From Anniella stebbinsi (lineage: Eukaryota; Chordata; Lepidosauria; Squamata; Anniellidae): DNA of 64,000 nucleotides. Shown piece by piece: positions 1 through 64,000 of this stretch. Positions within the stretch are counted from its first letter, which is position 1; each line of letters begins with the position of its first letter. The DNA is taken from positions 28,473,501 to 28,537,500 of the forward strand of contig JARDYH010000006.1 in assembly GCA_029215795.1 (NCBI GenBank). Reading direction: 5' to 3'. Under the pieces are notes generated by a model that was given only the letters and a program-made list of their open reading frames with translations, was not told the origin of the DNA and ran no database searches. Made by a program: the position numbers and the translations under genes.

Positions 1-378
1 TTGGATGTTAGAAGGGTGTTGGCTTTCTATAAGTCCAGGACTGAATCTTTTAGAAAGTCACGTACTCTGTTTATTTCTTATGGGGGTGTGCGTAAGGGCA
101 TGGCTGTCTCCAGGCAGCGCATATCCAAATGGATTGTTGAGACCATTACCCTGGCGTACCAAATTGTTCATAAAGATCCGCCATTTCAGTTGACGGCACA
201 CTCAACTAGAGCGCAAGCAACCTCGTCGGCTTTGCTCCATGGGGCGTCGATTCCTGACCTTTGCAGAGCGGCCACATGGTCTAATGCTTCTACCTTTGTA
301 AAGCATTATCGCCTGGATGTGAGAGCCAGACAGGACTCCTCTTTTGGTAGAGCAGTCCTCTCCTCCATTTGCCAGTGA
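1..378 (+). pseudogene. DIRS-type tyrosine recombinase, C-terminal part (cut by window edge)
   Basis: This is the C-terminal half of a tyrosine recombinase (YR) of a DIRS-like retrotransposon. The YR integrates a circular DNA copy of the element. The catalytic HxxR motif is visible as HSTRAQATSS (about residue 67), and the nucleophile tyrosine sits in the block ATWSNASTFVKHY near residue 103. The frame is open from the window edge to the stop at 376-378. A second copy of the same protein lies at 45040-47982 and aligns throughout. The stop is followed directly by the element's internal complementary region and right terminal repeat. The rest of the element lies upstream of the window, so whether it is intact cannot be judged. 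Confidence 0.85.
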
Positions 379-817
379 TCAACCAGCTTGCCATCCCTCC
401 TCCGGTAAGTCTATGCTTGTTATTCGCCCATATGTGTGAGGCACAGAGACCACGAAGAAGAAATGCAGGTTGCTTACCTGTAACTGTAGTTCTTCGAGTG
501 GTCATCTGTGCACTCACACAACCCTCCCACCGTCCCCTCTTGGCATCGCTGTTGTGGGCCAAGTTGTTGCCATGCTCATTTACTGTTTAATTGCTATTGC
601 CTTGGTTGCGAGGCCGGGCGGTCTCAGAGAACTGAGGTAAGTCAAGGGCGGGACACTGAGCATGCGCGTTAGGATGGTGGGGGGAGGGGTTCCCGCCAAA
701 AGTCTAAGCTAGCTAGGAAGTTTCCCGAAGGTTGGCTCGGCGTCGGCGCGAGCCCATATGTGTGAGTGCACAGATGACCACTCGAAGAACTACAGTTACA
801 GGTAAGCAACCTGCATT
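379..817 (+). repeat. DIRS 3' end: internal complementary region and right inverted terminal repeat
   Basis: Positions about 430-520 hold a segment (around GCAGGTTGCTTACC) that is the reverse complement of the last ~55 bases of the element (about 757-817, ending ACAGGTAAGCAACCTGCAT). Immediately before it, GACCACGAAGAAGAA is the reverse complement of the DIRS left end seen at 19910 (TTCTTCTTCGTGGTC). An internal segment complementary to both ends is the hallmark of DIRS elements, where it templates the joining of the ends of the circle. The right end lies at about 816-817. No target duplication is expected or seen. Confidence 0.8.
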
Positions 818-1543
818 TCTCTCTTCTTTCATATTGGATTTCATTAAGATTTGAGGATTTTATTCGCTTACTTCTGTTCATCATGAAACCATAATATGCT
901 TGATGCTCTACTCTTTTGTAAGGCATATAACTCTGAGACATTGGAGGAGGGGGATATATTTGGCTTTACACTGCATGTCCCCAAAACTGCAAGTCCCCCC
1001 CCCCCATTTATCCCATCTCCTGAAAGAGAGGGGAGCACAGTGTACTACTCTCTGGTAAGGGAGTTCAATAATTTAAAGGTCACCATTGCAACACTAAAAT
1101 AACTAATTTGTCATTCTTTAAATCTTTAATATTGAACAGAAGAAATTATCAAGTTCTCTTATCACATATTTATTTAGTACTGTTAACCGTAAGAAGGATA
1201 TGAGAGAAAGTGCTAGTTTACTCAGAATCAACCCATGTATTGCAAAATAAATTTACACAAGGGATCAGTCCTTTTTATATTTTAATATAAAATAAAAGTA
1301 TTTTAAAATTCTTTATCTAATACATAAGACTCCTTGTCAGTTGAATATATCCAGGCAATGACAATACGTATTGGAGGGGTGGATAGCAAAGGGCTAACTG
1401 GGTTTATGTTTGATGAAAATGCCCAATTATCAATCTTCTCTGGAAGAAAATTGCATATGTATTATAATTCAATGCAACATGCCTCTAGATTCAAGTAGAT
1501 TGGGGTAGGTAACTTGTTGTCTTTCAGATGTTTTAGCTGTCAG
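818..1543. other. Intronic sequence, no gene seen
   Basis: AT-rich sequence with no convincing coding region. A short C-run lies at about 995-1005. I see no recognised repeat here. Confidence 0.5.
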
Positions 1544-1551
1544 CTCCAATG

Positions 1552-1871
1552 TAGGCTGACCATCTGAAAAGGAGGACAGGGTTCATGTAACTTTAACAGT
1601 TGTAGAGAAAAGGGAATTTCAGCCGGTGTCATTTGTATGCAATTAGTTCCTGGTGAAATTCCCTCTTCATCACAACAGTTAAAGTTGCAGGGGCCCTGCC
1701 TTCTTTTGTATATGGTCACTCTAGTATAGTGCCTGCAACTTTAACTGTTGTGATGAAGAGGGAATTTCACCAGGAACTAATTGCATACAAATGACACTGG
1801 CTGAAATTCCCTTTTCTCTACCACTGTTAAAGTTACATGAGCCCTGTCCTCCTTTTCAGATGGTCAGCCTA
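1552..1871. mobile_element. Foldback hAT-type MITE, near-perfect 320-bp palindrome with 8-bp TSD
   Basis: The ends read TAGGCTGACCATCTGAAAAG and its reverse complement. The whole left half (1552-1700) is repeated in inverted orientation in the right half (1735-1871), leaving a short central spacer. Both sides are flanked by CTCCAATG (1544-1551 and 1872-1879), an exact 8-bp duplication, which is the size made by hAT transposases. It encodes no protein, so it would need a transposase supplied from elsewhere. Related core sequence recurs at 29617-29757 and several times in 31740-33480, inside the Harbinger element. Confidence 0.85.
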
Positions 1872-1879
1872 CTCCAATG

Positions 1880-4004
1880 ATCCCTTAACACTGGTTATGT
1901 TGGCTAGGTTTGATGCGATTTGTAAGCCAAACAATCTGAAAGTCCCCAACTTGCCCACCCCTGAAATAGACTCTAAGAAAAGAAAACTTGTATGTAATAT
2001 ACTAACTACTGCAAACGTTTTAGTAGATCAGAGATGGAGAGATACCTCAGCCCCCACTCTTGTATAGTTGCTACCTAAAATCTGGGAAGTAGCTGAAATG
2101 GCAAAATTAACCAATATGTGGTTAAGAGATGGTAGATAAAAAGCAGAATGTTTTCCTAGCATCTAGTTGGCATTTATCCATTTTATAAAAACAAGATATA
2201 ATTTAGATATTCATAAATATAGGAACTTCTACTTAATGTGAATTTACATTTACTTCCTAGTTTGTTTGTATTGTGTTTTAAATGTGTTTAGTCTGCTTTA
2301 TTTAATAAATAAATTTATATAGTACAACCAAAAATATATTACTTAAATTAATATTTTAGTATATATAGATACCTGTGGAATGATTTTATATGTATTTGTA
2401 TAAGTTCTGCATATTCTGTGTTTTTAAAAGAATAGTGCCACTGATAGACACAATTGATTTGCCTTGCTCTGTCTCCCAATGTCAATCATTAAAAGCAGGG
2501 TAATTGAGGTATCTGTTCCAAAACTGGGTATGAAACTAAACTGATAAGGATCTAGAGATAATGGGCATCTTCCAAGAATGACTGAAGCTGGGCCTGCTGC
2601 CATACACACAAGCATCTTGATTAAGCATGGAATATTGGAAGCATGGTAATAATTTGCTAGATCTGCAACCAAGATGTTTTTGCCCTGTCTTTCTCTCTCT
2701 CCAAAAAGGGAGTGGTACTACCTCTTTTCACAAAGAGACTTTCTTTTCGATCCAAACAGAACCATTTTCAACCTAGCAGAAGCATACTATGTGAGGAAAG
2801 TGATCCCAAATTCAGATAAGTTGTTCTATTTGTGCAACCTCTTGTGCAAGACTTTGCACAAACTTTTTCAATATCCTTTTCTATCCTAATAGAGCTTATA
2901 CTTACTGTGTCTTTCTTATTCACATTACTCATGCTGTAACACAACTCTGATTATGGTGTGGTGATACTGCAGTTGGAGAAGTCTACTAGCTTGTGTAAGA
3001 ATTCACAGAACAGCGTTAATACATTTTCTCTTTCTAGTCATGTTTCTTTGTATCCCAGACATTAACTACCTCCCAGTCACATTCCCTACCCCCAATGTTT
3101 AATTTTATTTTGTTTGTGCAGTCTTCAATGCAGGAGAGATTAAGCCCCATTATATGACCTGCCTAATTTTCAATGAAAGAAAAAATATTGTTTGAAAGTT
3201 GATTTCAATAACATTCTGTTGTGTATTCTTTTTTAAAAGTGTATTATTCCCATTCCCATTATATAATGGTGACTTCTTTCAGTGTTTTTGTAGACAAACC
3301 TCTAAATATCCTTGAATACTAAGTTTGTGATTATAAGCATGCTTAAATGGAAGAAAGTTATATTGAAATCAGTGTAGTATCTGTGATCTAGCTAAGCAGT
3401 CCTATTTCACGCTATAGAAAGTGGGAAGGGGCTCATGATGTGATTGTTTGAAAGAGCTGACAGCAAGAGAGCCATATATGTGCAGAGTTTTGAACTGCGG
3501 CTAATATATTAGGATGTGGTGCATGTACCCCTGAGAAATAATAATTTGATTATGTTATATATCTTGGATGCTGGAGTTCTTCTCTTTCAGGATTGAATCA
3601 CCAATATTTTTGTTAGATGGGATATTATTGAAGGCTGAGAGGAAAGCTTTATATGTAGATTTATCACACAAATTGTGAGAGGTGGTAATACCCAGTGCTT
3701 ACTGTGAAACACTTAGGTGCACAATGTAGCTTTTGAAACAGTCCATCTGTAGTGTAACCAGTATTCTATAACAAGTTTCCAGAAGCAAATGAAATTTTGC
3801 TTTATTACCGCAGTATTGCTGAGTTTTACTATGTGTGAATTCTGTAATGTCAAATTGGCACCTGGAAGGGTAGAGGTGAGTTCCTGTTCAAGAATATATG
3901 CCTATTGCATACATATTCCACTGCAGTGAAACAAATATGCCAGCAGATGGCTCAAGAATTAGGTTGGAAAATGCTGGAAATCTCCCTTTCCTCTCATTAT
4001 TTGA
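1880..4004. other. Intronic sequence, no gene seen
   Basis: AT-rich, non-repetitive-looking sequence with only short spurious reading frames. I see no RNA gene or clear transposon. It ends at the (ATT)n tail of the LINE that begins at 4005. Confidence 0.5.
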
Positions 4005-4039
<35 letters not shown>

Positions 4040-4909
4040 CTTTATTTGTATCCTGTCTTTTGCCCAGTACTGGGCCTCAAGGCGGCTTTACAAAATTAAA
4101 AGATATGCAGTTAAAAGCTATAAAATATACAAAAATTAAAAATATAATTAAATAGATTTCAATATTAAAACATTGCCACATTTAAAATACATATTTTTTT
4201 TTAAAAAAATCTTAACACAAATGGAGGTCCTCATTATTCACCAAAGGCCTGCTGGAATAAGAAAGTTTTTGCCTGCTTCCAAAAACATATCAAGGATGGA
4301 GCCAGTCTAGCTTCCCTGGGAAGTGAGTTCCAGATCCTTGGAGCAGCCACTCAGGAGGCCCTCTCCTGCGTATCCATCAGGCGTACCTGGGATTTTGGTG
4401 GGACCGAGAGAAAGGCCTCCCCAGAAGTTCTAAGAGCACGGGCAGGCTCATATGGAAGAATACGGTCTTTCAGATAACCTGGACCTGATCCGCATAGGGC
4501 TTTATAGGTGATAACTAGCACTTCGAATTGTGCCTGGAAACAGACCGGAATCAAGTGGAGCTGTTGTAACTGGAGTTGTATGCTCCCTATAACCAGCCCC
4601 AGTCAACAATCTGGCTGCAGCTCTTTGAACCAGCTGAAGTTTCCAAACACTCTTCAAAGGCAGCCCCGTGTAGAGCACATTACAGTAATCCAATCGGGAT
4701 GTAACTAAGGCTTGTGTCACCATGGCCAGGTCCAACATCTCAAGAAACAGGCGCAGCTGGCACACAAGCTTTAACTGTGCAAATGCACTCCTGCCTTCTG
4801 CCGAAACCTGGGCATCCAGGCTCAGGGCTGAACCCAGGAGTACACCCAAGCTGAGAACATGTATCTTCAGAGGGAGTGTAACCCCATCCAGCACAAGCTG
4901 AGTCCCTAT
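4005..4909 (-). mobile_element. L2/CR1-clade LINE, 3' portion (minus strand), interrupted by the copia element
   Basis: Read on the minus strand, this is the 3' end of a non-LTR retrotransposon. It has the C-terminal part of the reverse transcriptase polyprotein (LDYCNVLYTGLPLKSVWKLQ near 4700; LVITYKALCGSGPGYL near 4500), a 3' untranslated region, and an (ATT)n tail at 4005-4039. The same protein blocks occur in the better preserved copy at 46351-47649. The reading frame is broken by frameshifts. The sequence stops abruptly at 4909, where the copia element begins, and resumes at 8173. Confidence 0.85.
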
Positions 4910-5377
4910 TGTTGAGGGAAGCAACAAGCGCTGCCTGCGCTTGAGTAAGCAAAAAAGTCCAGTAAAATCCCAGCAGCAGAAGAAATACTCACACTCAGTA
5001 AGTTGTGTATAATACAAGTCGTTTACTTGTGTTCCAATATAAAAATATATACAAGGTACAACTGGTTCCTCCAGATATTTATACAGGTATTTTCATATGG
5101 CTATAGCGTAGCCCAGTCCTTCACAAATCTTTCATCAACACCAGTCTCCGTCCAACATAACTCCAGCCTGACCACCACACAGCCATTAAAATTAAAGCTG
5201 TCTTTATACATTTCTGGACCCTAGCTCAGCACAGATCAGTTACCTTATCCTAGCAAGACATTTCCATTATCAGATTGACCTTTACATTCTGTCTAGAAAA
5301 AACATTCTCTCCTTGCTTATTTAATTCAGCTGGCTTGTTCAGGGTTCTGGACACTAAAACTTTTGTCCAATCAACTT
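4910..5377 (-). repeat. Copia 3' LTR (minus-strand element)
   Basis: A direct repeat of 7705-8172, with the same start TGTTGAGGGAAGCAAC and near-identical sequence. Differences are single substitutions such as CTGCGC/CTGTGC and GATCAGTTACC/GATCAATTACC. It ends ...CCAATCAACTT. In element orientation this is the downstream LTR. Confidence 0.9.
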
Positions 5378-5426
5378 AGACTTTGATTTTCTCCAACACC
5401 CCTTCAAAATTGAAGATCTAAGTTGT

Positions 5427-6341
5427 TTAAATCTGTCCTTCCTTACCTAGCACCTCAAAACCTAACATTTCAGTTAATTTGGTATGCTGGTATACTGTCA
5501 ATGGCTTAGTAAATATATCTGCCACATTTTCCTTTGATTCGCAGTATATTAACTTGATCAAACCATTTTCCACATATTGCCTCACATTTAAATACTTAAT
5601 AGCAACATGTTTTGTCCTTGCTCTGAACATTTGAGCATTAGCCAAGGCAATACATGATTGTGAGTCATTGTAAACCTTCACAGGCAAATTACAAACAATT
5701 TTCACATCCTTTAACAATTGATTAAAAAATTCCAATTCTCCACACGCTGTAGATAAAGATGCATATTCTGCTTCACAGGTAGACGTTGCTATGCAGTCTT
5801 GCTTCTTACATTTCCAAAATATCAGTGACTTTTCAAGTAGAATAGCCATTCCACTTGTGGACTTCCGGTCTTTAGGATTTCCAGCCCAGTCACTGCCCAC
5901 AAAGCATTCTAAGAACTTGGTTTCAAAAGATGACAGTGTTAGACAAAGATCTAAAGTACCTTTCAAATATCTTAACAGTCTCTTTATACCAAACCAGGCT
6001 GCCACAGTTGGCTTCACAACTTGCTGGCTCAGAATGCCCACGCTGCAAGCAATATCAGCACGAGTCCACTGGCTTATGTATAATAAACCCCCAATAACAG
6101 ACTGATATAACTCTGGGTCATTGAAATCTTCCCCTTCCAAGTTGGATCTGAAATCTGTTAACATATGACTCTGCACACTATTACAATCCAGCATTCCACA
6201 TGACTCCAGCAGATTCATAATTTTCTGCTTTTGACTCAGGAAATATTTTCCATTCCTCTTTGTAATTTGCAATCCCAAATAATTACTCACTTCTCCAAGT
6301 GATTTTCCAGCACCTTTGCTGACTGCTGTTTCAAGCAGCAA
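5427..6341 (-). pseudogene. Copia reverse transcriptase C-terminus and RNase H
   Basis: A 304-residue frame covering the end of the copia reverse transcriptase (LGEVSNYLGLQITK, the block that follows YVDD in the family) and the whole RNase H domain. RNase H blocks visible are SDWAGNPKDRKSTSG, STCEAEYASLS and TKHVAIKYLNVR, with the C-terminal signature KENVADIFTKPL. The first half of the reverse transcriptase, including the catalytic aspartates, is absent: the upstream frame passes from the RT N-terminus straight to post-YVDD sequence with a frame change near 6300. It is therefore a deletion derivative. Confidence 0.88.
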
Positions 6342-7567
6342 AATCTTGTTGGTTTTTCTTCAAAACCAGTAAGCTTGTTTTTGGTTTCACCTGATTCCAA
6401 AAACTTTTCCTTTACTTGTAGGAAACCTTTAGCAACCAACTTTACTTTGTAATCAATTTCACCATTCTGTAACAATTTGTTTTTGTACACCCATCTGCAA
6501 CCTACTGCCTTCCTGCCTTCCGGCAGCCGTGTACTTTTATACACTTGGTGTCTAGAGAAACGTTGAAGTTCCTCTTCCATCGCATAAATCCATGCCTGTT
6601 TTTGTTTTTCCGGCAGTTGCAAAACCTCCTCAAAGCTTTGAGGTTCGCATTTAACCAAACACACAGAATTGTTTTCAAAACCAAACCTTACAGGCGGTAC
6701 TCCCTTATTGGCTCTTTCAGACCGTCTCAACTTACAAGGACTTTGTTCCAGGGGTTGTTTCTTTCCATTGCTTTCCATGGGAGGCGGAGTTACACTCTGT
6801 TTCCTAGGAGACTCGGCTCCAGCAGACATTAACTCCGTCTGTTTCTCCCCTTCATTTCTCCCGTCCGTAGAGAAATGTAGCAAGACTTCTGGGTTTGAAT
6901 GCACCTGTTCCCAGTTCTGCTCCTGAAAACTGGCAGATCTTGAAACAATAATTTTCCCCCTTCCAATATAAAATCTCCAAGATTTGTCGCTATAACCTAC
7001 AAAGCGAGCCCTTATTGCTTTGACGTCAACTTTCAGCCTCTGGCTTTTCGGGACGTTTACATATGCAAATGTGCCCCAAACCCTTAAATGGGAAAGATTT
7101 GGCTTCTTACCATGCAATTGGTAAAAAGGCACACTTTCAATTGCCTGAGACCATGTCCTATTTAACAAATAGTTTGCTGTAGAAAATTCTTCAGCCCACA
7201 GACCTGATTCTGCCTTCAAATCACAAAACAGAGAATCTTTAACCGTTTGAAGCAATCCGTTTCTACGTTCTATGGCTCCGTTCTGCCAAGGCGCATAAGG
7301 GTCAGTAAATCTGTGGGTTATCCCATTGAGTTTAGCCCACTTTACAAAATCATGACCCGTAAATTCTCCACCTCTGTCCGATTGGATTTGAATTACCTGT
7401 TTTTTAAATCTGCGTTCAGCCCAGGTCACCCAATCTTTGAAAGTTTGAAATGCTTCTGATTTCCTTTTCAGCATAAACACCCAACTGAACCGGGATTTAT
7501 CATCAAGAATCATAGATTCCTCCATTGAACTCTCCGAGCTAGATAAACTTTCCTCCTGTTTTAACAT
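6287..7567 (-). pseudogene. Copia integrase core plus N-terminus of reverse transcriptase
   Basis: A 426-residue frame. Residues ~20-190 are the copia integrase catalytic core. The first acidic residue lies in ILDDKSRFSWVF, the second in SDRGGEF and the third in WQNGAIERRNG. The GKKPNLSHLRVWG block typical of copia follows. After a variable linker (~residues 200-320) the reverse transcriptase begins (MEEELQRF, GCRWVYKNKL, KLVAKGFLQV) and then breaks off at the deletion joint. The N-terminal zinc-binding HHCC domain of integrase is not visible. Gag and protease are absent upstream, leaving only about 140 bp between the 5' LTR and this frame. Confidence 0.88.
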
Positions 7568-7688
7568 TCGATCTGGAAACCATCATCCGGTGCCTCATCA
7601 ATTGGAACTCCTTTCTGAGCCTCTCCAGAGTATTTATAGCCTCCTGGCTAGATTTATTGCCTCTCGGCTGGGTTATTTTTGCCTCCTG

Positions 7689-7704
7689 GCTGGGCCCATA
7701 ACCC
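7689..7704 (-). promoter_or_regulatory. Primer binding site matching the anticodon arm of initiator tRNA-Met
   Basis: The + strand reads GCTGGGCCCATAACCC, identical to the anticodon stem-loop region of vertebrate initiator methionine tRNA, and directly abuts the 5' LTR. On the element's coding strand this is the complement, so it can pair with the tRNA. Priming by an internal tRNA-iMet fragment, not by the 3' CCA end, is the known mode of Drosophila copia. Confidence 0.85.
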
Positions 7705-8172
7705 TGTTGAGGGAAGCAACAAGCGCTGCCTGTGCTTGAGTAAGCAAAAAAGTCCAGTAAAATCCCAGCAGCAGAAGAAATACTCATACTCAGTAAGTTG
7801 TGTATAATACAAGTCGTTTACTTGTGTTCCAATATAAAAATATATACAAGGTACAACTGGTTCCTCCAGATATATATACAGGTATTTTCATATGGCTATA
7901 GCGTAGCCCAGTCCTTCACAAATCTTTCATCAACACCAGTCTCCGTCCAACATAACTCCAGCCTGACCACCACACAGCCATTAAAATTAAAGCTGTCTTT
8001 ATACATTTCTGGACCCTAGCTCAGCACAGATCAATTACCTTATCCTAGCAAGACATTTCCATTATCAGATTGACCTTTACATTCTGTCTAGAAAAAACAT
8101 TCTCTCCTTGCTTATTTAATTCAGCTGGCTTGTTCAGGGTTCTGGACACTAAAACTTTTGTCCAATCCCTGA
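7705..8172 (-). repeat. Copia 5' LTR (minus-strand element)
   Basis: Direct repeat partner of 4910-5377 with the same length of 468 bp. It starts TGTTGAGGGAAG in + orientation and ends ...CCAATCCCTGA, where the last six bases differ from the other LTR. CCTAT follows at 8173-8177, matching 4905-4909. Confidence 0.9.
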
Positions 8173-8785
8173 CCTATTCCCTGATCTGCCTTACGACTGA
8201 CCAGGAGCACCTCTGTTTTATCTGGATTAAGCTTCAATGTGTTTGCCCTCATCAGTCCATTACTGCTGACAGACACCGGTTTAGCACAGAAACAGCTTCC
8301 TTGGAATTGGGTGGAAAGGAGTAGTAGAGTTGGGTGTCATCAGCGTACTGATGGCACCACGCCCTAAAACTTTGGGCAACTTCTTCCAGCGGTTTCATGT
8401 ATATGTTAAATAGCATGGGGGACAAAACAGAACCCTGAGGGACTCCACAGGCCAACGGCCAAGAAGTCGAACAGGAATACCACAGCACCATCTTCTGAGT
8501 CCGTCCCTCCAGGAAGGAATGGAGCCACTGTAAAACAGTGCCTCCAAGTCCCATCCCAGCAAAGCGGCCCAGAAGGATACCATGATCGATGGTATCGAAC
8601 TTCCCCTGTCCAGTTCCCGGCGTAGGCCATCCACCAAGATGACGAAAGATGTTTCTGTCCCATGACCAGGTCTGATGCCAGATTGAAATGGATCTAGATA
8701 ATCAGTTTCATCCAGGAATCCCTGGAGTTGGGAGGCCACTATGCGCTCCAATACTTTGCCCAAAAATGGAACGTTGGATACTGTT
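8173..8785 (-). mobile_element. L2/CR1-clade LINE, reverse transcriptase portion (minus strand)
   Basis: Continuation of the LINE interrupted at 4909. Minus-strand translation shows reverse transcriptase blocks NVPFLGKVLERIVASQLQGF, PFQSGIRPGHGTETS, GVPQGSVLSPMLFNIYMKPL and the catalytic YADDTQLYYSF near 8330, in two frames. The LINE is 5'-truncated at about 8785. The join between 4909 and 8173 is collinear with the intact relative at 45839-47822. Confidence 0.85.
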
Positions 8786-11480
8786 GTTTTATATTTATAT
8801 AATGGCCCTGTTTGCACATCATGATACACCAACATTCGTTTGAATTCTGACTTAACATGAGTGAGCATGCATGTTCTATCACTCCAGCTTGGCATTTCCT
8901 TCCAGTGGGAACGGCTAAACAAGCCAGGTAGTCTCCATCCATAGTTTCTTTAGCTTGCTGTCTGAACAAGGAACTCTACTAGGTACCTCTCAAGACAAGC
9001 CAGAGTCATAAGCCAGGTTTTCTTCATGGTTTGCTGTGATATCCTAATGTGGCCAATTTGTTACATTATATTATTTGAAATAGAAATTATTTGATTTTTT
9101 CATTTAATGAGGCTTCATTGCATAAGCAGTAAGACGGGACAAAACATAAAAAAGAAATATATGCATAAAGTTCTATTACAGCATAAGAGAAATAATCAGA
9201 ATTATACTAAATTAAGTTTACCCAAGTCCTATTTGTTTCATCTGTAGAAACCTACAATAATTATTTATAAGAACATTATTTCCCTAGCTTTACAACTTTG
9301 GGGGTGGGGGGAGTACAGATGCGTTAGCCTATGCTGTATGGTGGATGGAAATAGCCTTAAAATAAGCTCTACTTTATTTTCATAGGCTGATGTATGTTAT
9401 GTACTTTACTTACTTGAGAGAGATTTGGGGTACAACCCTACAATTCCCAGCAGGGAACGACTGGCTGGGAATTGCTGGGAGTTGTAGGATTTTTTTTTCC
9501 TGTCTGAACATGCGACTGCATCTTTAGAACATCTTGATAAGAGGGTGATATTGCTTGAATCAGAAAGTAAATTTCAGATAGACTTTTAGACTTGGAATTC
9601 TTCTGAAAACCAACATTAGGGGAATTCAGCTGAGGGAAATTAATCTTTAGCATTCTCTGGGAACTGTATTCATTCAAATTCTTGTTGACTTCAGGGACTT
9701 CAGTCGTGATCTGTTAGAAGTTTTGGGGTGTGTGTGTGTTTAAGATGACATTCTTCAACTGCACAGCCACAAAGACTGTGCAGTTGAATATTTGGATTGT
9801 GTAGAACTGGAATATATTTTCTCTAGGATTTATTTTTTAGTTTTAACTCTATGTCCCTTCTAAATATTTTTTTTTGCACAATTTGCTAGTAAGAGCTAGT
9901 TCATAAGAACTGACATAATAGTCTGTTTCCTTGTGCAGGCCAAAACTCAAATGTGATAACAGATGTTTATTTTCTCTGTTGCCCACGTATTGAACAATAA
10001 AACTACCAGCATAAAAAAAAGATTATTGGAAAGATTTATTGAACAGTATTGTTAATTCAAAACACTAATTTAACTTCACAAACTATTTTATTGATTTGAC
10101 ATAAATTAAATGAATGTGATCTTTATTGGTAAAGTGTCTTTAAAAGTCATATCACCCCAATACCCTTATTAGGCTAACTCAAAGGTCACAAAATAATTTC
10201 AAGCTTTGAGTTCTCCAGAGCTCGTCATCAGATGTTAAAGCAAAGCCAAAGGGGGCAGGGTGGAGAAACAAGCTGCTGACCTTTAAGCCATGGAGTCTGC
10301 CTTTGATTTCTCTTAAGGTGGACAGTGGGATGAGGCTGCAGACATTAAAATTAGGCTCTCCAGGTATAAAGGTTGTTTCAGGTTGCATCTGGGACCCTCC
10401 GAAAGATTGGTGGGGGTGGGGGTGGAATCTCTGTACCTCATAGAGGTTAATTTGAATATCTTCAGCTTCCTTACACCATTAATCTTAAGACTGAAACCAA
10501 ATGAGGACTCCATGGATTTAACATCAGCCACTTTCCCCCTCCATTTTTGTTTTGTTTGCTCCCTTGCTTGATGAGGAGAACTTGAACAGTATTTTGTGAT
10601 GTATGAATTGACCTAATAAAGGTATAATGGTGATGCACAGTTTGGAAACTTTCATTTGCCAACACAGCTACCTTCATTTTTTAGTAGTAGCTAAGAGTAT
10701 ATGAGCAGATAGCCAATACATTCCTAGTTCACATATCACCTCAGCTGCAAAGTCTTACTGGCCTGATAAACAACTATTATGCTAGCCTCAGTCTGCATAA
10801 CACTGGCCTAACTTAAAGGGTGGCTGTATAGATTACTGAGGTAGCATGTGAAACGTTTTGAACACTTGATATATAATATAATATAATAGTAATATAAATG
10901 CTAAGTAAAAATATTTCTGCCCCAGTTTGGTTTAAAAAAAGAAATTGCAGGTACTAAATATGTCTGTAGAAACTGAAGTATGTTAACTTGATGAACACTT
11001 TTAATATATCTAAATTAACTTAATATTAACTTAATATTCACTAATTTACAACTAATTCCTTAAGGAAAAAAGTGAAAAAGGCACTTTTTGTTTACTGTTA
11101 ATGAACAAGCATCTTGAAAACTGTGACTTAGCACCAGAGAACTAAAGTCTATAAGGATGCGTAATTCATACCATGTTTTGAAGATACTATGAAAGTCGAC
11201 AAACACCTCTAGATGTTCCCTGGCTGACAAGGAAGAGTTCTAGATGGCATATTCAATTAGATTAATTGATCTAGCAGTAAGAACATGTGGGTTAATTGCA
11301 GCTGTCCTTCACCTTTAATTGCAGCTGTCGTTTAACTAATAATACTGTAGCCTGTGGCTGCATTCAGATGTCATGATAGCCCATGATTGATTAATAAGCT
11401 ACTCACAGGAGCTTATGTTTTAAATAGTACATGATCCTCCATGTGTGCTACTTAAGCTAGCTGTGAGTAGTTCATTAAGC
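8786..11480. other. Intronic sequence, no gene seen; two short hairpins
   Basis: AT-rich intron. A palindrome at about 9438-9487 (CTACAATTCCCAGCA against TGCTGGGAGTTGTAG) looks like a remnant of a common reptile foldback repeat. A 13-14-bp stem (TTCAACTGCACAG / CTGTGCAGTTGAA) lies at about 9754-9788. No coding region is supported. Confidence 0.5.
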
Positions 11481-11870
11481 TGGAAGTTTGCAGGATCAGG
11501 ACAAAACTTCATATACAGCCTCCCCCAGTCAGGTGGCACCCGATCCACCATCAAATCCCTGTGTATTTACTCCAGAGAAGGGAAATCCCTAGTGCCCTCA
11601 AAAGGGGAAGTGGCTAGAAAACCTTGGGGGGGTGTAGAAACGGGACCAAACTCCATATACAGCCTCTCTTGGTAGGGAGCACCTGATCCATCATCAAACT
11701 CCTGTGCATTTACTCCAAAGAGCAAAAATCCTGAGTGCCTAGAAATGCCTAGAAAACCTTACTCTGAAACCCTAACTATGAAAGCAGCAAAAATCCCAGG
11801 TGCACCAAATAGCAGGAGATGCCTATAACACCTTGGGGGTTTGCAGGATTGGGACCAAACTTTATAGCTT
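11480..11870. repeat. Diverged tandem repeat, about 150-165-bp units
   Basis: The phrases TTTGCAGGATCAGGACAAAA, GGGACCAAACTCCATATACA and TTTGCAGGATTGGGACCAAA head successive units. Each unit carries versions of CTCCTGTGCATTTACTCCA and a CCTAGAAAACCTTGGGGG-like block. Between two and three diverged copies are present. No coding function is evident. Confidence 0.6.
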
Positions 11871-11879
11871 GTCTACTCT

Positions 11880-13154
11880 ACACTGGCTCTGAGTTGGCAA
11901 GATTTGCAAGTAATTGTTGTCTCTTTACTTTTGTGTACCTTCTGCGCCTGAAAGAAGCTCTCCTGATTTCACCTATCATGTCCACACAGAAATGAGGCAT
12001 AGAACTACATCCAGCACCACGTGAATGGACTTCTGCACATATAATGGATTTCTCCTTTCTCTCCTTCCCCCAGCACCTGCCTGCTTGCTCCCCAGATCTA
12101 ATCTGGAAATTTCTCCAATCCACTGGTAATGTTTTGAGGAATATGCAGGGGACTGCAGTGAGGAGGAGGAATCCGTTTTGCCAGAGGTGTCCATTCTGCC
12201 AGTGGGTTGAGGTCATTCAGTGGCTTATATCCAATGATACCTAGTTAGGGATCTATGAGAATTGGGTGTGTGTGTGTGTGAAAACTCAACAGATCTTTCC
12301 AGTTCAGCCCTGCAGATTTTATTCCATTTTCCCCCACTGGTGTAGCAAGTCAAACCAATATGCATATTTTGTTTTCTGTTTTCTTTTTTTTAAGTGACAT
12401 CAATTTGCACAGGGAAAGCAGATCTTGAAATTTGCGCAAATGGCATAATTTTTTTAATTGATAATCTTGTGCAAATGCGCATAACTGCAGGTTGGCCTGT
12501 CTGCTATGTAGCTCAGCAGACACTTATTTCGTTTTGTCAATACCCTTGTCAGTTTCATCCTCTCCACACACTACTTCCTTTGGCCCAGCAGAAACATATT
12601 CCATACTTGTCAAAGAACCTGTCAATTTCTCCCTTTCCCTTTTACTCAGAAATGCTGTAGTGAAGGATGAAATTGACATATTATTTGATAAATATGGAAT
12701 ATGGCTCTGCTGGGCTATACAAAGGCAGCTTCAACCTAGGCAAAAGAACTAAATCAATTCCAGTTTCCAGTTGAGTATATCCATTCAACAACTAATTAGA
12801 GAGAAATTCAGAAGTGATCCGTTGATTTAAAATAAAATGAAACATCAGACTTTCCAACTAAAACTTACTGATCAGGATCCTAAAAGTAACTCACCAAAGC
12901 AGTTAATTTATGGGGTGGGAGTGGATGGGGAGGAATGAGGCCCACCTGAAGCTCCATAGCATACTCTTGTGTTGCCTCTTTGCCAGCCAGGTGAAGAAAA
13001 ACAATCTTGGAGACCAAATGTTTCATTGGGAACTGGGCAGGTCCCAGAGAGGGAAATTCAAACTGATCAAACAGTAGCCTGAGAGGTTCTGATTGTGTAT
13101 CGTCCAGGTGATTCCTGCAGGTACTTAATTAAGGCAGAGTCATAGAGGCAGGTG
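11880..13154. other. Intronic sequence with one imperfect foldback
   Basis: No gene is supported. At 12583-12715 two arms of about 48 bp (GCCCAGCAGAAACATATTCC... and ...GGAATATGGCTCTGCTGGGC) are inverted relative to each other with a ~40-bp spacer. A short (TG)n lies at about 12266-12281. Confidence 0.5.
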
Positions 13155-13775
13155 AAAGGCCTGGAATGGGGCGTGGCTTAGCAAGTATGGAATAGAGTCG
13201 CAACTCACTCGCTCTCCGAAAGAAGCAGTGATTTGATTATAAATTCCTTATCCTAAAGCGAATGGATTGTTACCTAAAGTCTTGCTATGGTGAGAGGGAA
13301 GCCTGCTGTAATTGAGACTGCAGCTGGAAGGAGATTTATGGTTTTATAACCGGCTCGACAGGAGGGAGAAGGACGGGATCTGCAGCGTTGATATACATCT
13401 GGCGAAGGTAAATAAAGGATTTATGACTGCTGGCTGATTGAACAGGCCGCTGTGAGGAGAGAGCAGCAGCTAATATTTGGAAAAGAGATTTTGGAGCTTT
13501 TGTGAGAGAATTGTTAGCTGCATAACTGGGAGGCGGGGCGAAGTGTGCCCGGTGAGAGGAAACGAAACTTAGCTCCGACAGCTTTGAAAAACAATTAAGG
13601 AACAATTAATGGATTTATAATTGCTATAAAGGCTGATTGGGAGACGGAGGTGCCGGAGGGAGTGATTGAGTTGAAGATTTATGAGAAAGAGACTTTTGAT
13701 CCCCAGCGAGAAGTGGCTGTGTGCTTACCGGACAGGTTTGGAAAGAGGGCAGCTAAGAATTGAGTGGGTGACTTT

Positions 13776-14696
13776 ATGAGTAGGAAGAAAACTACTTCTT
13801 GGAGTCGACCTACGGGAGATCGGCCGTCTGATAGGAGTTATAGACTGGTTCGGACCGGAAACATGCCGGACAAAGCCTCTGAAAAGACAAAGAAGGTCTC
13901 TCCCAGTCATGCCGGAAATACCAGCAATAAGGTTGGAAGTATGCCAGATGCAGTTCCTAAAACTACCAAAGGGAGTCAAGCAGATCCAACAGAGGAGCTG
14001 ACTCAGAAAATTCAAAAGATGCTGGAAATTGCTATGACAAAGCAGGAGGAAAAGATGGAGCAGGCATTAGCGAAGCAAGAGGACAGAATAGCTAAAAGAA
14101 TTACAGAGTCACAAACTGAGCTTATGGCAGGCCTTCAACAGGTGGTGAAAGATGTTGGAGTTTTGCAGGAAGAAACTGGAGAGCTAAAGGATCTATATAA
14201 GAAGCAAGAAGAGCAGCTGATGCAACAGGATTTACGTCTCATAGCTATGGAAGATCGGGACCGGAGGGCAAATATTCGAATAAGATCTTTTGGGGAGCAA
14301 GAAGGGGAGACCCTTAATAGTTTAAGAGAATTAATTTTGGCATGGGTCAAACAGCTGGAACCACAGGAAGATTGGGAAATGGCGGATATTGAGAGGGCCC
14401 ATAGGGTGGGGTATAGAAAGAAAGGAACGCTCCCAAGAGATATAATTGTTAAATTTGCTAATTACTACAAAAAAGAAAAGTTAATGCAAGCAATTAGACG
14501 TCAAGGTCAGCCAATGCTTCAAGCAACACCAATTGAGGTTTTCCAGGATTTATGCCCTCAGACCGTGCAGTGGAGGAAGAGTGTTAGAATCTGTACAGGG
14601 GCATTGAAGATGAGATCGATATCCTATAGCTGGGGATATCCAGTCTTTCTGAGATTTATGTGGAAAGGGGAAACAACAAAGAATAATATCCTGTGA
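13776..14696 (+). pseudogene. L1 ORF1 protein (RNA-binding nucleic-acid chaperone)
   Basis: Starting at the ATG at 13776, the frame encodes a ~306-residue L1 ORF1-type protein. It has a basic N-terminus and a long coiled coil rich in K/E/Q (about residues 75-150, for example EELTQKIQKMLEIAMTKQEE). An RRM-like segment follows (DRRANIRIRSFGEQEGE), then the C-terminal domain (RDIIVKFANYYKKEKL, IEVFQDLCPQTVQWRK). L1 ORF1p forms trimers that bind the LINE RNA. The last ~15 residues look out of frame, and a better continuation (ELLEKLGIMDATLD) lies in another frame, so a frameshift near 14660 is likely. Confidence 0.82.
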
Positions 14697-15046
14697 GCAA
14701 GGAATGGAACTATTGGAGAAGTTGGGCATAATGGATGCCACACTGGATGGAGGAGCAAAGCAAGATGAAGGTGCTGCAGGAGGGAGCAACTAATAGAAAC
14801 TGAAATCATATTGTAAGAGAGATAAGGGAAAAGAAGAGGCAAGGAGGGGAGGGTAGACTTTATTCCGGATGGTTGGGCCGAGTCCCCCCCCCCCCTAAGA
14901 GTTCTAAGATAAATTGGGACCAATGCCCAGGAAGCTGGTGAGGAGGGGGGTGAAAACAGGGGTGAGTGTGGGGGAGAGGGTTAGGGTGGGGAGGGTAAGT
15001 GTTACACAGAGGGAGACCAACTTAAAGATTTGTGTGAAAGAGAGAG

Positions 15047-18000
15047 ATGGAAAATAAATTGAGAATAGCAACATTAAATGTCAAAGGGCTAGGAACAGTA
15101 ATCAAAAGGAAGAGGATTGAAATATTATTAAAGAAAAAAAATAGATATAATTTTTTTGCAGGAAACTCATCAGGCCAAAGAGGGTGTCAATGAGCTTCGA
15201 ATGAGGGATGTGGGCGTTTATGAAAAGTCATATGGAACTTCTAAATCAAGAGGGGTGGCAATAATAATTTCAAAGACATGTGGTATTAATATTCAAAGTG
15301 TAAAGAAAGATAAAAATGGAAGGTTTATTATTATGTTCTGCAAGTTGGGAGAAGAGGAATATGTACTGATGAATGTATATGCTCCAAATGGGAAACAAAT
15401 GGATTTGTTTGATGAAGTATTTAATGCAGTGGGAGAGGTGGGTAAAAAAAATATTGTGATGGCAGGAGATTTTAATATGGTACTAGATAAAGGGAAATAT
15501 AGGGATAATATATTAAGAGATATTAAGAGGGAGGGGAAGACGGAGTTAAGCAAATTAATGGAAGGGAAAGAACTAATGGATGCATGGAGAGTATTAAAAG
15601 GGGAAGAAAGGAAATGTACCTTCTACTCACCTAGATTTAAGAGTTATTCAAGGATTGATTACATTTTTGTATCAAAAAATATGTTACCTAAAATCATAGA
15701 TTGTGATATTGGGGTTATCAAGGTCACTGACCATGCATTAATGATAATGGACATTGAAATTAAGAAAGATTATAGACAAGCGAAGAGATGGAGACTAGAC
15801 ATAAGGTTGTTGAATAAAATATACATAGTGGAGAAGATAAAGAAAGAAATGCAGGAAATTTGGGAGATTAATGAAAAAGAGAATAATCGGCAGGACATAT
15901 TATGGGATACAATGAAAGCTGTGGTAAGAGGGATTTGTATTAGGGAAAGGTGCACTTTAAAAAAACAACAGGAAGTTCAAAATAAAAAGATTGAAGAGGA
16001 GGTAAGGAGTTTAGAAGAAAAGTTAAGGGAGACAAAAGATAAACGTCTAATTGCCCAAATTCAAGCTAAGAAAAAGGAATTAGAGAAAGAAGAACTAGAA
16101 CAAGTCCAAAAAAATTTGTTATATTTAAAAAGAGATTTTTTTGAATATAGTAATAGAAATTCGAAGATGCTGGCTAGATCCACTCAGTTGGAAAAGGCTA
16201 AGAATATGATAGGGACAATTAGGGATAAGTCAGGGAATAGTTGTAACTTAATGAAAGATAAATTAAATATATTTCAGGAATTTTATAGTGAATTATATAC
16301 ATCAGATTTGGGGCCACAAGGTAAGGTATTGGAATATGTAGAGAGGAATTGGAAAACAAGATTGCAGAAGCAGGATAGGGACTATATGGAAGGATTAGTT
16401 ACTGAGAAAGAGATAGAGGGAGTTATCGATAAACTAAAAGGAGGGAAATCTCCGGGGATGGATGGTTTGGGGCCGGAATACTATAAACTTTTTAAAGAAA
16501 TATTAATACCAAGATTAAAGAAATTATTTAATAACATAATAAAAGGGGGGAAGACCCCGCCATCATGGGATCACTCCCTGATTATATTAATTCCGAAACC
16601 AGGTAAGGATTTGATGGACCCCGCATCATATAGACCAATCTCTTTAATAAATCAAGATTCCAAAATTTTTACAGCAGTAATGGCAAAAAGAATGGGTACA
16701 TTTATTTTTAAATATATTAAAAAAGACCAGTGTGGATTTATTCCGGGTAGGCAAATGCCTAATTTAATTGGAAGAGTTTTAAATATAATTAATATTATAA
16801 AAAAAAGGAATTTAAAAGCAGGCTTATTAGCACTGGATATATTCAAAGCCTTTGATTGCGTGGAATGGCCAGCACTTAAAATAATATTAAAAACATTTGG
16901 GTTTGGAGATAAATTTATGGGAGTGATGGATAAGTTGTATAAAAACAACAAAGCTGAAATAATGGTTAATGATGGGTTAACGCAACAGATTACACTAGCT
17001 CGAGGAACTAGGCAAGGATGTCCTCTTTCACCGATCTTTTTGCAATAGTAATAGAAATTTTGGCAAATGTTATAAGGGAAGATGAAAGAGTGAAGGGGAT
17101 AGGAAGAAAGGAGAAGATTAAAATGAATATGTTTGCGGATGACACATTACTGACAGTAGAAGATCCCCTGGAGAGCGAAGAGGTGATTAAGAAGCATTTG
17201 AGAGAATTTGGAGAAATTACGGGATTAAAAGTAAATTGGGGGAAGTCAGAAATGATGTTATTTAATTACAATAAGGATGAGCTGGAAGAAGGTAAGGTTA
17301 AGTTAGGTCTTAGACTTAAAAATATAGTACGTTACTTAGGAGTCAATATTGATAAAGATTTAGATAGGCTAGAGGAACTTAATTTGGTAGCTTTAAAAAA
17401 ACAAGTAGGGGAGAAATTAGAAGTATATAGGAAATTAAAATATTCTTGGTTTGGTAGAATAGCAATTATTAAAATGAAGATTTTACCTAAGATTAATTTT
17501 TTGTTTAGAATGTTACCAATTAAAATATCAGATGTGGAGTTGAAAAGTTGGCAAAATATGATTAATGCATATTGTAATGAGGATAAGAGAGCTAGGATTA
17601 ATAAAGGGTTATGGTATAAGGCTCAAAAGAAAGGAGGTTTAGGACTTCCAAATATTAAGTATTACTATATTGCTAATCAGTTAAGATATGTTATAAACTG
17701 TATTTTAGGGGAGGAAGACCTTGAGTGGTTGGAAACGCAAGCAGGGGAAATAGATTATAAATTGAAAAATATATTTTTAAAAAAAATTCAAAAGAAAGAT
17801 TTGAAGGGACTGGACAACCCTTTGATGAAAAATATTGTGGAGATCTGGGAGAAATTTAGGGGGAAGTTGATACCAGGAGACTCTCCACTTGCCCCAGTGG
17901 TAGTAGTGGGAAACTTCCCAAGGGTATTAAAAGTGGAGATAGAAGCGAGATTGAAAGACCAGGAAATAATTAAGTTAAGGAAGTGGATGGAAAACATGAA

Positions 18001-18886
18001 GGATAATGATCAAATTAAAGAGATATTAATAGGTCAAAAGATAGCATGGTTTAAATGTATACAATTGGGAAAATGGACTCAGGAATGGAAATTGAAAAAC
18101 AAAGAATGTAGAAATAATACAAGATTTGAAGATTTAATTGAATTAAAAGGAAGAAAATAAGAAACTAGAACTAAGAAAGGACTGACTAGTGAGATATATA
18201 AAATATTGATAGATGAGGAATTTCAAGATTCACTTAAAGCTATAAAAAAGATTTGGGAAGAAGATGTAAAGGGTGAAATCAATGAATATAACTGGGAGAG
18301 GTTGTGGAATGCGAGAATGTTAAAGCTGCTGTTGATTAGAATTAAGGAGAATTTTTATAAGATATTGTGGAGATGGTATCTAACACCTGTTAGATTTCAC
18401 CAGATTGATAAAAAAGTATCTAAAAATTGTTGGAGAGGTTGCCAGGAGGTTGGAACCTATTTTCATATGTGGTGGAGCTGTGAATACGTACAAATATTTT
18501 GGGAAAGGGTGTTTAAAGAAATAAGTGAAATAATTGGAAGTAAAGTGGAGTTAAACCCAAACCTTGCTCTACTAGCAATATGGGATAGAGGGAAAGAGAA
18601 TAAAACTAAGAGAGAATTGATAAACAACCTCCTGACACCCGTTAGATTAATGATTGCAAAAAATTGGAAAGGACAAGGAAGCTATACAATAGAAGAATGG
18701 TATAAAGAAATATGGGATATGGCTTTGAATGATATGTTGACTTGTAAAATGAAGATAAAGAGGGGAATGTCCAGTAAGAATGATTTTGGAGAAATATGGA
18801 GTCCCTTTTTGGAATATGTATTAAGATTGGGGAAGGGACAAAAACCTTCAAAAGAGTCGATAAATTTCTGGATAGATGAAGAATGA
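15047..18886 (+). pseudogene. L1 ORF2 endonuclease/reverse transcriptase, two frameshifts and one stop
   Basis: ORF2 starts at ATG 15047 (MENKLRIATLNVKGLG). The apurinic-like endonuclease domain shows LQETHQ, VMAGDFNMVLD, RIDYIF and TDHALM (to about 15770). The reverse transcriptase follows, with SPGMDGLGPEYY, LIPKPGKD, YRPISLIN, ALDIFKAFD, RQGCPLSP and FADD (17132-17143). The C-terminal region with a cysteine-containing segment (NCWRGCQEVGTYFHMWWSC) ends at 18886. Lesions: an extra base in an A-run near 15130, a frameshift near 17035 just after GCPLSPI, and an in-frame TAA at 18158-18160. Otherwise the frame runs about 1,280 codons, normal for L1. Confidence 0.92.
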
Positions 18887-19024
18887 TTAAGAGGAGGTCT
18901 CATGGGGTGGGGGTGCACGGGGGGGATTGTAGAGGATTATGTATGCATTTTATGTTGTTATGGTTATTATTATGTTGAAATAAATAAAAATTATTCCAAT
19001 TAAAAAAAAAAAAGGCCTGGAATG

Positions 19025-19874
19025 TTGAAATGGAAATTGTGGTGTCTATAGCTGCCTTGCTGTGCCTGGTATTTGTCACAGTGTCATTGGGCTAGTCACT
19101 ATCAGCTTAGCCAACTTCACAGGTTGTTGTTAGGATAAAAGGGAAAGAAATAATGTAAGTAATCCTGAGCTCTTTGAAGGAAGGATGGGATAAAAATGTA
19201 GCAAATATAATAGCTATCAATTGTATTCAGCTCAGTATTGTTGCTTGAATAAACAAATGAATAATAGAACTGAAGCATAAGTTTCTTCATGACACAATGT
19301 TATCAAACTATTGAAGCATATTGTGTGTGAATGATCCCAGTAGTTTCCAAGATAGATATATGCCAAAGTACCTTACTAAATTATTGGCTGCTTCAACTAC
19401 TTTCCAGGTGTGGAGTGTGTGGAAAGACGTTAGTGTAAGTGAATGGAAAAAGTATAGTTTGGTTTTGTCATCAAATATAGGATTTACACTTCTCCATGTT
19501 AGCATATGTGACAAGTCCTGTTGCTCTTTGGCTAGTCCACAAGTCTGTGTGGATGATTATTCACATCCAGAGGACTGCAAAAAGGTTGGCTTGCAAATGA
19601 TTGTGGTCCTAGTTCCTGTTTGAGGTTTTCCATTAATATCCTAAACGGCTTCAGTATTTAATATTAATCATAAATATAAATTTAAACTCACCGTCTGGTT
19701 GGCAGAAGCTTAAGAACCTGAGTTCTTGGCTTTTATTCTGTTTACAGCTGTCTCCAGTCTCCTTACAATATGTTAAATATTTTCAGCCATAGCATTCTGA
19801 AATGTTTTCCTGCCATATCACCTGCTGTCATATGTTTCCTACCTTGCTACCACTCTTCTGCTCTTAAACACTGA
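19025..19874. other. Intronic sequence, no gene seen
   Basis: No supported coding region or clear repeat between the L1 target duplication and the next terminal-inverted-repeat element. Confidence 0.5.
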
Positions 19875-20618
19875 GGCTAAATTCGGATGACATATTAGGC
19901 AACGGAGGGTTCTTCTTCGTGGTCTCTGTGCATCACACACTATGGGCTCGTGCTGGTGCCGAGCCTCATTCGGGAAAAAAACTTCTATAGCCTAGACTCT
20001 TTTTTGGCGGGAACCCCTCCCCCCACCGCCCTATCGCACATGCTCGGGTTCCCACTTACCTCAGTTCTTTTTCGACCACCGTGCTGCTTGCCTCATGGGA
20101 GAACTTCACTGGAGAACTGTTCGTATTTTCTCAGTTTCTTTTTTTCGCCAGTTCTTCAGAGGGGTAAATAACGTACTAACCGTGCCTTAGGCAGGAGGAG
20201 CTCCACAGACGACATGTTGCAGCCAGTTCTGCTCGGCACCGGCAAACGCCCCGGCTGCTACGAACTTGTGGCGGCCATTTTGGTTGCAGCCTCTCTTCCC
20301 TGTGTCCTCCAGCTGTATCCCAGCAGGCACCGTGAGTTCTGCCGGCTGCATAGAGCGGCCGGGGGGTTTTGGCTGCTCTAGGCAGCAGAACTCCATTCCG
20401 AAACGGAATAGTCCACGGAGAGAGGGGGGGCTGAATTCGGACGACACTTTAAACAACGTGCAAGCCCGTTGTTTCGCTCCGTTGTATAAAGTGCCTGATT
20501 AACGTATTGTCAGTTGTGTGTGTGTTGTGTGTTGCCCTCCAAACGACACAATAAGCAACACAACTGATGATTGTTTCCCCCTCTCCTCTGTTGCCTAATG
20601 TGTCGTCCGAATTGAGCC
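19875..20618. mobile_element. Terminal-inverted-repeat DNA element (non-autonomous) containing a DIRS end
   Basis: The left end GGCTAAATTCGGATGACATA and the reverse complement of the right end (GGCTCAATTCGGACGACACA) match over about 34 bp with few mismatches. TGA flanks both sides (19872-19874 and 20619-20621), which could be a 3-bp duplication. A further copy of the end motif, in the left orientation, lies at about 20429, so a shorter element (20429-20618) may be nested or the unit may be composite. Related end motifs occur at 52246 and 52735. No protein is encoded; the superfamily is uncertain (Harbinger-like if the 3-bp duplication is real). Confidence 0.6.
19910..20170. repeat. DIRS left terminal repeat fragment
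   Basis: It starts TTCTTCTTCGTGGTCTCTGT and continues as the inverted counterpart of the right end at 600-800 (TATGGGCTCG, GGCGGGAACCCCTCCCCCCA, CTTACCTCAGTTCT). It then diverges into sequence not present in the right ends. This fits the left end of a DIRS element, whose inner part has been lost. It lies inside the 19875-20618 inverted-repeat element. Confidence 0.65.
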
Positions 20619-20624
20619 TGAGAC

Positions 20625-21283
20625 AGGACTGCATAATAGCTGGAATAGCATATGTTATTTTCAGTAACTTGTGCTACTTGATAAACACATTTAATCCAAT
20701 AGTGAGATATGGGGTTGGATCCAGGGATTCATTTTGCCTGTAGTAGCATCTCCTGACCAGAGTTCTGCTTAGAATGCTCCTGCCGACAGAAAGGCAGAAA
20801 AGGCGATTTCCACTAATATCTCCCTCCTCCTGCAACCCTCAGCACTACCTACCCCATCTCACTGTTCCAGAGTGTCCCCTAACTATCTGGAGCATATTTT
20901 CAGAGCCATAGGTGGCTGCAGGGGAGGTGGGAATCAATGACAATTGTGACTTCCATTCCACCAGCAAAAATGCTCCGCTGGATCAGAAGCCTCCCATGGT
21001 TAGAAGGATGCATCTGCCTGTGGGAGTTGAATGCTGAATCCAACCCATGTTTTCTGTTGAGTCTCTTGAATGAAACTTCCCTCAAAAATGCCAAAAGACA
21101 CTGGAGCTAGAATTCTGAACCTAAAATAGTGTGAAAGTCTGATGACGATTAACCTAAATTATCATATAATCATGAGGCCCAATTATAAGACCTTGTTGCC
21201 TTAAATGTTCCACATTTTTCAGCACAGTTATGAATAAGGAGATTAGGGGGTATCAATGATTAAGACGTTGTAGTGTATTGAGT
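20625..21283. other. Intronic sequence, no gene seen
   Basis: No coding region or recognisable repeat is supported in this stretch. Confidence 0.5.
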
Positions 21284-21291
21284 AAATACGG

Positions 21292-22116
21292 TAGGCTGAC
21301 CAGATTTTAAAAGTAAAAATCCCGGTCCCCCCCGCCCCCCCAAAACAACCCCCCCACCAAGCCACCCCTCCCAAAAAAAAACCCAGCCTGGACCTACCGC
21401 CGGGTTCCTCTGTCGCCCGCGCGGCCGCGCGGGTTCCTCTGTTGCTGCCCGCGCGGCTGCGCCGGGTCCTCCGTCGCCCGCGCGGCTGCGCGGGGTCCTC
21501 CGCTACCACCCGCGCGGCCGCGCCGGGTCCTCCGTCGCCCGCGCAGCCGCGCGGGGTCCTCCATCGCCGCCCGCGCGGAAGAGGCGGGAGAGGGCCGGAT
21601 CCGGAAGTGACGTAACCGGCCCTCTCCCGTCTCTTCCGCGCGGCCTCTGGCCTTTCTGGGGCTCGTCGCAATGGCGACGAGCCTCGAGGAGCCCGGACGC
21701 CCACGCGGAAGAGGCGGGCGTGGGCGTCCGGGCTCCTCAGGGCTCATCGCCATCGCGATTGAGCCCCAAGGAGGCCAGAGGCTGCGCGGAAGAGGCGGGA
21801 GAGGGCCGGTTATGTCACTTCCGGATCCGGCCCTCTCCTGCCTGTTCCGCGCGGCCTCTGGCCTTACGAGCCCGGCAGCGGCGGCAAAGGTGGCGGAGGA
21901 GCCCGGGAAGCGGCCGCCCCAGCAGGTAAGTGCCCCCCTTCGTGCTTACCTGCAGGGGCGTCCGCTTCCCGGGCTCCTCCACCTCCACCGGGTCTCGCTG
22001 CCACCGCCGCGTGACCCCCCCGCCACCCCGGTTTTCCCCCGGTTGGCCCGGTTGGCCCGGTTGGCCTCTGGATTCCCGGTTAGGACCGGGAAATCCTGAG
22101 CCACCTGGTCAGCCTA
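21292..22116. mobile_element. GC-rich foldback hAT-type element with exact 8-bp TSD
   Basis: The ends are TAGGCTGACCAG and CTGGTCAGCCTA. Both sides are flanked by AAATACGG (21284-21291 and 22117-22124), an exact 8-bp hAT-size duplication. The interior is extremely GC- and CpG-rich. It contains a very long inverted repeat centred near 21712: blocks such as CCGGATCCGGAAGTGACGTA (21597) and ACTTCCGGATCCGG (21818), and GAGGAGCCCGGACGCCCACG against CGTGGGCGTCCGGGCTCCTC. A CGCGCGG(C/T)CGCG block repeats several times at 21415-21580. No transposase is encoded. The open frames seen here are by-products of GC richness. A relative is nested at 61355-61949. Confidence 0.85.
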
Positions 22117-22124
22117 AAATACGG

Positions 22125-24187
22125 TGTAAAAATAGTTCAAATGTTTGATGATATGAAAGAGTCAAGTAAAATTATTTGGGGAATAAAATTATTCCCTTCT
22201 ATAATACAGTTGAGAGACTAGGATGTTTTACAACATAGATATTTTTCTTTCCCCCTTATTAAGTAAATGTAATAAGCTCACAGGCTAATTGTTTGACATT
22301 TGAACATTTTGTTTTCCATTATTTGAGAATACTGAAATTACATACCTGCTGTAATTGCTTTGTGTCTGAAGAAATTCACTGACAACATTTATTAATGGAA
22401 TTCCAGATGGTGATCAAGTGGATGTGAGAGCAAGAGGTTGGACTTGTAAAACAATTTATTACTAAGCAAAGGGTGGTCTTTTGTCAAGGGTAAGGAAGGC
22501 TAACTTGTTAAACCACATAAGTGAGTAACAAGGGATCTAAAACCCTGTAGATTAAACAGAGAGGGTCTGTCAGTAAATTTCAGTATAAACAACGGGAGAA
22601 CAATACAATTACATTAGGGGTCAATAGTAACTCTTCATTTCAAGCCCTACTGCAGCAGAATTTGTCATTCTTTAGTTCTTCAGCTTCTTTTTCTGGCCTG
22701 CTAAGATTTTGCAGTTTTTCAGTTCTATAGCTTAAGTGCCTAGACAGGAATCTGAAGAGCCCTTTAGGTATACATAAATGCTTATGCATGTGCCCCAGGG
22801 TTTTGCATTAGTTCCCTGCTTCCAGCTTCTCATGTTGTATGTCAGCAGTTTCCTAATACCTCTTGAGTCTGGAAAACTGCTATTGGATAGCACAGGTGGT
22901 CTGAAGTCAACAATAGCCTCAGCAGTTCTGCTGCACACACATAAATTCCTTACAGAGTTCATCCTCTGATATTGTAGAGCACAGCCTCCTCCAGTTCATG
23001 TTCATCATCTGAGTCCTCATGTACCTCAATAATGCTATCTTGTCCAAGTTCTTTTTACTGGGTTGACACAAAAATATTTGCAATAACATAATCTACATTT
23101 ATTCTGAAGGTTTCTCTTGCCTTATTTGGATTTCTTTTTGGAATACCATAACATAACCGTGGAAAGTTAATATACAGACACATAAAAAAAGTTTGAAGAG
23201 GATATAATGTACATTACATTTTCCCAGCTTATGGGAGTATGCCTTTAAAAAGAGATAGAGGTAGATCATTAATAAAGGGAAGGACAATTGTATATCTGAA
23301 ATCTCAAATGTCAAAACCTGTTCAGATGCCTAAGAAATATTGAGAGATGGATTTACGAAATATGGGGATAGAAAAAGATACATTTGAACATTTTTGCGTC
23401 TTTGTTTCTGAACCATTAGCATTTACTGATTTTATTTTTATTTGAATGTGTTTGAAACCAAGGTGGATAGAAATATCCTTGTTTAAAAGGGTGGGTTTCT
23501 GAAAATACTAAAATACCTTGAAGGTTATGTGAAAGTGCCATGCCTCCGCTGGAAGACTCCTCAGAGGAAGAGCTGAAGGACCAGGAACCACCCACCACCA
23601 AGCAATACCTAGGATCTGTCAGTAGACCAGGAGGAGCCTGGACCCTCAGGGATGACTACCATGAGAACATCACCTGAGGAAGACAAGGACTCTGCCTCAG
23701 AGGTGGAGGCAGAGAAACCCCTAAGCCCTTAGGAGAGATGCCACGTGAAAATATACGAACTCAGAAGTTTGCTAGACTGAGCCAGAGGCCTCCTTGTGAG
23801 GAAAGATCTACTCACACATAGAAGGCTTGCTCGAAAGGAGGACGTTTTCAGCTGCAATTACTAACCGCTCACTTCTGATGCTTGGATGTGGCTCTGACAG
23901 TTTCTGCATAAAAACAACTGTGTAAATCTGAGGGACTTGCTGGAATCAATGTTGACCAGGCTTTCCTGAATCAAGTTTCCCTTGCCTCAGGACTGCTTCC
24001 TTGACTGTTTCCTGGTGGGAGTATTTCTGGACCAAACTATTGACTCCCCTTCTGCCTACTCCTTGTCTGCTGTGTAGCCTTGGAACTTAGTTGCCTGTGA
24101 CCTGGATGGTTGAGTCCTGTGGCCTTTTGTTTGATCCCTTTTTGTGCTGAGCACCTTGGAATACTTGGACCTGCAACTGATAGACGT
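22125..24187. other. Intronic sequence; 23520-24187 looks like an unclassified repeat remnant
   Basis: 22125-23520 shows nothing recognisable. About 23540-23750 reads like the tail of a degraded acidic coding region (PPLEDSSEEELKDQEPPTT) followed by C/T-rich sequence, which could be the 3' end of an old retroelement, but I cannot classify it. The Harbinger element begins at 24188. Confidence 0.4.
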
Positions 24188-24395
24188 AGGCCCCCTCCAC
24201 AAGGATGCGCTTTTGCGCCCGTTTGTGGTATTATGCGCACTATCGCGGAGGCGCATTTACGCCTCATCCCTCTGCACGGGAGGCAGCGAGAGGCGTTGAA
24301 GCGCATTATCGCTTTTCTCCGACGCGCGTTTTAATTGTTCACATGCGGGGCTTCGGGAGGAGGAAACAGACATTTTAATTCGCTTTTTGCCTAAA
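24188..24395. repeat. Harbinger left terminal inverted repeat and subterminal motif region
   Basis: The terminal 14 bp are followed by sequence rich in GCGC-containing motifs: ATGCGCACTATCGCGG, GCGCATTTACGCC and AGCGCATTATCGCTT. The right end has the same style of motif in opposite orientation (35035-35075). Such subterminal motifs are plausible binding sites for the Myb/SANT proteins or the transposase; this is inference. Confidence 0.7.
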
Positions 24396-24968
24396 GCCAA
24401 CCCCTTTCCCAGCCCTCCCTTCCTGTACTCCACCCACAGGAATGTACCTGCCTGCCTACGTAATTTCGGGTTGCCTGGCAACGAGATGGGAGGGGGGGAG
24501 AGGGTAGAGCTGAGCGGGGGGAAAAAAATGCCTTCAGGTTACGCGCACCTTCGCGCGCGTGCATATGCATACAAGCACGTGATCAGAGCCAACCCCTTTC
24601 CCAGCCCTCCCTTCCTGTACTCCACCCACAGGAATGTACCTGCCTGCCTACGTAATTTCGGGTTACCTGGCAACGAGATGGGAGGGGGGGAGAGGGCAGA
24701 GCTGAGCGGGGGGGAAAAAATGCCTTCAGGTTACGCGCACCTTCGCGCGCGTGCATATGCATACAAGCACGTGATCAGAGCCAACCCCTTTCCCAGCCCT
24801 CCCTTCCTGTACTCCACCCACAGGAATGTACCTGCCTGCCTACGTAATTTCGGGTTACCTGGCAACGAGATGGGAGGGGGGGAGAGGGCAGAGCTGAGCG
24901 GGGGGGAAAAAATGCCTTCAGGTTACGCGCACCTTCGCGCGCGAGCATATGCATACAAGCACGTGATC
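24396..24968 (+). repeat. Subterminal tandem repeat, three 192-bp copies
   Basis: Three nearly identical units start at 24396, 24588 and 24780 (GCCAACCCCTTTCCCAGCCC). Each ends with a CG-rich palindromic stretch containing TTCGCGCGCGTGCATATGCA and CACGTGATC. The array ends about 110 bp before the transposase start codon, so it probably includes promoter and transposase-binding sequence. Part of the unit recurs inverted near the right end (34770-34935). Copies differ by only a few bases, which points to recent amplification. Confidence 0.88.
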
Positions 24969-25082
24969 TGAGTTTCGTCGACCGTTGAGTTCATTTACCT
25001 AGGCGACACCAGAGAAGCAAGTTTGGTTCCCCTTTTCTCTTTCTGAAACGCCATTTTGAGCTGGACGGGAAGAGAAGGCGAG

Positions 25083-26537
25083 ATGGCTCCTACCTCGATT
25101 TCTCGTTCCGTCATTTATGCGATTCAACTTCTGATCGCAAATATGCACGTTACATTGACTTGCCTAAGGAGAACGATTCAACGGAGAAGAAGAAGAAGAC
25201 GAATCATCATGAGAAGGCTCCAAGAGAACAACTCTTATCTTTTAAGACTCCAACAAGATAGACTCCAAGAGAATTTATTATATGTTCCTTTGATGAAAAA
25301 ACAGAGACCAAGAAGATGGTGGTGCTTCCCCAGGAGTCGTGACTGGTGGGAAAACGATGTTCTAGCCCTCTGGGGTGATGAGCAGTGGCTAGAGAACTTT
25401 AGGATGACCAGAGCAACCCTTTTCCAGATTGCAGACCATCTTCGGCCATTTCTAGAACGTCGCAATACGAACATGAGGGAAGCCATTCCAATGGTGAAGC
25501 GCGTGGCCATCTGTATATGGAGGCTAGCAAATCCTGGTGGTTACCGGGTGGTGGCTCAGCAATTTGGGATCGGTAGAACAACGGCAGCCATGATCGTTGT
25601 GGAGGTCTGCCTAGCCATGGAGCATGCGCTTCTGAGAAAAACAGTTTGCCTTGGCAATGTTCCAGAGGTGAGTCTTGTTTTTTATTATTTGGGATAGGAA
25701 AAGATGGGCTAGGCTGTTATATAGGTGGCCAAATGGAACTTGATCATTGTATCTCAAGCATGCCAGCCGATGAAGCAGTAATGATTTATTTTCCATTATT
25801 TATGTTTTCTCTCTCAGATCATGAGTGGATTTTCCAAACTGGGCTTCTTTCATTGTGTTGCAGCCACAGATGGATGTCACATTGAAATTGCCTGTCCTCC
25901 TAGGCAAGGCCCTGACTACATAAACCGGAAACGCTTTTTTTCCATGCTCCTTCAAGGCACAGTGGACCACCGTGGGCGATTCATGGATGTGGAAATAGGT
26001 TGGAGTGGGAGAAATCACGATGCCCATGTCTTCAGGAACTCTGCGTTCTTTGAGGCCATGGAAGCTGGTGTCTTCATCCCAGGGAACCCTACCATTACTG
26101 TTAATGACGTGCAGATTCCTCCACTGGTGGTGGCTGATTCCGCTTACCCCATTCGGAAGTGGCTGATGAAACCTTACGGCGGAGCCCTGGACCAGCAAAA
26201 GCAACATTTCAACCACTGTCTGTCACGGGCGAGGAATGTTGTTGAATGTGCCTTTGGAAGGTTAAAAGCACGGTGGAGATGCCTGTCGTCCAGGATAGAA
26301 CTCGCTGAAGAAAACGTCATTTCTGTGATATCTGCCTGTGTCATTCTACACAACATTTGTGAAAGTCAAGGACATGATGTTGCATTGGATCTCCACGAAG
26401 CAAGGCAAATTGAACTGGCAACCCTGGGTGCCCCGCTGCCAACGGGGCATGAGGAAATTCAAGAAAAGGCTGCTGGGGAAAAGGTCAGAGATGCCTTAAG
26501 AGGCATGCTTTGGTCTCTGCGTGGGCAGAACCCCTAG
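25083..26537 (+). CDS. PIF/Harbinger DDE transposase, 434 aa, two exons, intact
   Basis: Exons 25083-25667 (585 nt) and 25818-26537 (720 nt) are separated by a 150-bp intron with GTGAGT donor and TCTCTCAG acceptor in phase 0. The protein is 434 residues with no lesion. Residues ~45-60 form a strongly basic patch. A helix-turn-helix region (RVAICIWRLANPGGYRVVAQ and GIGRTTA, about 140-175) precedes the nuclease. The DDE_4/HARBI1-type catalytic core shows D213 (ATDGCHIEI), D302 (VADSAYP) and E338 (NVVECAFGRLKARWR). Harbinger transposases cut at the terminal repeats and, in characterised elements, need a Myb-like partner for nuclear import and DNA binding. The ATG at 25083 is the first in frame. 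The 3' UTR probably extends to AATAAA at about 27398. Confidence 0.93.
25668..25817 (+). other. Intron of the Harbinger transposase gene
   Basis: It begins GTGAGTCTTG and ends in a pyrimidine-rich TTTTCTCTCTCAG. Its removal joins the two halves of the transposase without changing frame. Reading through it instead meets a stop at 25695-25697. Confidence 0.85.
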
Positions 26538-27327
26538 GGAGGTGAGTGTTCAGTGCCAAACCCCTGTGCCAAACTTGTGTAAGCCATGTTTTCCCTAACT
26601 TTACTCTATTTACTCTATTTCAGCAAGTCACAGGAAGGAATCATGTGTCAAGACCTGCTCGAAGCATAAACCAATAAGGAAAGTGCATAAACAAATCAGG
26701 AAAGTATCCGCATAAAGGCTTCATGGCCTGAGAATGAATGAATGAATGAATGAATGTGTAGAGGGTGGGATATTGTTATTACATCCTATGCTAAAACAAT
26801 CCATCTCTAAATTTCCCTTAGAACATAGCATAGAGAGAACTGCAGGGGATCAAAGACGGTGTCGTGTGGAACCTCTGTGATGTGACCAGACCAGAAGGCA
26901 ACCGCTTCCTTTTTCTGGATCATTCATTCCATTCTTCAAGCAAAAGCCAAGTCCCGCTCCAGGCAGCACTGACTGTGTTTATTCTTTTTTCATCAAGAAG
27001 AAGCTGCATTAGGAAATGAGACTACTTATAGACAATCCCTTTAGAATATGTGAATTTTATTTTCTATGTTGATTTCGCTTTTACATTGCTGTTTTGAGAT
27101 GTTCAGTGACTTCAAAGTAACGTATGTTTCTTTCAATGTGTAATGCAATGCTGTTGCAAATGCTGTTAATTTTATTTTCTTTGCTGATTTTTCTTTTACA
27201 TTGCTGTTAGTAATTAGATATTGTTATGAGATGTATGTTCATAATAATGTGACTTTCAACTATGTTTCTTTCAATGTCAAATTAAATGCTGTTGTAAATG
27301 CTGTTAATTTTATTTTCTATGCTGAAA

Positions 27328-27912
27328 TTGTTGTTGCCATATTGCCATATTGTTGTTGCCATATTAAAAAGTGCTTATTTTAAAAATGCTTATCCTAAAT
27401 AAAATATGTTCCTACAATTCCTAGACAATAAGACTTCAGGTAACCCAACACACATATGCAGTACAGTGAACATTGCAGAAGGGCAAGTAACAGGACCACA
27501 GCCCATCCATGTCTACCTCACAGGGTTGTTTTTTTGAGAATAACATAGTACCATCTAGTCACTAACATTCTCAGGTTTTCAGTTCAGGACACCCAAAGGT
27601 ACATTCAGGACACCCAAAATTGTTGTTGCCATATTAAAAAGTGCTTATTTTAAAAATGCTTATCCTAAATAAAATATGTTCCTACAACTTGACAATGTTG
27701 ATAGTAGTATTCCTAGACAATAAGACTTCAGGTAACCCAACACACATATGCAGTACAGTGAACATTGCAGAAGGGCAAGTAACAGGACCACAACCCATCC
27801 ATGTCTACCTCACAGGGTTGTTTTTTTGAGAATAACATAGTACCATCTAGTCAATAACATTCTCAGGTTTTCAGTTCAGGACACCCAAAGGTACATTCAG
27901 GACACCCAAAAC
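27328..27912. repeat. Tandem duplication of a ~290-bp block downstream of the transposase
   Basis: The block from GTTGTTGCCATATTAAAAAG to TTCAGGACACCCAAAA occurs at about 27335-27617 and again at 27620-27912. The copies are nearly identical apart from a 20-25-bp difference near GTTCCTACAA. Each contains an AATAAA-like signal (CCTAAATAAAATATG), so the duplication doubles the candidate polyadenylation site of the transposase gene. Shorter echoes of GCTGTTAATTTTATTTTCT precede it at 27040-27320. Confidence 0.85.
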
Positions 27913-27954
27913 ACATCTGGTAACTTTCCCACTGCTCCGAACAAACGCGACAGT

Positions 27955-28085
27955 GTTTAATCACTTACGCGCGGTTCGGGAATGGTGGTTTGACGGTTCC
28001 GCGCGCATGCGCGCAACCGCTAAACCGGTCCGCGGAAACATCGCAAACCGGAAGTGAGGCCTACACTTCCTCACAATCCTTCAAG
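27955..28085 (+). promoter_or_regulatory. CpG-rich putative promoter of the accessory gene A
   Basis: The sequence changes abruptly from AT-rich to CpG-rich, with GGTTCCGCGCGCATGCGCGC, ACCGGTCCGCGG and CCGGAAGTG (an ETS/GABPA-like site) just upstream of the ATG. No TATA box is seen. This fits a TATA-less CpG promoter; the call is inferred from composition only. Confidence 0.5.
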
Positions 28086-30048
28086 ATGCCAAGAGGGAGG
28101 TATTGGAGTGATGCGGAGGTCCGCATATTGTTGGCCTTCCTCCTCCAATCCTCCCTCGTGGGAAGGATTGTGCGGAGCAGCAGCCTCCCGACTATGAGGC
28201 TGTTTAGGAGGGCGGCTGCTGCTCTGCAAATGAACAACTTTGTCCGCACTGCCCTGCAGTGTCGGACAAAGTTTAAGTACGTCAAGGCGGGCTTCTTTCG
28301 GGCCATTGCTGCCCATGGGGAGCATCCCCCCTTCCGTCAGCGTCCTCCCTACTTCGGTCAATTCCGGGAGCTGTGGCGGAAGGCGGGGAGACCAACCCCG
28401 GAGGAGAGGCTGACTGCAGGTGAGTGAGTGCATTAGCATTCTGCCCACTGCTCATTGTGTATTCTCTGGTGGATGTGCAGGTTGGGGGGGGGGGAATGCC
28501 CCAAAAACAATGACCCCTGACACAATGAGGCTTTAAGGTGGATTCCAGCATACATCTTGGGTGGGGTGGGACTAGATGCCCTTCAGGAGCCCTGTGTGCT
28601 GGTGATTCTGCCCACTGCTCATTGTGTATTCTCTGGTGGATGTGCAGGTTGGGGGGGGGAATGCCCCAAAAACAATGACCCCTGACACAATGAGGCTTTA
28701 AGGTGGATTCCAGCATACATCTTGGGTGGGGTGGGACTAGATGCCCTTCAGGAGCCCTGTGTGCTGGTGATTCTGCCCACTGCTCATTGTGTATTCTCTG
28801 GTGGATGTGCAGGTTGGGGGGGGGAATGCCCCAAAAACAATGACCCCTGACACAATGAGGCTTTAAGGTGGATTCCAGCATACATCTTGGGTGGGGTGGG
28901 ACTAGATGCCCTTCAGGAGCCCTGTGTGCTGGTGATTCTGCCCACTGCTCATTGTGTATTCTCTGGTGGATGTGCAGGTTGGGGGGGGGGAATGCCCCAA
29001 AAACAATGACCCCTGACACAATGAGGCTTTAAGGTGGATTCCAGCATTCATCTTGGGGTGGGACTAGATGCCCTTCAGGGACCCTTCCACATTTTAATGT
29101 TATTTCCCTTTTTCCCTTCCCTCTTTTTCTTAGCCCAAAACAGGAGGGCGGAAGAGGCGGCTCCGTCTCCCGAAGTGGAGGAGGTTGGGGGGACTTCTCC
29201 TCCTCCTCCTCCTTCTCCTCCTTCTCCTCCTCGGATGACCCTCCGCAGAAGGGCACGTAAGTTAAATGCAAGCCAGATTAATTAGGAATACTATTTTTGC
29301 CCAGCGTACTTTAATAATATTATTAATATTACTAATTGTAATGATATATGTATTTATTTATTTATTAATTAACAGACTCTCCCAACGGATCGAGGCGGGG
29401 AACACCATGATAGAAACTTAAAATAACATTTTTTTTCCAATTTTGAAGGGATACTCAGTCCATCGCCGTCGCCGTCTGCGGAGGAGGTGGAGGAGGAGGT
29501 GCAGGAAGAGGAGGAAGAGGAGGATGCACCCCCACCTGTCTCACCTGCTGCTGTGTCTCCAGCAGGTAATAGAAGTTCCATTGCTTTGTATAATGTAGAG
29601 TACATTGAGCATATAAAATCCAGGTCAGGGCTCCTGTATCTGTAACAGTTGTAGAGAAAAGGGAATTTCAGCCAGTGTCATTTGTATGCAATTAGTTCCT
29701 GGTGAAATCCCCTCTTCATCACAACAGTTTAACCGACCTGGATTTTATGTGGTCACCCTATTGTACAGTACAGGACTAATGGTTTAAATTTTTAATTAAA
29801 AAATGAAAAACTATATTTACATTCCTGTAAATTGAATCGCATTGAATAGCCAATGTCATTGAGTGGTACATCTTGAACTGTTTTTCTGTTGGTTATATTA
29901 TATGATTTTAAACATTTTTTTTTTCTTACCATCCCATGCAGTTCCCACTCAGGAGCGGCTGGAGAGGCTTGAGGCAGCCGTTGGAGGCATGCAGAATCGC
30001 ATGTCCTCAATGGAGGAAAAGTTGGACAAGATCCTCAGTAAATTGTAA
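28086..30048 (+). CDS. Harbinger accessory Myb/SANT-like protein A, 226 aa, four exons
   Basis: Exons 28086-28419, 29134-29256, 29449-29565 and 29942-30048 sum to 681 nt. All junctions are phase 1 with GT..AG sites (GTGAGT, GTAAGT, GTAATA donors). Residues ~5-105 form a trihelix/Myb-SANT-like DNA-binding domain (YWSDAEVRILLAFL, LFRRAAAALQ, QCRTKFKYVKAGFF, YFGQFRELWRKAG). The middle is low-complexity acidic and proline-rich (exons 2 and 3). The last exon encodes a heptad-type coiled coil (QERLERLEAAVGGMQNRMSS) that ends the protein. Myb-like partners of Harbinger transposases bind subterminal DNA and carry the transposase into the nucleus; here this is inferred from domain and position. The start is the first ATG, in a CpG-rich promoter-like region. 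The 385 bp to the convergent next gene contain AT-rich repeats. Confidence 0.88.
28441..29100 (+). repeat. Four-copy tandem repeat (~165 bp) in intron 1 of accessory gene A
   Basis: Units starting CTGCCCACTGCTCATTGTG lie at 28441, 28608, 28773 and 28938. The last is partial. Copies are nearly identical, differing mainly in the length of a G-run. The repeat lies wholly inside the intron between 28419 and 29134. Confidence 0.88.
29617..29757. repeat. Short copy of the foldback MITE core in intron 3 of accessory gene A
   Basis: The ends AAAATCCAGGTC and GACCTGGATTTTAT are inverted, and the centre matches the 1552-1871 element (CAGTTGTAGAGAAAAGGGAA, GTCATTTGTATGCAATTAGT). It is a related non-autonomous element inserted in, or carried by, the Harbinger transposon. 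Confidence 0.65.
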
Positions 30049-30433
30049 ATAGTTGAAAAAAATATTGTAAATAGTTGAAAATAATATTTGTTTAAAAAAC
30101 TAAATCTTTATTTTTGTTACTAAAACATTGTTTTGGTTTTCCTTAGCATTTTCAGGTTGGTGCAGTATTAAGGAGGGATGCCTAACTGTTTTAATAATAG
30201 ATAGGAAGCACAGTCCCAACCACACAGTGAGATATGAAAACTATATTGTAATGGTTAAATACAACATAAATAACAGCAAAAAATACCATAATTAACAGCA
30301 AATAACATAACAATTACATAAATAACAGCAAAAAAAACCATAATTAACAGCAAATTATTAACAATTACATAAATAACAGCAAAAAAAACCATAATTAACA
30401 GCAAATTATTAACAATAACATAAATCATGTATT
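30049..30433. repeat. AT-rich spacer between convergent genes, with a short tandem repeat
   Basis: About 30240-30425 repeats CATAAATAACAGCAAAAAA and ACCATAATTAACAGCAAATT in three to four copies of ~60 bp. It separates the stops of the two accessory genes (30048 on + and 30434 on -). It probably contains both 3' ends; I see no strong AATAAA on either strand. Confidence 0.6.
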
Positions 30434-33400
30434 CTAAGGGGAGAACTTTAAGGGTTTTTTTACCTCCCGTGCCGTGCGCTTTATGCTTGGCTCACCTTGA
30501 AGTGGTGATGATGAGCGCTGTGGGGGTACTGTATGGGAGCACGGGAGCAGTGATTCGTCCAAGTCTTTGGTTAAAATGTCATTCTGGGGATTTTGCAACT
30601 GGGCAGACTGGGGGTGTTGCACCCTGACTTTACGTTTCTTCTTAGCCAGGCATTTTCTCCCCTCACCCTCTCCTGAGTTCCCACCTAAGTCATTTGGCTT
30701 AGAGCTGGTCCCCTCCATACTGTCAATAGCCAACCGTCTTTTTATTGGCTGGCGTTTTCCATGGCTAGTAGTAGATGATGGGTTGGCTGTATGGGTTGAT
30801 CTTCCCGGTTCTTCCTGTTGCACCACCGTCACCAGCTTCTCCATCGTGACACATTGTCTTTCTAGAATTCTGAGAAGGGCATCTTGATTTCTTTGGTCCC
30901 TTGCATCTTCTGTTTTCAAATAGTCCAACATCTGGTCATTTTTCTGCAACATCTGCTCATGCATCTGCAAGAGGTTTGCGTTGTGTGCAGAGGCATGCTC
31001 CAGAATGCGGTCTGTGTCCCTGCTGCGTGGGGGTCTTCTGTTTCTGGCCATTTCCAGGCGCGTTGCAGGCGAGAGTGCTGACTTTTGGATGGGATGTCTC
31101 CTTCCTTCATCTGTACCTGAAGGGAAAGGGCAAAGTTTAGTGTGTTTAAAAATCATTTATTACATGTCCAGCCTGTACCATGGGTTCTCTCGCACCCTCA
31201 TCCTGAAGATGAGAATGTCCTTTCACACATTTATAAGAATTGCAGGACTGAAACTTTATCAAGCAAATAACATCGGCTGTACTTACTCGCTCCTGCTGCA
31301 GGATGGTGGAGATTTCTGGCCCTCAAATCTGCGTGGTCACTGGTTTCCGACGCACTGGTGTAACCGCTGCTTCTGTAGGCTGCCGTGGAAGAAAAAGAAG
31401 AGCTATTAGGAGGTTTCATCAATAGGCACAATCACAAACCTCCCTCCTTTTGAAATGGGGGTGGTTGTTCAAAATGGCTGCCTGCCCCTTATCCTTTTTC
31501 CCCCCCGCCCTGGAGAGACCAGAGAAACGCTGGGTAGCTAGAGGAGATCTCTCCTGCCCTCTCCTGCCCCACCCGCTCACCCGCATCTGCCTGCCCCATT
31601 TTAGAATACAATTTTTTATTCCATGGAACACAATATTAAGTTGTAAAGTTAAGAGTCTTCCAATAGGCACAATCACAAACCTCCATTTTAAATAGGGGGG
31701 GGGGGTTGTTTGTGTGTTCAAAATGGCTGCCTGCCTAGGCTGATCACATGAAAAGGAGGTCAGGGCTGACCACATGAAAAGGAGGTCAGGGCTCATGTAA
31801 CTTTAACAGTTGTACAGAAAAGGGAATTTCAGCCAGTGTCATTTGTATGGAATTTGTTCCTGGTGAAATTCCCTCTTCATCACCACAGTTAAAGTTGCAG
31901 GCAGTATACTACAGTGACCACATGAAAAGGAGGTCAGGGCTGACCACATGAAAAGGAGGTCAGGGCTCATGTAACTTTAAGTGCTGTAGAGAAAAAGGAA
32001 TTTCAGCCGGTGCCGTTTGTATGCATGCAGCACCTGGTGAAATTCCCTCTTCATCACCACAGTTAAAGTTGCAGGCAGTATACTACAGTGACCACATGAA
32101 AAGGAGGTCAGGGCTCATGTAACTTTAAGTGCTGTAGAGAAAAAGGCTGAAATCCCTCCCATAGACCACAATTTCTGGTCCCATGCACCCCAGAAATTAG
32201 CCCAGTACTTACACGGTGGTGCTGGTGCAGGATGCTGCTGGAGATTTCTGGCCCTCAAATCTGTGTGCTCACTGGTTTCCGACGCACTGGTGGAACCGCT
32301 GCTTCTGTAGGCTGCCGTGGAAGAAAAAGAAGAGCTATTAGGAGGTTTCATTCCAATAGGCACAATCACAAACCTCCATTTTAAATAGGGGGGGGGTTGT
32401 TTGTGTGTTCAAAATGGCTGCCTGCCTAGGCTGATCACATGAAAAGGAGGTCAGGGCTCATGTAACTTTAAGTGCTGTAGAGAAAAAGGAATTTCAGCCG
32501 GTGCCGTTTGTATGCATGCAGCACCTGGTGAAATTCCCTCTTCATCACCACAGTTAAAGTTGCAGGCAGTATACTACAGTGACCACATGAAAAGGAGGTC
32601 AGGGCTGACCACATGAAAAGGAGGTCAGGGCTCATGTAACTTTAAGTGCTGTAGAGAAAAAGGAATTTCAGCCGGTGCCGTTTGTATGCATGCAGCACCT
32701 GGTGAAATTCCCTCTTCATCACCACAGTTAAAGTTGCAGGCAGTATACTACAGTGACCACATGAAAAGGAGGTCAGGGCTCATGTAACTTTAAGTGCTGT
32801 AGAGAAAAAGGCTGAAATCCCTCCCATAGACCACAATTTCTGGTCCCATGCACCCCAGAAATTAGCCCTATACTTACTCGGTGGTGCTGGTGCAGGATGC
32901 TGCTGGAGATTTCTGGCCCTCAAATCTGCATGCTCACTGGTTTCTGACGCACTGGTGGTACCGCTGCTTCTGGAGGCTCCTGCCATGGCAGAAAAAGATG
33001 AGCTTTTAGGAGGTTTCATTGACATAGCCCTATACTTACTCGGTGCTGCTGCAGGATGCTGCTGGAGATTTCTGGCCCTCAAATCTGCGTGCTCACTGGT
33101 TTCTGACACACTGGTGGTACTGCTGCTTCTGTAGGCTGCCGTGGAAGAAAAAGAAGAGCTATTAGGAGGCTGCCTGCCCCTTATCCTTTTTCCCCCCCGC
33201 CCTGGAGAGACCAGAGAAACGCTGGGTAGCTAGAGGAGATCTCTCCTGCCCTCTCCTGCCCCACCCGCTCACCCGCATCTGCCTGCCCCATTTTAGAATA
33301 CAATTTTTTATTCCATGGAACACAATATTAAGTTGTAAAGTTAAGAGTCTTCCAATAGGCACAATCACAAACCTCCATTTTAAATAGGGGGGGGTTGTTT

Positions 33401-34685
33401 GTGTGTTCAAAATGGCTGCCTGCCTAGGCTGACCACATGAAAAGGAGGTCAGGGCTCATGTAACTTTAACTGCTGTAGAGAAAAAGGCGGGAATCCCTCC
33501 CATAGACCACAATTTCTGGTCCCATGCACCACAATGTTGTGTCCAATGCCCCCCTTTCCCCCTCCCCCCCCCATAAACCCAGCCTAGATCATTGGGAACT
33601 CCCTTCCTTCCATGATGTCTGACCTCAGAAATTAGCTAGGCCTGTACTTACTCGGTGCTGCTGCTGCAGGATGCTGCTGGAGATTTCTGGCCCTCAAATC
33701 TGCTTGCTCAATGGATTCCGATGCACTGGTGGTACTGCTGCTTCTGTAGGCTCCTGCCGTGGCAGAAAAAGAAGAGCTTTTAGGAGGTTTCATCAATAGG
33801 CACAATCACAAACCTCCCTCCTTTTGAAATGGGGGTGGTTGTTCAAAATGGCTGCCTGCCCCTTATCCTTTTTCCCCCCCGCCCTGGAGAGACCAGAGAA
33901 ACGCTGGGTAGCTAGAGGAGATCTCTCCTGCCCTCTCCTGCCCCACCCGCTCACCCGCATCTGCCTGCCCCATTTTAGAATACAATTTTTTATTCCATGG
34001 AACACAATATTAAGTTGTAAAGTTAAGAGTCTTCCCAACCCAACAAAAGAAACAGTCTATACCTTCAGGTTCTTCGTTTCCAATATCTTCTGGTGTCTCC
34101 AATTCTAAAAGGGGAAAACATCAGATGTGAGCTATAGGCATGAAATAGAAGGAAGAACGAGATTTTTTAAAAAATGGCAATTACAATCAATGTACCTCCG
34201 GGAGAGTAGGGCGTTCCAAGGTAGTCCTCCACATCTATTGTTTGAAGTTCACTGCTGAACAGTTCTTCTGAGCCTTCTGAGAGCGGGAAAGCCAGGGGGG
34301 AACTTACTGGGGGAGCAGCAGCAGGTGCTTGGACACGATGGATGTTCAGACTCCTGCCCACGCGATTTGGTTGAATAGTAGCATCCCCCCGAAAAATGCT
34401 ATGAAGCTCCTCAAAAAAGGGGCAGGTGGCAGCATCATTTCCTGATCGTGAATTATGATTCACGACCCTGCGATATTCCTGCCTCATTGCCTTTGCCTTC
34501 GTCCTGCACTCCTTCGCTGTACGGATATGGCCCCTTCTTTGCATTTCCTGAGCAATGGATTCATAGGCATCGAGGTTCCTATGGCTGGCATTCAGTTGAG
34601 CTTGAACTTTCTGCTCCCCAAAAATGTCCAGAAGGTCGAGAATCTCTGCCTTTTTCCAAGAAACTCCCCTTCCTGGAGCAGCCAT
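30434..34685 (-). CDS. Harbinger accessory Myb/SANT-like protein B, 568 aa, eight exons with a five-fold repeated exon
   Basis: In transcription order the exons are 34685-34196 (490 nt), 34104-34063 (42), 33753-33652 (102), 33135-33040 (96), 32979-32878 (102), 32311-32213 (99), 31379-31287 (93) and 31116-30434 (683). They sum to 1707 nt, or 568 residues plus stop. Every junction is phase 1 with GT..AG, mostly GTAAGT donors and pyrimidine-rich acceptors. Exon 1 encodes a trihelix/Myb-SANT-like domain (SWKKAEILDLLDIFGEQKVQ, AKECRTKAKAMRQEYRRVVN, ATCPFFEELHSIF). Exons 3-7 are five versions of one ~31-34-residue serine-rich unit (YRSS..TSASE.., ADLRARNLQQHPA). The last exon holds a coiled-coil segment (LLQMHEQMLQKNDQMLDYLK...) and a lysine-rich nuclear-signal-like KKKRKVRV. 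Likely role: partner of the transposase, inferred from domain and location. Confidence 0.85.
31287..33753 (-). repeat. Array of five homologous frame-neutral exons and their introns
   Basis: Five exon copies (31287-31379, 32213-32311, 32878-32979, 33040-33135, 33652-33753) are each a multiple of three (93, 99, 102, 96, 102 nt), start and end in phase 1, and share acceptor TTCTTCCACGGCAG or TTTCTGCCATGGCAG and donor GTAAGTA. Intron blocks are duplicated too. A C/T-rich block (CCTTATCCTTTTTCCCCCCC) recurs at about 31490, 33180 and 33860. A 660-bp stretch around CATAGACCACAATTTCTGGT recurs at 32160 and 32823. Pieces of the foldback MITE (ACATGAAAAGGAGGTCAGGG) recur about ten times. This is growth by segmental tandem duplication. 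Confidence 0.88.
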
Positions 34686-34769
34686 TTCGGTAGGTGGAAA
34701 AGGTGTAGAGGAAATAAATCAGGATGCAGTCTCTCTGGCGTCGCGAAGTTAAATGAGGTCAACGGTCGG

Positions 34770-34935
34770 ATCGCGCGCACGCGCTTATATGCATAGGCGC
34801 GCGACCACACCTGCGCCTCCAGCCAAACCGTTGGGTGAGCACACCCGCGCGGCTGCGCATAACCTGAGGGCTTTTTTTCAAATCTCCCGCCGGAAATCCC
34901 TTCCCTCTCCCCGCCCATCTCGTCAAAACCCGCCC
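34770..34935 (-). repeat. Right subterminal region: inverted, diverged copy of the left 192-bp unit
   Basis: Read on the minus strand it contains GACGAGATGGGCGGGGAGAG, CCCTCAGGTTATGCGCA and CGCGCCTATGCATATAAGCG. These match the order of the left unit (ACGAGATGGGAGGGGGGAGA, CTTCAGGTTACGCGCA, GTGCATATGCATACAAGC). It lies about 85 bp upstream of the start codon of accessory gene B, mirroring the left unit's position before the transposase. It probably serves as both promoter and end-recognition sequence (inferred). Confidence 0.8.
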
Positions 34936-34974
34936 TCTACCTGCTCACACCTCTCCGAAAATGCGCTTCACTGA

Positions 34975-35167
34975 AAAACTGTACACATGGTCATAACGCG
35001 CTTTACATCCCGCCGCAAAATAAAAGTCGCTATTTAACGCGCATTCGATAATGCGCATAATCCGGGAGATAACGCGCCTTTACGCCCGTTTTGCGCTCCG
35101 CTCGTGTGTAGGTAAAATTTATAATGAGCCTTCAAGGCTCATTAAACGCCCCGTGTGGAGGAGGCCT
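34975..35167. repeat. Harbinger right terminal inverted repeat, subterminal motifs and hairpin
   Basis: It contains GATAATGCGC, GATAACGCGCC and CATAACGCGCTT (complements of GCGC(A/G)TTAT), a perfect 10-bp-stem hairpin AATGAGCCTT-C-AAGGCTCATT at 35123-35143, and the 14-bp terminal repeat at 35154-35167. The hairpin has no counterpart at the left end. Confidence 0.75.
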
Positions 35168-38100
35168 CAGACTTGGGAAATGTGACAGAAAGAACATTGG
35201 GAGGGTGCAAAATGCCTGCCCTTATAGTGTTAGATAATATCTTCCTGTTGTTCAATAGAAATCTCCAAGGCAGCTTATAATATTTTAAAAAATCCATAGT
35301 GCATATTAAAAATATCATAAAATAAGCATTAAATAGCTTTAGCAGTCACTGACTTCTTAGCAGCAAAACATTTAAATACCCTAAAGGTTTATTGGACCAA
35401 GTGTTGCTGAAAGGCCAACAAGGATGAAGCAGATTGAGGAGGAGGAGGAGCTGAGGAGGAGGTGCCCCAAGTTCTCAGAAGTGCAACTTCTGAGAAGGCT
35501 CTGCCCCAGATAATGGCTTTCCATTCCAACATGGGGAAATATAGAACAGGGCCTCTAACAAAATTATTTTTATATGTGTAGCTTCATAAAAGGTAGTCTC
35601 TGATATATCCTTCCTGAGTCCAATTATTTAGGGCTTTAAAGGTTAAAATCAACACTCTACAATGGTACTGTGAGAGACTCTTACTTCAGAAGAATTCAGT
35701 TTATATAGCTTTTCGTAGATTCACAGGTGTATTGAATGTCAAACTCATTCACTGAAACTGATGTTTCCTTTTAAATGCTGGGGGACTAATTTATGAGATG
35801 TCTCCAAAATTTATTCTAGACTGTTGATTTGGTTTGGTAGCACAGGACATCCTCCTAACCTTTAATTATTTTCAGCCAGAAGACGAAACCCAGCTTTCCC
35901 TTTAGCTACAAGCCAGTAGACAAATTAAAGAGTTTCCACTCATACAATTCTTGCTTCTTAGTTGAAAATAGAAGAGTATCAGAGGTTTTGTCTTTGATTA
36001 AACTCCTGTGTAATTTTATTTCTTAATAAAAGATTGTGCATTTATAAAAGTAATTACCCAGTTACTGAGACAGTTGAAGTGACTTGTGCTATATGTAACT
36101 ACATTTAAATTTCAGTGGAAATATTTTTTTTGTATTCAGTAATCAGGCTGATAATATTTTTTTAATGCAAAGCAGCTTATTTTTTTAGAACTTGATTGAA
36201 ATTGACTTTCATGTTGTTTCCATCTAAGATTGGTGAGGTTATTGAGAAAGTGTTAATTTGTTCCAAACAACAAAGGTGTCACATTAACTTGCAGCCAATT
36301 TTCCCCCTAAGGGGCACATCAATAAATGAGTACTGCCTTGCTAAGTGTAATAAGATATATTCTAAGCCCTGAGCTACCACTGGTGAAGAAAAGCAGTATA
36401 AACCCCCCCACAAGCATAACACATGTATGTGTTTTCTTTCTATATTAGGAAGATGTTGATATGTGTAAATGAGATCATAAAACAAATATGTATCCTCAGA
36501 GTCTTTACCAATGTATTAATTTTGCATTGAAACTGCAAGTATGGCACAATATGCATGTAAATCGTGACCACAGCAGTCATCTTTTACTTCAAAATTGAGC
36601 TCCATTATCATCATACACTCTGCTGATTCCCACACTGCTCCTGTAACACAGGTGGAAGCTTTCATGTGCTTAAGGCAACTGATGTGGTCACAAAGGGGGA
36701 TAACATTGACATAGGAAGTAGCGGTGTCAGCCATCCGACCCACATGATTGCTTCTTGCAGACTGGAGCAGAATGCTTTTTGCACATGATATGTATGGTAT
36801 TTTGAACTGGGAATTAGATTTTACATGTTTAAGGAGCTTATTATGTATAATTATCCATAATAGCTCATATCATATCTTAATAGTAAATTCATGCAAGCAT
36901 GTGGTGACATAAGTATTCAGCAGCTGAAGTGTAGTTGTGTTAAATGGCTTTCAGTGTCTTCAAATAACTGAGATTATTACATTATTCGTAGACTAAGATG
37001 GATAGAAAATGTATAAATATTCCAGCTTCCCAACTTTTTTCGGTTGGTGAGCACATGAGACTAAAAGAAAAGTAACTTGCCAGGAACCCAAATGCAACGC
37101 TTAACTCCAAAACACACAACTAGTCTTTTGAACCCATCATTTTCTGCTCCAACACCCATTTCTCAGAAGGCAAACTGATGCAGCTAAGAAGTAACTTGGT
37201 CAAGAAACTGAGTATAAGTTAGAGGTGGGTTTTGAGCCACAAACACCAAGTCACTTATTCGTCCCTGCAAAGCACAACAAGCTTCACATGTGGCAAACTG
37301 ATGGTGCTCAGAGAAACACAAACACATAGCCAAAACACACACTCACACCAAACATGCCAGAATCAGGGAGATCATACACATGCCCCAGACAACACCTAGG
37401 CAAAACAAACCAGCTAATACACACAGAGGCAAAACATACAGCACACTAGCAATGCATTGCTCTTTCTTCCCACCCCTTGCTTCTTACCTCTCCCAACTTA
37501 ATTTCCCCCCTTTTTCTGGACAAATAGGCATGCTGTGCTGCAGCCACCAATCAGTTTTCTTTTCGAAGAATGCCTTTGGATCCCATGTGAGGCCCAGAGA
37601 CATTATTGGGAATAAAGATGGAGCTGGAGGCCTGCAGTTCACTTTGCAGCATGCCAGTTTCCCAGTTATTTTTTCTAAAAATAAATAAATAGAAAACATT
37701 TTTAAAAAATCATGAGGGAAAGCAGGCCTGACAGGTGCCAAGAGAACTCTGGGCACATTGGTGCATATGGGCATCGTATTGAAGACCCCAGAAATATTCC
37801 AAATCAATCTTCACAAACCTACTGTTGTCCAGATGTTTTGGACTACAACTCCCATCATTCCTGCTCAGCACAGCCATCTGGGACATCACCCAGTTGGGAA
37901 AATTGATCAATAAATTATGTCTCAGAGAATACTGACTATTTGTTCTGCAAAAAATGTCTTACTGAATGATAAAATAGCCTAGGGTTATGCTGGGTGTGGT
38001 TTCATTTATGTTAACATCATTAATATAATTTGTGTTCAGTTTAATAAAATAAATCTGCAATTTTTAAAAATTTTATATTTGAGGATACGGAGTTTTCTAA

Positions 38101-39299
38101 AGAAAAAGGTCATATGCCATTGTAAAGATTTTTTTTAATGATACTGGAAACCAGACTTCCTTGATCTGGTCGTGGAAAAAAGTTTCATAGTAGTAGTCAT
38201 AATGTCAAGTTGTAACAAGGAACAGATAATTAGAGTCAGGCAAGTCATCAGAGATTCAAATCAGTAGTTGTAATTTGCATAAAATCATGCTGCCACTTTG
38301 TCATCTGACATGTTTCTGGAATATTTTGGGATTGCAGTTAGGGGTGTGTTTGTGTTACGTATCTCTTTCTGACATTTTATCAGATTTATGTGATAATTAT
38401 CTGCAATAACTTTCATATCTAACAACTGCATATACCTGTTAATGCACTTGAAAGAGAGAGACGTTTCTGCAAGTGCATAAGAATTTCTCCTTTCCATAAA
38501 TAGTTACATGGGATTTCTGACCTCGTAAGGAAAAGGAAAAAACAAAATTATTGCATATCATTCTCTATTATAAAACATTCTTATATAACTGTCACAACTA
38601 TCCTAACTTTTACTCAGGCAGATTCCTTGCAGAGTGACCATTATTTTACAGTCCACAGCTTTCAGCCATCTATTTCTGTAAGCGTCTTGCCAGATCATAG
38701 AACAGTAGCAAGAGTTCTGTTGATCATTTAAAAATAAAACTCTCTAGACACAGTAAATTCCCCAACTCTACATGTTATGGAGTTTAATCCAGTTTTCAAG
38801 CACTAAACTGCATAGCCTCATGCCCAGGACCAAAGAATTGTTCTGAGGAAAAGTGACTGGAGTCTTTCAACCTCATTATTTATGCCCTGTGTCCAAACAG
38901 CTACTTCATGTAAGAGCTGGATTATAATCTTAGCATGAACTACCTGTAAAACCATATGTATTAATTGACTGCCTTTGGAAAATAGATTTTTTAGCTGCTA
39001 GCCTATTATGTGTCTAAAAGAGTGCAGAAGATATTTGCAGATTCCTTTTTTAAAGTATGATGAAAATAAATACCAATATATTTATACACTTATTCAATTG
39101 GATTTCCATTGAGAGCCCAGATATTTAATTTTCTATGTTTTGTAAAAACTAAGATCTTGTTTTTTGAATAATAATAACCTAACGATTAACATCGCAAAAA
39201 TGAACAAAAGCCTTCAACAAACATTATAATCCCGGCCTTGATTGTGAGATTAAACAGAATAATCAGCATATAACAACAATGGTCCCCATGACAACTAGT
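35168..39299. other. Intronic sequence with an old LINE remnant
   Basis: About 35260-35665 resembles the degraded minus-strand 3' end of an L2-type LINE (GGCAGCTTATAATATTTTA, TTTAGGGCTTTAAAGGTTAA). About 37823-37875 carries the common reptile repeat phrase GGACTACAACTCCCATCATT. The remainder shows no gene and no recognised repeat. Confidence 0.45.
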
Positions 39300-39760
39300 G
39301 TGAGGGTATGAAAATTGATTTAATTTAATAAAAGAGCTAGGTCATTCAGAAATACATTAAATAAAGTGGCTGCTAATACATAACCTTGCCTCACTCCTCG
39401 AGCAGAGAAGATGCCCTTAGCTAATACCCTATTTAGGCCACATCTAACTAGCAGAGTTGTTGCTGAATGTAACTGTTTAATTAGAAAAATATCAATTGAA
39501 TAATTTTTTAACTTCTCCCATAGAAAGTCTCTAGGGATAAGATCAAAAGCTGCTTTAGATCTATAAAGGCAACAAAAAGTCCCCAAGTGCACTTTTCAGC
39601 TAGATGTGATATCACCATGGGTAATGGTCAAGAACAGACTGACCAGATCTAAAACCAGCTTGTTCTGAATTGTTTTCGAATTAAATTTCATCAAAAAATA
39701 GGATGATAATTTCGTCATTCTAATACTAAAGCAGAATGAACTAATGAAATCATTCAGGAC
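39300..39760 (-). mobile_element. Non-LTR reverse transcriptase fragment
   Basis: Minus-strand translation at 39320-39592 gives SKAAFDLIPRDFLWEKLKNY, followed by ARGVRQGYVLAATLFNVFLN. These are the reverse transcriptase blocks around the first catalytic aspartate (AFD) and the RQG.VLA..LFN motif. Homology seems to extend further upstream to about 39760 in degraded form. The clade is uncertain. It is a short, old fragment. Confidence 0.75.
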
Positions 39761-40699
39761 ATGAACTAGCTCCAGCTGTACAATTAATCATGATATTTTT
39801 GTCATAACGTGCCAGAACCACCACTTCCAAACAGGCTTTTAAATTGTACTAATAAGATTGCTTATTCTTATGGTTAGTTTTCTTCTTCAACAAACAACAA
39901 CATTAACAAAACACATTTTGTTTTTAGATTTATTTCAGTTTTTAGATAAATGTAAAGTTCTTTTTTAAAAAATTAGGCAATTTCAACCACAGCAAGTACA
40001 GAAATCTTTCATGGGCTGCTGCTATCATGCTAGGTATTTCCCTTCTATAGTGGAGGATACATGCAGCAGAAGTTTCTTCAGGAGTTAGGACTGCATAAAT
40101 ATGTTCTGTTCACTATTGTTTCACTTTCTATTCCCTTCCTTTATCACTTGCATTTATATCCAGCCTCCCTTCTTTGTTCAAATCTACTCTATCGCCCCAA
40201 ATTCTCTATTCATTGACCTTCTCTATCTTTGCACTTAGAGAGAGGCAAGGCCGAGAGAGAGAGAGAGAGAGAGCATACACTTCTGTATATCACCTGCAGT
40301 GCAGAATAGGACTGATCAGGTTATCTTCTATCTCCATAAACATATTCATAGAATATAATTAGAAGTTGTATAATTAGTATTCATGCTAATATCTTTGACC
40401 TAAGCTCTTTTTTAATAATTATTTTAAGAAAAGTTGAAATCTAATTTAAATGTAAAAAATTGATTTAAATTTTTAAAAAATCTGTTTTTGGATTTAAAAA
40501 ATCATAGATTTTTTATCAACTCTGATCCCCTAGGGTGATTTGTCATGAACTGGATGCTCCTCTGTTTCTGTCCATTTGCCCCAGGAGTCAATTTGAAAAC
40601 TGCTTTGCCACCTTTTTGATATTGGGTTCCAACAATCTGGTTTCATTTTGGATCAATTAAAGCTCATCCATGGATTCTCTGAGAATGTTCCCCAGGGCC
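39761..40699. other. Intronic sequence with a (GA)n microsatellite
   Basis: (GA)n at about 40252-40273. No gene is supported. Confidence 0.5.
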
Positions 40700-41745
40700 T
40701 AATTAATCCAAACTCCTCCTCCTGCTGAAATACCACAGTCTCATCTTAGTTTTTTCTCCCATACTGTTCAACTTCTACACAAAATAGTTGAGAGCATCAG
40801 GAATGTGGTGTCCTAAGATAATGATACTTAATTTTATTTCTCTTTTTCATCAAACTGTGAATCTGTGGAAGTGCTAAACCAGTTTTTGGCATTAGTAATA
40901 GTACTGAATCTCAATTCCAGTAAGATGGAGATGCTCTTGGGAAGTGATTCATCTGTATTGGGAAATAGCAGTTAGTCTGTTGTGGATAGAGTTGCACTGC
41001 CCCTGAAGGACTAGGTATGAAGTCTGGAGGTTCTAGTAGATGGAGCAATATGTCTGGAGGCTCAAATTGCCTTGGTGGCAGAAAGTGTGTTTCACCAGCT
41101 AAGGCTGGTGAGCTGGCAACATCCTCCCCTGGACAGAAAAAGCCTCTGATATTATCCCACTTGGATTACTGCATTGTATGTTGGTCTGCAATTGAGCATG
41201 GTTCAGAAACTACAGTTAGTACAAAATATGGTAGGGACTAACTGAGACCAGGAATATGGAACACATCTGTACTTTCTTCCACTCCATTTCAGGCCCTAGT
41301 CAATGTACTGGTTTTAAACTTTAAAACTCTAAATATCTTGCGATCAATATATGTTAAGAATTTCCTGTTCTTGCATGAACCTGCTTGGTTACAAAGATCT
41401 GCCTTGGAGGTTCTCCCCAGCCTTCAGAGGTGAGGTGGATGGACCCATCATAGAACCTTCTCAGTTGTGGCAGCTGTCTCTAGAATGCTCTCCTGAGGGA
41501 AGCTTACTTGGCGCTGAGCCTGATATCATCTGTTACCTCGGCCATTTTAGACTTCAGTTTTATATGTTGTTATGCTTGTTTTGTGTGATACTACTTTTGT
41601 TTTAATATTTAAGTCAAAATATTTTTAATGAATTAATTTGTTTTTATTTTTAATATGTTGTTGTAGCTACTCTGGTGAATGTGTGATTGCCGGAAGAAAT
41701 TTATACTCCTCACCAGAAGAGGAGGATAAATCTTCTAAATAAATA
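40700..41745 (+). mobile_element. Degraded L2/CR1-clade LINE, 3' portion
   Basis: Plus-strand sequence shows scattered blocks of the same family as 46351-47649: VEVLNQFLA, VDRVALPLK, LQLVQNMV and LHEPAWLQRSALEVLP-like segments, with many stops and frameshifts. It ends with a typical 3' region and short AAATAAATAAATAG tail at about 41740. Older than the other LINE copies, judged by the number of lesions. Confidence 0.65.
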
Positions 41746-43010
41746 AATAGTTGATAGCAGCCCCAATAATCTCTTTGGAACAAGATCAGGTGAGGATACT
41801 CAGCTGGTTCATCCCCCAGAATGATCATCAGGGTTGGGCTCAATGGGACTGCATGTCCTACTCCATGCTTGCCAATCCAAATCCCTGAGGTTTGTTTGAG
41901 GCCTCAATAAGACCAATCCTCAAATGAATGAGTGCTTTCTAAGTGATGTCTCTAAACATCACTTGTAATGAGCTAACAAATATCTGAGTGGATGGGGGCA
42001 AGGCAGGTAAGAATTTCTCAGGCTGATTGGAAATTGCATATTCAAGTCGGAAATGGCTCGCGCACAGCATGCAGTCTGACAAATTATGAGTTAATTAATT
42101 TAATTAATCCACAATTTGCTCTCTTCATGTGCTCACTGGATCACAGGCTTGTAGACTGTACACAAAATACATCATTGTTTAGTATTAGAAATTTCTTCCA
42201 CAAATCACTCAGCCTGACCTGAATTGTATGTTTCTACCAAAACCACTTTTCAGTGGGTGTGTCATTATGGATTTCTTTGAGGGTAGACCTGCACACAAGA
42301 ATTTATGCTTTTATTTTGAGTTTGAGCTTGTGCTTTTAAACTTGCTGCAAAGCTCATTGCCATGAAAAATGAATTGTTGCGCATTCCTATATTACAGTAA
42401 ACTATTAAGGTAGCATTCATCAGCAACTGCGAAGAAAATCAGCATAGGGTAGGAAATCTAGTGCCCTACCCATTTTTTTGACTATCCATCAGCACCAACT
42501 TGCATATCCAATGATAAACGATTATTGGAGTTCTGGTCTGAAACACCCAGTTACCTATCCCTGAACTAGTGTATTGTCTCTCTAAATTTTGTGTGAGGAT
42601 AAGCATATATTTTATGTCCAACTCTCCAAGCACTTGATATGTGTACAGTTTGTATGTCCATAGAAATATGTTTGGCAGGGCATATTGTAGTTTACTCTAA
42701 AACTTTCAACATAGATCAGATATGTTGTGGCTTGGGACCTATTCCACTTTAACATGTCTCCTGTGGAGTATACATGAAAAAATGATATGTGGATTTTGCA
42801 GGAAAGTTTGGTAAGCAAAAAACTTCCTCCCTGCTTTATTTTAATTTTGCACTCAACATTTCAAATACAGATTCTTCCACTGATATTGCTACATTGAATA
42901 CGTTGCATTGCAGTCAGCCTTAGTATCTAGTTTAGCAGAGTGAACCTGTTCTATGGCTTATAGTAACATGCCCTGAATCCAGGTTAAACAACTGAACAGG
43001 TACCATGTGC
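41746..43010. other. Intronic sequence, no gene seen
   Basis: No supported coding region or clear repeat. Confidence 0.5.
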
Positions 43011-43655
43011 TTCCATAGCTTGAGTGCAAATGGAGAAGACTCCTAGTGGATGCAGTCAAACACTGGTGAGTGCCTACAGTAAGGCATATTCAGGGGCAGT
43101 GAGGGCAGCAAAAAAACAATATTTTGCTGCCACTATTGAATCATCAATCTGCCACCCAGCAGAGCTTTTCAGAGTTTTCCAGGGGCTATTACAAGCTGGC
43201 CCCAAGGACATTGTAGAACCTTCTGAAGCCCACTGTAATATATTCGCTAGGCACTTCCAGAATAAAATCTCCTGCATCCACCAGGACTTGGGCTCCAGTG
43301 TTATAGCAGGTGAATCAGGCAAGGTATCTAGAGCACAATCTTGTCCTGTTTTCTTGGATAAGTTTCAGTTGGTACAGCTCAAGGACATTGGCAAGGTGCT
43401 TGAACAGGTTTGTGCAACCACCTCCGTATTGGATCCTTGCCCCTCCTGGCTAATAAAAGCTAGCAGGGATGGAACAGCCAGGGAAGTGATTAATGCCTCT
43501 TTATGAGAGGGAGTGGTTCCGGCCCATCCGAAAGAGGAGGTAGTGAGAGCACTCCTGAAGAAAGCTTCCCTGGACCCTGAAAATCTTAATAACTATAGAC
43601 CAGTAGCAAATGTTCCATTCCTGGGCAAGGTCCTTAAGTGGGTGGTTCCAAGCTA
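43011..43655 (+). mobile_element. L2/CR1-clade LINE, 5' part of a copy interrupted by DIRS
   Basis: A 160-residue frame (43024-43506) shows the linker between endonuclease and reverse transcriptase of this LINE family (AAKKQYFAATIESS, IFARHFQNKISCI, DPCPSWLIKAS). Past a stop it continues as LKKASLDPENLNNYRPVANV and PFLGKVLK. It stops at about 43655, where DIRS sequence starts, and resumes at 48429 after a gap equivalent to about 90 residues compared with the intact relative. Confidence 0.82.
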
Positions 43656-44925
43656 GTGTATGGGAGCAGTATGTGCCCACCTTCGTACACAAGGAATAGA
43701 GCTGTACCCTTATCTGGATGACTGGCTTATTGTGTCCCAGTCGCAACATCAGGCTGTCAAAGATGTGAGAACCATACAAGCTCTCTTAAACCTGGGCTTA
43801 CAAATCAATATAAACAAGTCAATCTTCATTCCAACCCACACAATACAATTTGTTGAAGTCCTCTTAAATTCAACAATAGGAAGAACTTTCCTGCCACAGG
43901 ATCGCGCAATGACTGTTCGAGATCTGGCACTTCGGATTTTAGAAATGAGACATGTTTCAGCATTCTTCATTCAGCGACTCCTGGGTCTCTTGGCAGCATC
44001 AGTGTATGTCATCAGATGGGCAAGACTCCACATGAGGCCGTTACAGCAATTTTTACTAAACAGCTTCGACATCACGATGAATGCACGAAGGGTCAGATTA
44101 ACCATACCAATTACACTACACCATTCTGTTCATTGGTGGACAAACCTTTACAATCTGTTGCAAGGCATGCCATTCGTAAGTCCTGGCCCCACAAGATACC
44201 TTACCACAAATGCATCCACAAAGGGTTGGGGAGCCCATTGCGACCATCTCACTATCCAGGAGAAATGGTCGAGGACAGAGGTCAATCTCCATATCAACAT
44301 ATTGGAGCTCTTGGTGGTGCAAAAGACATTGCGTGCTTTCGAGATCAATCTCAAGGGACATCACATCCAAATCTTGTTGGACAACACCACTGTTGTGTGG
44401 TATCTGAACAAAGAGGGAGGCACACGTTCCCCCTCAGCTTCTTCAACTCACCATGAATATCCTTCATTGGTCAATTCCCAGGAACATACGTCTCTCCGCT
44501 CTTCATATTGCCGGTACCGACAATACCCTAGCAGACGACCTTAGTTGGAATTTCCAAGACACCCACGAGTGGGAGATGTCACCAAGCATTCTGTGACAAC
44601 TATTTGCCCGCTGGGGCACACCAATCATAGACCTTTTCGCTACTCAGGACAATGCTGTGTGCGAAACATTTTGCACGAGAGCAGGAATAGGTCCAGCCTC
44701 AGAAGGAGATGCGTTTATGAGGAATTGGAAGTCAGGACTGGCATATATATTCCCTCCTTTTCTTCTAATCACAAAAGTAGTTACCAAACTGTTCAGAGAC
44801 CAAGCGGATGCCATTCTAATAGCCCCTTGGTGGCCACGACAAGGGTGGTTTGCACCACTCCTCAAATTAGCCAACAAGGAGATTTGTTGGCTACCTCTAT
44901 TGCCAGACCTGCTGTCCAAGAGCTG
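43656..44925 (+). pseudogene. DIRS reverse transcriptase/RNase H, N-terminally truncated
   Basis: The frame from 43660 opens at the reverse transcriptase catalytic motif (ELYPYLDDWLI) and continues through LGLQININKS and the thumb to an RNase H domain (LTTNASTKGWGAH, ILELLVVQKTLRAFE, ILLDNTTVVWYLNKEGG). After frameshifts near 44410-44640 it resumes as AVCETFCTRAGIGPASEGDA and ILIAPWWPRQGWFAPLLKLA, a conserved C-terminal block of DIRS polyproteins. The upstream reverse transcriptase fingers and gag are gone. Confidence 0.85.
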
Positions 44926-45836
44926 AGGGAAGATTTACCATCCAGACCTCAAAACTCTTGGGTTGACAGCGTGGAGAATCCGGCCAGATGGTCTAAAACT
45001 CTCACAGTAGGTCCAGACTATTCTGCAAGCTGCTAGAAAACTTCCACTAGAGCTTCCTATAGTAGAAAATGGCATAGGTTTGTTAAATTTGCATCAGACT
45101 TCAATTTTGATCCTAAGTCTGGTCCTATTGAGAGTATCCTGAATTTCCTTCATTCCCTATTTGCTGCTGGCCTGAAAACTACATCTATCAGGGTTTACTT
45201 AGCAGTGATCTCTGTCAACCACGTTCTGATTGAAAATTTTTCTGTGTTTACTCATCCGTTATCAAAAAGATTTTTAAAGGGTCTCCGTAATATACTCCCT
45301 TAATGGAGCCTATCCCTTGTGTTGGCTGCATTAACGACTAAACCTTTTGAGCCTCTTGCTACTATTAATTTAAGACTATTGACGTTTAAAGTTGTGTTTT
45401 TAGTGGCGATTACTTCTGCCGGGAGGGCATCAGAACTCTGTGCACTTCTAGTTGACCCACCTTACACCCAGTTCTTTAGGGATAAGGTAGTTTTAAGACC
45501 TGGTCTGTCCTTTGTCCCTAAAGTGGTTTTGGAGTTTCATGTTAACCAGGACATTGTTTTACCCACTTTTTTTCAAGCACCCTCAGACCCATTGGGTTCC
45601 AGGTTGCATTCTTTGGATGATAGAAGGGCGTTGGCATTCTACAAGTCTAGATCACTCATCTTCCGTAAATCCCAACAACTATTTGTATGTTATGGGGGGG
45701 GGGGGAACAAGGGACATGCTGTTTCTACCCAGATTCTATCTCATTGGATTGTGCAGACTATTTCCCTGGCCTACCAGTTGGCTGGTAAGGATCCCCCTGA
45801 TTCTCTGAAGGCACACTCCACTAGGGGATTGTCCAC

Positions 45837-45838
<2 letters not shown>

Positions 45839-45885
<47 letters not shown>

Positions 45886-47822
45886 CAACAATTTATTTCT
45901 TACCCGCCTCTCCGTCTGGATCGAGGTGGGGAACAAACAACATGATAAAATACATAAAACTGATTAAAACATGACACATATTATTAAAACTGCATAAAAA
46001 ATCCTAAAACATCCTAAAAACATCCTTAAAACATTCTAACATTCCACTGGATATGCCTGCCGGAAGAGAACAGTCTTTATAGCTTTCTTAAATTCTAAAA
46101 GACTGTTAAGTTGATGAGTCTCCTCCGGCAGGTCATTCCACAGTCTGGGAGCGGCAGAAGAGAAGGTCCTCTGGGTAACGGTTGTCAGCCTAGTCTTGGC
46201 CGACTGCAGTAAGTTCTTCCCAGACGACCTGAGCGTGCGGGGCGGATTGTATGGGAGAAGGTGATCCCGCAGGTAACCTGGACCCAAACCATGTAGGGCT
46301 TTAAAGGTAATAACCAACACTTTATACTTCGCCCGGAAACTAATTGGCAGCTAGTGGAGCGATTTTAAAGCTGGCGTAATATGGTCACCCCTAGATGTAC
46401 CGGTGACCAACCTGGCTGCCATATTTTGAACTAGTTGAAGTTTCCGGACTAGGCACAGAGGTAGCCCTATGTACAGCGCATTGCAGAAGTCGAGCTTCGA
46501 AGTTACCAGCGCGTGCACTACCATCTTTAGGTCTTCCAACTCTAGGAAGGGGCGCAGCTGGCGTATCAGCCGAAGCTGATAGTAGGCACTCCTGGCCGTC
46601 GCATCTATCTGGGCTGTCATTTGGAGCGACGGATCCAGGAGCACCCCCAAGCTGCGAACACAGTCTTTCAGGGGGAGTGTAACCCCATCCAGAACCGGTT
46701 GACACATCTCCAAACCCAGGTTGCGGCCTTTGACAGCAAGCACCTCCGTCTTGTCTGGATTCAGCTTCAGTTTGTTTTTCCTCATCCAGCCCATTACCGC
46801 CTCCAAGCATTGATTCAGAGGAGACACACTATCCTTAGCTGGCGCTGTTATCGAAGGCATAGAGAAATATATTTGGGTGTCATCAGCATACTGATAGCAC
46901 CCCGCCCCATGCCTCTGGATGATCTCTCCCAACGGTTTCATATAAATGTTAAACAGCATTGGGGAAAGGATGGCACCTTGTGGTACGCCACACAGCAGCT
47001 CCTTCTTTGCAGAGCAGCTATCCCCAAGCATCACCATCTGGAACCTGCCCGAGAGGTAGGACCGGAACCATTGAAGCACAGTGCCCCCAATTCCCAATCC
47101 CCTCAGGCGTTCCAGAAGGATACCATGGTCGATGGTATCGAAAGCTGCTGAGAGGTTCAGAAGTACCAACAGGGACACACTCCCCCTGTCAATACTCAGG
47201 TGTAGATCATCCACTAAGGTGACCATAGAAGTCTCAACTCCGTATCCCGCCCTGAAGCCAGTTTGAAATGGGTCTAGAAAATCAGTGTCATTCAAGACTA
47301 ATTGGAGTTGAAAGGCAACCGCCCTCTCGATCACCTTGCCCAAGAATGGAAAGTTTGATACCGGTCTGTAGTTATTAAAGTCCAGGGGATCCAGGGAGGG
47401 CTTCTTTAGAAGCGGCTGTACCACTGCTTCTTTTAAACATGATGGGAAAGTCCCTTCCCTGAGAGATGCATTAATAATATATTGTAATTGCGATCTAACT
47501 GCATCTCCTCCCTGGACGACCAGCCATGAAGGACAGGGATTGAGAGGGCAAGTCGTCGTCCTCACTCCTCCAAGCAGCTTGTCCACGTCCTCGGTACTCA
47601 CCAACTGAAACTGATCCAGTGTAATTCTACTTGTGGAGTCGCTGGACACTCCATCGTCAGCCTCTGCTATAATGACGGCATCTAAGTCAGCTCTTATCCG
47701 AGAGATTTTATCTGTGAAATGATCGTTAAAGGCATCACAGCGAACTGCCGAAGGCTCTTAAATCGGATTCAGGGGGAAAGGTGTCTGGGTTAGACCCCTC
47801 ACCACCCTGAACAGTTCTGCTG
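45839..47822 (-). mobile_element. L2/CR1-clade LINE inserted in the DIRS recombinase, TSD CACAT
   Basis: A minus-strand LINE with its (TTA)n tail at 45839-45883 and 5' truncation at 47822. It is flanked by CACAT at 45834-45838 and 47823-47827. The minus-strand frame 47649-46351 (432 residues) is open through most of the reverse transcriptase, and a 94-residue frame (46320-46036) continues the C-terminus. It is the best-preserved LINE of this family in the window. Confidence 0.9.
46036..47649 (-). pseudogene. L2/CR1-clade LINE reverse transcriptase
   Basis: Reverse transcriptase motifs in order: PLLKKPSLDPLDFNNYRPVS, NFPFLGKVIERAVAFQLQLV, DPFQTGFRAGYGVETSMVTL, LNLSAAFDTIDHG, GVPQGAILSPMLFNIYMKPL and YADDTQIYF (catalytic). 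Then come LNPDKTEVLAVKG, a thumb region, LVTSKLDFCNALYIGLPL and MAARLVTG. The 432-residue frame ends at 46351 and the C-terminal block resumes at 46320 in another frame (ITFKALHGLGPGYL to the stop). The endonuclease is missing through 5' truncation. Confidence 0.88.
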
Positions 47823-48428
47823 CACATCAACTGCATTGAGTCGTGGAGTTTCTATCCTGGAATTGTGTAAAGCTGCTACTTGGTCCAAGGCTTCCACATT
47901 TGTTACCCATTACAAGTTGGATGTTAGAGCCAGACAAGACTGTAACTTTGGTCGAGCTGTGCTCTCAGCTGTTCTTCATTGACTAAGTCAGCGAGCCTAC
48001 CCTCCTCTGGTAAGTCAGCTTGTTATTCGCCCATAAGTGTGATGCACAGAGACCATGAAGAAGAAATGCAGGTTGCTTTGTAACCGTAGTTCTTCAAGTG
48101 GTCATCTGTGCAGTCACACTACCCACCCACCGTCCCCTCTTGGCATCGCTATTTTGTCAATGATGTCAAGAGATTTGTATTTGTGCATGCAAAATTATTG
48201 TTTTAAAACATTGGGTTACATCTTGGTAACAAGGCAAGTTGGTCTCAAGGAACTGAGGTGAGCGGGAACCCGGAGCATGCGCAATAGGACAATGGGGGGA
48301 GAGTTCCCGCCAAAAATTCTAAGCTATAGAAGCTTCCCGAACGGGGCTCGGCGCCAGCGCAAGCCCGTAAGTGTGATTGCACAGATGAGCACTCGAAGAA
48401 CTACAGTTACAGGTAAGCAACCTGCATT

Positions 48429-49615
48429 TTCTGTGACTACTGTCTGAGTTGGGAGTGGGAGGTACTGCATTGCAGTGGTTCTGCTCCTACTTGGCGGGTC
48501 GGCTCCAGAAGGTGGTGCTTGGGGGACATTGCTCGGCCCTGTGGATACTCCAGTATGGAGTATTGGAGGTATCAGTTTTGTACCCCATGTTGTTCAAGAT
48601 CTACATGAAACCGTTGAGTGTGGTCATCTGGAGTTTTGGAGTGCATTGTCATCAGTACGCTGATGACATACGGCTCTATTTCTCCTCTTCTTCATCAGGT
48701 GAGGCTGTGGATGTGCTGAACCGGTTCCTGGCCATGAAACTGAAACTCAGTCCAAACAAGACTGAGATGCTGTTAATGGGAGGCTCTGCTGACTGGATGG
48801 AGGGTGTTCAACCTGTTCTGGACAGGGTTGCACTCCCCTTGAAGGAGCAGATTTATAGCTTGGGGGTTCTCCTAGAACCATCTCTGTCACTTGAGGCAGA
48901 TTGGTGGCCCAGCTACGCTCCTATCTGGACAGGGATAACCTGGCTTCAGTTGTCTATGCTCTAGTAACCTCCAAGTTAGATAACTGCAATGTACTCTACA
49001 TGGGGCTGCCTTTGAAGACGGGTTCAGAAGCTGCAGCTTGTGCAAAATGCAGCGGCCAGATTGGTAACAGGGACCAGATGGTTCGTACATATCAAACTGA
49101 CTCTGGCCCACTTGCATTGGCTGCCTGTATGTTTCCGAGCCCGATTCAAGGTGCTGGCTTTAAGCTATAAAGCCTTACAGAGCTTGGGACCACAATATCT
49201 AATGGAACACCTTTCCCGACATGAACCTACCTGTACACTATGTTCAACATTTAAGGTCCTTCTCCAGGTGCCTATTCCGAGGGAAGCTCGGAGAATGGCA
49301 ACAAAGGAGAGGGCCTTCTCTGTGGTGGCCCCCCAATTATGGAATGATCTCCCTGACGAGGCCCACCTGGTGCAAACATCGATATCTTTTCAGTGCCAGG
49401 TTAAAACTTTTCTCTTTCCCCAGGCATTTAGCAATATGTGATGAGCTTCATTGATCCTAGATCTGTTTTAAAGTTGTTTATAGTTGTTTTAAATGTATGT
49501 TTCTGTATATGTTGTATGTTTTTGTAGTTTTAAATTCTGTATATTGTTTTTATGTAAATCTCCCAGAGAGCTTTGGCTATGAGGCGGTATAGAAATGTAA
49601 TACATAATAAATACT
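48429..49615 (+). mobile_element. L2/CR1-clade LINE, 3' part of the copy interrupted by DIRS
   Basis: Translation resumes at VGGTALQWFCSYLAGRLQKV and continues with YPMLFKIYMKPL, QYADDIRLYFSS (near 48660) and LSPNKTEMLLMGG. After a frameshift near 48900 it gives NAAARLVTGTRWF, LPVCFRARFKVLALSYKALQ and VVAPQLWNDLPDEAHL, ending at 49441. The 3' UTR ends GCGGTATAGAAATGTAATAC at about 49605. It pairs with 43011-43655. Confidence 0.85.
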
Positions 49616-49619
49616 AAGT

Positions 49620-50332
49620 CATTCGTTTTGCCAGATCTGAGATGAAGAGCTAGATTAAGAATGTGTACTCTGAAATTATCATGGTGGGTAAGAAGGGGAA
49701 CTAGGATCTGGGTTTGGAGCATATAGGAGGGCATCTATTCTCCTAGTGGAGCTGTGTTTTTAAATTCAGTTAGTTGAAGGGCTTAGTGATTATAAATGAG
49801 GGCAATGATGCTGACCAAAAGTGTTTTTATATTTAAAGCTTCATATGGAATTTATATTACCCAGTAGCAAAATGAAAATACAGGAAACTTAAAATAACTT
49901 GTTGCTCCATTTGGGCATCACTCTAATTTTGCACGACAGGAATGAACTACAGTAATCCTTGGGCTTGTGTGCTCCCCCTTCTGCTTTCTTCTACTTGTGC
50001 AGCCATATGGAGCTTGGAAGATTTCTTTTAATTTTTGTTTAGCCACATGCAACTGCTTTTATTGTGTCATACAAACTGACAAACTGTGATTAATATTAAC
50101 TATGGTTTGTTTGAAATCATCCAACTTCAAATGTGTTATGAAGGTGGCTTGTTGAAACAAACCATAGTTAACATTAAGCACAGTTTTTAGGGTTTGAATG
50201 AAAAATTGAACTGTTATCAGTGGAAAATGGAAGTGAAACTTCTCTTTGTCACTGTGGGGTGGGAGTGGGGGGAAGAAGGAAGTGCAGAAGCCTCAGGCTG
50301 GACCAGACAATGATTTAGCATGTTGGCTGAAC

Positions 50333-50379
<47 letters not shown>

Positions 50380-53113
50380 TTTCATAAACAGTTTCTCAGT
50401 TGTAGGATGCATTTGTACGTTGTTGTTTTAAGTCTAGCAGTAAATTACCTTTCTGTATCTTCAAGTGTTATCCCCTTGAATTGATAGCGTATTTGGTTAA
50501 GCATTTTCGAAAGATGAAATAGGTCTAGAAGGAGACAGACATCAACTAGCTCTTGCAATAAAAATATTTCAGCTGATTTTCCAATTTTTTCTTTCTGAAA
50601 AACAATGCTTTTGGCACAGTGTTCTCCTGCTACTACTTCAGAATGCTATGTTCTGAAAAGTCAAGAAAAGAGATGTTAGTTTTCTATTCCTTCTAGTATG
50701 TTAATAATTGTGTTAGGGAATTATATTTAGTATTAATATAGTTCTTAAGTGTTTGAACATTTCATATAATTTATGTTAGTAATCATTACAAATCCAGAAG
50801 TTAAGGCACTGTCATTATTACAGTTGGGTGAGAAGGAGGGTGAGAGAGGTTTGTCTTACATAAAGAAGTCTTGTTCATGCACCCTTAAATTTGAGATCAA
50901 GCTACTTACTCCTTTAACACCCTTGGTGGTTAGAAAATTGAGTTTGGTTATGAAAAAGTGATATCAAAAGGGGGAGAGATGCAAAGGAAAGGATTCTGAT
51001 TGTGGAAAAATACCTTTTGGTTCTGGGACAGTATCAAGCACTTCCTATATGGGCTGCGAGTACAATTTCTTAGTCTGCCTTGTGGCAAAAATGCATGTTA
51101 ACACAGGAAGCTCGGGGAAATCCTAGTGTGTGCTCTGTTCCATAGAACCGATGCTGTCTTGAGTTGCACTATCCAGCTACTGCAAGGGGTGAGAGGAGAA
51201 ATAAAAACGAGGCTGGTTTGCCCTTTGTGAGCATTTGGAATGGCAGTAAAAGCAACAGACTTTGCCTTTTGAGAAAGCTTAACCACTACCACAACTGAGG
51301 TGGTGGGTAATGTGAAGAGCAACCCATGCCCCTAACTACTTTCTTCAGGGCTTACAGGTGGTTCTACATGTCTAGCGATGATGGAATGTGAACGGAGGAA
51401 AGCAAAATATAATCTTATTGGTTTGTATCCAGTTCTATCCTTCTATTCATGAAAGGCTCTTTGATTCAAGGAAGCTTCCAGGAACAGAATGGCACCACAA
51501 CCCATAGTACAAGGTTTAGCAATGTGGTACTAAAATATCTCCTACCTCAGTTGGCAAATAAGTTCTACAGTTGTGAGGCTGTATATTTTATTTAATTGTA
51601 GGCTTTCTGATCGCAAATGCTCAGTACAATGATTAAAACCAGTATTGTTTTTAATAATACCCTCCTTTTCTCTGTGTCTGTGGCAATCAAAAGCCAACTG
51701 AAGTAAAATTCCTCCTCCCCTTTTCCAAAACATAAACTGAGCTGCTGAACAATATTTTATGGCTGTTCTTACATATCTTTATCTATTCCTGTGTTTGTTC
51801 TTTTATATTCCTTATTCTTTTAAATAGTTAGGTTGTGTTTTATACTTTTACCTGTTTGTAATCTGTCCACTGTATTTCTGTTATTGGGTGGATTAAAAAT
51901 ATAATCAATTAATAAATCAATACATGTCCCCTTAGTGTGAATTACCTCGAAGGCTCAATTTCTATAGAAACATACCTGGAACTAAATCCTATTGAATTCA
52001 GTGGAGCTTACTTCTGAATAGACATTCAAAAGGTTGCACTATAAATGTACTTTTTAACACTGTGAATGGGAAGACTGCTACTTTAAAAGCACACTTGACT
52101 TTCAGTTAGATTATTTGAAAGTCTAGAAGCAAAATAAATTGTAAACACAAGGTGACAGTTTCATTAATCATTTGAGCATGATGTTCATTGACCACTACCT
52201 CACTTGAAAGAAAGAAGGGAATTGGTACAAACAGAATGAGATAGTGTCTGGGTTCGGAAGGCACAATAAGCATCGGTTGCTTAATTAGGCAACCATCCAT
52301 TGCATTGCTTATTGTGTCTTCTTGGTGGGGGTGGGGGGTGGGCACACAACTGACAGTTGTCTATTTTAACAAAATAAACAATGGAGAAAAACAACAGGCT
52401 GCTCCGTTGATTATCCAGAGACCCATTGCTTAACATGTCATATAGGTCCATTGTCAAATTTAACGCGTTGAGTGCACTGTTTTGGGAGCACATAGAATTC
52501 TCTGGGAGGAGCGGCCGAAAGCGCCCCGGCCACTCCTCTACAGTCAGCAGAACTTGCAATGGCTGATGGGATAGCCCTGGGAGGATGGAGGACAGAGCAA
52601 TGGCCGGCCGGAAAGATGTCGGGAGTTTCAGCCGCGGGATGGGGGGCAGGGCAACGTCGTGTGGGGAGTACCGGCAAAATAATGCACAGTGAGTTGCCTG
52701 TTCCCCTCTCCATTGCCTAAAGTGTCATCCGACTAATGTATCTAGATGAAAACCTTCACTAGTGTGAGATTACTAGACAGCAAAACCATGTTAGAATCAG
52801 AAACCAGTAGTTTCTGTTGCTTGTTTCCCACTCATTGTCATGTCATGTTCTATCAATTGATAGACCTGGAAAGGAAATACAAAGGAAGTGAATGCCAGCG
52901 CTAGTTCAAAATGTTCCAGTGTGGTTGGAAAGTTTGAGAAAGAGCCCTGGTGAGAAGAACAAGACCTTATTGATAAGGTACAGTTGTTCTCGGGTCTGTT
53001 TCACATCAACATTCTGAATAATTGGGAACCACTGTTCCTTACCTCTTTCTCAGTGTTCACTATGTTCATCTCTTATTTTAACAGGTTATGCAACCAAGAC
53101 AGAACAATGAATT

Positions 53114-53145
<32 letters not shown>

Positions 53146-54839
53146 TCAGTGAAAGGTAACATATTTACATTTCTGGCACTTGGTAGCCCTAGAAACTAAA
53201 TCATAGAACTTTTGTCTATCTCCAGGCATTTTAATAGCCAGGGGGACATGTGTGGTAGAATAACTATTTATAAGCCAAGACTTTATTTTTCACGTCTCTC
53301 TCCAGTAGAAAACCCTAGAAAACAATGTTAAATTCTTTAAAAATTCTAAAGGAATAATAAAATACGTATTTTCTATAGCGTTCCCTATCACTCAGTATGG
53401 ATTTATTCATTGCTTTATAAGTGGTATAGTGAAAGTTCTCTGGGAAGCTCTACTATTTTAGTACCTCATAATGCATCACAAATTCCAAACTGAATAATGA
53501 GACTATACAGTTTTTGCTCTCATCCCATCTTGTTATGTGGAAAACTTCCTAAATTAAATATTAAACTAAGACATTTTGAGTGTGACAATAAAGGTATATT
53601 TATTACATTGTGAATTAATTTCTTATGTTCGTTCAGTTAGATGCATTGGTTACATTGTATTGTCTCTAGGGGAATATCTCAGATAGGCTGCTTGAGTACG
53701 GCAGCTGTAGTAGCTTGCCCAATGGTCCTTCAAAAAGATGTGTGTTTGTGGTATTTTAGCAGAGGTGACAAACCCTGTTCTTAGTCATTCTGTAATCTTG
53801 TTATCATTAGGCAAGTACTTTTGTGGATAATGCTAAGCACCTGAATAAGCCTTTTTATAATTATGGCTGCAGTCTGAATCACACTTACCATGGTGTAAGT
53901 CTCATTGAATTCTGCGGGACTTCTGAATAGACATGCTTACGACCATACTGTGGATCATATATTATTTTGTCCTGTTTTGTTTAGGTGTGTGTGTGTTTGT
54001 ATCTCTTTATATACCTATGTGCTTCTTGAAAGTTTTGATAGTACACTTGGATGTGTCAATTACATCACGATAATCATTGGGAGTAGCCCAACTAGAAGAT
54101 GTTGCATGAGGGTAGTTGCTGGAATGTTTTAAGATGTACCTGGCAGTATCCCACCCAATACATATGATGCATTGACATATATTCAGTTTTATATATCAGT
54201 TTAATATTTGATTATTAACTGATAATGCTGCTTCATTTTGTATATTTTTGGTTGATATAAATTAAAGTAATAATAATTGGAAAGGTGGAGTACTTCGTGA
54301 AAATAACTGATGCCTTTTGGGGGCTTGTGGAATGTCTGCAGCCATGGACTGACTTGCAGGGTTAAGTTTTACTTTACTCTTAATCTGTACTTTGGCTATA
54401 TTTTATCTCCCTGCACAGATAGAGGTGTTTGGCAAGCTGTCAGTTTTCATAATATCAAATTGCTGGCTTGTATGCTGCTCCCATTAGCTTGAACCATGGC
54501 TAATTGTCAGGAATTCTGGGAGTTGTAGTCTAAAACATCTGGAGGGCACCAGGTTGGGGAAGGTCAAATTATAGCATCGCTATATAATAACATTGGCGGG
54601 GGTGGGGGAAGAAAATCACAGATGAATTATTTCTGACATGAAATGTTAAGTTGCTTTCTTTTGGTGGATGCTATGTCAGTGATTTATATGAAAACTCTTG
54701 TGTTAATTTGGGCATTAAATATATGATGTTAGTTAACAATTCAATAGTGATTTACAATACCTTTAAGGTCATGGGGAACCCAAAATCTCCATACATAGAT
54801 GCTATGTTTCTAACATTTTCCTATCTTTATTCTTCTTAG
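49620..54839. other. GMDS intron, microsatellites and minor repeats
   Basis: (TC)n at 50337-50373 and (TTTC)n at about 53112-53147. Motifs related to the 19875-20618 element ends occur at about 52246 (GGTTCGGAAGGCACAATAAG) and 52735 (complement of TCGGATGACACTTTAGGC), so 52246-52735 may be a diverged relative. About 51970-52020 and 53870-53940 carry a reptile interspersed repeat phrase (ATTGAATTC..GGGACTTCTGAATAGACAT). At 54505-54560, CTGGGAGTTGTAGTCTAAAA is another common repeat. No gene is supported until the GMDS exon. Confidence 0.5.
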
Positions 54840-54884
54840 GATGGCTCATACTTGGCTGAGTTCCTGCTGGAAAAGGGCTATGAG
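54840..54884 (+). CDS. GMDS: GMDS coding exon (GDP-mannose 4,6-dehydratase), 45 nt
   Basis: This exon encodes DGSYLAEFLLEKGYE, exactly the segment after the Rossmann glycine-rich loop (GITGQDGSYL) in GDP-mannose 4,6-dehydratase. That cytosolic enzyme turns GDP-mannose into GDP-4-keto-6-deoxymannose, the first step to GDP-fucose. The acceptor is TTATTCTTCTTAG and the donor GTGAGT; length is 45 nt, phase 0 at both ends. The preceding exon with the start codon and GxxGxxG loop is not in the window, so the upstream intron is at least 54.8 kb. The next exon joins in frame to give GYE-VHGIVRR. Identification rests on the three exons together. Confidence 0.95.
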
Positions 54885-57543
54885 GTGAGTGACTAGTCTT
54901 AGTGACTGACTGCAGACTCATGGAATAATTTGGAAAGAGCTTCCTTGCTGCTGTTCCTCTCTGCATATGTTTTCCACTCAGCCTTAGATAACAAATCAAA
55001 ACTTTAGAAAAGAATGTGCAACAGGACCTGTAATCATGCCAGCTTATTGTACTAGTTATCATACAGAGTCCAATGGTGGAATCCCTTCAATCCTTAGGGT
55101 ATAGCTGTTTTTGCACACTTCCTGTATGTTCAGATAAACAGCAGCCTGTATGAAACAGTGCTGCAAAAAAAAAAAAAAGTGAGTATTTTATAGTGCAATG
55201 TGTCACATTAAAAAGCAAGTAAAAACTTGCCTATTTTCAAATAACGAGAGAAATACGTTGATCCTTTTTGTAGAAAAAGCGATTTTATGCTCATATTCTT
55301 AACTACTAAACAAACTGAAAGCAAATATTCAAATTGTTACACAAAAGTTCTTTGGAGTTGGACTGAAGAGACAGCAAATTGAACCGCATTTGAGCAGTCA
55401 TGTAGCGTTAGAAATTTCACAATGCTACCTTTTTGTGATGCATGAAGGAAAACTGCTGTTTTTGTAGTACTTTGACAGGCATTCCAAATTCTGTTATTCT
55501 GCACATGTGTCAGATTATTTAAAAAACACAAGTGGTTCACTAATGCAGCCCTGTTAAGCCATGCTGCGTTCTTGGAACGTCAGTCCTCTCTATTTGTCAT
55601 ATCATGTCCTCCTTCACGACTTCTTTAGCATAGCCTTTCTTGAATTTCCTTCTTTTACTTTCTCTATACTGCCGAGTCTCTCCCCTACTCCAATAGCAAT
55701 TTTCATGTTCAGTTTGTAACCCCTTTCTCTTCCTTTTCTTTGTACATACTAGCACTGAAATATCACTTAGTAGTACAAGCAGTAGCAGTTTGAAAGAAGT
55801 ATACTTTCTTTTCATTTGCTTACTCCTTAGCTTGCCTTTAAAATTCAAATTAGAGATATTAGGCTGAAATCATAGCAAATTTATCTAAGCATTAAAATGT
55901 TCTATCGGACTATAATTTAGCTTACATTTTTGTTCAGAATGCTTTCTTAAAGACCTTGGCTTGCAATTCTTGTTTGTAGAGAGTGGCTAAACCACAGGTT
56001 CCTAGATAGTATGTCACAGGAAACTGGTTTAACAAATCAGGAAGTCTCCTCTGAAGCTGGGTAGGTGAGAAGTAGGGAAAGTGGAGGAGGGAGTATGTGA
56101 ACTCATTCCTTGTTGCTGCATCAATAAACCATTGTGTGTTCTAAGATAAAATGTTATGTCTGAATTCGGCCAGAGCATCCTAGTTTACACTGCTAGGTTT
56201 TTTTGTTTGTTTTTCAGTCAAAGGCTAGTTTTAAAATGCAAAGCTTAAATTTATATTTGATCTAACTCCACCTGAAACTATGATCATGGAACTACCTTAA
56301 CAAGGAGTAATAAAACAAATGGCTACACAAGTGCCACCTAGAATCTGATGTTGTGGTATTGGCCTACAAAGAACCAGCAATTTGCTTGGACAAAAGTATG
56401 GAAAAGTTGTGTCCCCTCACTAAGCTCAACCCTCATCCTTCTGGTCATCAAGAGAGTATGACAGTGCCTTTGTTCTTGAGAAAGCTGCAGTTGTCATGAC
56501 CAATACAAAAGTTCTCATTTTGCATTGCCTCTAAAAATATTCAGTACATTTTTCTATATCTGAATATTGTCTCATAATTAAATGATATTGCAAATATCTC
56601 TGCTACTTGTGTACCCAGTGGTTGTGAGGTTTTGAACTCAGAAAGCAGGTGGTTTTGTAGAAGCACAAGATAATAGGAAAGGTATTTGGGCAACAGAAGC
56701 AGGGTCAAAAAGCAAACCAAATTGCAAACTATTGAATAAGGATGTAAAATGGGTTTGTTTCAGTGGTTCTGATTTCATTGTAAAAATGAAGAAAATGTAA
56801 ATTTGAGGTATAATCTCAATATTTCTTTTTGAACAAGCGTTATGTATCTGTTTAGAAAAGTCTCCTTCTCCCTTTAGTAACCCCTTGGTGGGGTGAGGAA
56901 GGGACACAAATAATGTCAATCTAAATTTTCTCCGTACTGTGCATATAGTAAAGTCGCTAATGACGCCAGTGTACCTAAGACAAACACATTTATTATTGCA
57001 TCAGATGCATTTGAGGGTCAAATAAGGTATGATAGTGGCAGTTCCATGTGTTTAAATAAATAACTGTTCAAATCAAAGGGGCAGAGAATGGTGGTGGCTG
57101 ATTTGAAAAGCAAAGGGTCATATGAAAGAGGAATACAGAAGTCTCCCCCTCCCCCCTGCCATGACTTCCCTTCAGCCCTTTTTCCTTAGACCTTTTCTCC
57201 CAGCCAAGGTCACTTTTAGAATGTGAGCTTAGCTAACAAAAGCTGCTGGAGAGTAGGGCTGTGAGGAGGGAAGCTGCAGGTGGTAATGGTGGGAACTCAT
57301 CTCTCATAACCCCTTTGGACCCAAGTGGTTGGGACATTTTAAATCACAAAACTGACAAACCCATCATATCTAGTTAGGCCCTGACACCAGAAAACGTTTA
57401 TTAGTTACCCATCTGTAACTTCCCTGTATGGATAGCGAATTCCAACCTATCCAGATCAGTAGCACAATTTATAGCAAAGAATTTAACCATAGAGTAAAAC
57501 ATTAAAGAACTAAAAGAACTGTGCTGCATCTTTTAAATTACAG
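54885..57543. other. GMDS intron, nothing recognised
   Basis: AT-rich intron of 2.66 kb with a short A-run near 55167. No transposon or RNA gene is recognised. Confidence 0.6.
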
Positions 57544-57631
57544 GTGCATGGGATTGTCCGTAGATCTAGCTCTTTCAACACAGGACGGATTGAACATCTT
57601 TACAAGAATCCACAGGCTCACATAGAAGGAA
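57544..57631 (+). CDS. GMDS: GMDS coding exon, 88 nt
   Basis: It encodes [20 protein letters not shown] and then KNPQAHIEG, followed by the first base of the next codon (88 nt, phase 0 to phase 1). The [15 protein letters not shown] block includes residues that in this enzyme family contact the NADP(H) 2'-phosphate (RR) and is highly conserved in GMDS. The acceptor TTAAATTACAG and donor GTAAGG fit consensus. No lesions. Confidence 0.96.
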
Positions 57632-58779
57632 GTAAGGCTTTATTTATAGGTGGGATGGAGTGGAGGAGGTATTCATGGTGCATTTTGTTTGTATTAGCAG
57701 TGTTGTATGATTATAAGTTTGTACAGCCATAGTAGTATGCCAGCTGTCAGAGGGAAACTTTCCTCCCTGTCTTTACCCTGCAGTTGGAGCAACACAAAAG
57801 AAAAGTGGGATGAGGGAAAGGGTGATTGGAGGCAGCAAGATGGGATTCAGGCACATAGGGAAGGCTTAAGTTCCTCAGCAGCATGGATTTTAATTTGAAG
57901 CAGAGAAGAACTTTTGGGGCTGTAATGCTTGTCTCATATTGAGGCAAGCGTTATGAATCTGCTGAGTTCCTATTTCTGAGCTAGGGAATACAAATATTAG
58001 GTGTATCACTAATGGTGACTGAAAACAGTAAAAAAATAAAAAGAATTTTTCAGGACAGGAATACTATATAAAATATTGCATAGTAATTTTCATGCTTGGC
58101 TAAGAGGCAGTGCAGACATTCTTTCTTGGTCACGCTAGGCACGCTGGCTGTCTTCAATAAGGATATTTGAAACATTTGCTGTGGGTTCCCCCCCCCCCCC
58201 AATTTACCCAATTCAGTCCACACAAATGAAAGTGGACTCAGATGCAGTATGCAGTTGAAAATCCATACATTTCCAGGCTTGTGATGTGTTCTGTGAAACC
58301 AACAAAAATGCATCCATTAACATGCACAGATTTTAAAACATGCAAAGAAAACTGATTACATTTCTAAAATGTGCACAAACACACTTTAGTCAATGGGTGC
58401 ACATCTGCCCATCCCTAATCTTCAGGTAACCTCTTGCATAATCAAATGAAATACAGCGTATTGGTAACATGAGTTTTACCATCATAGACACTGACTAGCA
58501 GCAAAATTTCAGCCATCTCAACAAAACAACCTGCCAATAAAACTTTGTCCTGACATGCAATTTAAGACTGATTAAAATATTATATTTCTTATCTGAGTTG
58601 TCCTATATGCATATTTATATGTGCGAATGTAGAATGTGACTCTGGCAATCAGTTATTGGCCACCAAAAATAATGATTCAAAACCTTTTTTTATGTATGTA
58701 TGTATTTTTCTGTATATTTTAAAGCACAGAGTAGGAATAAATGGTAAATTCTCCCAGTGAAAGCACGTAAATAGTAGGG
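57632..58779. other. GMDS intron, nothing recognised
   Basis: Apart from a C-run at about 58189-58200, no feature is recognised before the LINE fragments at 58780. Confidence 0.5.
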
Positions 58780-58862
58780 CCCCACAGGGATCTGTAGGGA
58801 CCAATGCTTTTCAACATACTCATAAATGATCTGGAACAAGGAGTGAGCAGTGAAGTGGCCAA
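58780..58862 (+). mobile_element. CR1-like LINE reverse transcriptase fragment
   Basis: Translation gives a PHRDL*GPMLFNILINDLEQG-like block, the motif before the YADD/FADD catalytic site in CR1-group LINEs. Only ~80 bp are preserved. Confidence 0.6.
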
Positions 58863-59300
58863 GAGCTCCATCACACCAGCGATTTAGTGCACTCTCCCCA
58901 TGCCTGGTGTGAGGATTTGCAGCACGGTACTCACATGACGTTGTGCCTGTCCTGCTGACACCCTGCCTCTTTCCCAGCCTTTCCTAGACTGCTAAAAGTC
59001 TGGATTATTTTCCCTAAACACATTAAATGCGCCCTGTAGTTTTAAAGGAACTGGGGGCTTGAATGGATTGTATCAGGTCCTGGCAGGGAAAGCAATCTCT
59101 CCCAGCAGCCGGCTCGAAGCCTCAATATAAAACCCAAACTTGCATCCCAGGCTCAAAAGCATTGTTTGAAATCATACAATGCCTGAATCTCTGTAGAGAA
59201 AGGATTGTACTCCCTCAATGCCCCCAAAGAGCCAGATTAAGGGTCGTTCCATTTTTGCCAGGGAGAAAGGTGGTCTGGTTGAAGTATTATTATTATTATT

Positions 59301-59333
<33 letters not shown>

Positions 59334-59884
59334 ATTATTATTTGCATTTGTATACCGTCCCATAGCCAAAGCTCTCTGGGCAGTTTACATAAGATTAAAA
59401 CATTTAAAAACAATATACAAAAATGAAAACTGCAAAACAGACAAGATACACGTATATTTAAAACCACTGTAATAACTTAAAAAGCTATAAACCTAACAAA
59501 CAAAACTCATCTGCCAGATCCTGGCTGGAGGGAGAAAGAGAAGGGGAGGGGTGGAGTGGAGCTGAAGTGCTAATGAGCCAAAGAGCGAAAGAGCAGCTAT
59601 TCAGGTGAAAGGGATCATAAGCTTGACGCGCTTTTGCCTCAGAGGTAAAAAAACATGGAGGCAAAGCAGGTTTTTTTTTTTTTTAAAAGGTATGATGGAG
59701 GTCCAAGAAACAAGTGTTTCTGCTCATGTCTGGTTGCTCCATTGCACAAATGGTGGGTGTCATAGAACAGAATCAATGGGGGCAGTAGCGAAGGAACAAA
59801 AGAGCAGCTATTCAGGTGAAAGGGATCATAAACAGGACACGCTTTTGCCTCAGGTAAAAAAAATGTGGAGGCAAACCAGGTGGT
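58863..59884. other. GMDS intron: LINE 3' tail, compound microsatellite and a short duplication
   Basis: A compound (ATT)n(GTT)n(ATT)n lies at about 59286-59342. It is followed by TTGCATTTGTATACCGTCCC, an L2-type 3' end in minus orientation (to about 59480). Segments at about 59579-59672 and 59792-59881 are ~90% identical to each other (AAAGAGCAGCTATTCAGGTG, ACGCGCTTTTGCCTC), a local duplication. No gene is supported. Confidence 0.55.
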
Positions 59885-60998
59885 GGGGATTAGGTGCAAG
59901 TTTGTTTTTGACTCCAAATTATTTAGGGTGATTAAAACAAAAATGATTTGCGAGGAGCTCCAAAAGGATCTCTCCAAACTGGGAGAATGGACATCAAAAT
60001 GGCAAGGGCAGTTCAGTGTAAGCAAAATACATTTGGGCAAAATAATCCCAGCTTTAGGTATAACCTGATGGGATCTGAGCTAGCAGTGACCAACCAAGAA
60101 AGAGATCTTGAAGTTGTAGTGGACAGCTTGATGAAAACGTCAACCCAGTGTGCAGCTGCTGTGAAAAAGACAAATTCCATGTGAGGCATAATTTGGAAAG
60201 AAATTGAGAATAGAGATGCTAATATCATACTGCCTTGGTACAAATCTATGGTGTGGCCACACTTGTACGGTTCTGGTTGCCACACCGAAAAAAGATATTG
60301 TAGAGTTAGAAAAAGTGCAGAAAAGGGCAACTCCTTTGTGAGGGAAGGTTGCAACAGCTGGGATTGTATAGCTTGGAGAAAAGGTGAGTAAGGGGAGACA
60401 TACAAAATTATGCATTGTGTGGAGAAAGTGGATAGAGAGACATTTTTCTCTCTCTCCCATAATACTAGGGCCCCGGATCATCCCATGAAGCTGATTGGTG
60501 GAAGATTCTGGATAGATAAAAGGAAATACTTCTTCACACAGTGGAATTTTCTACCTCAAGACATAGTGACCAATTTGGATGGCTTTATAAGGGGCTTAGA
60601 CAGATTCATGGAGGAGAAGGCTATCAATGGCTACTAGTCCTGACAACTATGTGTTACCTTCAGTATCAGAGGCAGTATGCCTATGTACTCTAGTTATTGG
60701 GCTACATGGGCAGAAGGGTGCTGTTACACTTGTGTCCTGCTTGTGGGTTCCTGGGCAACAGCTGGTTGGCCACTATGTGAACAAAATGGTGGATGATATG
60801 GACTTTTGGTCTAATCCAGCATGGCTCTTCTTATGTTCTTATGAATTCCAGATTGAATCAAGTTGGCTTGCAGCACTCAGTAATGTTTCAGGCTCAGAGT
60901 TTGTGCATTTTCCATGGGCAGTCAGTTGGCCACTGTGTGAACTGACTGCTGGACCAGATGGACCCTTGGTCTGATCCAGTATGACTCTTCTTATGTTC
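59885..60998 (+). mobile_element. Non-LTR LINE 3' end with two successive tail copies
   Basis: Translation in two frames shows LMGSELAVTNQERDLEVVVD, STQCAAAVKKTNSM, GETYKIMHCVEKVDRETFFS, FWIDKRKYFFTQW and GFIRGLDRFMEEKAINGY with a stop at 60635-60637. This is a CR1-like C-terminal region. The 3' UTR ends with TCTTCTTATGTTCTTA at about 60840, and a second, shorter copy of this tail (GTTGGCCACTGTGTGAACTG to TCTTCTTATGTTCTTA) ends at about 61000. The second copy could be a separate LINE or SINE insertion. Confidence 0.7.
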
Positions 60999-61279
60999 TT
61001 AAAGACTCTGAATTTGGCCAATATATTTAAACTGAATACAATTTTCTGAAAGTTTGAAGTAGCATTTGTTTGATATGTAAGAAACCTATATTCATGACAT
61101 TTTTTACCAGAAGCATAATTGATAGAAAATTCAACCTGTAAATTATATTTATGATAGCTTATAAAGTTTCTTAAATATGGTACAAATGTTACTGCAAGTT
61201 AAATGGCAACATTTAAATTCCAGTTGTGAGATGTCAACTGGTAACTTGCATGACCAAGAAAATAATGTTTGAACTAGAT

Positions 61280-62231
61280 CAGTGATAGCGAACCTATGAC
61301 ACGCGTGTCAGCACTGACACGCGTAGCCATTTCTGATGACACGCGGCCGCATGACAGGGTGACCAGATGGCCCAGGTGGCAGCAAGCTAGGAGCGGCGCC
61401 GGTAGACCCGGGCCGGCAGCAGTGGCAGCGGCGGAGCCCGGGAAGCGGCCGCCCCCACCCACCCGCGCCGCCCGCCCCGCGCTCCTTACCTGGGCGTCTG
61501 CTTCCCTCCGGTGCTAGATTCTACTGAGAAACAGGCCGCGCAGCCTGTTTCTCAGTAAAATCTAGCATCGGAGGGAAGCGGACGCCCAGGTAAGGAGCGC
61601 GCCGCGGGGCGGGCGGCGCGGGTGGGGGGGGCGGCTGCTTCCCAGGCTCCTTCACCGCCACCGCCGCCGGGTCTACCGGTGCCGCTGGGCTCGTAAGGCC
61701 AGCGGCCGCGCGGAAGAGGCAGGGGAGGGCCGATTGGATCCGGCCCTCCCCTGCCTCTTCCGCGCGGGCGGCGACGGAGGACCCGGCGCGGCCGCGCGGG
61801 CGACAGAGGACCCCGCGCGGGCAGCGGAGGAAGAACCCGGCGGTAGGTCCAGGCTGGTTTTTTTTTTGGGGGGGTGGCTTGGTGGGGGGGTTGTTTTGGG
61901 TGGGGGGGGGGCGGACCGGGAGTTTTATTTTTAAAATCTGGTCACCCTAGAGAAGGATGTTTCATCCTCGGCTCCTGCACGGCCAAGTGCAGGAGCCGAG
62001 GATGAAACATTTGCTGCTCCTGAGGATGAAACATTTGCGACTAGAATCTTGGAGTTAGAGTCTAACGACTAAGACTCTAGTCGCAAATTAAATAACAATT
62101 ATACATTTATGTTATTTAAACTATAAATATCGCGAAATAATGTTTTTTCCTCAAAGTGACACACCACCCGAGTTATGCTCAGTTTTTTGGCAAAGTTTGA
62201 CACACCAAGCTCAAAAGGTTGCCCATCACTG
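61280..62231. mobile_element. hAT-type DNA transposon (non-autonomous) with 8-bp TSD, containing a nested GC-rich element
   Basis: The ends CAGTGATAGCGAACCTATGA and the complement of the right end (CAGTGATGGGCAACCTTTTG) are a hAT-type terminal inverted repeat. An exact 8-bp duplication AACTAGAT flanks it at 61272-61279 and 62232-62239. The interior holds a perfect 24-bp-stem hairpin (arms 61957-61980 and 61987-62010, 6-base loop) and a second imperfect hairpin at about 62032-62088. No transposase is encoded. A separate GC-rich element is nested at 61355-61949. Confidence 0.87.
61355..61949. mobile_element. Nested GC-rich foldback element, relative of 21292-22116
   Basis: The ends CAGGGTGACCAGAT and ATCTGGTCACCCTA are inverted. 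The interior contains a long inverted repeat centred at about 61540 (GCTAGATTCTACTGAGAAAC against GTTTCTCAGTAAAATCTAGC, extending ~100 bp each way through GC-rich sequence). It shares blocks with the 21292-22116 element (GAGCCCGGGAAGCGGCCGCC; CGGATCCGGCCCTC-like segment; CGCGCGGGCG repeats). I do not find a clear 8-bp duplication at its edges. No gene. Confidence 0.7.
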
Positions 62232-62239
62232 AACTAGAT

Positions 62240-62517
62240 CTTAGTCAGCCACGGCTATCACCATGCAGTATATTATTAGAAATAGAGAACTATATTGCTG
62301 CCATGTTAACAAATTACAGTAATTGGTTATCTTTGACTTTTTTAAAAAAAAAATGTCAATGGATTATAAATGGAAACTTCAGATGAATATGGTATATATT
62401 TTTTTAAAAAACAATAAAAATTAGGATTATGGGGCCCTGCGTATTAAACACCATATTATACTGAAAACATGACTGTGAAATGTTCGTAATCCTAACTATG
62501 TTCTTTGTCATCTGAAG
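62240..62517. other. GMDS intron, nothing recognised
   Basis: Short AT-rich stretch between the hAT duplication and the next GMDS exon. Confidence 0.6.
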
Positions 62518-62627
62518 ACATGAAGCTACATTATGGCGATCTCACAGATAGTACTTGCCTGGTGAAGATAATTAATCAAGTGAAGCCCACTGAAATTTAC
62601 AATCTTGGAGCTCAGAGCCATGTCAAA
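62518..62627 (+). CDS. GMDS: GMDS coding exon, 110 nt
   Basis: After completing the split asparagine codon, it encodes [20 protein letters not shown] and [16 protein letters not shown]. The YGDLTDS block and NLGAQSHV are hallmark segments of GDP-mannose 4,6-dehydratases (NADP-binding Rossmann strands). Acceptor TTGTCATCTGAAG, donor GTAAGT; phase 1 to phase 0. The catalytic Thr/Tyr/Lys region lies in later exons beyond the window. Confidence 0.96.
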
Positions 62628-63754
62628 GTAAGTAGCATTCATAACTAGGAGTTTTACAACAGTGATAAACACAAGTGGTTACCTGTGGTGGTGGGTGATT
62701 AGAAACGTCTGCATTTTGCTACTGCTGCTTTTTCCAGATCGGATGTGCTTTTTATAACAAGAAATTAAACAAATTGATTGGATTCAAATAAGTACCAGTG
62801 GAACTTGCTTTGCATTTCCCCTTCCTCTTCACACTGCAGCCACTTGGACGGCCCTCCAAAGTGGCATGGGATGTTGCACTGGAGCCTCATTGGAAGTGGA
62901 AAATTAGCAGTACTTGGAGGTTCTACCTTGTGCAACCTGAAATGTCTTCTGTGCACTTGGATAGGTTTCACTCCAAGCCAATGTTCTTCTTTATTTTAAA
63001 ATGTTGGACTGGATCCATTGGAGCCCTAGGGTCATGATCAAACACTTTCTCTCTTATATAGGAAATTATATCTCTCATTTCCACTGATTGCACCCACCCA
63101 TGTTTCACTAAATGCTGTTCTGGAGAATCTGCCAATGCTTGAGAGCAGCTTCATGAACTGTGCAGGGGTACAGAGCGGGAAAGAGCAAACGGGAAAATCC
63201 ATCACTTTGGAGGTCATAAGACTTAAGCCTATTTTTATTGGTTTTATTTATATCGGTTATTCTGTGCAAAACTGGCCTAAATGCAATTGAACACTGTATG
63301 TATCTACTGGATGGGGATGGGCAGATGTTTCATGGCTTCTTTAAACGACATTTGGTTTTCTGCCAATTTGTGCGTGTCTGTGTATTTCTTTCACTTAACA
63401 TAGTCTTTTAACTTTGTAAATTGCTATCTTTCAGTTTTCTGGAATGTGAGCACTACTGTCAAAAATTCTTACAGATTTTTTGTGACTTAGCATTGTCATT
63501 TGTCATTTTTATATACAGTTACTTTCACTGAGTATAGTAGCATTATTAATAATGATGGTGATTTAATTTGCATGCCACTTTTCCATATAAATGGCCACTT
63601 GAAATGAAACATAGTATAGCAATCCAAATAAACAATTGTTCATTTCAATAATACTACCATTCTAACTGTTAGAAAGTCTGGTGTGACTTAAAGCGGAGTT
63701 GCTTCATACAAAGAAAGTGTGGTAACACAACATTTAGTATTAGAGTAAATAAAT
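62628..63754. other. GMDS intron, nothing recognised
   Basis: No gene or clear transposon up to the CR1 fragment at the window's edge. Confidence 0.5.
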
Positions 63755-64000
63755 GCAAGCTAAAGCCAGTTTAGAAGAAGTTTGTTCATTCTGTTGTTTT
63801 CAGCCCAGTGCTCCAGCCTATCCAGATCACCTTGAAGTTTGTTTCTGTCTTCCAGGGTATTAGTTATCCAACCCAATTTTGTGTCATCTGCAAATTTGAT
63901 AAGCATTTCCTGCACCTCCTCATCCAAATCATTAATAAAAATGTTGGAGAGCACTGGGCCCTGGACTGAGCCCTGCAGTACCCTGCTTGTTTCCTCCCCC
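63755..64000 (-). mobile_element. CR1-clade LINE fragment (minus strand, cut by window edge)
   Basis: The minus-strand frame (63954-63760) reads MLSNIFINDLDEEVQEMLIK then FADDTKLG and DRNKLQGDLDRLEHWAENN, the classical CR1 reverse transcriptase catalytic block. The sequence upstream of it (about 63955-64000) fits the preceding PQG motif with substitutions. It continues beyond the window. Confidence 0.88.

Follow-up and report, generated by a model that had tools for sequence, protein, structure and literature searches.

Why should a single DNA transposon encode two different Myb/SANT-like proteins beside its transposase, and how might their work be divided? The question is raised by a locus in the window analysed here, a stretch of 64,000 nucleotides from the 1.89 Gb genome of Anniella stebbinsi, to which all coordinates refer. 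The initial annotation had described a PIF/Harbinger transposon with three intact genes at 24188..35167. It is indeed a single element, with one pair of ends and all three genes between them, and the element proper spans 24189-35166 (10,978 bp, unstranded); the outer bases 24188 and 35167 differ among copies and belong to the flank, while the ends themselves are common to other copies. Both ends start GGCC and are formed by 16-bp terminal inverted repeats (24189..24204, + strand; 35151..35166, - strand) that match at 14 of 16 positions. A 192-bp subterminal repeat stands three times at the left end of the window copy (24395..24970, +), each unit containing TATGCATA; the fourth and last TATGCATA of the element lies at the right end. 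All ten other copies compared have a left end shorter by 192 bp, and the ten other copies measured are 9.4-10.9 kb long.

The three frames can be spliced as originally claimed, and the introns of all three genes, as read from the sequence, are GT..AG with consistent phases and zero internal stops in the frames. The transposase (434 residues, + strand) is encoded by exons at 25083..25667, with a variable island at ~25088-25282, and 25818..26537, which holds the DDE_Tnp_4 domain (Pfam, E 7.3e-35). Downstream, the 226-residue SANT1 (+) is assembled from four exons, the first carrying the Myb/SANT-like domain (28086..28419; hypervariable, chiefly at 28183-28419), the second and third spliced from the sequence (29134..29256 and 29449..29565) and the fourth hypervariable and encoding a C terminus that looks by eye like a coiled coil (29942..30048). 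The 568-residue SANT2 lies on the - strand, with a nearly invariant Myb/SANT-like domain in exon 1 (34196..34685), an exon 2 (34063..34104), repeat exons 1 to 5 as exons 3 to 7 (33652..33753, 33040..33135, 32878..32979, 32213..32311 and 31287..31379) and an exon 8 that contains the stop codon (30434..31116) and is likewise spliced from the sequence. Chance does not account for these features, since exons, splice sites and ends are found again in other copies. That two different SANT proteins reside in one element was also confirmed, as both exceed the cut-off of 27 bits for Myb_DNA-bind_4 (PF13837), SANT1 with 32.0 bits (E 1.6e-7) and SANT2 with 66.5 bits (E 2.9e-18), and as distant relatives they are only 20-24% identical when aligned.

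The element belongs to a young, high-copy family. A PF13359 profile search gave 1746 candidates, of which 150 were scored, most of them with tied scores, and for 116 of these 150 listed transposase matches a listed SANT2 exon 1 match lies within 15 kb downstream on the opposite strand; among the remaining 34 are members of a different family, copies of greater age and others with a partner that may rank below the best 150. Ten copies from seven chromosomes were taken as 12 kb each. All ten contain the transposase and SANT1 exons, and nine contain SANT2 exon 1 within the stretch; in the tenth, L020, the SANT2 exon 1 match is 11.3 kb from the transposase. The three genes thus travel together, and the concern that other copies might lack one SANT gene was not borne out. 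Intact frames, which had been credited to the window copy, are present there but characterise the family and not this copy in particular, and some copies are broken: no stop occurs in the 150 listed SANT1 exon 1 matches (best 150 of 780 candidates) or in the 150 listed for SANT2 exon 1 (best 150 of 1781), while the transposases of L028 and L005 have a stop, in L005 inside the DDE domain, that of L020 has lost its ATG, and L073 has a frameshift in SANT1 exon 1.

Older relatives are also present in the genome. Over roughly 2.9 kb of DNA, three of them show identities of about 94% (L004), 92% (L007) and 84% (L005), and L001, L002, L003 and L008 represent a second family with a transposase exon 2 protein 62-63% identical to that of the first. 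In the one copy of this second family examined for layout (L001 with L118), gene order and strands are those of the window element: downstream of the transposase and in the same orientation lies a SANT1-like stretch that contains stops (31%, E 8e-8), and the opposite strand holds SANT2 (59% identity, E 3e-52; a coiled-coil exon matches at 29%, E 7e-4). The layout therefore predates the split of the families, unless it was gained twice separately, and its repetition, albeit in one copy, shows together with the joint presence of the three genes in the first family that the third gene was not picked up locally. SANT1, at 31% between the families, is the faster evolving protein.

An ordinary two-gene element with a SANT gene acquired from the host, or a pair of elements nested in one another, would explain why SANT2 sits at the far end, on the opposite strand and behind its own promoter-like element. 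We consider this highly improbable and have rejected it, since the same layout recurs in 10/10 copies and in a family whose transposase is 62% identical, so that the suspicion of a gene captured only here falls away, and since there is one pair of ends only. Furthermore, the elements upstream of the two outer genes are mutual inverted repeats: the one directly upstream of the transposase gene (24940..25015, +) pairs with the one directly upstream of SANT2 (34732..34803, -), with an inverted similarity score of 57 against a best score of 29 in 200 shuffles. No relative turned up when viral_contigs was searched with SANT2 exon 1.

The target site bears on what kind of transposon this is. An identical 3-bp duplication flanks 14 of the 20 copies that have both ends, the window copy counted (7 of 9 among the first such copies, with the window left out); the other six, the window copy among them (GTA / TCA), show no matching duplication. 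The 14 duplications comprise 13 different trinucleotides, preceded by C in 11 and followed by G in 11, and the target site pattern is C|NNN|G rather than TWA. With a DDE_Tnp_4 score of 120.4 bits (cut-off 24.8), 16-bp terminal inverted repeats and a 3-bp duplication, the element has the characters of the PHIS superfamily, and the original label PIF/Harbinger is correct to that extent; in the narrow sense it fails on the target site, with TWA in 1 of the 14 duplications (TTA once, TAA never), and on the presence of two Myb/SANT genes where that group has a transposase and one Myb/SANT protein in two ORFs. In the available text of PMC4482050, in which the groups are set by target site, NuwaII shares the DDE transposase with a Myb/SANT gene, GG at the ends and a 3-bp duplication between C and G, but it has the site C|TNA|G, two ORFs and an average length of ~4.7 kb, and is known from a turtle among others; the present family has three genes in 9.4-10.9 kb (10,978 bp in the window) and no fixed trinucleotide, with TNA in 3 of 14 duplications. 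The CWG duplication of NuwaI is matched by a single CTG among the 14. The pattern is thus nearest to NuwaII yet fits no group definition, and we file the element under PHIS without a group. As one part of a joint explanation that we hold somewhat more probable than the alternatives together, we regard it as a three-gene DDE transposon with recent activity that belongs to this PIF/Harbinger-like superfamily.

Members of the superfamily have been reported to combine a transposase with one Myb/SANT protein, as far as the accessible portions of the sources extend (PMC4482050, PMC9179366, PMC9710019, PMC8437027). PIF/Harbinger elements such as zebrafish Harbinger3_DR share with the present family a DDE_Tnp_4 transposase, a Myb-like partner and a 3-bp duplication, and differ in their TWA target and single Myb-like protein; the parts available also state that Myb-like proteins of PIF/Harbinger diverge faster than the transposases (PMC9179366, PMC9710019). 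Harbinger-Snek of sea kraits is similar in its very large recent expansion in one animal lineage, but it has two proteins, and the excerpted text makes no mention of diversity in the DNA-binding protein (PMC8437027). A candidate precedent for a Harbinger element with a third ORF, PMC7998251, was set aside because its third ORF concerns LTR elements. Among the open-access papers listed (30 of 771 in one search), we found neither a three-gene member of the superfamily nor a SANT polymorphism of the kind described below.

Perhaps the most revealing property of the family is the hypervariability of SANT1, which differs strongly from copy to copy in an otherwise almost uniform element. Along 11 copies most windows differ by 0-1%, and three stretches stand out: the start of the transposase (25083-25282, 2.5-4.6%), SANT1 exon 1 from ~28183 (about 10%) and SANT1 exon 4 (7-13%). 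In a larger set, divergence rises from 0.48% in introns 2 and 3 to 6.6% in exon 4 (39 copies), and from 0.47% in the 100 bp ahead of exon 1 to 6.9% within it (26 copies). The exon 1 protein is identical in 15 of 150 listed matches, compared with 149 of 150 listed for SANT2 exon 1 (the best 150 of 780 candidates for SANT1 and of 1781 for SANT2), and the SANT1 matches fall into discrete classes, with 15 at 100% and, by a count made by eye, 32, 33 and 20 in three other score classes. Synonymous divergence (dS) is 0.33-0.54 among the major exon 1 classes and 0-0.16 within them. An exon 1 set of 66 sequences (58 + 8), less one that was frameshifted, contains 37 distinct DNA haplotypes encoding 35 proteins. 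From a single copy, the hypervariability of SANT1 is invisible.

Within the 111 codons of exon 1, amino-acid change is concentrated at few positions. In the first 11 copies, the codons that vary in amino acid are 8, 48-51, 66, 69, 71, 75, 76, 91, 92, 98 and 104, and in 30 other haplotypes pN/pS is 0.96 at these 14 codons against 0.05 at the other 97. In six haplotypes on older backbones, the variation sits at these codons too (1.02 against 0.10). Eleven core codons, likewise chosen from the 11 copies and excluding 8, 98 and 104, hold 71% of the nonsynonymous but 13% of the synonymous differences in the 30 other haplotypes, a concentration that none of 20000 random 11-codon sets reached; the exon 1 set contains 23 different strings at these codons. 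A pN/pS of about 1 at the variable codons was counted against the selection reading. Sequencing noise in a young family, or hypermutation, was rejected, as 33 codons vary synonymously only and the 150 listed exon 1 matches are without stops.

To place these codons we used the second of two models of the SANT1 domain, built with SANT2 relatives added (mean pLDDT 84, pTM 0.75; the first had a pLDDT of 49.7), with predicted helices at residues 9-20, 25-30, 37-49, 56-77, 90-100 and 105-110. The variable codons would lie in the turn before helix 56-77, within that helix and where helix 90-100 begins. Alignment with SANT2 and the Myb/SANT fold marks helix 56-77 as the predicted recognition helix, the one through which this fold reads DNA. 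The solved structures that best match SANT1, with modest scores, are Sap1 (6ext) and trihelix GT-1 and telobox Myb domains (2jmw, 2qhb), all from cellular proteins at 10-21% identity; SANT1 exon 1 gave no match among solved structures. The oldest copy has the residues of the class QRNG at seven core codons, and its exon DNA is no nearer to that class (84.0%) than to the others (81.0-84.6%), so the shared residues may reflect convergence.

Such islands could also arise as a neutral patchwork, through conversion from diverged relatives with which the exons alone are still sufficiently alike to recombine, without any selection for diversity. Mosaic structure and free recombination are clear, older relatives of about 94, 92 and 84% DNA identity are at hand in the genome, and dS is raised as well as dN. 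However, SANT2 exon 1 and transposase exon 2, as the best conserved exons, should be the best substrates for conversion and yet are free of patches, with the proviso that full-copy sampling started from the score-tied list and transposase exon 2 was part of that sampling. Eight copies with an unusual exon 1 differ by just 1.7% on average in their introns, which indicates that, as far as can be seen, the donors were not another family, and amino-acid change strikes the same few codons in independent haplotypes. We think conversion alone the less likely account of the islands, but take it seriously as a competitor.

The SANT1 types are shuffled among copies. The exon 1 type of a copy does not predict its exon 4 type (10, 2, 17 and 7 copies; Fisher p 0.69), and exon 1 types are themselves internally mosaic. 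An association with the transposase is suggested by its start type B, which is carried by 7 of the 13 copies with a QRNG-class SANT1 but by 1 of the 25 remaining copies (p 0.0009, in a test that ignores the kinship of copies). No marker in 25300-27400 separates the type B/QRNG copies from the rest among the first 11 copies, and an association that persists across a mixed backbone may mean that the transposase and SANT1 proteins touch.

The ends and subterminal repeats, in turn, are nearly the same in copies of unlike SANT1 class, and SANT1 and end variants recombine freely. Were SANT1 alleles to pick different target DNA or subterminal sites, the family would be splitting into separate transposition systems, and the position of the variable codons on or beside the predicted recognition helix accords with this. 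The near constancy of the ends and their free recombination with SANT1 weigh against it, as does the lack of a class-specific site among the 14 duplications, which are too few for a test, and we judge such a split improbable. The earlier suggestion that the two SANT proteins could recognise the two ends becomes doubtful for SANT1 on the same grounds, and a role for its variable form in two-protein end recognition is disfavoured. Since copies share their ends irrespective of SANT1 type, the variable face is probably not reading the element's own ends; a host factor or fellow SANT1 subunits are its more likely contacts.

On balance, we lean towards a model in which the transposase and SANT2 form a constant machine and SANT1 is a variable specificity module kept diverse by selection. 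SANT2 is taken as the classical partner because it and the transposase keep pace with each other between the families (59% and 62% identity) and are near-constant within the family. By analogy with the single Myb-like protein of zebrafish Harbinger3_DR, for which such a role is reported, SANT2 would most likely bind the unchanging subterminal DNA and help the transposase to reach the nucleus and the ends. SANT1 would be a separate partner, combining a Myb/SANT domain and a putative C-terminal coiled coil, seemingly its DNA-facing and dimerising parts, in strongly different versions. Recombination shuffles these among near-identical copies and would at the same time homogenise the backbone. Selection might then maintain the versions if a rare type escapes recognition aimed at the common types, whether by a host factor or by defective SANT1 subunits that the numerous other copies supply.

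Recognition between SANT1 subunits would predict that like assembles with like and that rare types have an advantage. In its fullest form this would amount to a self-recognition polymorphism analogous to incompatibility genes, in which frequency-dependent selection keeps many functional versions of a DNA-binding, dimerising subunit in one family and one genome, and copies that work with their own kind escape the host or poisoning by decayed copies. We offer this stronger proposal tentatively, as a possibility to which we give less than even weight.

The retention of a third gene across two diverged families raises the question of what a second SANT protein does for such a transposon. The localised hypervariability is the rarer feature, resembling an arms race or self-recognition played out on one subunit of a cut-and-paste transposon. 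If confirmed, the family would provide a testable case of a transposon that avoids poisoning by its dead copies or silencing by its host, in which a single genome offers many natural alleles for comparison.

Matching 3-bp target-site duplications are absent from six of the 20 copies of the element, namely the window copy (flanking bases 24188 and 35167) and those at loci L018, L022, L132, L134 and L140 of the same genome, and in three of these six (L018, L134 and L140) the departure amounts to a one-base mismatch only. Imprecise insertion, or recombination between copies, could account for the missing duplications.

The left end of the window copy carries three 192-bp repeats (24395-24970), and in the ten other copies compared this end is shorter by approximately 192 bp. 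Further repetition lies within the element, where a duplication of about 290 bp, whose copy number differs among elements, separates the transposase from SANT1 (27349-27911), and a 165-bp tandem repeat occupies part of SANT1 intron 1 (28438-29079; 3.9 copies, 98% matching). The same genome also harbours another three-gene family (L001, L002, L003, L008 and L118), with a transposase 62-63% identical to that of the element and with the sequence past the transposase examined in one copy only.

SANT2, on the minus strand, contains near-identical repeat exons arranged in series (31287-33753), as do the ten other copies compared, which fall within L010-L029. Each repeat exon is 93-102 nt long, every length being a multiple of three, with phase 1-1. 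Their number ranges from two to six per copy across the 11 copies, the L020 count coming from a partial stretch, and the length of the protein therefore shifts by about 33 aa per unit.
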